Origin: Brachyhypopomus gauderio
Taxonomy: Eukaryota; Chordata; Actinopteri; Gymnotiformes; Hypopomidae
Length of the DNA: 64,000 nt
Reading direction: 5' to 3'
NCBI RefSeq assembly: GCF_052324685.1
Contig: NC_135218.1
Coordinates: 23,060,851-23,124,850, forward strand
The first letter of the stretch is position 1. Every line of letters begins with the position of its first letter. A program made the translations under genes and the position numbers. Of the stretch, positions 1 through 64,000 are shown in pieces. The notes under the pieces were generated by a model, which saw only the letters and a program-made list of their open reading frames with translations, was not told where the DNA came from and made no database searches.

Positions 1-556
1 ACACAATAAAAGATCAAAATAACACAACAAAAATGAAACTTGAAAACACCTTGTGTCTATCTGTGCTCAGAAATAATATTGTATGCTATGTTTAACAGGG
101 GAAACTATAATGTTGTATACAGTATGAGACACACAGACCTTAAAAATACTGGCCCTTCATTACTGGTCCTTTACACAGATCTGAAGAGTTCAAGACACAC
201 AGACTTTCATTATCAGGCCCTCTACCCTGATCTGAAGAGTTCGAGTGTGAGCTCAAGGGTGCAAACAGGAAAAGGGGATTTGACACTTAAATTCACCTCA
301 GTTCACCTTCTTCGTTGGGGAAACCCAAGTTCCCACTTCCTTATCAGGGGTTATCTTGCATCATTAACTTATAGTGGTTCGTTTATCAAGATTAACCTGG
401 GGCAGGTCTGTTTGGGATTACCTTTCTCTTCAGTATTGTCTAAATGGCTCCAATCAAATTTTGCAATTGTGTGGTTTGCCACCTAGAGTGAAAACAAGTT
501 TCGATGTATAAAAAATTCTGTGGTCTTTATAACAAACCTTTGGGCTTGTGCAGAAG

Positions 557-830
557 TGTGTGTGTGTGCGCGCACACGTGCTTGTGTATATGTGCATGTA
601 TTTGGGTGAGTGTGTGTGTGTGTGTGTGCACACGTATGTATATGTGCATGTATTTTGGTGAGTGTGTGTGCACACGTGTGTATATGTGCATGTATTTGGG
701 TGAGTGTGTGTGTGCACATGTATGTATATGTGCATGTATTTTGGTGAGTGTGTGTGCACACGTGTGTATATGTGCATATATTTGGGTGTGTGTGTGTGTG
801 AGTGTGGTGTGTGCTGGCCTCTCTTTCCTG
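557..830. repeat. GT-rich minisatellite
   Basis: About five imperfect copies of a unit of roughly 55-60 bp. Each has a (GT)n run, GCACACGTG or GCACATGTA, TATATGTGCATGTATTT and GGTGAGTG. It gives Cys/Val- and His/Thr-rich open frames on both strands that have no coding character. Confidence 0.8.
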
Positions 831-1129
831 TCCCTGTGTGCATGCATGTGCACTCTCTCCAACTCCGCTCAGGAGTGAGCAGTCATTGGTGGTTTGATTG
901 ACAGGTCAGCATGGTGTTTCATTGATGAGAGTTTTGGAGTCCAGGCGAGTGATCTCCTGCTGATCACTACGTCAGCGTAAAGCCCAGATCAGGTTCACAC
1001 GCTCCTCCTCACCATCAACGCCGTCTGCTCACAAGGTTACAAAAGTCCCGCCGTTCAAGCGAAGGTTTAGTAGTTTAGTTTAGTAGCAGTCTGACTCAAT
1101 GGTGTCTTGAATTCTGGCCTATCTGTACT

Positions 1130-1222
1130 ATTTCCTAGGATGTATTCTGTGATCAGAAGCAAAGCACTTTGTAAGTCGCTCTGGATAAGAGCGTCTGCTA
1201 AATGCCGTAAATGTAAATGAAG
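1130..1222 (+). mobile_element. SINE-like 3' tail
   Basis: The segment around 1170-1215 contains TCGCTCTGGATAAGAGCGTC followed by TGCTAAATG and an ATGTAA-type tail. This sequence is a very common 3' end of short interspersed elements in teleost genomes (established knowledge). The 5' boundary and any tRNA-derived head are not clear, so this is likely a truncated copy. Confidence 0.55.
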
Positions 1223-2307
1223 GTAAAACAAACTCATACATTGATTCTCATGTTTCATGTAACTTGTAAACTTTGTGGATTACGAGACTGGGTTATAAAT
1301 ATGAATTGTAGACTGTTGTGTTGGCTATATGAAGAAATGCATGGACCACAGGATATAGAACACTTCTTTCATCTACATTTAAATTTTGGTTATTTTAGAA
1401 AAAAATTGTATCACTTTCTGTCTGTTTGCAGAGAATATCTACACGTGTGTTGACTTCCATGAATGACCCACTGTGTGTTCTCAGTTCATGTCACTGTGGG
1501 ATGTGTCCGTCCTAACATGGACTCACCAGACATGTCTCCTTGTATGTAGAGGGTAGCGTGCTGCTCAAAGCTGATGTGTCCAGATCTAAGACGGGACGAC
1601 CCAAGTGTTTCGTACAGGAAGAGCCTGGGTTGAAAGACAGGAAGATCCTCTCTGGGTTCCTACAACAGGTTGCACTCAGACATGTCTGTGGCACATTAGA
1701 AGTTGGCTTAATAGACTCCACCTGGTTCTAATCATTTGGAGATCCATTAGTGTGTTCCTGTAGGTTAACAGGCTTTGATGTTGGGTTGCACCTTAGAGAT
1801 TCTGAAGAAACACATAAGGATTTTTGTGCCTTACATGGTAATCTGAAGTTTCAAGCAGGTATAATAATCCACAAGCATCCTGTAAAGCATCCTTTCTTCA
1901 CTGGACTGCAGCTGTGTTGCTATTTCACATTTCACATCAGTGTTGAAGTGGTTCATTTATCAAGATGAACCTGGTGCAGGTCCTGGTGCTAGTCCTGGTG
2001 CAGAAGTGTGTGTGTGTGTATTTGTGTGCGTGTATCTGTAAACACTTCTGGTCAAGCGAGTGGTTTGCTAGACAGTGTTTGTATTTGTGTGTGTGTGGTT
2101 TGCTAGTCAGTGTTGTTTCTCGTTGGAGGGAGTGGGAGATGTTTGCCCCACTGACCTGGTGCATGCCAGGGTTCAGAGGAGCAGTGCAGGCATCTCAACA
2201 ACGTAGGTGTTTAAATCAAAGCTGAAATAAGCCTTCGAGGAGGGGAGGAGTTGGTGTGAGACTCACTTGGGTGGGGATGCTGGGAAATGTAGTCCATATG
2301 GTGGCAC

Positions 2308-2314
2308 TATAAAA
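2308..2314 (+). promoter_or_regulatory. notum: TATA box of notum
   Basis: TATAAAA preceded by GGCAC. It lies about 30 bp upstream of the presumed start of a non-coding first exon that ends in a good donor (AAGG|GTATGT). Spacing and context fit a core promoter; the start site itself is inferred. Confidence 0.6.
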
Positions 2315-2337
2315 CCTTGCACAGAGCACATCCACAG

Positions 2338-2470
2338 CCCAAGATCAACCTGGGACGCTTCACAAAACCCATCAGTTCAATACCTGTCTTTTCCACAGCC
2401 GCCACGGTGGTCCACCAAACAGAAGACTTCTCCTAACATCAAGGTGACCAGGACCACTTGCTTACCAAGG
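2338..2470 (+). other. notum: Probable non-coding first exon of notum
   Basis: It begins about 25-30 bp after the TATA box and ends at a donor GTATGT (2471). The next exon begins at 2647 after a TTCTTCTTCAAG acceptor, 20 bp before the signal-peptide ATG. The exon has no in-frame Met that continues into the protein. The 5' end is approximate. Confidence 0.5.
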
Positions 2471-2666
2471 GTATGTTGCTGCTAGCATGTTCTACCAAAA
2501 CAAGCTAGGAGTGTTTTTTGAAACTCTTCACTGTTGTGAGTTATGATGTGCAGTTTAGGAATCGTAAGGAGTGACTTTGCTCTCATGACGGTCAGTAATG
2601 TGTCAGATGGCGGGACTGAAAGGTATTTTATGGGTTCTTCTTCAAGGAGCTCCTGCTGGACTTGAT

Positions 2667-3582
2667 ATGAGGGTTCTGTGCCATGTGCTATTCCTGGTTA
2701 TGTTCGAGGGCATGTCATGCAACAACAATCGCAATGCCAAACCAGGGGGCAAACCTGCAAAAAAATCCAGCACGGAGGTATCCCCGCCCTCTGTGGACGA
2801 CGTCTCGCCCCTGGGACCAGGACCCGCGACGGGCTCTAGTCCTGCAGTGCGCGGGACACCTCAGCAGGGCACGGCTGATGACATGAAGCTACACTTCCTT
2901 AAGAACACGGCGGCCATATGTAACGACGGCACAGTAGCTGGGTGAGACCAGTAGATTACAAATTAAACTTACAGCTCAAAGGAACCAGTACTAACTGGAC
3001 TGTTGGTTTGGACCAGTTTAGTACAGATCGACTTAGTTCATGCGTGTTTAATACACATATAGTATGAGATATTCTAGCTGTGATTTATGAGGATGAGAAT
3101 TTTCAACTCAAATGACCGGACGTAACTATGCATAAAAACGTTATTTATTTATTTGATGACCTGCCTGGAGTTAAAAGTCCTGCTATGGTAATGTTCCCTC
3201 TTTGACATCCATTCATAAGTCCTGTATTTATGTGCGGTCCACAGGTTTTACCTAAAAGAGTCCAAAGGAAGTAAGAGGTGGCTGATATTTCTGGAGGGTG
3301 AGTATTTAAAATGAAGTTAATTTTGTCAAGGGAATTCAGTGCACTTAAATTCTGCACTCAGCTTTATCTCGACTGACAGTCATCATGTTTTTGTGTGCAT
3401 GGTGGGTGCTTTTGTTTCTTGGTTTGATAGTTTGATATGATCGACCTCGTGTAGTAATTACATGTGAGAATTATGATGTCACCGCCACTCAAAACGAGGC
3501 AGCTTGTATGCAGCTGGGTTAGTTCTGACACAGAAGGAGAAACCCTGCTGAGATGAGCTTCTGTAAGACAGAGAGAGAGAGG

Positions 3583-3623
<41 letters not shown>

Positions 3624-3705
3624 TGTGTGGTCAACTTCGTTGAGATTTTGTGAATGTGCATGTGTGAACTTTGTTAAGATTGTGTGTGCGTGTGAAACTC
3701 ATTGA

Positions 3706-3751
<46 letters not shown>

Positions 3752-4027
3752 CTGTGAACTTCATTGAGATTGTGTGTGTGTGTGCGTGCGTGTGAACTTC
3801 GTTGAGAGTGTGTGTGTGTGTGTGTGCGTGTGAACTTCGTTGAGATTGTGTGTGTGTGTGTGTGCATGTGAACTTTGTTGAGATTGTGTGTGTGCGTGTG
3901 AAATTCATTGAGATTGTGTGTGTGTGTGCGTGTGAACTTCATTGAGATTGTGTGTGTGTGTGTGTGTGTGTGTGTTCGCATGTGATCTTCGTTAAGATTG
4001 TGTGTGTGTGCATGTGAACTTTGTTGA

Positions 4028-4118
<91 letters not shown>

Positions 4119-7100
4119 AAGTATGAACTATGTGTGTATTCAGTGCTTTCCGTTTGATTCTGTGGGATATCTGGACCAGATGTTCTGATGTGAGAGTTAG
4201 CGTTAGCGTTTGAAGAGTTAACATTTTTACACACTCACACCTCAGCTGTGCACAGCACCACTTCTTTTACTGCCTGACAGCTCTGGGCTTCATACTTCAC
4301 ACGCTTGAGCACTAACCTGTGAGAAGTGTCCTAGTGAAACCGGATGCTAATATTAGTGAATTATTTTTAGGTGGTTGGTGCTGTTACAACAAAGAGACCT
4401 GCGATGCCAGATATAAAAATATCCCCCGCCTCATGAGCTCATCCGAGTGGCCACAGACACGCACAGGTAAGACGCCGTCAGTCAAAACGCCACTCCCTGC
4501 TACGCTTGCACAGGCCACTCCCCCACAGGCCACACCCCCACTCTCTGTTCCAGGATCCATTTCAGGATCGATTCTGTTCCGTTGAAGTAATGTGGTTTTT
4601 TTTTCCTTCTTCCAGGCAGTGGGATCCTGTCCTCACAAGCGGAGGAAAACCCACACTGGCACAATGCTAACATGGTGTAAGTTTCCCCATAGAGATGGTA
4701 GGACGGCGAGTCATGTGACTCACGCCGTGTGTCTTCACGTTCGTTTGTCCGCCTGTCTGACTGCTTCCTGGGGGGGGCGTGTGTCCAGGTTTGTCCCCTA
4801 TTGCTCCAGCGATGTGTGGAGTGGGAACAAGGCGTCCACGAGGGCGAAGCAGGGCAAGGAGACAGGTGGATGTCCACATGTCCACCCAAACCCCTTTCCT
4901 TTCTCTTTCATCTATTGCATTTTATTTTCTGTTGTTATTTTCATACTTATGAAGTGGAGTTGCGTGTTATTACAATCTTCACAGTCAAAGGTCATTATGC
5001 TGTATGTTGCATGGTGTGTCTGTGTGTGTGTGTGTGTGTGTGTGCGTGCGTGCGTTCCATGTCAGAGTTTTCCTTCATGGGATCGGTGATCATTCGGGAG
5101 ATGCTCAGAGCTCTCGCCCTTAAGGGCCTGAAGCAGGCCAAGGTGGTGATGCTGGCAGGAACCAGGTGAGACGTGCGACGCCCACGTGACGCGTTTGAAG
5201 GTTTGTGACTCTTTGACAAAGACGAAGAAGAAGCTGTGTGAGAAACAGCAGACAGGCGGCCGGAGCCGAAACCGTCGGCGTGTGTTCAGACCCTCAGCTT
5301 TGATCACAGCTCCATACATAACGTTGGCTATTCTCAGCCCATCCTGTTGTCTACCATAAAGATGTATCTGCACCCTGTGATGCTATGGACAATGACATAA
5401 TGTCTATGTATGTCCTCCCGTGAAGAGAGACTGAGTTCTCAAGATTCTTCCCAGTTTAGCGGCATGTTTGGTCCACCATCGCAAACGCCAAAAACAGAAC
5501 ACACAAGTCATGCACTCAGTTATGCAGAGCACGTGTGCGTACTATCAGCAAAGACACGGGATTAGCCGCGTGTCCCCGCCGCGTGTCCCCGCCGCGTGTC
5601 TCAGCCTTGTGACTGGTCTCTCCTGCCCACAGTGCTGGTGGTACAGGTGTCCTCCTGAACATCGAGAAGGTGGCCAGCCAGCTGCAGCAGCTCGGGGCCG
5701 ACGCCCAGGTCCGAGGTCTGGTCGACTCTGGATGGTTCCTGGAGAGCAAGCAGCAGAAGTCCCACGACTGTCTGGACAGCGTCTCCTGCTCTCCTGTGGA
5801 CGCCATCAAGAAAGGGATTCGGTAAGGTGACGTGATCAGTACTAATGTCAGCACAGAGCGTAAAGTGATGTGATTAGTACTAATGTCAGCACGGAGCGTA
5901 AGGTGACGTGATTAGTACTAATGTCAGCACGGAGCGTAAGGTGACATGATGAGTACTAATGTCAGCACGAAGCGTAAAGTGACTTGATTAGTACTAATGT
6001 CAGCGCGTTTCCCAGGCCTCAGCACCCGACCTGCTGTAAACGACAGACCAGCTCTCATTTTTTTCAGATTATGGAACGGAGTTATTCCAGAGAAATGTAA
6101 GCAGCACTACAAGAGAGGGGAGGAGTGGCAGTGTTTCTTTGGACACAAGCTGTACTCCTTCTTGACCAGTGAGACCCTCCACAGTCCCACACTCACTGTG
6201 ACGCCCAAAGGGTTAAATATGGGCGTTAGCAGCGTTCTGGAAAACACACAGGTTGAAAACATAACGATCATCGATGTAGGTTGCATGCCTTCTTGTAGCG
6301 AGCAATCACATTTTGAGGACACTATGATTAGCACGAACGTTGCAGACTAGACTTCAAATCCAGCTTGGTGCACATGGACATCGCCAAGTCTGTGTATTAA
6401 ATGCAGTGCCAGTGGGGAAATTATCATTGGACACTAGTTTTTGGACTAGTCCTAGTCTTGACCTGGGAGACGGACACGTCCACACTGCCTGTGTGTTCTT
6501 GCAGCTCCGCTGTTTGTGGTCCAGTGGCTGTTCGATGAGGAACAGCTGCGTGTGGAGAACATTTACGTGGGAGGCCAGTCCCTGTCGGAGCAGCAGTGGA
6601 CCTACATGCAGAATCTGGGGAAGGAGCTGAAGAACTCCCTCAAGGACGTGACGTGAGTGTCCTGCCCTCGAAACCCACAGGGCAGCGTCCTCTCAAGCAC
6701 CAAGCGGCAGCTTAGAATTACTAAAGCTTTGCCGTGTAATCTCGGCGGGGAGTTGTCCTGATGTTAGAATGTTCCAATTGGCACATCAGATCTTTTGAGT
6801 GAAGCCTCTACAGGTGTAAAGCTCCGTGCAGGACCTGCTGGGTTCTGGTGAGCACGTGAGACGAAGCTCACGTCTTCCACACGTGCTGAAAGCTTCAGTG
6901 TGGTGCAGATCTTTTTCTCTTTTTTTTGTTACAGGGCTGTGTTCGCCCCCTCCTGCTTGTCCCACACATTGATCACCAAAAGGTAAGGACACCCCAGCGC
7001 CCCACGGGGTGAGGACACCCCAGCGCCCCACGGGGTGAGCTCACGCCGCCCATTTGGAACGCTCGTCCGTCATGCCGAATTCTGCCTGTCACCAGAATGC

Positions 7101-7848
7101 CACCTCACACTTTCACACGGCTTGCCGGTCCCCCCCTCCACTGGGCCCCGGCTGTGGGAGGCTGCCCCCCCCTCGCTGGGCCCCAGCTGTGGGAGGCTGG
7201 CGGGCAGGTCATGCTGCTTTAGATGGCTCTGGTTCAGCTCTGCATCAGTGTTACGAGCACAAACTCACACAAACCTCAGAAGTGGTGAGACTCTAGACGG
7301 ACTGCTACAGCGTGAAAGTGAAACGTGTTGAAACAAGTTATAATCTGTCGTCCAGATGTTTGTTTTTGCTGCTGAAACCAAGCGATTGCAAGCGCATGAT
7401 CTGATTTTCTTTCTCTTTAGTGAGTTTCGCTGCAGTTTCATTGACAGCCAAAAATATAAATCCTGAAATGACACTCACTCTCTGCTTTGCGCACGGTGAC
7501 TTTGCTCTTTCTCGTCTGCCTTGTCTCGTGTATTCCAGTAACTGGATGGACTTCCAGGTGAAGGGGACGTCCCTGTCCCGGGCCCTTCAGTGCTGGGACA
7601 GGAGCCTTCAGGACACCAACAAGAACAGCAAGACGGCCCTGAAAGGTTGTCCCTTCCACCTGGTGGACGGCTGCCAGTGGCCCCAGTGCAACCCGAGCTG
7701 CCCGCCGCTCCTGGACGTCACCACGCGGCAGGAGCTCACCCTGCTGCAGGTGCTGGCCAGCATGGGCGTGGACGTGCGGAGACTCGACCCGGACGCACGC
7801 CGCGACTCCGCCCCCTCTCATACCGCCCCCGCCAGCAGCGGTGGCTAA
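2667..7848 (+). CDS. notum: Notum palmitoleoyl-protein carboxylesterase (paralogue notum1 or notum2 unresolved)
   Basis: Secreted serine esterase of the pectinacetylesterase family; Notum removes palmitoleate from Wnt ligands and so dampens Wnt signalling (known for the family). Coding exons: 2667-2941, 3245-3297, 4371-4466, 4616-4676, 4789-4853, 5066-5165, 5633-5821, 6068-6168, 6505-6652, 6935-6982, 7539-7848; all phases agree and give 481 residues. The Met at 2667 starts a clear signal peptide ([13 protein letters not shown]). The catalytic triad is visible: Ser217 in GTSAGGTG, Asp324 in WLFDEEQL, His373 in SCLSHTL. Many Cys positions match human NOTUM. The N-terminal linker before KLHFLKNT is shorter than in human and lacks the conserved segment around its first Cys, which suggests the divergent fish notum2. 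Exon 5 of the listed set has two possible donors: a GC donor at 4854 (shorter, closer to human length) or GT at 4866 (+4 residues). The intron after 6982 carries a 26-bp duplication directly at its donor. Confidence 0.92.
3588..4116. repeat. Compound (GT)n minisatellite in a notum intron
   Basis: About a dozen blocks of (GT)n, each separated by a GTGAACTT(C/T)(G/A)TTGAGATT-type spacer, ending in a pure (GT)n run of about 85 bp. It lies in the intron between the exons ending at 3297 and starting at 4371. The His/Thr-rich minus-strand frames across it are artefacts. Confidence 0.9.
5822..6003 (+). repeat. 38-bp minisatellite starting at a notum splice donor
   Basis: Nearly five tandem copies with an exact 38-bp period; GTAAGG or GTAAAG recurs at 5822, 5860, 5898, 5936 and 5974. 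The first copy supplies the real 5' splice site of the exon ending at 5821, so each downstream unit carries a donor-like copy. Confidence 0.9.
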
Positions 7849-7889
7849 GGAGCCCCTAGCGGAGTAAAAAAAAATGAAAATCTGAAAAA

Positions 7890-7895
7890 AATAAA
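7890..7895 (+). terminator. notum: Poly(A) signal of notum
   Basis: AATAAA 42 bp after the stop codon, in an A-rich context. This would give a very short 3' UTR; other signals further down are possible. Confidence 0.55.
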
Positions 7896-8748
7896 AAGTT
7901 AATCATATCCATACTGTAGAGATGCCACTCGGCATTGTGTCATGTTCCATAGGGAATTGAGATGTGTTCTCTCAGCCCTGCGTGTCCCGGCCGTTGGGCC
8001 GAGAGCAACAGAGACATCAGTATGTGTAGTTAATCGCAGTGAACTCTCCATGTCCACTAGTCAATCTAGAACAACTCCAGAGCAACAGGAAAAAAGAAAA
8101 CACATCAAAACTTGTTTTGTCTTTGTAGACGATGTCTTTACCAACACAGGCAGATAGTTGGGTAATTTTAGATGAAATGATTGAATGATGTATCGAGCTA
8201 GATCAAGAAATTCAAACACAAGTTTATTACTGTCTTTCCACAGCTTCAGGTGACGGTACAATATATTCGGTATAAATAATAATAATACCTGCACGTCAGT
8301 CCATATCTTCTCTGCAGACATGTTAGAATGACACTACACCTCAGTCACTGTACATTTCAGATACACTACAGACAACCCAAGGTCTAGATCTTTGGCTCTG
8401 CAGATAAGAGGTTAGTAGCTGATCCTACTATTGGGTCATTGGGTCATAACAGCACAGACGATTTACTAGCTATTTATTATCTTATTATAAGAGTGGGACT
8501 ACCTTTGAATGTTTTTCAAAGACAAATATCTTTTTCCATTATGAATCATTACTGTATGTACTAATGTATTAATACACCAATTACAGATTACATATCCGTT
8601 TTATCAGACTCCATATGCATTACATATACCTTACACATTTTCTTGTATTGTATCTTGAATATCAACCAACTGCCTGTGACAGTTATAACCTGAACATTAA
8701 TAAATGAGTAATAGAAGTTCTTATGTACATAATATTTGAACACCTTAG

Positions 8749-8750
<2 letters not shown>
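7896..8750. other. Intergenic, nothing recognised
   Basis: AT-rich sequence with no exon, repeat family or RNA structure that I can name. Confidence 0.5.
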
Positions 8751-8825
<75 letters not shown>

Positions 8826-8850
8826 TGTGTGTGTGTGTGTGTGTGTGCGT
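8751..8850. repeat. (GT)n microsatellite
   Basis: About 50 near-perfect GT units with one GGGT interruption near 8821. Confidence 0.97.
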
Positions 8851-8940
8851 GCGTGTGCATGCGTAACATTTTGTTTACTAAGAGGCAGAGAAAGGTGTTG
8901 AGATTATGCCCAGTCAACACTGCATAACTTTATCCATATT

Positions 8941-8953
8941 GATGATGATGATG

Positions 8954-8985
<32 letters not shown>

Positions 8986-10025
8986 CTTTATTTGTATAGC
9001 ACCTTTCATACATACTGTACATGTAACTCAAAGTGCTTTACAGTATAAATAAAAGAAACATTAAAAGGAGATAAGACAAAGACAAAAAGACAAATGAAAA
9101 TGTTAAAAGAAATTAAAGATAAAAATATTAAAATAACATAAAAAGTAAAAGTGAAGTAAGATAATAAAAAGTAAAGTAAATAAGATAAAACTATTAAGAG
9201 TTTCTTAACTAAAAGCGGATCTAAACAGGAATGTTTTGAGACTGCTCTTAAAACTATGCAGGGATGAAATGCCTTTGAGCTCTTCAGGAAGAGAATTCCA
9301 GAGCTTTGGGCCATAGTGGCTAAAAGCACCCTCGCCAATCTTTAAACGGCTTTTAGGAATCACCAGTAGATTACTGTTTGAAGACCTGAGAGACCTGACT
9401 GGAACATATCTAACAATCATTTCACTTAGGTAAAGAGGGGCAAGACCATGAAGACATTTAAAAACCATGACTAGAACCTTAAAATCTATTCTAAAGCTGA
9501 CAGGTAACCAGTGCAGTGAGTGGAGTGCAGGTGTAATATGATCTCTCTTTCTCCTGCGGGTCAGAACCCTTGCAGCCGTGTTCTGAACTCGCTGTAGGTG
9601 CGAAATAGAGCTCTTTGGAAGAGCAGATAGAACAGCGTTACAATAATCTAGCCTTGATGTGATAAATGCATGGACAAGTTTTTCACTGTCAGCAGGAGAG
9701 AGCATATCTCGGACCTTAGCGATGTTTCGAAGATGAAAGTAAGCTGTCTTGCATGTAGTCATGATGTGTGATTTGAAGCTGAGCTCATTATCAAAGGTGA
9801 CGCCCAGGTTCTTAACACATTGTCTGGCATTCAGATTCATTTGATTTAAATAAGTCTGGACATCATTCCTTTGTGAATCACTGCCAAGAACAAGAACCTC
9901 TGTCTTCTGTTTATTTAACAGCAGAAAATTGTCAGACATCCATGTCTGTATATCATCTATGCAGTCAAACAGTGAGCAAATTGATTTTAGGGCTTTAGGT
10001 TCTAGCGAAATATAAAGTTGAGAAT
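8941..10025 (-). mobile_element. L2/CR1-clade LINE, 5'-truncated 3' half
   Basis: On the minus strand an open frame of about 244 residues (9939-9205) matches the C-terminal part of an L2-like reverse transcriptase ORF: LDYCNAVLSALPKS, LQRVQNTAARVLTR, HWLPVSFRIDFK, LHGLAPLYLS, PKLWNSLPEELK. It is followed by a 3' UTR ending in the L2-type tail (AAAGTGCTTTACA complement, GCTATACAAATAAAG) and a TTATTA/TCATCA microsatellite tail. The endonuclease and the RT core are missing, so the copy is dead on arrival or truncated. Family name uncertain. Confidence 0.85.
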
Positions 10026-11335
10026 GTGTTGATGATGATGATGATGATGATGATAATACTTTATTATCAGATCAGATCTGAAATTTGTCTTGCATACAAA
10101 CAGTAGCTCCATTAACACATAAGCAACACATAGGACACAAACATTGTACAGTACGTATACCATTTACTCATATTTTAACACCTTTTAAAGTTATAGATTA
10201 AGTTCTTTGTTTAAATTAAGGATTGACTGATGTACAAAAGAATTCTTCAGTCTAACCTTATTGAACCTTGGAACACTATAACGCCGCCCCGATGGGAGAA
10301 GTACATATTCACTCTTCAAAACATGATTAGTACCAAAAATTATGTTTTTAGCCAGCCGCATTGTGTTGCTATGATAAGTGGTCTCATATGATCTTTCTAG
10401 AGGCTGACCCACAATTTTTGAACATATCTTAATCAAATATTTCAATCCTGACTTTACAGATATGGACAAGCAATTATACCACACAGCATTGCAATACTGC
10501 AGAACACTCAAAATAACAGCAGTATAGAACAACAGGAGTATCTGTCGAGTAGCTCCAAAAGATCGGAGGCGACGGAGAAAATAAAGTCTCTGTCTGGTTT
10601 TTTTACAGATGTAGTCGATGTGGTGTTTCCATGATAAGCTAGCATCAATCATCACACCAAGATATTTATAGGACTCCACCTGTTCGATTACCTCATTATT
10701 GATAACAGTGGAGTTAACAGATATTGGTTTCTGGCTGAATACTATTTCTTTTGTTTTCTTTGTGTTTATTTCCAGAGTATTATATTTGCTCCATGTCACT
10801 ACTTTGTTAACACCTTGTTGGTGTAGATCATGGTTGTCCGAGTCATGTAATAATGTTAACAAAACAGTGTCATCTGAGTATTTTAGCACATACTGATTAT
10901 TTGAAGACGAGCGACAGTCATCTGTGGGTAAAAAGAACAGCAGAACTCACACAGCCCTGAGGTGCACCAACATTAGTTGAAATAGCCGAAGAAAGTGTCT
11001 TGTTCACTTTGACTAGCTGGACTCTGTTTGTAAGGAACGAGGCATACCAGTGGATCAAATAAGGGTTCACACCCAGATGGGACATTTTGGAAAGTAAAAT
11101 ACTGGGATGTATTGTATTGAAGGCTGATGAATAATCTAGAAAGAGTGCTCTTGCATAGTTACGAGGTTTATCTAAATGCTTAGTGATTATATGAACCAAT
11201 GTGGCAACAGCATCTTCTGTGCCACAACCTATTTTATATGCAAACTGAGCATATTCTGTATATATTCGTGCATTTTGTAATGTGGGACCACACTTGCATA
11301 GCTGAAGCACTTTACCTGACACTACGCTGACATAA
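10026..11335 (-). mobile_element. Rex1/Babar-type LINE fragment
   Basis: Two minus-strand frames belong to one reverse transcriptase. Frame 11322-10918 has EDAVATLVHIITKHLD, ALFLDYSSAFNTIHP and GAPQGCVSS. Frame 10889-10191 starts with the YSDDT catalytic motif and ends with LLPSGRRYSVPRFNKVRLKN, typical of Rex1. About 5 nt are missing between the two frames (around 10890-10925), which breaks the ORF. The 3' tail is (TCA)n at 10031-10060. The endonuclease region is absent. The element abuts the L2 fragment directly. Confidence 0.85.
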
Positions 11336-11477
11336 AAAACTTTACATCACACTACAGTCACATAAAACTTTACATCACACTACCGTACACTGCAGCAAAA
11401 TGCTGTACTGAAAACTTTACATCACAAGCAGAAACAGAAGGAGACAGGAAGGAGAAGGAGACTCTCCAGGAGCCTGC

Positions 11478-12603
11478 TGTAGCTGAGGTGGCTGAGGTAG
11501 CTGAGGTAGTAGAGGTGGCTGAAGTAGCTGAGGTGGCTGAGGGAGTAGAGGAGCTGAGGTGGATGAGGTAGCTGAGGTGGCTGAAGTAGTTGAGGAAATA
11601 GAGGTGGCTGAAGTAGCTGAAGTGGCTGAGGTAGCTGAGGTTGTAGAGGTAGCTGAGGTGGCTGAGGTAGCTGAGGTAGTAGAGGTGGCTGAAGTAGCTG
11701 AGGTGGCTGAGGTGGCTGAGGGAGTAGAGGAGCTGAGGTGGATGAGGTAGCTGAGGTGGCTGAAGTAGTTGAGGAAATAGAGGTGGCTGAAGTAGCTGAA
11801 GTGGCTGAGGTAGCTGAGGTTGTAGAGGTAGCTGAGGTTGTAGAGGTAGCTGAGGTAGCTGAGGTGGCTGAGGTAGCTGAGGTGGCTGAGGTAGCTGAGG
11901 TAGAGGTGGCTGAAGTAGCTGAGGTGGCTGAGGTAGCTGAGGTTGTAGAGGTAGCTGAGGTAGCTGAGGTGGCTCAGGTAGTAGAGGTGGCTGAAGTAGC
12001 TGAGGTGGCTGAGGTAGCTGAGGTAGCTGAGGTAGGTGAGGTGGCTGAGGTAGCTGAGGTGGCTGAGGTAGCTGAGGTAGGTGAGGTGGCTGAGGTAGCT
12101 GAGGTGGCTGAGGTTGTAGAGGTAGCTGAGGTAGGTGAGGTGGCTGAGGTAGCTGAGGTGGCTAAGGTAGTTGAGGTGGCTGAGGTAGCAGAGGTAGCTG
12201 AGGTGGCTAAGGTATTGGAGGTAGCTGAGGTAGCTGAGGTATTGGAGGTGGCTGAAGTAGCTGAAGTAGCTGAGGTAGCTGAAGTGGCTAAGGTAGTTGA
12301 GGTGGCTGAGGTAGCAGAGGTAGCTGAGGTGGCTATGGTATTGGAGGTAGCTGAGGTAGCTGAGGTATTGGAGGTGGCTGAAGTAGCTGAAGTAGCTGAG
12401 GTAGCTGAGGTGGCTGAGGTAGTAGAGGTGGCTGAGGTAGCTGAGGTGGCTGAAGTAGCTGAAGTGGCTGAGGTAACTGAGGTAACTGAAGTGGCTGAGG
12501 TAGCTGAGGTAGCTGAGGTGGCTGTGGTGGCTGAGGTAGCTGAGGTGACTGAAGTGACTGAGTTAGCTGATGTAGCTGAGGTAGCTGGGGTAGCTGAGGT
12601 AGA
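11478..12603 (+). repeat. 9-bp GAGGTAGCT/GAGGTGGCT array
   Basis: About 125 tandem 9-bp units (GAG GTA GCT and close variants GAGGTGGCT, GAAGTAGCT, GAGGTTGTA). Because 9 is a multiple of three the array reads as (Glu-Val-Ala)n in one frame and stays open for about 400 codons. I see no splice sites or conserved flank that would make it an exon, so it is annotated as satellite-like DNA. Confidence 0.9.
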
Positions 12604-13010
12604 ACTAAACAGCTTCAGCCCTTACACACTTGACTTCAGCTCATTGACCTCAGAATCAGAATACATCGGTACTGTCCTCTCACCCTGCACAATGACTGAA
12701 GCTGCTTCTCTGCTTCTTCATCTTACCTTAAAGGCTTCTTTCGACAAATGTTTTTTTTTTTTTGCCATTGCAACTATAGGTGAGGCAAAGCCACAGTTAT
12801 ATTCAGTTCCTCATTTGTTTGTATATTTAAATGTACATATTTTTGAAAAACCCTGTCTTCGGTTCCTCGTTGTGCTGGTAGAACTAAAAATGACAGAGGC
12901 TCCATTGTTGCTGTTACTACGACCAAGTACAACTGAATAATGGAATTATGCATTCAGAAAGAAAATAATTTTTTGTTGCGCTCGCGTGCGTGTGTGCATG
13001 CGTGTGTGCG

Positions 13011-13086
<76 letters not shown>

Positions 13087-14833
13087 AATGTGTGTGTGTT
13101 CAGTTAACAGATTACAGAGGAAGCTTGTTTCAGTATACTCCTGTCTTTTGATCTCTCTGGTTAAATGCCTTAACCAGCACAGTCATTACTGTCTCAAAAA
13201 CAGTGAGATTATTTAATACCAGAGACCTGCTTGACACTGTGCTGTATCTTCTCTTTTGGGGAGGGGAGGGGGGGGGATCTGAAAAAATCTGTAAGCCCAT
13301 GCTCGCAGGATGGAGAGATTTCACTGTTGCTAAAAAGTGCGCTCTACGCTGGCTCTCTGGTCACATGACTCACCTGGATCGCGGTCAGGCTGCTTCTTCC
13401 TGCCACGGCCCCTTTCCTGGTAGCAGCGGAACCTACACACAAACCACAAATGCAGCGGGGTTGCTGTATACCTGCGCACGACCTGATCTGAGGTAGAGAG
13501 AGGAGAGGGGGCGTGGGGGAGGGCCAGCGTGAGCCAGTGCACTATGGTCAGGGGTTGCTTGCTTTCCAACACCCTGGGCTTTGATGTCAGGAGCACACGA
13601 ATAGCAGCTGTGTTACAAAGTGCAGTTTTGTCACCCAAGGCTAACACATAAACATTCCTCAAAAGCTGATTATAAGTCATCGGCCTTTGATAGTTGGGGG
13701 GGGGGGGCAACCACGGGAATTGGTGTATGAACTGTGTGACAGCTTTTCTGTCTTGTGAGATATTGAGGTAGGTGTGATGCTTTACTAGTGAGGCAGTAAG
13801 CAAACTTTTTTTTTGCTTCTCAAATTAACCCAGATAGACCTTATAGTGCATTACACTCTGAATATCCAAAAGCTTAGCATTTTTGGTAAATTGTACATTG
13901 ATTGTTTATTATACTAGTTTATTAGTTTGTTCATTATTAAAGTTATTCATTAATAAATCTGTTATTACACTTACAGTGTGAACAAACATACTTCCAAAAT
14001 GTACGACATATGATTATTGATGATATTTGGCCTCAGGAATGTCCCTGCTCAGAGACTGGAGGTCGTGTGAGTGGCTTCGCTTGGTTGCACTTTACATAAT
14101 GACAATGTTTACACTAGAACAAAAAAAACCCTTGATTCTGAGAAATCCTGAAAATACAATTCTTTTTGTGTTGTTTGTTCTGGTTTGAGGTTGTTAAAGG
14201 TGGGGGTTGTTTGTTTTTTTTACAGGAAGCAGAATCGTTGTTGAGTGACAAGAATATCCAAATTCAGCCCTGCTGGACTGGAGAATGAGACCCTCAGTGT
14301 TGCTCCTAAAACCCAGAATCTGGGGCAGAGTTCTGCTGATTGGACATCGTCTTGTTCAGTCTGACATGCTATTACCGTGAACACAAGCATCAGATATGTT
14401 GCTGATGAGCTATCTGATCTCTTGTCTGATCTCTTGTCTGACTATGACAGACATATAGCAAGGCATTCTTTCTTTCTGTAATCATAGCAACTTATATTTT
14501 TAAAGAACAACATCCTATTCATATTATTTTGATCATTATAAATCATTGGTTCAATTCAGTAGTAAATCAAGCGGTAAAAGAGATGTCCAGAGTATGTGGA
14601 AAAAGCCGAACAAAAGATGAAAAACAGCCACTTAAACCCTGTACAGAAAGATTTAGATGCGTTGTTTTTCTCGAAACAGGACAAGCTGAGGTGAAAACCC
14701 TTTCCTCTGTGCGTGGCTTCAAAGACAGGAGATGTGGTTCCAAGCTGAGCAAAGGGAGAAGCAGAAAGCATTTGTGATCACTACGTTCTAACCAGTCGAG
14801 TGGCAAACATCGCATGCGGACTCATTCAAAAAC
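12604..14833. other. Intergenic upstream of ccr7
   Basis: No gene recognised. It contains a (GT)n tract at about 13015-13086 with GCGTG variants. The last few hundred bases probably include the ccr7 promoter, but no TATA box or site could be assigned with confidence. Confidence 0.5.
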
Positions 14834-16869
14834 ATGAGCTCATTCATAGGTGAGTAACACTTGTAAGTAACACTTAAAAGCTAAACGAGCCAATTGAAGT
14901 GACAAACCTGTCTCAGCTGGTGTGTTGGGTGAGACACTGTAATACATAATTTGTGCAATAAGGTGTATGAGTCTATGTCTGTTTTTTTTTTCTTTTCTTG
15001 TATGCTAAACATTTGATCTTCCAGAGCTGACCTTAGTTATTAATCCATTTTCTAAATCAAGTTTTCTGTCGTTGATAGTCTTTGGTCCTGTGCTGTTGAT
15101 ATCCTTCCACTTTAAGGTAAGGTAGTCCACACCAGCATGCAGAAGCCACTCTCACTCGCTAACGCATGATGTCATGACATGTCTCGACACATTCAAATCT
15201 CACTTCTTCTCAAATTTAAGCTTTAAAGTGAAAATTAGGTTGATACTTAACCACGCTAAATCTAGCTTAGCCTCAAACACGTGGATATAATGACCATTTT
15301 TCCACATCTGCGTTTTCCATTTATTGCATATCAACCCAAGTTCAAAGGAACTTTCTAACCCCTTCATACTGTCATTTTTGTGTTTGACCAACCAATGGAA
15401 ATCCTGAGTGACCTCAAGTAAGTAGGCACAGAAGATTGTGCCTCACAGTGAATCCAAAAAATGAAAATATTACTTTTTAAAGGCTCCGCAATGCCTACAT
15501 TTCTCGTAGTGAAATTACTCTTGGTGTGATCTATTAAGTATCGCCGGGGGTGTTTTTGACTTACATTTTCCACTTGACATCACCAGAGTAAAGGACAGAC
15601 AAATAGAGCTTAATGGTCAGCAGTGGTTCTGGGGGAGGAGGTCAGAGGTCAGAGGTCTCACACCTCCTCCCATCTCCTCTTGTAAAGGTCATCCATAAAT
15701 AGCTCTGCACTGTGGACTGTATTTTAGAGATGGCCAATTTAATAGCATTTAAAATGTTTTGGCTGGTTTTTTGTTTGTTTTGTCTGTTGGTTTTTGAGCA
15801 AATTTGTTGTTTACCTTTTTTGCAGACAAGCTGGTCCAATGTGACGTCAGAGTACGAGTCATCTGACTACTCCTCGGCCTCGTCGGTCGATTACGATATG
15901 TTTGCTGTCCGATGTGACAAACTCTCCAACCGAAACTTCCGCTCCTGGTTCCTACCTGTGGCCTACAGCGTCATCTGCTTCCTGGCCCTGGTGGGGAACT
16001 TCCTCGTCATCCTCACCTACATGTATTTCAACCGGATTAAGACGATGACGGACATCTTCCTCCTGAACCTGGCCGTGGCCGACCTGCTCTTTGCCCTCTC
16101 GCTGCCCTTCTGGGTGTCCAGTTTCATCTCCACCTGGCAGCTGGGTCTGCCCCTGTGCAAGGCCATGCACGCCATCTACAAGATCAGCTTCTTCAGCGGG
16201 ATGCTGCTGCTCACCTGCATCAGCGTGGACAGGTACTTCTCCATCACGAAAGCCGTGTCGGCTCACCGCTGCCGCTCCAACGCCGTCCACTACGGACGGG
16301 CGTCCTCCCTGGTCGCCTGGGTGATGGCCATGTTGTTCTCGCTGCCCGAGATCATCTACTCCAACGTCAACAGCAACCAGACGTGCGTGCCGTACGGCAG
16401 CGGGCAGGAGCATCTCCGCGTCTCCGTGCAGGTGAGCCAGATGGTGCTGGGGTTCATGCTGCCCGCGATCGTCATGGTCTTCTGCTACAGCTGCATCATC
16501 AAGACACTTGTGCAGGCCAGGAGCTTCGAGAGGAACAAGGCCCTCAAGGTCATCTTCGCCGTGGTGGTGGTGTTCGTGGCCAGCCAGCTGCCGTACAACG
16601 TGGTGATGGGCCTCAGCACGTCGGCCAGCACCAACTGCGATTACGACAACGGCCTCCTGTACGCCATGGACATGAGCCGCAGCGTGGCCTTCTTACGCTG
16701 CTGTGTCAACCCCTTCCTGTACGCCTTCGTGGGCGTCAAGTTTCGCCACGACCTGCTGAAACTGATGAAGGACCTGGGATGCATAAGCCAAAAACACATC
16801 ATCTACATGCGTGGCAAGCGGAAGTCCTCCGCCGGCCTGGACACCGACACCACCTCGTTCTCCCCCTGA
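14834..16869 (+). CDS. ccr7: C-C chemokine receptor type 7
   Basis: Seven-pass G-protein-coupled receptor; CCR7 guides lymphocytes and dendritic cells toward CCL19/CCL21-type ligands (known for the family). Proposed exons: 14834-14849 (donor GTGAGT), 15079-15116 (donor GTAAGG), 15826-16869; phases 1 and 0 agree and give 365 residues (human 378). The first two exons encode a signal peptide, MSSFIVFGPVLLISFHFK, as in the three-exon mammalian gene. The last exon carries an acidic Tyr-rich N-terminus, NLAVADLLFALSLPFW (TM2), the DRYFSI box (DRYVAI in human), YKISFFSGMLLL, RSFERNKALKVI before TM6, CCVNPFLYAFVG (TM7), FRHDLLKLMKDLGC and the C-terminal end TTSFSP, very like human TTTFSP. A longer single-exon reading starting at 15730 runs through a T-rich intron end with a good acceptor (CCTTTTTTGCAG) and is less likely. 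Confidence 0.92.
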
Positions 16870-17089
16870 ACCCGCGCCATGGTGCCCCTCTCCCGGGGCA
16901 GACGTCACGAAAGGGGCAACTGCTGCTTCTGCTCTGCTGTTGTGGGAGGCACTCTGCCGGGGTGGTTTATATGTAATTATGCATTAGAACTGCTGCGATG
17001 GACTCTATATTACTCTGCCTAGCTATGTGATGTAGGACTTAGATCTAATGACAATAACTGACATCCTGTTTGTACGTTTTACGATATTT

Positions 17090-17095
17090 AATAAA
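17090..17095 (+). terminator. ccr7: Poly(A) signal of ccr7
   Basis: AATAAA 221 bp after the stop codon, the first such signal downstream. Confidence 0.7.
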
Positions 17096-17836
17096 ATTCA
17101 GTACCTGAAATTCACACCCCCAGCTTTGAGCTCAGCTGAACCTGATATGTAGCGACATCACACCTGCACGAAGGCAGACAGGGCAGTAACTGGAGCACAG
17201 AGTGGATAAACCTGTACGAGGCTTCATTACAGGTTACTGGACTTTTGCAGTCTATCTGTATTACTTAAGGGCCCCAGGAACTAGCTATTGTTGATATCTA
17301 CTTTATATCTAATCATCCCAATATTAACTTAAAATCTTGCACACTAAATCCACCTTATGAGATGCATTTTTTCTACTGACATAGAATTTATTTTTCTTCT
17401 GAACCAATATGGAGTCTTGCATGCAACAGGAAAGGAAGCAATTTGAATGCTAAGAGAGACAAACAGAACCACACAGAGTGAGAATAAAGCAGCACGTGTA
17501 GCCACTCTGCCCTGCCATCGGTGGCCGACATCAAACGCTCCACTGCACTGCACAGCACCACTGATGGAAACAAACAGATGCTGGTATGATAGAAGATCAT
17601 GGTGGAGAGAAAGATCAAAATGAAAAAGGCAAACATTTTAAAATAAAAAACAAAAAAATAGCTCAGTAGTTTGATAGCTTAGTATTCTTCAAGATGTGTT
17701 TGCTGTTCCCTCAATATAGAAATAATGGAAAAATAATAAATATGAAAAGAGAGAGTGAGAGGCGATGAGAGAGGTGAGAGAGGTCATATTAATTATATAT
17801 ATGCACTTTCATAAAATATGTGGCGATATTCTAGAG

Positions 17837-18154
17837 CAGGGGTGGCCAACCCGTCATAGACCAAGAGCCACTTTTCTTACTGTGTTACGGCAAAGAGCCA
17901 CATCATACATGGATTGTTGAGCGGGGGTTGGCGAGTGTAAATTATTAGCTGTGAAGACAGTCAAATGCGTGTTTTCCACTACGCCGGTTTTAAAAGTATT
18001 AGCGGCTCGCTAGGCTTGTAAACAAACCGCGCACCACGAAAATGTAGCAGTGTGTCGCCCCGTTAGTGCAGGTGAGAGCGGACCGGCTGGGGAGCCGCAT
18101 GAAACCAGGCAAAGAGCCGCATGCGGCTCGCGAGCCGCGGGTTGGCCACTCCTG
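17837..18154. mobile_element. Non-autonomous hAT element (318 bp)
   Basis: Terminal inverted repeats CAGGGGTGGCCAACCCG and CAGGAGTGGCCAACCCG (one difference) are flanked by a perfect 8-bp target duplication TTCTAGAG at 17829-17836 and 18155-18162. An 8-bp duplication is the hAT hallmark. The interior has no transposase frame and contains AAGAGCCAC / GAGCCGCATG motifs repeated near both ends. Confidence 0.92.
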
Positions 18155-18162
18155 TTCTAGAG

Positions 18163-18529
18163 TAAAGTACACAAGCTTTCTATCTGTATACCAATCAGCC
18201 AAACATTAAAACTATCTGCCTAATATTGTGCAGCACCAAAGCAGCTCTGACATGTGGAGGACTCCACAGAGTGTCTGAAGGTCTCCTAGCAGTGGATCTT
18301 TTTAGTCCTGTAGAAGCTCCATGGCTCTGACATTCCACAGATGCTTGATTAGGTCGAGAATCTGGGAATTTACAAGCCGGAGGGACACCTTGATCTTTCC
18401 TTTGCCATGATGTTCTGGTTTTCACCAACGTAGGTAGGTGATACATGTCCATGTCGCATCCACATAAGATCCAGGAGCCAGTGTCTCAGCAGAACACTCA
18501 GAGCAACACACTGCCTCTTCTGCCTCTTC
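18163..18529. other. Spacer between two hAT elements
   Basis: No gene recognised. The minus-strand frame across it has no recognisable domain. Confidence 0.4.
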
Positions 18530-18537
18530 CCATAGTG

Positions 18538-18891
18538 CAGCGTTTCTCAAAGTGTGGGGCGCGCCCCACTAGTGGGGAGCATGGGTATTGCAGGTGGGGC
18601 CCAAACAATTGAAAGAAATGAACCTTTTTAAGCCTGTCGTTTTAATGCCTGTTCGTTTTGCATAAGCCCCGGATGTTTAAAATGTCTGCGGAACAGCGTG
18701 AACCAGGGTTAGATTCGGCCCTTTAATGAATTTAAAATTACGTTCGGTCAATAAATTACGTTGGCCTGCCACCCCCCCCCCCCCCCCCCCCCCCCGTCAA
18801 CAAATTTGTTTGGGTGATATGGGACAGGTGGGGCATGAAATTTCCCCTTCTTCTGAGGTGGGGAATGATAGAAAAAGTTTGAGAACCACTG
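18538..18891. mobile_element. Non-autonomous hAT element (354 bp)
   Basis: Ends CAGCGTTTCTCAAAGT and, on the other strand, CAGTGGTTCTCAAACT. They form imperfect terminal inverted repeats flanked by a perfect 8-bp duplication CCATAGTG (18530-18537 and 18892-18899). The interior contains a poly-C tract at about 18772-18795 and TGGGGC-rich subterminal repeats; no transposase. Confidence 0.9.
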
Positions 18892-18899
18892 CCATAGTG

Positions 18900-20285
<1,386 letters not shown>

Positions 20286-20732
20286 ATGAAAGGCATTTCA
20301 TGAGTTGGGAAATCTATCTGGGCTTTTGATTTATTATAAATCACTTACAGCACACGGTATACTGGTCTAAACATCCAGTTGCTGTGTGTGGACGTAACCT
20401 GATCTAACATACAGCATGACTGGATGTCACTTCCTAATACTAAAAGCTACCACGCTTTTAGGTGACTTCCTGTACTGAATGTATTGAATTAAATGTTTGC
20501 GTCTTATATTTTACAACACTGTCTGAAGCTCTAATGTTTACTTACCCTCCAACACAGACCATAACACCAACAGCCATTTGATTGCAAGGAATGCAAAACT
20601 TTAAATAATATTTATGATCCAGAAAGCTGCCAGACGCCTAGGAAAAATTATCTGGTCATATGACCCAAAGTAGCCGAACGACGCTGTTCTGTTTCTATTC
20701 AAATAATGAGGCACTAATGAACACACACACAC

Positions 20733-20850
20733 GCACACAAAATAATAATAATAACAAACTTTATTTATACAATTTATTTATTTAGCACTTTCAATACAAT
20801 ATTCACAGAATGTTTTACAAAGAGAAATAATAAAATAAAATGTATTATTA
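20733..20850 (-). mobile_element. L2-like LINE 3' tail
   Basis: On the minus strand it reads GTAAAACATTCTGTGAATATTG, GAAAGTGCTAAATAAATAAA and a TTATTATTATT tail. This has the same architecture as the L2 tail at 8941 but is more diverged; no coding part remains. Confidence 0.6.
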
Positions 20851-21150
20851 AACCGAACATAAAATGGGAAACATAAAATGGGAGTTATTTTGTCAAACTG
20901 ATTATTTTAGTGCTACTAGGAAAGCTTAATGTGCTTTACTGGTGTTCTTTCACACACAGATGTTTACACAGATTTAGGGATTAACACACTGTTATTACCT
21001 TAATGTAATTAATAATGTAATTACCTTAATAAGACTTGAACTTGAACACAGATAGGTACACAGATAGGGCCTTTACAAATATGTTAGGTCTCTGTAATTA
21101 TTATGTCTCATGTGCAAAAAACAACCACATTATCAGAGACAGTGCATTAG

Positions 21151-21545
21151 TATAAATATAATAATAATAATAATAATAATCTTTATTTGTATAGCACCTT
21201 TCATACATACATCCAACTCAAAGTGCTTTACAGAATAAATAAAAATAAACATTAAAAGGAAGCAAAGATAAGACAAAAAGAAAATGTTAAAAGAAATTAA
21301 AGATAAAAAGGAAACAAACATAAAATTATGGCAAATTATAAAACAATAATAATAATCTAAGCAAAAAATGTAAATAACATAAAATGTAACTAAATAAAAG
21401 AATGTAAAAAAGTAAAGTAAATAAGATAATAATCTGGAAAACTATTAAAATAATTAGAACAGAGTTAGAATTTCTTAACTAAAAGCAGATCTAAACAGGA
21501 AGGTTTTGAGACTTTTCTTGAAGCTATGCAGGGATGAAATGCCTG
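21151..21545 (-). mobile_element. L2 LINE 3'-end copy
   Basis: Nearly the same sequence as 8960-9280: (ATA)n, CTTTATTTGTATAGCACC, CAACTCAAAGTGCTTTACAG, and further in ACTAAAAGCAGATCTAAACA and TATGCAGGGATGAAATGCCT. It is a 5'-truncated copy that keeps only the end of the ORF and the 3' UTR. Confidence 0.85.
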
Positions 21546-21618
21546 CATGTATAAATGTATAAATAGACTAGTTCATGAAGAGGCACTGACTACTTATAGC
21601 ACAGGGGTTACGTATGAA

Positions 21619-21646
21619 CCAGAGACCATATATATACGGTCTCTGG
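21619..21646. repeat. Short palindrome with AT-rich loop
   Basis: CCAGAGACC and GGTCTCTGG form a perfect 9-bp inverted repeat around ATATATATAC. A related palindrome lies at 44314-44363. Confidence 0.85.
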
Positions 21647-21647
21647 T

Positions 21648-21723
21648 ATGAGCTACGTGTCCTGTAATGGGTCTGATAGCTCCCCCTTGTGGTGTAAAAC
21701 GAGAAGTGTGTATATGTCCTGCC
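21648..21723 (+). repeat. Left copy of a 76-bp inverted repeat around cycs
   Basis: It matches the reverse complement of 25699-25774 with one visible difference (TTGTGG versus TTTTGG). Inner landmarks are ATGAGCTACGTGTCCTGTAA and GAGAAGTGTGTATATGTCC. This may be two copies of one dispersed repeat in opposite orientation. Confidence 0.9.
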
Positions 21724-22212
21724 TGACGAGTAGTGCAATGTAGCCACTAAATTGACTACTTTCCTTCGGTACGTGGACGTGAAATCTCACGTTCGCCACG
21801 TTTTCCGTTTGTGGTGAGAGGATTCACTATCAAGACTCTATTCTGGGAGGTCGCCATACGAGGCCTTTATCCTGACAAGTGAACGCGTTTCATTTCACTC
21901 GTCGTGAATGTCCTAAAGGTCGTACGCATACCACAGAGAGTAGTTTGAATATAATTTTAGTTTTTTTGAGGTTTAAGTGCAATTTATGAACGATCTACAG
22001 GTAAATTTGCGTACGTTAATTAAATAGTATATATTTTTTGGCCGACTAGTGTATATTTATTGTAACATTGTTATCTCGACGTGTACGTCTATATACGGAT
22101 CATGAGCGTTCAAACGTGCAAAGATCGTGCCAGCCCTCGCTTTTCCCATAGAACAGTCTGTACTACACGTGTGCTTCGTACGGTCGCGTTGCGTGAAATC
22201 AGCGCGTGACGA

Positions 22213-22220
22213 TGACGTCA
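22213..22220 (+). promoter_or_regulatory. cycs: CRE-type site in the cycs promoter
   Basis: Perfect palindrome TGACGTCA (CREB/ATF site) about 50-100 bp upstream of the presumed first exon, in a CpG-rich region. Mammalian somatic cytochrome c promoters use CREB/ATF and NRF-1 sites (established). I see only a weak NRF-1-like match here. Confidence 0.6.
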
Positions 22221-22259
22221 TTTCCAACCGCCTCTAAAACGTAGTGACCTTCCTCGGCG

Positions 22260-22331
22260 CTCGCGCACAGTCGGTCTGTGGTGTAGAGAGGACGACCTGT
22301 CAAGACTAGCCGGCGTGTTCTTATAGGAAAG
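22260..22331 (+). other. cycs: Probable non-coding first exon of cycs
   Basis: A CpG-rich segment ends in GGAAAG|GTACGC, a plausible donor at 22332. The coding exon follows an acceptor TATTTTAG at 23318, 5 bp before the ATG. Vertebrate CYCS has a 5' UTR intron in this position. The start of the exon is not defined. Confidence 0.5.
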
Positions 22332-23323
22332 GTACGCTGCCTCCTCAACACGGTTATCTTAACACAAATATGCCATATTGTGTTAAGAAATGTACTGTAC
22401 AGTTACATATTAAGTATTTGTTGTACTCATGTGTGTCTTAATACTGAAATGTTTCAACCGTTAGCAGCTAGCTAACCTAGCTGGCTAGCTAGCTCGCGCG
22501 CCCATCGGCGTTACTCTGTGCTAACGGCAGCTAGCAGCTAGCCAGCTAGCGCATTATGGCTAAATGTGATTTTGATGATTGAGAGGACATGGCTGGTCTA
22601 GATCTGCAGCACAGCTACTAGCTACCCGGCTAGCTGTTCGGCTAGCCACCGCATTGAACGCAGTGGTTCACTGCCGAGACCCTCGGGAGTTTAGTTTACA
22701 CTTCCTGAACGAGAGTTTAATCGCGCGTCTCCCGGTGAAGGGTCGGTGTCTCCTCGGTCTCCGGTTAGTGGGCTCGCTGCGTGTCTCCGTGTCGAAGATC
22801 ACAGCCCGACCTTGCTGGCTAGCCGGCTAGTGTGCTATAGCAGGCGGGGTTGTGAGATCTCGAACGGGTGAAGTGTTATCAGGATCTGTTCGGTACTCGA
22901 CTTCGTTCAGCGGTGGGTCTGGTTTTGTGCTGTATTCATGTCCCATATTCGGCAGACAACGGACCCGGTGTCGCAGACTAACAGCTTCTCCTCGCTAGCT
23001 GGTGCTCTTAGCTGTCTCGCATTCATTTACTACCGGCATTTTAGTAGCCACGCAAACCTAGCTACGATTTAGTTTTAGTTTCCAGTTAGGTGGGTACTGT
23101 TGAACCCATAGATGACTACTTACCAAATTAAGATAGATGTGGCGATACGAATGATACACCCTAATATTATACTAAATGACCTTCGTTTATCCTGAGTACA
23201 AAATCACCTAAAATGGTTTAGGCAGCGTGACCATCTGTAGTAGCCGCTCAAAAGGGCGGTTTTCAACATATTCTGTGATGACTTTTTCAAGAGTTAACCC
23301 CAAGATGGTGTATTTTAGGCAAT

Positions 23324-23862
23324 ATGGGTGACATCGAAAAGGGAAAGAAAGTCTTTGTCCAGAAATGTGCCCAGTGTCATACTGTCGAGAACGGCGGCAA
23401 GCACAAAGTTGGCCCCAATCTTTGGGGTCTGTTTGGGCGCAAGACGGGGCAGGCGGAGGGTTTCTCCTACACCGACGCTAACAAGAGCAAAGGTAATGCA
23501 TTCACAGAGGTCACATTGTGGGGTCACGGGTTACGAGCAGGAATTCCTCATAAACTGGATAACTTTAACAATGAAAATTCTCCTGAAGGGATTCCAAGGA
23601 ACTCTTGGTTTACCTTATCTGATTCATTTTTTTACATCCCACATTTTGATACAATTGTATGACTAAACAGGCTCTATTGCATTGTTTGAGCTTTCTAAAC
23701 ATGGTTCTCTGCACAGGTGTCATTTGGAATGAGGACACCCTGATGGAGTACTTGGAGAACCCCAAGAAATACATTCCTGGCACAAAAATGATCTTTGCTG
23801 GTATTAAGAAGAAGGCTGAGCGTGCAGACCTTATTGCGTATTTGAAGTCGGCCACGTCATAA
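23324..23862 (+). CDS. cycs: Cytochrome c, somatic
   Basis: Small haem protein of the mitochondrial intermembrane space; carries electrons from complex III to complex IV and triggers apoptosome assembly when released. Two coding exons, 23324-23492 and 23717-23862 (GT-AG, phase 1), encode 104 residues, the usual fish length. Visible landmarks: N-terminal MGDIEKGKK, haem-binding [20 protein letters not shown], and the axial Met in [16 protein letters not shown]. The intron position is that of vertebrate CYCS. The intact intron and promoter show that it is a parental gene, not a retrocopy. It lies a few kb from mir-148, as CYCS does from MIR148A in human. Reading through the intron would give false 112-residue frames. 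Confidence 0.97.
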
Positions 23863-24242
23863 TACTCTGTAGAGGATGGGAAGATATCTAAATTAAATGT
23901 TGGTAGTTTCACATTTTCTGTCTTTTAACAATACCTACTCAAACTATTTCACGGTTCAATAAGTAACCCAAATCGTGGGCCATGGCTTGTTTTGATGCCT
24001 GCCTATTTTAGCCAGGAGGACTTTCAGTTTTTCTACCACTGAGCTGTCAGCACTGTCAGACTGAATGTTTCTGCTGTGGTGCCAGATATTCCCATTGCAA
24101 GGGTGGACACGAATCCCTGGTTTCACGGCAGTTGAATGTTAAGTTATTTGACTGTACCTGTCTGTAGATATGTGGGCTACATTGAGCTGAAAGTGTCTGT
24201 GCATATTAACCTCATTACAGTAGTGGAGGAAACTGAACTGTG

Positions 24243-24248
24243 AATAAA
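24243..24248 (+). terminator. cycs: Poly(A) signal of cycs
   Basis: AATAAA in GTGAATAAAAAGTGG, about 380 bp after the stop codon. Confidence 0.7.
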
Positions 24249-24803
24249 AAGTGGAAAACGGAAGTGTTTTTCTTTTTGTATTTCATCCCCTGCTTCTGTT
24301 ACAGATGCCCTAAAGACTTGTGAATCTGTACCAACCCATTTGCCTTCAGTGACCTGTCAGAAGTTTTTACTTTAGTGTTACTTTTGGGAGATCCAGAATG
24401 CACAAGGGAGCATGTATTGAGAATGTCCTGGGATGTTTGTACTGGTCATCATAGAATGCACACTATTATAAATAATTAAGGATAAAGTAATATTGTAATG
24501 TATTGACTTTTGCAAACCCAAGTCCTTTTTCAGTACACATCACAGTCGATCTGTTAAGATGCTCAAAAGGCACTCTAATCGGTACTCTTGTTTCAGATGA
24601 ATATATTAAATAAGTGTATTATAAGTGCATACACTAATTTAGGGAGGAAAATTTATACCATATTTTGTGTTATTGAGTAACTGAAGGTCACATTGAATCA
24701 GAATGGGTAATATGACCAGTAGCGGTTAAGCCTTTGTCGAATTCATGATTTAAAATAACCGAATAGTTTTTTCTAGTTGATCATCTAGAGAGGTTAATAT
24801 CTA

Positions 24804-25258
24804 CAGTATTGGCCAGAAGTGTTGGCACTATTGAAAACCTTCCATGAAGCATTTCTCCAAGAACATTGCAATGACGTGCTTTGTTATACATTTTTATTTC
24901 CTTTCTGTGTATTGGTGCAACAGAAAACAGCAGAGGATGAGGCAAATATTACATAATTTCACATGACTCCAAAAATGGACCAGACATAATTATTGGCACC
25001 TTTTCAAAATTGTGGGTAAATAACTGTTTGAAGCATGTGATGCTCGTTACAACTCACCTGTAGAAAGTAACATGGTGTGGACAATATAATCACACCTGAA
25101 ACCAGACGAAAGGGGTCGAAGTTGACTCAGGCTGCATTGTGTGCCATACTAAGCATGGAGAACAGATAGAAGAGAAATGTATGTGTATAACGAAACAAGT
25201 AATAAGAATACTTTTCAGGAAATAAATTCAGTGGTGCCAACACTTTCGGCTATGGCAG
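24804..25258. mobile_element. Non-autonomous Tc1/mariner-type element (455 bp)
   Basis: Flanking TA dinucleotides, with ends CAGTATTGGCC and (other strand) CTGCCATAGCC that converge into an identical inner stretch AAGTGTTGGCAC or AGTGTTGGCAC. The interior (CACACCTGAAACCAGAC, GAAGTTGACTCAGGCTGCAT, ACTAAGCATGGAGAACAGA) matches the non-coding flank common in fish Tc1-like elements. No transposase frame remains. Confidence 0.8.
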
Positions 25259-25698
25259 TACTTATACGTTTGAGCCCTTGTAGAACATCTGAACCATCGG
25301 GCTGCTTGCCTGCGGGGTTATGTCGCCACCCAGAGGATCTTAGAAGACTACATCGCGTTTCGTGACCGTTTCTACAGGGTTTTTTTTGGACAGTCTCTTC
25401 TGTAAGACGTTCACTCACGTCATTACACATGACGCATGTGGTTGTGTCATCTGATTTTAATTAGACAAATTCTGGGCCTGTTGTTGATCTTTGCCGCTGA
25501 CAAACATGATTTGGATAGACAGTGTCATTAGCTATTAGTAACAAACTGATTACATATGGACTAGACGAAACTAAATACTATGATTATATAATTGATGAGA
25601 GGATACCTAAGAGCCACGATCTTGTAAGTTACGCTTCAGAATATACCTGAACTATTCGTGTCCGGACACAAACTCCAAAGTGCAGCTACACGGAGAAG

Positions 25699-25774
25699 GG
25701 CAGGACATATACACACTTCTCGTTTTACACCAAAAGGGGGAGCTATCAGACCCATTACAGGACACGTAGCTCAT
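25699..25774 (-). repeat. Right copy of the 76-bp inverted repeat around cycs
   Basis: Reverse complement of 21648-21723 with one visible difference. The similarity stops sharply on both sides. Confidence 0.9.
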
Positions 25775-26164
25775 GCTGCAGGCCGGAGCCCCGGTGGGCG
25801 TGGGTAAAGGACGGAGCATGTGTCAATCATTTTCGACTGCAGCCAATCAGATACTAGACTTTCGTTGTCAATCAATTTTTATTAAGCCAATTATCAGCCA
25901 GAGTTAGCTGTCAATCAATTTTTACTGCAGCAAATCATCTTAACAGATCTGCCAAAAGAAGGCGTAAACTGCACGGAGAAGCTCTTTAAACAGAAGTATA
26001 TGCCATTCTTGCACAAAAGTAGCTGAATAAAAACACTAGAAGAGCCATGACTTTAGACATTTTTAAATCAAAGTTTAAAATACTTCTCACTTGTTATTCT
26101 GGAACGGCACTTTAATGATTTTTTTTCCTTTATTGCACGTATTGCATCATTTGTACATCATATA

Positions 26165-26930
26165 TATGTGGCGAGTGTAAATTGTTAGCGACGAGAGCGA
26201 CACGGCGACCGGAAGTCATTCATTTTCAATGAGAGTGAGCGACACCCAGCGGCGCGACGCGGCGCGACGCGAAGTGAGCGATTCGAGCGACGCGAACAAG
26301 TTGAGCTTGGCTCAACTTTATGCAAATGAGCAGTGACGCGCGGCGGCGACTACCAATCAGAAAATATGTTTGCACCCTCCTCCGAAACCGCACCTCTGAC
26401 TTTGGTTCCTACTGATTATTTGTTCCGATTGCAAAAATGGAGGAGAGTCTCTCCTCCAATGTCTCTGGATGTCCCGCACTTTACGATGTGTCCCTGTTTA
26501 TTTACAGTACAAAATGTTTATTTTTGGAGGGAATACTGTTGATTTGTTAAAAAACATTTGCAATAAATTAGCGTATACCCTATTATTGGTTATGATTTTT
26601 TAAATTCCTGTTTGATCTTCGGGTCTGGGGTAAAAAGTAAAAAAAATACATAAACATTTTAGGTTTATATACTATATGTGTTTTATACACACACTATGTT
26701 TTATACACGCACTCATTTATAATCGTGTGTCCTGTAATCAATAGATTAAAATAAATACTGCGTCCTGCTTTAAAAACGTGATTTGCATATCTGTCACGTG
26801 CTGCATGCAAGCTGATGTTGGACACGCCCCCACGCGACGCGATGCTGGCGACTCGGCGACGGAGAGCGATTTTATCGCTTTCGGTGTGGAGACACGAGCG
26901 CAGCCTGCACTAGTGACGTCACACATGACG
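26165..26930 (+). mobile_element. Probable PIF/Harbinger-derived element remnant
   Basis: CpG-rich block with many GCGACG/GAGCGAC motifs at both ends, quite unlike its AT-rich flanks. Inside, from the ATG at 26435, a short frame reads MEESLSSNVSGCPALYDVSL, which resembles the start of a MADF domain as found in the accessory protein of Harbinger elements; it stops after about 37 codons. Clean terminal repeats and target duplication could not be fixed, so limits and family are tentative. Confidence 0.45.
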
Positions 26931-28125
26931 TGAGATTTCCTGCTACGTTCTTGCTGAATTCATTAGGTTTGTATTAAACTAAGTGGTTGTACGCATACTA
27001 GTTCGGGATCTCGTCCCCTGTTTCTCGTATTAAGCTTAACTATTTAAAAAACACCAAAAAGATCAATATGACCAAAGCCAGCAGGATATTAAATCCAATT
27101 ACTTTTAACATCCGTTTGTGAAAGAGTTTGATGGTGAAATCATAAATTTTGGAATGTTTTTTAAAACTTTTATTTAAAGTCACAAAAAAGAACCCGGGAT
27201 GTTATGTTATAAAAACATCGTTACAGTCCAAAATACAAATCAGATGGAAATCCATTGCAGTTTAGTCAAGTGTGATGTACATATGTTCTAGCATGTTTTT
27301 GAATACTACTGTCACAACAATCATAATTAACTACAACAGAAGATCTTTCAGAAACTGGGCAAACAAGAGACGTGTTCACTGAAAAGTCGAAACTACACCA
27401 AAGGTGTGATATCTATATCTGTATGCCTTAGCATTCCTTTAGTTGTAACATGCCATCGATATATTTCTAATAATGTTATGTAACACTGTGGCCACTAGGG
27501 GGCACTTGTTTCACAAAAACTGATCTCAGTGCCCATATGTAGCGACAGATAGGACTGCTTTGTATAAATGTGGGAACCGTTGTTTTAATACTCCTCACTA
27601 ACACCCTTCAGTTGGTTTAACACTAGTCCCCAAAGACCCTTCAGTTAGTTTAATACTCCTCACTAACAACCCTTCAGTTGTTTTAATACTAACAATCCTA
27701 TATAAATTCCTCTCCTCTCCACTTAACAGATTAATGCCAACGTAACAATCATACTGTCATATTGATATCACACATTAATATATTATGCCTCATTAATTCT
27801 ATTAGTGCCACATATTGGTAGTATTTTAGTGTACTCTCAAATACACAAGCACTATGTATAACCAATGGGTCACTTTTTTGTTAATTTATTCATTATAACA
27901 CCATTAACTTGTCCAAATGTAGTCAAATGTGATGAAAAACTGCACCTTCATTTCTGCTGCAGGTTTTCCAGTTTTGTAATATCGTCCAGGCGATCTCCAT
28001 GGTATTTGTATGTCAGCAAATAAGCTGTCATTACCAGTAGTCAGCAAAGTTAGCTGGAGCAACACAGCAAAGTGTGCAAAACCAGCACTGGCGCCGACTT
28101 TATGGGTGTGTGCTCTCTGATGGCT
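26931..28125. other. Intergenic with a short tandem repeat
   Basis: No gene recognised. About three imperfect copies of a roughly 35-bp unit (CCCTTCAGTTxxTTTAA, ACTCCTCACTAAC) lie at about 27580-27690. Confidence 0.5.
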
Positions 28126-28129
28126 GCAA

Positions 28130-28205
28130 CCCTAAAAGCAAAGTTCTGTAATGCACTGACCACACACTCACACGGTCAGAGTGGACCACAGAACTTTGCC
28201 TGCAG
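28130..28205 (-). ncRNA. mir148: microRNA precursor mir-148
   Basis: On the minus strand the 3' arm (28159-28138) starts TCAGTGCATTACAGAACTTT, the miR-148/152 family sequence with seed CAGUGCA. The 5' arm (28197-28175) reads AAAGTTCTGTGGTCCACTCT and pairs with it around a 14-nt loop; the stem extends into the flanks with CTGCA/TGCAG pairing. The family includes miR-148a, miR-148b and miR-152. Human MIR148A lies between CYCS and NFE2L3, so the position between cycs and an NFE2-like gene supports the call. Here it is transcribed opposite to cycs. Confidence 0.92.
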
Positions 28206-29400
28206 AGCCTTTCGTGTGTGTGCATGTGTATGTCACATTATATTTTAATGTTGCATATGTATATGGCAGGTAGAGTTCAATCAGTAATTTGTAATTTGAT
28301 TGGTTGAAACACGCTCACAACTGGTTCATCTAGTCCCTAGGAAATAACACAATGTTTAGTCTTCTAGCTTGAATGTTTCAGACATGTTCCACATTACCAT
28401 CAATAAGGTCGACTAGATAAATTATTCTTTAAATAACTCTATAAATTACACTTTGAAAGTGTTTTGTACAATTGGACATAATCTATGTTTCGTATCAGAT
28501 AACTTTCTTGAGAAACATGTGCATGTATAGGCCTTCTAAAGTTAAGCCTTAAAATATTTTTAACGATATGTTCACCGTATGTCTACAACACTGTGAGAAG
28601 TTGTTCATCTTAAAAAAGGTAAAATAATGTAGTCCACCAGGTGAACGTGCAGAGAGAAACTACATTATCCAGGCTTTGTTCCAAGCCTACCACAAAGTCG
28701 TTTTTTTATTTTAAGAGCTTGTATATTTAAGAAACATTTCGTTTGCATTAAATCAGCCCAGCACCAACCTGATAGAACACACATGTAGACATAGCGGAGT
28801 CTCCACTTCTTAGAAGCTTCAAACTTAGTTTAGTGCATCTCCCCCACAAACGTAAACAGGACAGCCACACACGACTGTAAATTTAGAGCGAATCTGAAGT
28901 GATATCGAGTCTCATGGTAGATTATCGCACACGTCCTCTTACTTCCTCGTCTGTACCCCGTTTTGGGTTTGCAGTACCGCAGGACCCCCGGTACGGGGCC
29001 GAAACTAAAGGAATGTCGACGTGGAGCTGCCAAACGTGAACGTGTAGGCTTCTCGTGAACGCGCTCAGAAACCTTTCACAGTTGTTTGCCTTGCGGTAGC
29101 ATTTTCTACAAAGCAGAATGAGGTACGTTCTTCACACACCGGTGTATAAGTCGTCATTAAAGCAAATGTTTGTTTGTACTTGAAATTAAGGCGTCTTCCT
29201 TACAGGATACCGTATGTAACACAGTTTCAAACACGTTATTAATAAATAATAATGTACTGTGAATGTTTATTTTCAGCGTTTCCCAATTTTCCCTTAACCT
29301 GATGAGCCAAATAAGTAAATACAAACGGGGCAAGGGGAAAGACACTAATGGATGATGCCACATTGCGACGGGTGGCGCTCCTCGCCTTGTAACAACATTT
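28206..29400. other. Intergenic, upstream of nfe2l2b
   Basis: No gene recognised. A 67-codon minus-strand frame at 28830-29033 has no familiar domain. The last part becomes more CpG-rich toward the nfe2l2b first exon. Confidence 0.45.
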
Positions 29401-29578
29401 CATTGGTTCTTCCTAACGGGGCGGGGCTAAAGCGCATTGCGTGTATTTCACCTTCAGAACCTCCCAGTGCGGCTCGTGGACTGGCTTGGTGTTGGATGGT
29501 TTGGTGTTGAACCTGAGGGCGCACGCCGGGACCCCGCCGGAGTATTAACACCAACAGTTGATGTTTCACAATTACGCA

Positions 29579-32500
29579 ATGAAAGCGAGCGAAGGTGCGT
29601 GGGCACTACTGCCACGTGAACAGGTGAGACACTAACACCACACCGGCTACAGGTGACATGTTGGTCTGCGAGTGACCGCTGAGGGTCTTGTGAATGCAGC
29701 CGATTATCGTAGCTAGTGCATTTGGAAGTGATATGCACTCGTATTTGTGTAATAGCAGTGGACACAAGCTTAGTGCTTTAGAAATAGTCAAGCTTACATT
29801 TGCTACTTATAAAGTGAAAATAAATACGTGATTGTTTGTTTGTGTGTTTATGTAATATGTATAGAGTTGCAAGTAATTGGCTCCATTAACAACCAATTCT
29901 AACCTACTTCTTAGTTACGTATCAGTACCTTTCAGTTTTCCACAATGACCTAAACTGAAAAATGTTTTTAATAATATGTCGTCCATTGTTTGGGGCCCTG
30001 TCGACCTAGTGTTGCCTACAGTTTTGTCCTGTTCATTTCCTGAAGTAGTGATACCTGAAGTAGTGAGGTAGTGCTATACCTGAAGTAGTGAGGTAGTGAT
30101 ATACCTGAAGTAGTGAGGTAGTGCTATACCTGAAGAAGTAGTGAGGTAGTGCTATACCTGAAGTAGTAGTGAGGTAGTGCTATACCTGAAGTAGTAGTGA
30201 GGTAGTGCTATACCTGAAGTAGTAGTGAGGTAGTGCTATACCTGAAGAAGTAGTGAGGTAGTGCTATACCTGAAGAAGTAGTGAGGTAGTGCTATACCTG
30301 AAGTAGTAGTGAGGTAGTGCTATACCTGAAGTAGTAGTGAGGTAGTGCTATACCTGAAGAAGTAGTGAGGTAGTGCTATACCTGAAGTAGTAGTGAGGTA
30401 GTGCTATACCTGAAGTAGTAGTGAGGTAGTGCTATACCTGAAGTAGTAGTGAGGTAGTGCTATACCTGAAGTAGTAGTGAGGTAGTGCTATACCTGAAGT
30501 AGTAGTGAGGTAGTGCTATACCTGAAGTAGTAGTGAGGTAGTGCTATACCTAAAGTAGTAGTGAGGTAGTGCTATACCTAAAGAAGTAGTGAGGTAGTGC
30601 TATACCTAAAGAAGTAGTGAGGTAGTGCTATACCTAAAGAAGTAGTGAGGTAGTGCTATACCTAAAGAAGTAGTGAGGTAGTGCTATACCTAAAGAAGTA
30701 GTGAGGTAGTGCTATGCCTGAAGAAGTAGTGAGGTAGTGCTATACCTGAAGAAGTAGTGAGGTAGTGCTATACCTAAAGAAGTAGTGAGGTAGTGCTATA
30801 CCTAAAGAAGTAGTGAGGTAGTGCTATACCTAAAGAAGTAGTGAGGTAGTGCTATACCTAAAGAAGTAGTGAGGTAGTGCTATACCTAAAGAAGTAGTGA
30901 GGTAGTGCTATACCTAAAGAAGTAGTGAGGTAGTGCTATACCTAAAGAAGTAGTGAGGTAGTGCTATACCTAAAGAAGTAGTGAGGTAGTGCTATACCTG
31001 AAGAAGTAGTGAGGTAGTGCTATACCTGAAGAAGTAGTGAGGTAGTGCTATACCTGAAGAAGTAGTGAGGTAGTGCTATACCTGAAGAAGTAGTGAGGTA
31101 GTGCTATACCTGAAGAAGTAGTGAGGTAGTGCTATACCTGAAGAAGTAGTGAGGTAGTGCTATACCTGAAGAAGTAGTGAGGTAGTGCTATACCTGAAGA
31201 AGTAGTGAGGTAGTGCTATACCTGAAGAAGTAGTGAGGTAGTGCTATACCTGAAGAAGTAGTGAGGTAGTGCTATACCTGAAGAAGTAGTGAGGTAGTGC
31301 TATACCTGAAGAAGTAGTGAGGTAGTGCTATACCTGAAGAAGTAGTGAGGTAGTGCTATACCTGAAGAAGTAGTGAGGTAGTGCTATACCTGAAGAAGTA
31401 GTGAGGTAGTGCTATACCTGAAGAAGTAGTGAGGTAGTGCTATACCTGAAGAAGTAGTGAGGTAGTGCTATACCTGAAGAAGTAGTGAGGTAGTGCTATA
31501 CCTGAAGAAGTAGTGAGGTAGTGCTATACCTGAAGAAGTAGTGAGGTAGTGCTATACCTGAAGAAGTAGTGAGGTAGTGCTATACCTGAAGAAGTAGTGA
31601 GGTAGTGCTATACCTGAAGAAGTAGTGAGGTAGTGCTATACCTGAAGAAGTAGTGAGGTAGTGCTATACCTGAAGAAGTAGTGAGGTAGTGCTATACCTG
31701 AAGAAGTAGTGAGGTAGTGCTATACCTGAAGAAGTAGTGAGGTAGTGCTATACCTGAAGAAGTAGTGAGGTAGTGCTATACCTGAAGAAGTAGTGAGGTA
31801 GTGCTATACCTGAAGAAGTAGTGAGGTAGTGCTATACCTGAAGAAGTAGTGAGGTAGTGATATACCACGATCCGTGTTTTTTAGCCACAGCTGCTGGGAG
31901 ACGTTCTGTATTGCAACCAATATATGAAAATAAATGAACAAAATGCACGTTAAAATAAAAGGTACACATTAGTCTTTTATTTACAGCATATAAAAATAGT
32001 TCTAAAAGTCTGCATTCTATAGCATAAATTGTCCATTTGAATATTCCAACACTGAATATTACTGCAGGTGTGGGTTTGATTGTACAACAGTACACTTAAT
32101 ACTTATTCTCTTTTCCAACATAAAGACAATTTGCTTTGATAAACTCAAAACTGTAACTGTTTATTCATTTAATACTTTATGTATGTAGTTTGGTGCTCTG
32201 TAGTTTGTGGCTTTTCCCCTATTTCCATTATCACTCTTGACCACATTGACCTGGGCAATAAAACCATGGTAGAGAAGGGAAGCGTCACACTGCCATGAGC
32301 ACAGTAATCATCAGGGCGCCAGTCGCTGCTTAATTACACAACCTGATGGAATAAGAACCCGTGAGGGGTTTCTGCAGTGAAGGCCACATACTTCATTTAG
32401 TTAACTGTGAGTCTCAGCCGAGTGAAAAACAAGAGAATGAGTGAATATGCTGGAGCAAACACCCACAGCACGGTGCCCTCGTCTCCGTACGTCCTGTGGT

Positions 32501-32892
32501 GAGTGAGGGTGTGTGCGGAGGATTTAGTCCTGATGCCAACGGTAGGGTGGCATGTGTCGTCATGTAGCCTCAAACACAAAAGCAGTGCATGACAGATCCC
32601 TCGCTCTCTTTCTCTCCTCTTCTAGGAAATCCGTTTGATTGACAGCTTGAGGCAGCAGGACATTGGCCAGGGCGTAGAGTGGGAGGAGATCCGTGTCTCC
32701 TTTCACGAGTGGGCTGGGGAGACGCAGCAAATGAGGGAGCAGGAAGAGGAGAGCTGGAGAAGAGAGGGGGAGGGGCTTGGAAGAGAGGGGGAGGGGCTTG
32801 GAGTCCTGCTAACGCTCGGGAAATGGGAGCAGGAGACCAGGGAGGTCGTGCCTGACTGTGTATCGCAAACCTCTCAGGTACTTCGTATGCAC

Positions 32893-32935
<43 letters not shown>

Positions 32936-33628
32936 ACGCATTGCTATACCCATCTCTATACAGCTCTCACTCCTCTTCTGTGTCACGTCTTTCTCGGAGG
33001 GAAAATAACATAAGATCAGAACCCACTCGGATCTGGGGGTTTACAGACCTCATTAACTGTGTTGAGTATCACCTGAATTTAGCTTAGCAGTAAACATACT
33101 TCACTATAATTACATTATTATTTTTTATATTGCATATATTTGTAGTGATTTGAAGCCCTGTAACTCTCTGGAGTGGATTTAGTTGGACATTGTGAACATT
33201 AATAAGATAAGATCAAATAAGCTGAAAATGTCCTAAAAGGGACTAAACTTTAATATTTGTTTTGTTGTAATTCTTGTTGTAAAAACGAGTAAAGAACAGA
33301 GGTCCGTGACATTTCAAATAAAAATTAAGAAGTTGTTCACAAAATGATTTATAAAATGTTTGCCAAAAAGAATTCTGGATAAAGTGATATGATACCTTAC
33401 ATTTTCTGAAATGCTTTCCAAGCTCTGCTCACACGCCATCAACCACACACACACCACACACCACACGCACAAACACACCACACGCACACACGCATACACA
33501 CACACACCACACACGCACACAGAGCTTAATCACCTTTTTACATTTCAGAGAGCTGAAAACTCCAACACATATATGGGATTCATGGCTGAATCCTCATTCT
33601 GTGGCAAGGTGCACAATATTGACACATG

Positions 33629-33668
<40 letters not shown>

Positions 33669-35540
33669 ACAAAGATTTGAGTGGGCAGTGTTCCTCTACA
33701 CACACACTTCCTTCAGTTGTCTTTCTACACCGTGTTCACAGGGATCTCCCCTTACCCAGAACCCTCTGCTGTCTGCATTGCTTTTTGCCAAGAAGCCAGC
33801 TGCTATGAAAGAGAAGGCGTCCAGCCAGCCCCTGCCTGATTTACAGGTATACCCGCACACTTGTTAGTAAAGCTCTAATCAAAACAGTGTTGGATTGGAT
33901 GTTGTTTTTGATTATAAAGATGTTGCTGTTGTTTTGTGTGCATTTTTATACTGTTGGAAAGAAGCCCTTTATTTAGTTTTAGAAAATATTCTGCAGTTTA
34001 GTAGACTACAATAATAATTGTAATAGGGTTAGGGTTAGGGTTAGGGTTAAGCATCAGTTTGCAAAGCAAGCTCAACAGTATATAATAGTTATAATATCTA
34101 CTAGGTATTCGTTTTTAGTTCGTTTTGGTGAATTTGTGATTGTAATTTTATATTAATACAGCATTTTGTTCCTTTCATGTTCAGTATTATCTGGATGTCT
34201 TAGCGGCCCACATTCCTGAAAGCCCATGTGCACCCCTAGTGGAACCTAGGGAGAATAACAACTACTTGGCGCCTGAACCACACAGGAACACCGAAACAGG
34301 TCCTGTTTCTGGCGCCATGGCACTCGAGCCCCCACACGCTGGCTCTGCTGAGATCATGCAGATGCACAGACACACCTTAATAGCCGACCTTAATGAGTTA
34401 GCCCCACCATTAACACAGTCACTGCCTGACACGTCTCAATTCAAGCAAACGTTTTCTGGTTCAGAGGAACTCGCACAGTCCTTTCTAGACACAAATATAT
34501 GCTCCAGTCCACCGGATAACCTAAATCACATCAATTTAACAGCTTGTGAAGAGATCTTCAACTTCCATACACAGAGAGAAGTTTGCCCAGACCGTACGAG
34601 GACGGCAACACCTGCACACATGCCCTGTCGAGATGAATTTACACAAAAAGACTCCTCACACAACCTTTCATGTCTTGTGGATGGCACAACCACATTCCAC
34701 CTTAAAAACTCTATAGAACATGTAAACCTAGACACTTCCCTAAATGGAGATGACACATTTAACACCAGCCAATCGGAGGACAGAAGGTGCATCCAGTCAT
34801 ATCACACAGAGCTGTTTGATTGGTCCCTCCTCTCAGATGCAGAGGAAGTGCAGTCACATTCTCAGCCATGTGGAACAGAGGCCATCCCACAACAACTAAC
34901 TCCAAACCCCTCACACCCGGCACCATTCTCTGACCCCTCTCAGCATCCGGTCGGCACCGACCCATCGCCCAGAGCCAAAATGGACGCCCAGACATGCCTG
35001 CCAGCTCGCCGTGGTCACCGTAACCGACGCACCTTTCAAGATGAGCAGAACGCCCAAGCCCTGCAACTCCCGCTCAGCATGGACGACATTGTTGGCCTGT
35101 CGGTGGACGCCTTTAACGAGGCTGTTGGCGCTAACGAGCTCAGTCAGGCTCAGCTCAGCCTTATAAGGGACATTCGCAGACGGGGCAAAAACAAAATGGC
35201 CGCCCAGAGCTGTCGAAAAAGAAAGCAAGATAAAATGGTGGATCTAGAGGCCGAGGTGGAGGCTCTCAGAGAGCAGAGCAAATCGAGGAAGAGAGAAAGA
35301 GAGAACCACGTCAAAGCTCTGCGTGACACCAAGCAGAAGCTCAGGAAGCTATACTGTGAGGTGTTCTCCCAGCTGAGGGATGAGTGTGGGAATCCTTATA
35401 GCCCCAAGGAGTACACACTACAGCACAGCAGTGATGGATATGTCTACTTGTTGCCACGCAAAACAAACGTGAACTACCAGAGGAAAACACAGACTCCCAC
35501 ATGTGAACCACCAGAGGAGAACACAGGCTCCCACACGTGA
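29579..35540 (+). CDS. nfe2l2b: NRF2-like CNC-bZIP transcription factor (nfe2l2 'b' paralogue)
   Basis: NRF2 binds antioxidant-response elements with small MAF partners and is normally degraded through KEAP1 and beta-TrCP. Five phase-0 exons: 29579-29623, 32626-32877, 33549-33608, 33742-33846, 34185-35540; 605 residues. Exon 1 encodes 15 residues ending in Gln, as in human NFE2L2. Exon 2 is a Neh2 homologue (LIDSLRQQDIGQG), but DLG reads GQG (29-31), ETGE reads ETRE (85-88), and no Lys lies between them; an in-frame REGEGLG doubling sits there instead. The DSGIS and DSAPGS degrons are not recognisable. The CNC and basic region is strong: LSLIRDIRRRGKNK at about 480-491, with AAQSCRKRK instead of the usual AAQNCRKRK, then a zipper and the SPKEYTLQHSSDG end. 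The last 23 codons and stop come from the 34-bp array. NFE2L2 is preferred over NFE2L3 because of Neh2 and the neighbours mtx2, lnpk and atp5mc3; identity at paralogue level is inferred. Confidence 0.85.
30039..31866 (+). repeat. 28-bp minisatellite in nfe2l2b intron 1
   Basis: About 65 tandem copies of a 28-bp unit containing GTAGTGAGGTAGTGCTATAC. Copies fall into blocks: a variant with GAAGTAGTAG toward the left, a CTAAAGAAG block near 30540-30990, and a long nearly perfect CTGAAGAAG block from about 31000 to the right end. The homogeneous right block points to recent expansion. Confidence 0.97.
34026..34049 (+). repeat. Interstitial telomere-type repeat
   Basis: Four exact copies of GGGTTA in nfe2l2b intron 4, the vertebrate telomere motif. 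Confidence 0.95.
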
Positions 35541-36080
35541 ACCACCAGAGGAGAACACAGGCTCCCACACATGAACCACCAGAGGAAAACACAGGCTCCC
35601 ACACATGAACCACCAGAGGAGAACACAGGCTCCCACACGTGAACCACCAGAGGAAAACACAGGCTCCCACACGTGAACCACCAGAGGAAAACACAGGCTC
35701 CCACACGTGAACCACCAGAGGAGAACACAGGCTCCCACACGTGAACCACCAGAGGAGAACACAGGCTCCCACACGTGAACCACCAGAGGAGAACACAGGC
35801 TCCCACACGTGAACCACCAGAGGAGAACACAGGCTCCCACACGTGAACCACCAGAGGAGAACACAGGCTCCCACACGTGAACCACCAGAGGAGAACACAG
35901 GCTCCCACACGTGAACCACCAGAGGAGAACACAGGCTCCCACACGTGAACCACCAGAGGAGAACACAGGCTCCCACACGTGAACCACCAGAGGAAAACAC
36001 AGGCTCCCACACGTGAACCACCAGAGGAAAACACAGGCTGCCACACGTGAACCATCAGAGGAAAACACAGGCTGCCACAC
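35467..36080 (+). repeat. 34-bp minisatellite across the nfe2l2b stop codon
   Basis: About 18 copies of a 34-bp unit containing GTGAACCACCAGAGGA and CACAGGCTCCCACAC. The array starts inside the last coding exon and continues through the 3' UTR. Three long minus-strand frames (about 211-251 codons, WEPVFSSGG-type repeats) run through it and are by-products of the repeat. Confidence 0.97.
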
Positions 36081-36837
36081 GCCCTTAACATGAAAACCTG
36101 CCATGGCACAACACTTCGATTCTACACACCCAACATAGGAACAAATGTACGTAGAGACACTGGCACACTTCACAAAAGGGAGAACCAGTTTATGGTCAGG
36201 AACACTGAATATAAACTTACCAAAATGTATGCAACAGCATTACGGTAATGCGAGAACCTTTGACAGCCCAAACATTTCTATATGAAGATCAATAACAGCA
36301 TAACAGTAATGGGAGAGTAATCTTACACATAGGCAAACAAGCATAAACACACCCACATAATCGTTCAAGATAACAGCCAGACTTACAGATCACAGTACAA
36401 CAAAGATGCTGGAGTCTGCTGCTGTAGCCACAAACTCACCACAGACATGATGGTCACCTGTGTCACACTGAACGCACATGTTATCGGCTCAAAAAAAAAA
36501 AACCCAGTCCACTTAGTGCCTGTGTCTCAATTTCACGCCTTGTGAACAGGCTGGATCAACCATCCTGCTGTGTGTGTGCACGGGTGGATAGAACACAGAA
36601 TGACACGTACACGCCCAGTTAAATACACACAGAAAGAATGTGTATTACATCAACACGTGCCTCCCTGAAGCTCGTATGAACGTTGTGTAACTATGCATGA
36701 AGCAAAGGTGATATGTTTTCCTCTTTACTGGACAGGACATTTAGGAACATGTGTTTGCAGGATTCATCATGCAACAACCTTAATCTGAGCTTCATTCTGG
36801 CTGTATGGCCTGATAATCTTGCATCTCCTCTTATCAA

Positions 36838-36843
36838 AATAAA
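36838..36843 (+). terminator. nfe2l2b: Poly(A) signal of nfe2l2b
   Basis: AATAAA about 1.3 kb after the stop, the first good signal beyond the minisatellite. Confidence 0.55.
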
Positions 36844-36859
36844 GACTGAGAATGTTTGA

Positions 36860-37730
36860 GCTGTGACTGATGTCTATGTGGCTTTTCTTTACGTCAGGCA
36901 GGTGGTCTGACGAAGGTCTTTATCTTTAACTTCATTGTCATTAAAAAGACTTTGTGGCTTGACACTGACGTGTCACATGTCCATAGGAATATATGCCATA
37001 ATATCAACATATTACTGCTTCTCATAACTCTTATGCCAGATGGTTTATACATCACCAAACCATAGCACCCTTCCAAATAAAATTCAAACAAGGTCATGGT
37101 ATCATTGGTTGTTGTTTTCAGCACTAACGGTGTGGTCTTGTGGAGAATATTATTTTCACTCTAGGCGTGAGTAAATGAGCAAAAGCCAATACCTTGAGGT
37201 GTTTCACATCTAAAAAGGGGAAAGTAATCTGTAGACATAAAAGCAGGTTTCACACGTCACTTAACACTGAACGTAAGTAAGCCCTCTAGTGGACATTCAA
37301 TACCTTAATCACTATTTCCTCAGTATCACTGCAATTACTAAAACCATTTCAAATAGGCCCCTTTTCTAGGCAAATTAAAGCTAATCATAGGATGTAGATT
37401 TGCAATTGTCTGTAATTTAATATGAAAGTTTATTAAAGTCCAGAACAGCACCTAATCTGTTAATTAACCATAAATAAAGCATCAGGTATTGACAGGTGTC
37501 TTAAAGGTAGTACTCTTGAAAGTTAATACATTGAGGTTCATTTCATTTGTTGACAACAAATGTAGAATCATTATAAAATCAATAATTTGGTTCAGCGAAG
37601 GCTGAAATGCAGACTGTGATGGTAATTTCTAGAAAACAATTCAACCCCCCACCCCCTAGCATTTACATTTGAAGTAATGCACAAGCATACTCAGACGCAA
37701 TAGACACACCATGTGTAAGCAGTTTGTAAT
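36860..37730. other. Intergenic between nfe2l2b and mtx2
   Basis: Convergent 3' ends; AT-rich, no gene or named repeat recognised. Confidence 0.5.
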
Positions 37731-37736
37731 TCTGAT

Positions 37737-37742
37737 TTTATT
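37737..37742 (-). terminator. mtx2: Poly(A) signal of mtx2
   Basis: TTTATT on the plus strand, i.e. AATAAA on the mtx2 strand, about 340 bp after its stop codon. Confidence 0.55.
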
Positions 37743-38078
37743 ATTCCCTGTAGAATAACTCAGTTTTTTCTGTGTACACAATAAACCACAAATCAACAAG
37801 CTACAATGGCAAAAAAAAAAATCATGAAATATTACACCTATTATACCTACAGTTCAGTCTGTCTGTATAATGTATTCTTCCAGCAGGTATACATGACATT
37901 GCTTCTGGCAAACTGATTGGGAGCGGATGGAATACTCAGTGTTGATGAAGGTTCATCACAGAGTGACTTGTCCACCTATTGTCTTCCTCTGTGGGTACCA
38001 ACGTGTATTTGATGCCACAGGATCAATTCACAATCGCTTCACTTCAGAACAGCAGAGAAAGGGAAGTTAGGTGTGGCT

Positions 38079-40256
38079 TCAAAAAAGGGACGGGCCTTTT
38101 GAGTATGGTGAGGCTGCTGATTGGCTGTCTCTGTCCTGCTCCTCAAAATACGCCTGTTCGATTCGTCGACAGAAGGAGAGCAGGTTGCTGAAGGACTTTA
38201 TCCTCTCGCTAAGCTGGTCAGTGGTCAGGCGTGTGGTCAGGATCGTGAACAGGTGACCAAAGACTAGCGCATCCAGCTCGGTCGGCCTGCATTCGTTTCA
38301 ACAAGGCATGCTTTAGAATTCATAAAGCATTATAATACACATAAGAGTAGCTGTGAATGTGTACATTGCTTACTGCTTATTGAAGAAGTATGGCTGTGTT
38401 CCAAGACGCTGTGAAAGAGCCTGACAACACTGACTAACATCCTCGTACACCTGAGAACACACACACACACACACACGTCACACACACACAGCCAGCTCTG
38501 AGCTGCATAACACGCATATAAGCCACATTTATTTAAGATAAAAAGACTTCCGGTCTAACACACAGACCAACCTGTTCAAGACTTTTTCCTGCCCAGCCAA
38601 TGGCGTTCATTTTACGTCGAACCTCCCACTGCTTCTGATAGGCCAGAATGTGATTGAGGGGCCAAGAATACGGACTACTGTAACGCTGCCTTGTGATCTA
38701 ATCAAACGTGAACACAATTCTGCTTTGGATGGTTTGTGTAATGGAGGCCATGTTATATGTAATAAGATCATGTTATCAGAGCATGACTGTGTGTTTGACC
38801 GACCTCTGAAGATGTGGTATCATCACACCACTGAATATACAACTAGAAAGAAAGACACACAAACAGCTTACAGTGGATAATATGAAGTGTAGTAAGGGTA
38901 AGGTGTTTCTACAGGAGTGATAATCAGCACCCACAAACCTGTGTCTGCCACAGCCTGCATCGTGGGGGTGGGGCATATGTGAGGAGGCGTGTACTGTGAA
39001 CTCTACCTCTGCCGTGAGCAGCATGTTGTTGACCAGCTCCATGTAAGCTTTCATCTCTGCTCTCTGGACATCGTCCAGGCCATCACTCAAAGAGTGTCCC
39101 TACAGTGGAGGGGAGAGACATTCATTACCTCAAAGCGTGTTGGCATCAGGCATGAGAAACGTGCAGAGAAAGACAGAAGGGTCTATGGCTTGGGCTTGCC
39201 TTTGCTTTCGTGAACTGCACAATAGGACCTAGTTCTGAAACAACCTGGTTACCAACATGGATGAACGGAACCTTTCCTGCAAGTGGAACAGAAGAAAGTG
39301 AAACGTCTGTTTTCTGACATCAGTTAATCGATCCTGAGTACAGACTCATTAGAAGATCAATAGATAAATAGATCAATAGATATTCTATTTCATCAGAGTA
39401 TTCTAATGGAAGCGGTCAGCCTCTAAAATATGAGCACACAAAATAGTGAACACAGCATTACCGGATGGTGACATGTACTCAGCGTTGGCACGACAACACA
39501 CTCGCACCGGGAGGCCACACATCCTTAGGTACGCCTGAGGAACAGAGGAACACACCAGTACTGGACCCACTGGGAACGACCACAGTGGGAGAAAGAGAAC
39601 TGGTGCATGGGGGCTTAAAATGTGAGAGGGGGTCCATGTTTTCCATTTACCTGAACTGCCAAGGAGGATGCACAGTCGGACAGCAGGATTTGATCCTCTG
39701 CGGGGTGGGAGACAAAACGTTGGGCTTTAATAACCTGTTACAGGCGAGACTCTGGATCTGGGGCTAATGTTGTTGCACGTCCTACCTCGCAAAGGCTGAT
39801 ACAGCACAGCGTTCTCGGGCCATGGCTCCGCAGCTGTGGGACAGAGGTCAGGTCACACACTGTATATTATGCAAAATTAGTTCTGTGCGGTTGTATTTTC
39901 ATTCAACATTCAGCCACACCCTCGGCGCAAATTCAATCGTGCCGGTTAACACTTTAGTCGTGTGCTAAACAAAACAGCAGAGAAACATTCTACACTACAC
40001 TCAAATGCGCGGCTAGGCTAACGCGGCTAGGCTAGCAAGGCTAAAATAGCGCGGCTAAGCTACCGCGGCTAGGCTAGCGCGGCTAAGCTAGCGCGGCTAA
40101 ACTAGCGCGGCTAAGCTAGCGCGGCTAAACTAGCGCGGCTAGCGTTGATCCGCGTTCTTCTGTTTGTCTTTAACGTCGCTGCCGCGGCGAACGCAAATCT
40201 AGACGAAGACACCGACCTGCAATCTGAGATACAAACGCCTCCGCAGCGAGGGACAT
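38079..40256 (-). CDS. mtx2: Metaxin-2
   Basis: Subunit of the mitochondrial outer-membrane metaxin complex, associated with SAM and protein import (family knowledge). Ten exons on the minus strand: 40256-40217, 39833-39786, 39697-39651, 39534-39462, 39276-39200, 39099-39007, 38842-38804, 38697-38572, 38450-38374, 38286-38079; phases agree and give 275 residues (human 263). The start reads [13 protein letters not shown], as in human. Other landmarks are [96 protein letters not shown] and [12 protein letters not shown] (GST-like C-terminal fold). The tail after YFEEQ is about ten residues longer than in human. The intron after 39200 uses a GC donor (AAG|GCAAGC). Flanked by nfe2l2b and the mir-10d locus, as MTX2 flanks HOXD in human. 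Confidence 0.96.
40005..40146. repeat. GC-rich minisatellite in mtx2 intron 1
   Basis: About nine imperfect copies of a 15-bp unit GCGCGGCTAAGCTA. Confidence 0.9.
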
Positions 40257-41526
40257 GCCGGCGTTCACCGAGGCGCAGCGACACGCGTCAACGAGGTTAT
40301 CACGAACGGAGACCTTTGGTAGGAAAACGCATCAGTTTGTTACACAAGGACAAGGTAGCTAAGAGCTAGGTGGCGTGACGTATTTACGTTTCCTGCCTGT
40401 TGTCCAATCACACGCAGCCACTTCCTTCCGTCGTAACGTCAAAGGTCCGAAGTACCATATGTCGTGCTCCATATAGTAAAATATGTTAAATATTTTTTTA
40501 TATATTAAACCTTTGCCTGTGGTAATAATAGTTGAATGATGACAATCCTATACAATACTGATGACATTCAGTTTTGTTTTGGACGCAGCATTGTTTTTAC
40601 ATTCATGCAGATGCATACGTTAATGCGTTTTATACGAGCGTTTGATGAAAATGTGACTGTAAAGGAGATATTGCAATACTATATTGAACTATATGCTTGT
40701 GCAATCGGTCTGGAATTCTTATTTAACGTCTCTGTACCAATTTTTAAAAAATGCGAAACAGCATTCTTCATTTTATCCTGAGAGATATTTTATATACCGT
40801 CGTTCACTTTGTTCCGTTTTAAAATCGTTCATTTTAAACTGTCTTTTTAGTGGACTATGGGCTATTCGTCCACGTTCGACGTTGCAATAATTTTCCTTGT
40901 TGCTAATATTTTTTTCCTACATAGGCTAAGCTACGACGAAACCCTGAATCAGATATAATTATATAAATCATTTCTGTAGGGTTTAATGATTGGTTCAGTT
41001 GATTAAAGCCAAAGGCAAAAAGTATGCAATAGATTATCACTTGATGTTTGTATGATGTCAGTATGATATAGGGTCTAAGAACTGTTTTTATATGCTGAAA
41101 ATGTATTGACGGATTACAAATTGCTCGTTTGGTATTCGCATCTTTATTTATTGTAACTTGACGAGATACAACAGAAGTTAAATGAACAAATATAGTGAAT
41201 TACAATTATCTTAAAGATAATTATTAATTTCAGCAAGCTACTGACCATAATTAAACGAACATTTTCCATTAAAAAATGACACTCTCAATTTTGACGACAG
41301 TCTTGAGGCTATAATGAGCTGCAATCTGATCGTCTCACCCAAGCGTGTCTAATCTGTATAAAGGAGGAAAAACATTTATACGGAGCTCAACCTGAAAGAC
41401 AAGAAGAAAAAAAAAAAACAATTCGCATGGAATTCATACAAAACACAATCTAAATTAATAGGGGAGAAATTAAATTAAACTGCCTGATTAAAATGTCAAT
41501 TATGTCAATATGGACTTCTTTATTTT

Positions 41527-41576
41527 AGCTATTCTATTCTATTCTATTCTATTCTATTCTATTCTATTCTATTCTA
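41527..41576. repeat. (TTCTA)n microsatellite
   Basis: About ten pentamer units near the 3' side of mir-10d. Confidence 0.95.
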
Positions 41577-41694
41577 CAACTTACCTGTATTTTATTTGAA
41601 GTGGTGATCAAATTGAAAAATATATGGAAGAAATTGCTTGTAATTTTATTTTAATGATCAAATATCAGACATGTTAAAAGCTCAGAGGCGTTGC

Positions 41695-41788
41695 TTTTGC
41701 ATCGCCCATATACCCCCCTAAAACCGAATCTGTGACTATGACGTCCAAACACACATTCGGTTCTACAGGGTATATATAGACGACGGAA
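41695..41788 (-). ncRNA. mir10d: microRNA precursor mir-10d
   Basis: On the minus strand the 5' arm (41772-41750) contains ACCCTGTAGAACCGAATGTG, the mature miR-10 sequence with the GTG variant known from miR-10d. The 3' arm (about 41732-41711) reads CAGATTCGGTTTTAGGGG and pairs with it across a loop of about 17 nt. Flanks GTCTATATAT and TATATGGGCGATGCAAAA match those of vertebrate mir-10 genes. mir-10 genes sit next to Hox4 paralogues and target Hox transcripts (known). Its strand matches the orientation Hox genes would have, judged from mtx2 and lnpk. A 74-codon frame overlapping it is coincidental. Confidence 0.96.
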
Positions 41789-43439
41789 CCGAGCTTAGAT
41801 GGAACTTTAACCTTATAAAAACCCGAAGGATTAAAAAAAATATGTGTAATGCAGTCTACAGGTTCGATAGTGACTTCAGAATTCGTTGTGTTTTCCATGG
41901 ATCATTATATTAATTTTAAGATGTAAAATATCAATTATTGTTTTAAAAGAAAATATATATAATAGAAAAAATGTATATAATGCTAAAAATCCCGATGAAA
42001 ATAATGCGTCCCTATATTGCAAATTGCTAGGCTATTTCAAAAAGCTGATCTGAGAGGTAAAATAATGTAAGCATCTCACGTGAGCTATCAGAAATGCTGT
42101 AATTAAGATTATATTGCTATATAGGTATCATATAGTTTTGCCATGTCATACTGTAAATGTTAATTTGACGTTAAATCCAACTACTGTAAAAATACACGAC
42201 TAAAATGTGTTATAAAATAATTCTCTTTCTCCTCCTCTCGTTGTCTTCTTCTCTTTTCCTCACCGCAATGCAGTAAAGTAATAAATTTCGAGAAGACGCT
42301 CACGTTCACGTTTTCTGTTCAAGCACATACTCGCCTCTAGCAAGTACACGAATACAACTATTAAAGTGATCCTATAACCCTAAACATAGATTCGAAATAA
42401 TTATAACACCATTAGCAGACATTTTCGTGGATGATAGATTAGTCGGAAAAGAATGCTGTCTGCGAATGAAATTGTCACAAAGGATGCAAATCCAGCTATT
42501 TTCACCTGAAAGGGACATTTTACACGTTTAAGTTTTATCAGTTATATAAAAGTAAGCAACTTTTCAACTGAGAAAAAAAATATTTTATTTTTTAAAACAT
42601 TAAGATAAAATATAATAGATTATGTTTTTTAATCGAATGTCTTGAGAATAGTGGACAAAATATTATACTTACCATGTGACGGGTGAGATTCTTGGCCTTT
42701 TAAAACAGTTATTTAAAAAAATCTATTTTTTAAAAGGATCAGTTTTGCTGCAAAACCATAAGAACGCCTCGAATACCCAAGTATCCAACGCATAAGCGCG
42801 TGGGAAAGAGAGAAAAGGGGGCCAAAATTGCCACGAGCCCCTCGCGTCTGATCTGTGGCATCCAATGACGGACGCGCGAGCCTCGTAAAACAATTTTACT
42901 ACCTTGGCTGTAAATCAGGCGGGAGCTTGGATACCTTAGAAACAGCGCAGATTTTCTGTTGCACAATGGTGAGGCCAACCGACCACCAAAATTCACACCC
43001 AACGAGAGGGACTATAAGGAGACAAAAAGATACGTTACAAAGCACGAAATGCTCATTGAAAGCGTTGAATTGCAAGGCATATAATGTATGATTTTTGGCA
43101 CTGTATAGAATTCCATTTATATAAGAAGAATATCAGTTTCTCGCACACTGAAGCTCAAGGATAAAAAAAACCTTTAACAAATTCGTTTTTTATCGTTTCT
43201 CCAAGTAAGAAATAGAAATAAATAACAAAATACATCAATATTTATTAACTGTATTTTATTTCAGACGACTGCTTGTTCAGTTCATTTGGATATTTTGATG
43301 ACTGTGTTTATTTAAAATAATAAATGTACATTTTTATACCTAGTTTATTATTTACTATATTTACCATTAGATTAAACATCTTTACCCTCTTCCAGCGACT
43401 AACCAATTAAGAAATAAATGAAACATGAACATGTCCAGG

Positions 43440-43640
43440 TCCTGTACTACTACCATTATTACGATTACTTCCACTACCACTACTACTACTATTACTATTA
43501 CTACTACTACTACTACTAATAATAATAATAATAATAATAATATTCCTACTTTTACTACAATAACAACAACAATAATAATCATTATCAATATAATAATTAT
43601 CGACATCATCATCAACAGCACAACAATTTGCATTAACTAA
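43440..43640. repeat. Trinucleotide microsatellites
   Basis: (ACT)n and (ATA)n runs with TTA/TCA interruptions; the open frames across it are low complexity. Confidence 0.9.
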
Positions 43641-44313
43641 ATTAACATGAATTAATGTTCATTTTCGGGCCCACCAACACAAAAAGAGACAACTAATAGG
43701 GGATCGGATTGACGTCGTTTACTGTATTCGTCAGAATATTTAAGAGCTTCTGTGGTAGTGTAACATAGAGCTTTCGCAGATAGGGTTTAGGTCAGACTTT
43801 TATTTTGACGACCGTACTGTACTGTAAGTAGAACCCGGATGCATACTTGCATACTTCACAGTGACACTACTTAGCTACAATTGCGGTGGTCGTACTAGGT
43901 AATAAGTTAATGTTGTTCTTTTCTTTTCGCTTGCATGTACTTTTGACACAGTTGTGCAGCCATAATCCCAGATCTGTTCACTGTACTGTAGTGAAGGGTA
44001 CAGGAGTATTCTTGCGTTAGGTGATATCTAGGTTACTTGTTAGCACGCTAGCTAGTGACTATAAAGATAGTAGGTAGTGTGTCATCTTCATCAAGCGGGT
44101 TTATCCAGCGAGCTGCTGGGACCTGAAGAAACGCCTTCCCACTCTCATATAACGTTTGTGTGTGTGTATTTTGTACATTTTGTATCAGGTCGGTATTAGG
44201 ATAGTCGTTCACTGTGCGACTTAAGCGATGTTGTTGGTGGTCTGATGAACACTCCTGTAGTCTAATGTGTCTTCTGTAAGATGGCGCTGTGGAGGGTTGA
44301 CGGGGTCTGATCT

Positions 44314-44363
44314 CAGAGACCGTATATATAGTATGTAGTATATATATACACACACGGTCTCTG
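44314..44363. repeat. Palindrome with AT-rich loop near the lnpk 5' end
   Basis: CAGAGACCG and CGGTCTCTG flank a TATATA-rich loop of about 32 bp. Same arms as the palindrome at 21619-21646. Confidence 0.8.
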
Positions 44364-44466
44364 GTCTGATTCAGACACGCTGGTGGTGTCTAGACGCAGA
44401 AGCAGTCACAGACCACCTCCACCGTTTACTGTTGTGCAGGTGTAGAAGAGGGGGCTCGCAGAAACA

Positions 44467-47400
44467 ATGGGAGCTGTTATCTCCCGGTGGAAGGTGTGTA
44501 TTTATTACCGAACCTTTCTATTAATAACAGATGTCAACATTTAGAAGATTTAGATCTGTGCCTAAATCTTCCTGGGTGGTAAATTGCTTTCAGTTCACAT
44601 TTTTTTAAACAAATCTTGCACTTACAGGCAAAGCCTACCACAGTGGAGCTGCTGGAGGATCTGGATAAGGTAAGATCTAGAACACCAATGTTTACAGCTC
44701 TGCTTTTGCGTGTCTTGTGTAGTAAAGGCTTCTAGCAGCAATCCCAGTGTGTGTGTGTGTGTGTGTCTCTCTTTTCCACACTTTCTCTGTCATCTTCCCC
44801 CCTCTGCTGACCGGTTGATTGGCAGGTTGAGGTTTTCGCTAGACAAACTTTATTGTTTCAGAGAGTTGAGTCACGAGCGTGTTCTGGGTCAGAGCCACCC
44901 TGTTACGATGCCTGTCAGCTAACGTTATGGCTTGCGTGTGGTGGTGTTTTTGTAGGATATAAAGGACCTTGAAGAGTTCCGTGCGAAGAACCAGCGCCTG
45001 CAGAAGTTATGGGTTGGACGGCTGCTCTTCTACTCCGGCGCCCTCTACCTGTTCACCTGCGTGTTTGTGTACTACCTGTACCTGCCCGAGCAGTGGGCCG
45101 CCCGTCTGGTCACCGCCCTGCCCCTGCTCCTCTTCCCCGCGCTGTGAGCCTCCCACGCACCACACGCCTCTGCGTCCTGGCCTGAATGGCCTCAGAACGG
45201 CACCGTTTACAGTCTGCTTAGCTCATCGGACACATTTACAATAGTTTTCAGACTTTCACAGCCTGAACTCTTATTTCATATTACAAGTCTACAAGTATGT
45301 GTGTTAGACACGTCACCTGTTCCTGGTTTGGTCATGGTGTGTTTTATGTTCTCTCTCTGTCTTCACAGAGTGTGGTTTGCACGCAAGCTGCTAATCTTCC
45401 TCTTCTCCAAGCGCACGGAGAGAAACAGTGAGTGTGTGAGGCTCGATGTGGGGGATTCTGGTGGGTGGGGCTTCCCTGCTGTGTCTAGGAGACTGCCACA
45501 GAGGAGGCGTGTGTTTCTGATGGGCCTTGATCAGCAGCTGATTGAGGATGTGAAATCAGTGGCTCCTCCCCCAGCCCACAGAGTGCCCACAGGGCCGAGA
45601 AACTACGGGGCTTCCTGAGCTACAGAAGCACTATTAGATAAATGACCAAAGCAGAAACATTTTAATTTATATATCTATTTATTTTAAATGGTCTGTTTAC
45701 AGTAAACGAGCGTTCCTTTACTGTATGAAGTGAAGTTAACATTTCTCAATGATTCTTCTTTACGTTATGTAACTGGATGTGCCCTGAATGTTTCAGAGAT
45801 GCTGTGCTAAATCTATTTTAAGCATAGCTACCCCCACGTGACACACAGTGTCAAACCATTTAGCTCTTCATTTGAGCACTTTATATTGAAAGCAATATCA
45901 TTGTCATATAGTGTGCTACTTTTTTAATGGTTGAAATGGCTTTTTTCTCCTTTAAAAAGTGATACACCTTTATCACCAGAGGTCAGATTTGACCTGCGCC
46001 TTGTTCCCACTGCGTGGTGGGATCACACGGCCTCCAGGGGGCAGTGTGATTGTCACTTATGCCTGAAAAGCTTTCTGGCACTCCAGGTGCTCATTTGGTT
46101 ACACCGAGTCATTGGCTGAATGATCTGTTGGGTGAAGCTGACCTGAAATGTCGAATTCATTTGTTTGCACATTTGAACAGATTATTTGCCAATGCATGTT
46201 TACTCTTTTTTTCAGATGAAAAATTAGAGGACTTGAAAGCAGAAAAAAGAAAAATAGTAAGTGTGTGTTTTTGTGTGCATATATTTAGTGTGTGTGCTTG
46301 AGTATAATGACATAATGAAATATAATGAGTCTTATTGTGCGTCCCAACGTAGCATATTGCATGGTGAGTTTCATACCTACAGTTCAGTATAATAACAAGA
46401 CACTAGTCAGAATGAAAATGCAATACCTGTGATGTGTGTTCTCACTAAATAAATAGTTTTTATTAAATTTAATGTGATTTTGTCTTTACAGCTTGAAGAA
46501 GTGATGGAAACAGAGACGTACAAAAATGCCAAGTTGATTCTGGAGAGATTTGACCCTGAATCAAAGAAGAAAGCGGTGTGTCACTGTTTTGTATGAGGGC
46601 ACTGGCTAATATTACCAGATCCCTTAACTGCAATAAATGCATTGTGTCTAATTAGCTGATGGTCATGAATAATGCATAAAAAATAATGCAACGTTTATTT
46701 TAATAGGAACCAGAAGCTACTCCAGTCCGACCTCAAATGACTCCCAGACCTGGTCAAGGTGTGTATTACTACGCACGTTAATCTGTGTACGTGATTGAGC
46801 AAAGATTCTAAATGTCTCATCTGTGTTATCCAAAGATGTTAGACAGCGTCACGTTGCCATGGCTACTCCAGGGCCCATGCCCCGCCCCATGACCCCTGGA
46901 GCCACGCCCCTCCGCGCAGCTCCCGGGGGCCCTCCAGAGAAAGGTCTCGCTGCTTCTGCCTCCAGCCCGGCAGGAACCATCAGCATGGAAACCCCGCCCT
47001 CCGTGAGGAGGAGCCTGAGTCCTTATTCGCCAGTACTAGGACCAGGTGAGACGCGTGTGCGTGTGTCATATACATGTAGATCTTACTTCTGTTTCCTGTA
47101 ATCTCTCTCTGTGGGACGGCTCCATTGCTATATGGATTCTCTCCAGCACACACATGCAGCCAGAGCTTTAATAGTCTGGGGGGGGTCAGAGCTTAGCACT
47201 GTTCTATAATGCGTGTGCCACCGCAGCGTAAAGCAGTCGTGCCCACAGCCGTGCCCACAGCCGTGCCCACAGTCGTGCCCACAGCCGTGCGTTTGCCTGG
47301 GTCTCGAGTGGGCAAAATGTGTTCAGAGATTCAGCATCTCCAGTACCCCATGACCCTGAGCCCAACGATGACGTTCAGCAGATGAGACTTTAATGTGTGA

Positions 47401-47857
47401 CGATGCATTATGAAGTGATGATGATGATTACAATTCCGCCCTGCAGGTATGTACCCCCCGGGCCCGCCTTTGGCCCGGCCCGTACTGCCACGAGAGCGTG
47501 GTGCGCTGGACCGGGTCATCGAGTACCTAGTGGGAGATGGACCTCAAAACAGGTGCTGACACAGAGGGATGTTTTTACACACATCCGTCTAGACATAACA
47601 CGCCGTAACCGTTCATAACACGCAGTCCTTCTGTAGAATGAGTAGTAGATAGAATGAGTAGTCTTACCAGTATTACAGCTTTTAACACTCACTCTCTCTC
47701 TGTCTCAGATACGCTCTGATTTGTCAGCAGTGTTGTTCTCATAATGGCATGGCCTTGAAGGAGGAGTTTGAGTATTTGGGTAAGATATTAATGCACAGTT
47801 CATACAGCTGAACAGTTCATAGTCTGAAAGGTGTATATAGATATAGTCTATTGAGTG

Positions 47858-47889
<32 letters not shown>

Positions 47890-48420
47890 TCTTCAGCCTT
47901 CCGCTGTGTGTATTGCTACTTCATGAACCCTGCACGGAGAACAAGGCCCCAGGCACCACGACTCCCTGAGTTCAGCTTTGAGCGCAGACTCCGCTCAGAC
48001 TCTCCTGACCCACAATCTTCTGCGGCCGTGGATCCTCCAGGGCAGAGCGACACCCACAATGGTAACCACGTCACACTTCACGTTCTTACATCACCAACAT
48101 CGCGACCATCAGGTGTCCGGCCGAGACCGCTCAACTGAGTTCATTTCAAGTTCACCGTGTGCTTGAGAGAGAATGTATTTGAAGTTGACCATTTTGTTTG
48201 TGTATATGTATGTGTTCTAGAGGGTTTAGTGTCGAACCATCCGAGCCGTTCATCTCTGGGTGTTGCACCCTGGAGCAAAGTCCATGGTTTCAGGACAAAG
48301 TCCACAGGTCCTCTAGCCTACATCCTGTCCCTCTTAAACCTGCATGTTATGGCCTCTGATTGACTCGCACATATCTGCCACACTTTTACTTGCTTGCACG
48401 CTCTCTCTCTCTCTCTCACT

Positions 48421-48470
<50 letters not shown>

Positions 48471-49193
48471 TTACAAAGGCCACTCTTGCCACAACCATGC
48501 TGACTGCTATAAGGGTATTAGTCATCATTCAGCTGACGCACGTGAAGCCTCAGACGGCACTGTTGATATAAGCCTGTGTGTGTGTGCCCACCTGAGTGTG
48601 TGTGTATCCACCTGAGTGTGAGTGTTTGTGTGTGCGCGCGCGCATGTGTGCGCATGTGTGTCTCTGTGTAACTGCTGCATACATATGATTGCACATATAG
48701 CACATGGGTTTTCCATGTACAGTCTGATGCTAATGTTATATATAATTCTGCTCTTATAAATATAATTTACCAAACATATAGTAGCTGTTGTATTGGGTGT
48801 TTGTTGCCATGACATTCGATCATGTATTTTCTTTCCTTCATCATTACATAGGGTGTGAATTGTGGTTTCTGATGGAGTGGTGCATGAACCCTTTGACCAA
48901 TGAACTCTTTATTTGCACTGACATGTAATTTAGCGTGTTAGTTATGTGTGTTTGTTTTTGTAATTAATGGATCTCTTTAGTGACTTCAGTGATTTGTCAT
49001 TACAGATGATTTGGAATGCACAGCATCCGCAGATGTGCAGGAGTCGGCCTCAGATGAAGCCCCGCCCACACACGAGGACGACGCAGACGTGCCCTGCCCC
49101 CCATGTAGCCCCTCCCCCTCACAGGAGTCTAAGCCAGAGAGTCAAGAAGGGGTCGATGAGCAGGAACAGCAGGAAAGAGAGGATTCAAACTAA
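44467..49193 (+). CDS. lnpk: Lunapark, ER junction formation protein
   Basis: Endoplasmic-reticulum membrane protein that stabilises three-way tubule junctions (family knowledge). Twelve coding exons: 44467-44493, 44628-44669, 44956-45143, 45369-45427, 46216-46256, 46492-46575, 46707-46758, 46836-47045, 47447-47552, 47709-47779, 47897-48061, 49006-49193; 410 residues (human 428). N-terminal MGAVISRWK has a Gly2 suited to myristoylation. Two membrane segments follow (LLFYSGALYLFTCVFVYYLY and LVTALPLLLFPALVWFARKLL), then a coiled coil (NEKLEDLKAEKRKILEEVME), a Pro-rich linker, and a four-Cys zinc finger (CQQC 17 residues before CVYC) followed by NPARRTRPQAP. The tail is acidic. An acceptor at 44438-44439 shows an upstream non-coding exon that I could not place. 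In human LNPK is the HOXD neighbour on the EVX2 side; fish have two copies and this is the Hox-less one by context. Confidence 0.97.
48405..48468. repeat. (TC)n(AC)n microsatellite in lnpk intron 11
   Basis: CTCTCT run followed by about 20 AC units; a further GT/GC-rich tract lies at about 48575-48660. Confidence 0.95.
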
Positions 49194-50323
49194 GTTTTAG
49201 TTTCCTTGCTGCTCAGTCTGCTTTATTTCAAGTCTTTAGCAATTTCTAAGCAGCTGGTAACTTACTGCCTAATGTGTGTTATGCTGGATTTTATTTGCAC
49301 TAGGTTGTTTTTGCCAAGTTTTATTTTTGGAGTTGAAAATAGAACAATTACACGCCTTGATTTTAGCTCTGCCATCTACTGGACAGGGTTGTTCATTACA
49401 CTGAAGTTCAGCCAGCTGATCGCAGTTATACTGTATGTGTTATAATAGTCAGGAGTGCAGTCCAAGTCACAGTGTTACAAATATGTAAGTGGGGGTGGCC
49501 GTTTTTATACAGGCCACCCTGGGTCCTGGTCCAGACTCTGGAAGGCTCAGGTTAAGGTAGAGTGGAAATGGATGTTCAATGCTAGTCGGTATGAACTGTG
49601 TGTCCCAGCCTACACTAACGGCAGGAGCGTACTGCCGCTTCCACAACCCGATGTCGTCATGTTTACTGTCCAGTGCATTTTAAGCATATGATGTGTATTT
49701 GATTTTATTTGTCTCATGGCAACACTGTTTTTGTAAAGTATGACATGTTGTTCACTAGCAGCTTAAGGCTTGGTCAGTTGCACTATTTTATCAAAGCGTT
49801 TTATTCCTGTTGATTGTGTTGTTGAGTTTTTTGGCCTGCAGCCCATTCATGTCATTTGAGTCAGCTTTCTGGTGCCTTTCTGATGAGTTGGACTTGAGTT
49901 GAGTTGAGGCCCATTCCCGGGCAGTAAACCAGGGGAAGTTTGCACAGTTTCTAACTGAGGGGCCGCTTGGCTTCATAGTTCACATGGAGATGTCTATGCT
50001 GCATGAACACATTATTACTTTTTATTATGTTTTATTGAAAATTTGTTATGATGCTTCTAGCAGGTAATCTTAGAGGAGTTATTCTGTCAAACTGACCATG
50101 ATATCTGATGAGAGTAAATGATACTGGTAATCGTAAATCGTGTGGTCAGTTCCTATGAGAAGTGTTCACTCCCTGGTTCAGTGTTCAGTCAGTTGGTACG
50201 ACTCTGTTTATTTACTGCGGTGCGATGGTGTAGTCCCATTCAGGTGCACATCAGACCTGTTAGGTGTCTGTGCATGATAGCTGTGTTTACACTAGGAGAC
50301 GTGTGTATCTGCATGGCACATCT

Positions 50324-50329
50324 AATAAA
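50324..50329 (+). terminator. lnpk: Poly(A) signal of lnpk
   Basis: AATAAA in TCTAATAAAAATTATT, about 1.1 kb after the stop. Confidence 0.6.
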
Positions 50330-50349
50330 AATTATTTTGTAAACCATGT

Positions 50350-50807
50350 GTGCTCGTTTCTAGGTATGTTTTCATATAAAGAAACATGATTAATGGTGGT
50401 GGGGAGGTGCTAATGGTTGGTTAATTATGGTGTTCCTCTTGTGATACGTTTAGACGGTGTGATCGCTTTAAATTTGGTGTTCAAGGGAGTGGGGCACGTG
50501 CTTGCCGTTCCAGTGCAGTAGGTCGGCTTTGATTGGTGCAGCTGTGGAAGCGATTGCAGTGTTGACCAATACCCTGTCATGTAATTCTAACTGGGCGGGA
50601 CAAGAGGTCAGCGCGTTGGCCTTGCAAGCTTGTATCTGTAATTAGCTCAATTTTTTCAACATTGATTTGCATGTACTGTACAACAACAGGTAAAATTCAG
50701 CAACTAATAATGATTCACAGGCAGTATAAGAAGACTAGAAGCAGATTTTAGAACATAACACCATTTAAGTAGTATATAACAGTGGCTCATGGGTTATACT
50801 CATTGTA

Positions 50808-50885
<78 letters not shown>

Positions 50886-51400
50886 CTAGCTCACCGTTAG
50901 CCACTAGCATTGTAGAATGTATTTGTAAGGGCAACAGACCTTTGGGAGTCATAACGGAACAGATTTGTGATGAGCTGTACTGAATAAAATCAAAATATGT
51001 TTTTAGTTGAACTTTACATGGATCTCACATGGGATGACTCACACTGCTTTGTTGTTTTCAAACAATCCCGTATATACTCCTTAGACTGGGTCTCCCAAAT
51101 GGAGGCGTTAATCGTGTATTGCCCTTATAAATAAGACACTTGGTAGAAGAATGTTTAGAATCTAAGTAAGATCTAGGATGAGGGTTAATATAATTGTTAG
51201 AATATCCACAATTATATAATTATTGTCACAATGCACAAACAAAAGTCGTTTAATCTTGGGCTACGATGCTCCTTTAGTCTTACACGTCATGCATCTGTCA
51301 TGCTGTGAATAACAGAAATTACTGATGCAGGTTTTACTGTTGTCCGAGGCATCATTTCAATAAAGTTTCGATGGAATGACCTTCGGTGACGCAACACCAG
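50350..51400. other. Intergenic between lnpk and atp5mc3
   Basis: No gene recognised; a long (TA)n tract lies inside. The right end leads into the CpG-rich atp5mc3 promoter. Confidence 0.5.
50811..50882. repeat. (TA)n microsatellite
   Basis: About 36 uninterrupted TA units. Confidence 0.98.
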
Positions 51401-51473
51401 CATCCGGGATCTTCGTTAAATTGCGCGGCGAGCAAGCGCAGTAGCCCCTCAGCGGTACGACCTCTGCAGCCGG
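51401..51473 (+). other. atp5mc3: Probable non-coding first exon of atp5mc3
   Basis: CpG-rich segment ending in CCGG|GTGAGT. The next exon starts at 51683 after CTCTCTCCGCAG, 40 bp before the ATG. The 5' limit is approximate. Confidence 0.5.
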
Positions 51474-51722
51474 GTGAGTGAAGGAGAGCCGAGCGGATTT
51501 GGCGGCGCTGAAATGTACGAATCTAGTGTCATCTTCATCCTTTAAGCGCGCTGAGACTCATCCGTTCGGCCTTTTAAAGTTCTGGCGACTTTACTGCATG
51601 TGTGGCGGGCATCTCTCTGCAAGAGACTGAGGGTTTATATGAGAAATTCCCCCCTGACCTTAACCGTTGTCTCTCTCCGCAGACGGTCCGAGTTGAAGTT
51701 TAAATCTGTCCGCTGGTCCGAG

Positions 51723-54632
<2,910 letters not shown>

Positions 54633-54815
54633 AGGCAACACTGTATCTCCATCCTCCGAGATGGCACGACCACCCATGTTGGCTATGCCAAGAGTTCTGT
54701 ATTGGTGTCATGACAGTTGTACATTTTCCAAGTGTTTGCGTGGTTTTTTTTTTGTGTGTGTGTGTATGGCTGATGGACTAAACGGAAGACCATGTAAAAT
54801 GAATCCAATTACAGA

Positions 54816-54821
54816 ATTAAA
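54816..54821 (+). terminator. atp5mc3: Poly(A) signal of atp5mc3
   Basis: Variant signal ATTAAA about 185 bp after the stop codon. Confidence 0.5.
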
Positions 54822-54849
54822 ACACCTTTCACTACTAAGTGTTTTGAGT

Positions 54850-56460
54850 ATTTTTGAAGCTCAGCCGAGTTCCTGTGGACTTGAAGTTCGACAGCAGTAG
54901 AAGAACCTGATGGGTGAACGGGTCGTTTGTAGACCTTTGACCTGATCCTACCGAATCCTCATCCAACGAAACAAACCCATCTGCCTTCAGATATGATTGC
55001 GTTTTGGGAACATCCATTACTGGCACAATTAACTTTTGTACCAATGAACTGGGTGGTTGGTGTTTAGTGCTTATTTCTTTAGGTTTGCTTGTAAATGAAA
55101 GTGTCAGGACTGATTACATTACCTGAGCCTGACTATAAATGTTCTGTCCTGTGTTTTGTGTTCATGTAGTTGGAAGTGGTGGTGAGTGTGACTGTAATGT
55201 ACACTAACACCACGTACAAATGTAAATGTAAAAATGCCATAGGTGTGTGTACCTCCAAAATATAACTGGGTCCAGCTGTGTCAACACACATCACCCATGG
55301 TAATGTCACTAGGTCTTGATGTATTTGACAAAATGCATGGAGTCCAATTTGTAGGAGCTTGGAGAGCATACAGCAGCTGCGTCTGACTGACGTTAAGGTG
55401 CTACGTTCAGCTAGCACACAGATGTTTATGCTACTGAAAAGTCATAGGTGCCAGTAGCAAGTGAGTCATCATATTGTTTTCCTGTTGTGGCCCTCAGGAC
55501 CCTATTAAATGATACTGGTGCTTGAGATCTCAAGACCTGTTAGATGATGCTGGTGTTGTGCAGAGTCTGACCCCCCCCCCCACACACACACACACACACA
55601 CACAAACTCGCATAAAGACGCTACAGATGATATTCGCAATTTACACTGTTTCTATGTGTGCCTCCCCTTAATGACCACAAGCAGCAACAGTTCTTTGTGA
55701 AGACGGATGGTTTATGGTGTAACAAACTCATTTCCCATCGTGAGAACTACAAATACAGGATTGCAAAGATATTTGCTATAAATGACAAAGATCATGACAT
55801 TTATCCTTTAACTTCATTAATGTAACTAAAGCAAATGTAACATGTTCGATACAATTCACGTCTTTAAGAAATGCGCTACATATACCTGCATTAGCAGACT
55901 AACATTCACGTAGAAACAAATATTAAACAAACCTCGTTAACTGCTTTCGCTAAAGGAGAGGAAATATAACATCTCGTAGTCTGACGAAAGTCAGATGAAC
56001 TTCTCTTCAGTAGTAGTTACTTTATCTTAGACAATGAACTTGAGAATATAAAGAATAACACCAACACGACGACAACTTAAAGTAAACACATGTGCTTTTC
56101 AAATCAAAAAAGAAAGAAAGAAAAACAGCGAAGTGGAGTGTAAAATCAGCAGTTGTCTACAAGCAACCCGGACCCCAAGAAAAACCGTTCGTCTCTATAG
56201 CAACACTAAACACAACCGCACAAAAGTAAACAACTCGTCTGTCAGCTACACTCCCACCAAATCACTTATGATTTTCAATCAAGAGCTGACAAATGTTCTC
56301 TACTAACAAACTAGATGTGGTAGAGAATAACCACTATCTAAATCCTATCAGTAGCTTCTAGCAAGATCACTGTTTTATGAATGGGTCTCTCTAAGAAGAT
56401 AGGCTTGGCAGTGCGTTTGCCATATTTATCCAGATTTGAGTCACCAACAAGTAGTTTCAC
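54850..56460. other. Intergenic downstream of atp5mc3
   Basis: No gene recognised. A poly-C/(CA)n tract lies at about 55571-55604. Confidence 0.5.
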
Positions 56461-56461
56461 C

Positions 56462-57439
56462 CAGGGGCGGTTTGTTCATTAGGGCGATTGGGCGACGCAC
56501 CACCAGGATGAAAAGGAGGTTTTTTTTTCTCTCATTCTATCACGGCATTTCACTAGCTATGTCTGTACTGGACAGCGTCTCTTGCCTCTGAATGCCATTG
56601 TCCAATCAGCGATGAGGTGCATTCCCTGTAGTCCCGCCTTTTTTGGGGCGATTTGAGACTAACTGAAAATCGCCCCGACTGCTCTCATAGACTCTCATGT
56701 TAAAAGTTTTTTTTTCAAAGTGTAGGTGCTGCAATGCAATGTCTATGGGTTCCGGGAGGGCTTGCCCCTACGTGCTTACGTCAGACGTAACGTAGGGAAA
56801 TTACGGCAGCTCGCAATCTGCTCAACATGGACAGCGTTCCTTCAACACAGAAAAACTCGATCGTGTCATTAAAAGAAGTGCCATTCTCTCGTCGTAACAA
56901 TGACAACAAATTAGCAACTAAGGAATTAGGGCCACCGAGGCCAAATTTAAGCATAAAGCAAGTGTCTACAAAGGGAGGAAAAACATATAACCGGGGTTTT
57001 TCCCTTAACTGGTATGAACGGAAAACATGGTTAGCGGGCTGTGTACTTGTACTTCAGTACAAGTGAGTAATGTAATTAGTGATTGAACTGATTGTTTAAT
57101 ATTTAGTGCTTAACTGCACATCAGCCTTAATGTTTTTGCCCATTTAAATTTTAAAATGCAACACCCAAAATAAAATGCTGTCTGAGAATACAGAAATTGA
57201 GTGGGAAAGATTCAGTTTATTTAATTAATGGTAAATCTGGCCTCTCCATGTTTAAAATTGTTTGTGAGGGCAAACTGAGAGATGACAATTTTTGTTGACT
57301 ACAGTTAATTGTTCATTGTACAGCTTTAACCAAGATGATATTTACAAGATATATCGGTGCAAAAATACTGTACAGTCTATAATGTAAAGAGAAATATATA
57401 TTTATGATTATATTTTAATTGGTTAAGTCAGTTTTTTAT
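56462..57439 (+). mobile_element. 5' part of an autonomous-type hAT transposon
   Basis: Begins with the hAT-like terminus CAGGGGCGG and a GGGCGATTGGGCGACGCACC subterminal region. From the ATG at 56827 a frame runs to a donor AA|GTGAGT at 57062-57063. Its end, YNRGFSLNWYERKTWLAGC, matches the beginning of the TTF-type zinc finger of ZMYM1-like hAT transposases (which continue with FCFPC in the next exon). The remaining transposase exons and the right terminus are not visible; minus-strand BEL/Pao sequence follows directly. The right limit is arbitrary. Confidence 0.6.
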
Positions 57440-60400
57440 TTACCCACTGAAATGGTCACCTTGGATGTCATCACAACAATTGCCCCCCCTGAGATATTTG
57501 TCAGGGGCCGCCACTGGTTTCACCTTCCTCACTTTCCCGTCACGTCCTAGGTATACTTCCAGTACTCTTGCTAACTTCCACTGATTCCGTGGAGCAGAGT
57601 CATCTTGCAGAATAACGATGTCGTTGACCTCTGCATTCCTCCGATCCTTGTTCCATTTCTGCCTAGCTTGAAGATTAAGAAGGTATTCCTTCTTCCAACG
57701 AAACCAGAAGTCATTGGCCAAGTATTGCACCCTGCGCCACCTCTTGTGAAGGTAAAGATCTTCTTTAATGAACCTTCCCGGTGGGGGTAAAATGATCTTG
57801 GACTTCATTGTCAAGATATGGTTCGGTGTGAGAGGCTCTGGACCGTGTGGGTTGTTCAGATGTTCAGTAGTGAGTGGTCTACTGTTTATGATAGCCATTA
57901 CTTCATATAGGAAGGTGCGTAAAGAGGCACTATCAAGTCGCCCTGCTGAATGATCGAGAACAGACATCAGTATACTTCTTACTGTGCGTATTTGCCTTTC
58001 CCAAATACCTCCCATATGGCTTGAAGATGGTGTGTTCATGAGAAACTCACAACCTAGTGCTTTCACTTGCTCTTGGTTCATTCCCCTTGCAGCTTCAATG
58101 AACTCATTTCTTGCACCCATAAAATTGGTACCTTGATCACACCGAATTTGACGAACAGCACCTCTTATAGCAATGAATGAGCGTAAGGCATTAATGAAAG
58201 AATCGGTGGATAGATCCTCGAGCATCTCAATGTGTACTGCTCTAGAACACATGCAGGTAAACAGCAGGCCATAGCGCTTTAACTCTCTTCTCCCATCTTT
58301 CACATGAAATGGTCCAAAGCAGTCCATCCCACAATATACAAAGGGAGGAGTTGCCTCTGTACGCTCTTCTGGAAGGTCAGCCATTCTTTGTTCCTCAGCA
58401 CATCTTCTAAATTTCCTGCATTTAGTACACTTGTAGATGTAAGAAGAAACTGCACCACTGCATGCCAGGATCCACACGCCATTAGACCTCAGCTCATTCA
58501 TGGTCATTCCCCGTCCTTGGTGATGTACTTTCTCGTGATAATGCTTGATGAGCAACATTGAAGTATGGCTATCCTTTGGAAGGATTGCTGGATGTCGTAC
58601 ATGTGGATGAAGAGTAGCATGTGATAAGCGACCTCCCACTCTGAGAATGCCTTGCTCATCAAGAAATGGGTTCAGTCTGTGCAACTTAGTCATATCCCGA
58701 ACATTCGGCATGCTCTGATTCTTGATATGCTGAATTTCCTTGAAAAGGGCCTTCTCTTGAGACATCTTAATAATAGTGAGCTCTGCTTCACTTCTCTCAG
58801 CCAAGCTGGTGGCTTCTCCAGACCTAGATTGTAAGTGTTTAATTTCCTTGATCCATCGCTTAAGCCTGGCAACTGCTTTCACTGCTCTTGTCCAGTCAGA
58901 GAATTTACAGAGCCGATCTTGTAAGGATCTTTCTTCTGTCGCTTGAGTGTCGTGAATAGTTACCTTCCGTAGTTCTGGGTCACTGTCCACAGACTCTCCC
59001 ACCATAACTTCTTCTCTAGGAAGTTCTCTGTTCCAAAGAAATTCCGGTCCTGTGAACCAGTTGGAATTTAGAAGCTGTTCTCCTGTAAGCCCCCTGGAGG
59101 CATGATCTGCCGGATTCTGTTCTGAGGACACATACCTCCACTGTTCAGGCTTTGTGCTTTGTCTGATGCGTTGGATTCGATTTGCCACAAAAAGATGGAA
59201 TCTCTTGGCATCATTGTTTATGTAACCAAGTACAACCTTCGAATCTGTCCAGAAATATTCTTGTAGTGCATTTATCTCCAACTCCTTCTTAAGCATATCG
59301 CTTATTCGCACAGCGACAACCGCAGCTGAAAGTTCAAGTCTTGGGATGGTCATAAATTTCATGGGGGCAACTCTAGACTTCCCCATAACTAGGGAGCAGT
59401 AAATCTCCCCTGTTGCATTGATTCCTCTCAGATATGAACATGCTCCATAGCCAGAAAGACTGGCGTCAGCAAAATGATGTAGCTCATAGCGCTGAACATC
59501 CTTGAAGTCTGATGGCATGTAACATCTTTGGATTTTCACCTCTGACAGATTTTGAAGATCGTGGAGCCAGGCCTCCAATTTAGGCTGGAGATCAACAGGG
59601 AGTGGATCATCCCAACTAACTTTTCCAACACACATATGCTGTAAGACTTGCTTTCCTGTCAGGATTAAAGGTGCTATAAACCCAAGTGGATCATATATTG
59701 AAGCTACTGTTGACAAGACTCCCCTTCTTGTCAGTGGGTTCTGCTTCAGTGTCACTCTAAACTGAAATTCATCCGATGTAACACACCATGACACACCAAG
59801 CACTCCTTCTACATGTGTTTTATCTAACATCATATATGGATCCTCAACCCTTTCAGCATGCTCTTCCTTGGGAATCGTTGCCAAGACTTCATTGCTATTA
59901 GAGATGAACTTGTGCAGTCGAAGTCCGCCTGTCTTACAAATTTCTCTGACTTCTTTCACAATTTGAATGGCGGCTTCTGAGGATGACACACTCAATAATC
60001 CATCATCTACATAGAAGTTCCTTTCAATGAATCTGACTGAGAGATCACTGAAACATCCTCGTCCCACAGCAGCAATATGCTTGAGACCGTAGTTGGCACA
60101 GCCGGGTGAAGAGGCAGCACCAAATAAATGAACTCTCATCCTGTAAACTAAAGGTTGAGAATCTAACTCTCCATTCTCCCACCATAGAAATCGCAGGTAA
60201 TCCTTATCCTTTGCCTTCACATGGAATTGGTGGAGCATGCGCTCTATGTCACATATCACTGCTATCTGACCCTTTCTAAAACGGCAGAGTACGCCCACCA
60301 AGGTGTTCGTTAGCTCAGGACCAGTCAGGAGATGCTCGTTCAGACACGTACCCTGAAACTTCGCAGAACAGTCAAAGACGACGCGTATCTTCCCAGGTTT

Positions 60401-63400
60401 TCTTGGGTGGTAAACCCCGTGATGTGGGATGTACCACACTGGTTGCTTATTAATGTCGTCTTCTGGAACCTGTTCTGCATCACCATTGGCTATGATGTCA
60501 TTCATAAAATTTGTATAGTCCAGGTAGTATTGCTTGCTTCTTCTAAGTTTCTTCTCCAAGCATTTTAAACGGTGTACAGCGCATATCCTATTGTTAGGTA
60601 GACTGGGCCTTGCTTCCTTAAACGGTAGAGGCATCTCATAGTGTCCATCATCCTTAATACATATCTCTTCTTTCAGTTGTGTTAGAAACTGTAGGTCTTC
60701 TTGGGAGATCTGTTTATCTTCTGCAACTGTTTCACAAAAGTCAGACTCAAGTGCCTTAATTATGTCTGGTGGAGCAACCATCTCTCTAACCTGTGTTCTG
60801 CAGACAAAGTGAATCTCGCCCTTCAACTCTGAAGAGGACTGAAGGCTTGGGATCACTGGCATCACCATAACTTGATGACTTACTCCAATTGCGTCTCCAT
60901 AGTCAATGTGAAGGTTGCTACATCCAATGATGCTCCATCCCAAGTCTGTTCTCTGCGCAAAGGGTTGGTTCTCTTCACCATACACAACTTCACGCGGGAG
61001 GAGAGCTTGAGAACAATTGTAACCAATCAAGAGCCCGATCTCACAGCTCTGTTGTGGAGCAATTTCTCCGGCAATATGCTCAAGATGAGGCCATGCTCGT
61101 GCAGTCTCTGGTGTCGGAATATGCTCTCTACTCGCAGGGATGAATTCTCGTGAGTAAGTCACTGGCAGCAGAATACTTTTATCTGAATAGAAACCTCTAA
61201 CTTGTAGACCCATCAACTTGTGGCAAGCTACAACCATACTCTTTGAAGTCATCGTGGAGAGCCTTAACTGGACTGGTTCTTTCCTAACACTGAGAGCTTC
61301 TGCTGTCTCTTCCAGAATGAATGTTGAATCGCTCTGAGTGTCCAAAAGTGCGTACACTAGAATTTCTTGATGTGGTTCACTTGTGGCTGATACCCATACA
61401 GGAATTATTGTGGAAGTATTTGTAAGGCCGTTGTCTACTATGACTCTATTGGACAAAGCATGTGGAGATGTGCTTGGTGTCCTCTCTTGTGATAGTTGTG
61501 CTCCTTCAAGTTCTCCATTGCTTGGCCTTGTGTACTTCCTATCATCTCTAGCACGGTCTTTGTGCAAGCAAGTTGGGTGTCCCTTCTGGCATACCTCACA
61601 GATGCTCCTATGATTGCAGTTCTTGGAACGATGACCTAACCTTAAACACCCAAAACACAATTTGTTCTCCAAGACAAATTTATGCCGCTCTGCTACAGGT
61701 CTTGCACTGAAATTACGACACTTATGGATACTGTGACCTAACATCTCACAGAATGTGCATGTGACAGCTGAACTCTCAACAGTGTGAGCAGCTAATGCTC
61801 TTATCCCTTGGCTCCGTGGTCTCGACGCTCTAAACATCTCAGTCTCACTGAAATTTGAAGTGTGCTTCAATGCGTTAAGGGAAGTAACTGGGTTGCAGGA
61901 GATGTTGGCTTCTCTCGTGAGGAATTTAACAAATTGACTAAAACTAGGAAACATGTTTGTTTCTTCTTCAATTTCTATCACTTTCCTATTCCACATTGAT
62001 GCTAACCAATCAGGAAGCTTAGAAAGCATGTTCTGGTTTTCACTGCAATCATTGAGAATTTCAAGACTCTTGATGTCCTGCATGGCAGCTTCACAACCAC
62101 GAAGGAAGTCTGCAAAATCCCTGAGTGCCACACTGTCCGTTAGGCCTATCTTGGGCCATGCTTTGAGAATGTCTCTGAAGGATTTGGCTATGATGAATGG
62201 ATTTCCGAACCTCTCTTCTAGGACAGACCAGGCAGCACTATAGGCAGCTTCGGTCCCTACTAGGAAATAACACTCAATAGCCCTTTTTGCTGCTCCACTC
62301 ACATACTTACGAAGATAATAAAGTTTCTCAGTGGCGGGAATATTTTTTCGATCTATTAGTGTCTGAAAGGATACTTTCCAGTCATTGTAACAGAGTGGGT
62401 CACCAGTAAAAATGGCTGGCTCTGGAATTGGCAGACGACTCATGCTGATCGATTCGGCCAGCATCCTTGCGAGGGATGTAATGCTGTCATGCTGTGGGCT
62501 TACTACGACTTGTTGTGGAGGATGATATTGGAAAGGGTGGTTACCGTGTCCAGGTACCTCTTTCCAATCCTTTGATTCACATTTACATCGTACATCTTCA
62601 AATTCCCTTTCACAAGCATAATTCTGTGAGTATACTTGCATTCGTGCCTTAGCAGCATTTAACTGTTTGACTGTTTCTAGACGCTCCAGCTCTTTACGCT
62701 TTTCATCTAACATTTTCTGTCTTGCTGCATTTTCAATCTCTAACTGGGCTTGTAGTTTAGTTTCTTCCTGTTCTCTCTCTAAGCGTCGTCTTAAACTATC
62801 TGCTGTTTGTTGAGCTATTATCCTTTTATTTTCAGCTTCAAGGGTTTGAATTTCTCCTAATTGGCGTTCTTGATCTTGCAAGACTTGTAAGGTGGCCTGA
62901 TTAGCAGCAACCTCAGCAGCTGCCTCTTGCCGCTTTAAAAATGAAGATATGGAAGTAACATTTGAACTGCTCTGAGAACAAGTAGAATTTGACCGTCTGG
63001 AAATAGAACTTGACCCAATTGAAGAAATGGATGAGATGACTGACTTAATGTCATTCAAATCCAGTGGCTCCCCTTCTGCCTCTTCTTTTCTTTCCATCCA
63101 ATCCAATATTTTTGATGCAACCTTTCTTGTAACAGTTTCACATTTATCCATTCTACGGCGCATGTCATTATTTGGAACCTTAATTCTGCGCAGATCTTCA
63201 TACACATGGTTCAACTCTGTTGCAGCATTGCTTACCTGGGAAATTAAGTCTTGCAGCACATTGTCTGTGCAAGGACCGCTCACCGTTTGCATGGCATCCT
63301 TTACAAGAACTCCCCACTTCTCGTACTGTACCTTAAAACGACGTTCAAGTTCCATGAATCTTTTATGATGCAGTTCTTGCCCTTTTGCAGTTAAGGTTCG

Positions 63401-63577
63401 GATTCTTTGACTTCTACGAGGCTCACTTTGCTCGTCAATATGCGACGCATCATCGGTCTTTGGGTGCATTTCTGCCTCTACTTGGGGATTTTCTTGTTGC
63501 GCTGTCTGCTGAGATGAAGGTTTGAGAGCAGCTACCACCATCTCATTCTGACCGTCACTTCTGAGGGATTCTGCCAT
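57440..63577 (-). mobile_element. BEL/Pao LTR retrotransposon, Gag-Pol frame
   Basis: Fossil virus-like element of the BEL/Pao family. A single frame of 2,045 codons looks whole. From N to C terminus its parts are a charged coiled-coil Gag-like region, a DUF1759-type Gag segment, zinc knuckles, an aspartic protease domain, reverse transcriptase, RNase H, an integrase with zinc-binding head and catalytic core, and a C-terminal DUF5641-like tail. No matching pair of long terminal repeats could be seen inside the window; the upstream one may lie past the right edge. The undisturbed frame suggests a young copy. It appears to lie within or directly beside the hAT element to its left. Confidence 0.93.
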
Positions 63578-64000
63578 TAGTCTAAATTTAATCCTTTGTC
63601 TTAATTATACTGCTACTGTAGAATATACTACCTTGAACACAGAATAATCTGAATAAAACACTGCAACGAACAGTTTCCTGAATAAAATATGATAAATCGA
63701 AATGCTTACGACCGAACAACAAACAACACTTAACTGTGACAATTAGTTATCTTAATTTTTACAATCACTCTAACAGACGAGCATGAATGTACACCAGCAT
63801 TCGATTTTAACGATAAAATGAATGAAGTCCTTATTCACAATATTAACGTCTTTTAACAGCAGTTTGACAAACTTATAGCACTTAATTTCTTGTACTCCGT
63901 AGTACGCGCCGCTCTTGCATGACGTGGATGAAGCCTAGAGATGGCATACGGAGGATACGACTTTCGCTGGGTGTTCACTGCCTGCACCGCGCAGTCGAGT
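63578..64000 (-). other. Region upstream of the BEL/Pao frame
   Basis: AT-rich near the frame and CpG-richer toward the window edge. It probably belongs to the element's leader or terminal repeat, but I could not show a repeat with the left flank. Confidence 0.35.

Follow-up and report, generated by a model that had tools for sequence, protein, structure and literature searches.

Altered KEAP1-docking motifs in the Neh2 domain of Nrf2b from the electric knifefish Brachyhypopomus gauderio

The nfe2l2b gene of the electric knifefish Brachyhypopomus gauderio encodes an Nrf2 paralogue (Nrf2b) in which both KEAP1-docking motifs of the Neh2 domain are altered, and among the proteins examined the loss of a docking motif in this paralogue is restricted to a single lineage, the gymnotiforms. 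Control by KEAP1 is the best-known feature of NRF2. In mammals, the ETGE motif is described as a tight hinge and the DLG motif as a weak latch, both of which are required; hinge and latch hold a lysine-rich helix for ubiquitylation, and E79 and E82 are named contacts of KEAP1 (PMC5339396). Seven lysines are reported between the two motifs in human NRF2 (PMC5068245) and likewise in mouse (PMC6155405). According to one review every Nrf2 protein carries two or more lysines in this stretch (PMC6155405), and according to another source a single lysine can suffice for degradation (PMC5068245).

The gene lies in a window of 64,000 nt, by which is meant the whole stretch of DNA analysed, and is identified as nfe2l2b by comparison with database proteins. 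The joined translation of exons 1, 2, 4 and 5 is identical over 591 of 591 residues to P0002, a B. gauderio protein annotated as isoform X2. Among the matches listed, the runners-up are Electrophorus proteins (54-61%) followed by characiform nfe2l2b (45-48%), and otophysan nfe2l2b entries rank above NFE2L1b entries as relatives, as judged from similarity ranking and names. B. gauderio also has an nfe2l2a, which is a distinct protein (P0246). The last 15 codons of exon 1 also came up unprompted in a scan from ATG to splice donor, exon 2 has AG/GT borders and 84 codons with no stop, and the probable exon 3, compared by eye, looks like the characiform residues C-terminal to ETGE. An earlier note on this DNA held the reading frame to be intact, and it is indeed open across all exons, with standard splice borders (Table 1). 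The coding sequence of nfe2l2b runs out within a 34-bp minisatellite, the first units of which supply its final 23-24 or so residues together with the stop codon, so that the length of the tail may differ between individuals. A minisatellite of 28 bp, with about 65 near-identical copies, occupies much of intron 1 (30057-31866). Other features of the window include an open reading frame encoding a rhodopsin-family receptor (15703-16869, + strand) and a cytochrome c exon (23282-23662, + strand), both upstream of nfe2l2b. The opposite strand carries a LINE-like frame with weak reverse-transcriptase similarity (10191-10946; RVT_1 just at the cut-off) and a 2054-codon open frame with a Pao retrotransposon peptidase and two more domains (57440-63604), which is identified as a BEL/Pao-type element whose main frame is open.

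Table 1. Positions of nfe2l2b exons, protein motifs and repeats in the 64,000-nt window
Feature	Position	Strand	Evidence
Exon 1, coding, 21 aa, GT donor at 3′ side	29561..29623	+	Exact match to P0002
Exon 2, Neh2 domain, 84 aa	32626..32877	+	Exact match to P0002; tblastn with relatives
Arg at human W24 position (W24R)	32650..32652	+	Exon translation, alignment
GQG replacing the DLG latch motif (D29G, L30Q)	32665..32673	+	Exon translation, alignment
Trp at human R34 position, common to Electrophorus	32680..32682	+	Alignment
21-bp in-frame tandem duplication (REGEGLG x2) in the inter-motif stretch	32759..32802	+	Alignment, repeat analysis
Sole lysine between the two motif sites	32821..32823	+	Exon translation
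ETRE replacing the ETGE hinge motif (G81R)	32833..32844	+	Exon translation, alignment
Probable exon 3, 20 aa, skipped in isoform X2	33549..33608	+	In frame, AG/GT borders; absent from P0002
Exon 4, 35 aa	33742..33846	+	Exact match to P0002; tblastn
Last coding exon, 451 aa and stop	34185..35540	+	Exact match to P0002; tblastn
CNC-bZIP (Neh1), DNA binding and dimerisation, basic region RDIRRRGKNKMAAQSCRKRK	35034..35345	+	Pfam, phmmer
Neh3 motif VYLLPR	35442..35459	+	Exon translation, alignment
34-bp minisatellite, 18 copies, starting within the last exon	35467..36081	+	Repeat analysis

Translation of exon 2 bears out both motif replacements described in the earlier note, DLG to GQG and ETGE to ETRE. 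The same note had the protein without any lysine between the two sites and hence without ubiquitin acceptors; one lysine is present, at exon residue 66 (GKWEQETRE), four residues N-terminal to ETRE (residue 70), and there is no other. Set against the features of a KEAP1-controlled NRF2, B. gauderio Nrf2b has no DLG, no ETGE and one inter-motif lysine in place of the two or more described for Nrf2 proteins. The spacing from DLG to ETGE is 56 in B. gauderio nfe2l2b compared with 49 in Electrophorus. Does an intact version of this exon lie nearby? A tblastn search of the window with six proteins of the NRF2 family (E up to 1) found no other Neh2-like exon: the Neh2 parts of four proteins match exon 2, two of these weakly (E 0.04 and 0.06), two proteins have no Neh2 match, and none of the six matches elsewhere in the window with its Neh2 part. 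An alternative exon 2 carrying intact DLG and ETGE, a possibility raised in the earlier note, was thus not found in the window. A phmmer search of exon 2 against solved structures gave a single match, at chance level.

Twelve KEAP1-docking positions (24, 26, 27, 29-31, 34, 77 and 79-82 in human numbering, transferred via marsupial NRF2) were read in two sets of relatives. One set comprises 210 other NFE2L2 proteins, that is, nfe2l2a, tetrapod and other proteins, unnamed entries included, of which 93 come from the best 120 of 2194 matches to whole nfe2l2a and 117 new ones from the best 120 of 210 matches to a Neh2 query, which biases this part of the set towards intact Neh2. In this set all 210 proteins, among the matches listed, have unchanged docking residues, reading WQDDLGRDETGE at the twelve positions with DLG and ETGE kept. 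The other set comprises 45 nfe2l2b proteins among the matches listed, chosen by name or by a rank above NFE2L1 entries; a few members bear other source names, and the lower-ranked P0116 was added by name. Thirteen of the 45, in which the twelve positions are incompletely readable, were set aside. Among the remaining 32 of the matches listed, DLG is missing only in four gymnotiform entries and ETGE only in B. gauderio, and both motifs are kept in all 28 non-gymnotiform proteins. The readable cypriniform nfe2l2b among these matches, none of them named as zebrafish, thus differ from that of B. gauderio.

The B. gauderio protein reads RQDGQGWEETRE, with six of the twelve positions changed, and three Electrophorus entries from two species (P0003, P0004 and P0005) read WQDGLGWDETGE, with two changed. 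The electric eel protein is accordingly intermediate: DLG has become GLG and R34 has become W, while ETGE is intact. D29G and R34W are common to both genera, and W24R, L30Q, D77E and G81R are additional in B. gauderio, W24R, L30Q and G81R being seen in one species and probably one assembly. Fewer than two inter-motif lysines are found, in both sets among the matches listed, only in the four gymnotiform entries, each of which has one. Two other proteins, P0044 and P0116, deviate at position 24 solely through odd 5′ gene models. The nfe2l2a of B. gauderio keeps DLG, ETGE and DSGLS, so that the KEAP1-gated stress response can stay with nfe2l2a. No siluriform-named nfe2l2b appears in the best 120 of 205 matches, and siluriform nfe2l2a proteins do appear in the nfe2l2a listing; the nfe2l2b paralogue may have been lost in catfishes (Siluriformes).

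What should these replacements do? In a table of tumour mutations, W24R is entered as a gain of function, D29G as impeding degradation through KEAP1, and other replacements at L30, R34 (R34G/P/Q) and G81 (G81S/D/V) as weakening KEAP1 control (PMC5872633). A pan-cancer study reports increased expression of NRF2 targets for 11 of 12 hotspot sites, W24, D29, L30, R34 and G81 among them (PMC10552358). The proposal of the earlier note that this paralogue may escape KEAP1 is therefore well supported at the level of sequence, as both motifs are altered at sites unchanged in the 210 NFE2L2 proteins of the matches listed, and W24R and D29G themselves are tumour-listed. In AlphaFold2 models, the bZIP helices are confident in both paralogues of B. 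gauderio. The inter-motif stretch is modelled as one unbroken 35-residue helix (38-72, block pLDDT 82-92) in nfe2l2a, whereas in nfe2l2b a 25-residue helix (47-71, block pLDDT 55-73) is followed, after a break, by another at 79-92; as neither model is confident overall (mean 53.5 and 52.2), the shortened helix lends weak support.

Evolutionary rates were compared in eight matched species on a fixed, assumed tree of otophysan relationships, with every column containing a gap removed (59, 203 and 141 columns left for nfe2l2b). In nfe2l2b Neh2, the distance from the otophysan ancestor to the tip is 1.03 substitutions per site for B. gauderio and 0.92 for E. electricus as against 0.21-0.37 for five other otophysans, i.e., 2.5 to 4.8 times further, and 0.58 of it lies on the shared gymnotiform stem. 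No such excess is seen in the bZIP with Neh3 (0.37 and 0.40 in gymnotiforms, 0.27-0.38 in others) or in the middle part (0.82 and 0.91 as against 0.80-1.12), and in these two fishes the Neh2 domain of nfe2l2a has changed little (0.09 and 0.11, compared with 0.05-0.11 in the others). Parsimony changes in nfe2l2b, given as gymnotiform/other, number 35/64 in Neh2 and 146/581 in the rest (Fisher p 0.001; p 0.017 for Neh2 against bZIP alone), and those in nfe2l2a number 5/18 and 97/495 (p 0.56), in tests that count changes as independent, in few species and on an assumed tree. Within nfe2l2b, the gymnotiform rate increase is thus confined to Neh2 in these alignments. The bZIP of nfe2l2a is also faster in gymnotiforms (0.19 for P0246 and 0.17 for P0264, as against 0.05-0.14), mostly on the stem (0.12), so that rate shifts in this lineage are not unique to nfe2l2b Neh2.

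The Neh6 degrons DSGIS and DSAPGS are absent from B. gauderio nfe2l2b, as the earlier note had stated; the escape from beta-TrCP that it suggested on this basis is nothing special to this gene, because none of the 19 nfe2l2b proteins checked contains DSGxS, as against its presence in 15 of 15 nfe2l2a and other NFE2L2 proteins. Among the proteins checked, the missing beta-TrCP site is thus no peculiarity of gymnotiforms, and a loss of beta-TrCP control special to this gene is rejected. A DS[A/G]SVGS stretch occurs in four of the 19, all cypriniform (P0019, P0021, P0024 and P0041), and may be a remnant of the second Neh6 degron; it was not found in the gymnotiform or characiform nfe2l2b proteins checked.

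The DNA-binding domain was also said to be intact, and this agrees with a Pfam bZIP_Maf match of 54.4 bits and a phmmer match to the solved NRF2 bZIP structure 7x5e (E 1.5e-21); CNC, basic region and zipper are all present. At the Neh3 motif, which reads VFLVPK in human (PMC5068245), B. gauderio nfe2l2b has VYLLPR. In the zipper (window 35226-35351), the position 20 residues after CRKRK, which is assigned to the heptad by our interpretation of the leucine spacing, is Leu in 206 of 210 NFE2L2 proteins and in none of 44 nfe2l2b proteins among the matches listed, the latter having G, S, R, I and others. Damage to the zipper in this species in particular is mostly rejected, as this Leu is missing in all 44 readable nfe2l2b; Q at zipper position 0 is unique to B. 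gauderio among the same 44. A weakened or re-partnered zipper may rather be a mark of the entire nfe2l2b group, and dimerisation and DNA binding are therefore not to be assumed: a bZIP retained in sequence does not prove binding to the antioxidant-response element (ARE).

Several other explanations have to be weighed. An artefact of the sequence or the gene model seems very remote: P0002 and the window possibly share one assembly, in which case its match is no independent check, but D29G and R34W are also present in Electrophorus, in entries that derive from different contigs and species, and tblastn detected no second Neh2 exon in the window. Some KEAP1 control might persist if ETRE still bound KEAP1 weakly and the remaining lysine were ubiquitylated. 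E79, T80 and E82 are kept, two of which, E79 and E82, contact KEAP1 (PMC5339396), and one inter-motif lysine is left. However, the human replacements G81S, G81D and G81V are entered in the tumour table as changing, resisting or blocking control by KEAP1 (PMC5872633), the DLG latch is gone too, and the low-confidence models would place the ETRE site at the end of a helix, whereas the corresponding site of nfe2l2a lies between two bridge residues; we regard such residual control as improbable.

Plain relaxation accords with much of this evidence and deserves more weight, although we consider it on the whole rather unlikely. According to this explanation, nfe2l2b is dispensable and decaying in gymnotiforms, Neh2 being the first part to go, and losing KEAP1 control is without effect on regulation. 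The six of twelve docking positions changed in B. gauderio correspond to about the rate of the whole Neh2, which is 49% identical to that of Colossoma, and absence of constraint would predict such a pattern; the paralogue is perhaps lost in catfishes, given the best 120 of 205 matches, and the tail with the stop codon now lies within a minisatellite. Decay of the gene is, however, at odds with an uninterrupted reading frame across exons that have standard splice borders, and with a bZIP and Neh3 region in which the two gymnotiforms share 80% identity and show no acceleration. In Electrophorus, only two of the twelve docking positions are changed despite a Neh2 identity to Colossoma of 53%, so that the docking sites look held there.

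The explanation we prefer, with a confidence somewhat above even, is that B. gauderio Nrf2b is probably no longer degraded through KEAP1 and, as a constitutive factor that activates weakly, would compete with Nrf2a at AREs; escape, stability and competition are all inferred from sequence. KEAP1 control of nfe2l2b has most likely been dismantled stepwise, latch then hinge. The low-affinity latch (DLG) would have been lost in the gymnotiform ancestor, after which KEAP1 could presumably still hold Nrf2b by ETGE and be unable to seat it for ubiquitylation. The high-affinity hinge (ETGE) would then have been lost too, on the Brachyhypopomus side. By the hinge-and-latch model, Electrophorus Nrf2b, with GLG and a retained ETGE, is predicted to bind KEAP1 yet to be poorly degraded and would thus be a KEAP1 decoy, and B. 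gauderio Nrf2b would not be expected to bind KEAP1. A more specific history can be put forward tentatively: the ancestral Nrf2b may have become an ETGE-only decoy that shields Nrf2a from KEAP1, as it might still do in Electrophorus, and loss of the hinge in Brachyhypopomus may have turned it into a KEAP1-blind, always-on ARE competitor. These losses may have been tolerable because Nrf2b was already a weak activator or repressor, a property known for zebrafish only, and because Nrf2a keeps the KEAP1-gated stress response.

Zebrafish Nrf2b is described as having no Neh4, activating reporters weakly and repressing basal nrf gene expression (PMC6155405, PMC5068245, PMC3840143), and competition at AREs by the B. 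gauderio protein, as suggested in the earlier note, would fit this behaviour. By name and similarity the two are the same gene, with CNC-bZIP kept and Neh6 poorly conserved; unlike that of B. gauderio, Neh2 of zebrafish Nrf2b is described as conserved (PMC6155405). A constitutive Nrf2b resembling that of zebrafish would damp transcription at AREs or set its baseline rather than drive runaway activation. The CNC factors NF-E2 p45 and Nrf3 reportedly no longer have the Neh2 region (PMC6155405), and would thus not be held by KEAP1 in the Neh2 manner; the B. gauderio gene differs from them in being nfe2l2b and in still encoding a Neh2 remnant.

No literature on gymnotiform Nrf2b or on the loss of DLG or ETGE in fish Nrf2 was found among the titles and opening parts of abstracts listed. 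The nearest precedent known to us is the constitutive NRF2 of Neoaves, likewise a vertebrate lineage with a germ-line break of KEAP1-NRF2 binding; there, as reported, it is KEAP1 rather than NRF2 that broke, setting an activator NRF2 free, whereas in B. gauderio the substrate side is altered, in a duplicate, with nfe2l2a intact (PMC7234996). Tumour NFE2L2 mutants (W24R, D29G, R34x, G81x) hit the DLG and ETGE regions at the same residues, two of the replacements being identical (PMC5872633), but they are somatic and arise in a strong activator, whereas in B. gauderio several are fixed together in a supposed weak-activator paralogue. With KEAP1 control probably dismantled in one paralogue, a half-way state still living in Electrophorus and the sister gene of B. 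gauderio intact, gymnotiform Nrf2b may serve as a natural experiment on the roles of hinge and latch, and on how a stress switch could turn into a constitutive factor through residue changes also found in human tumours.
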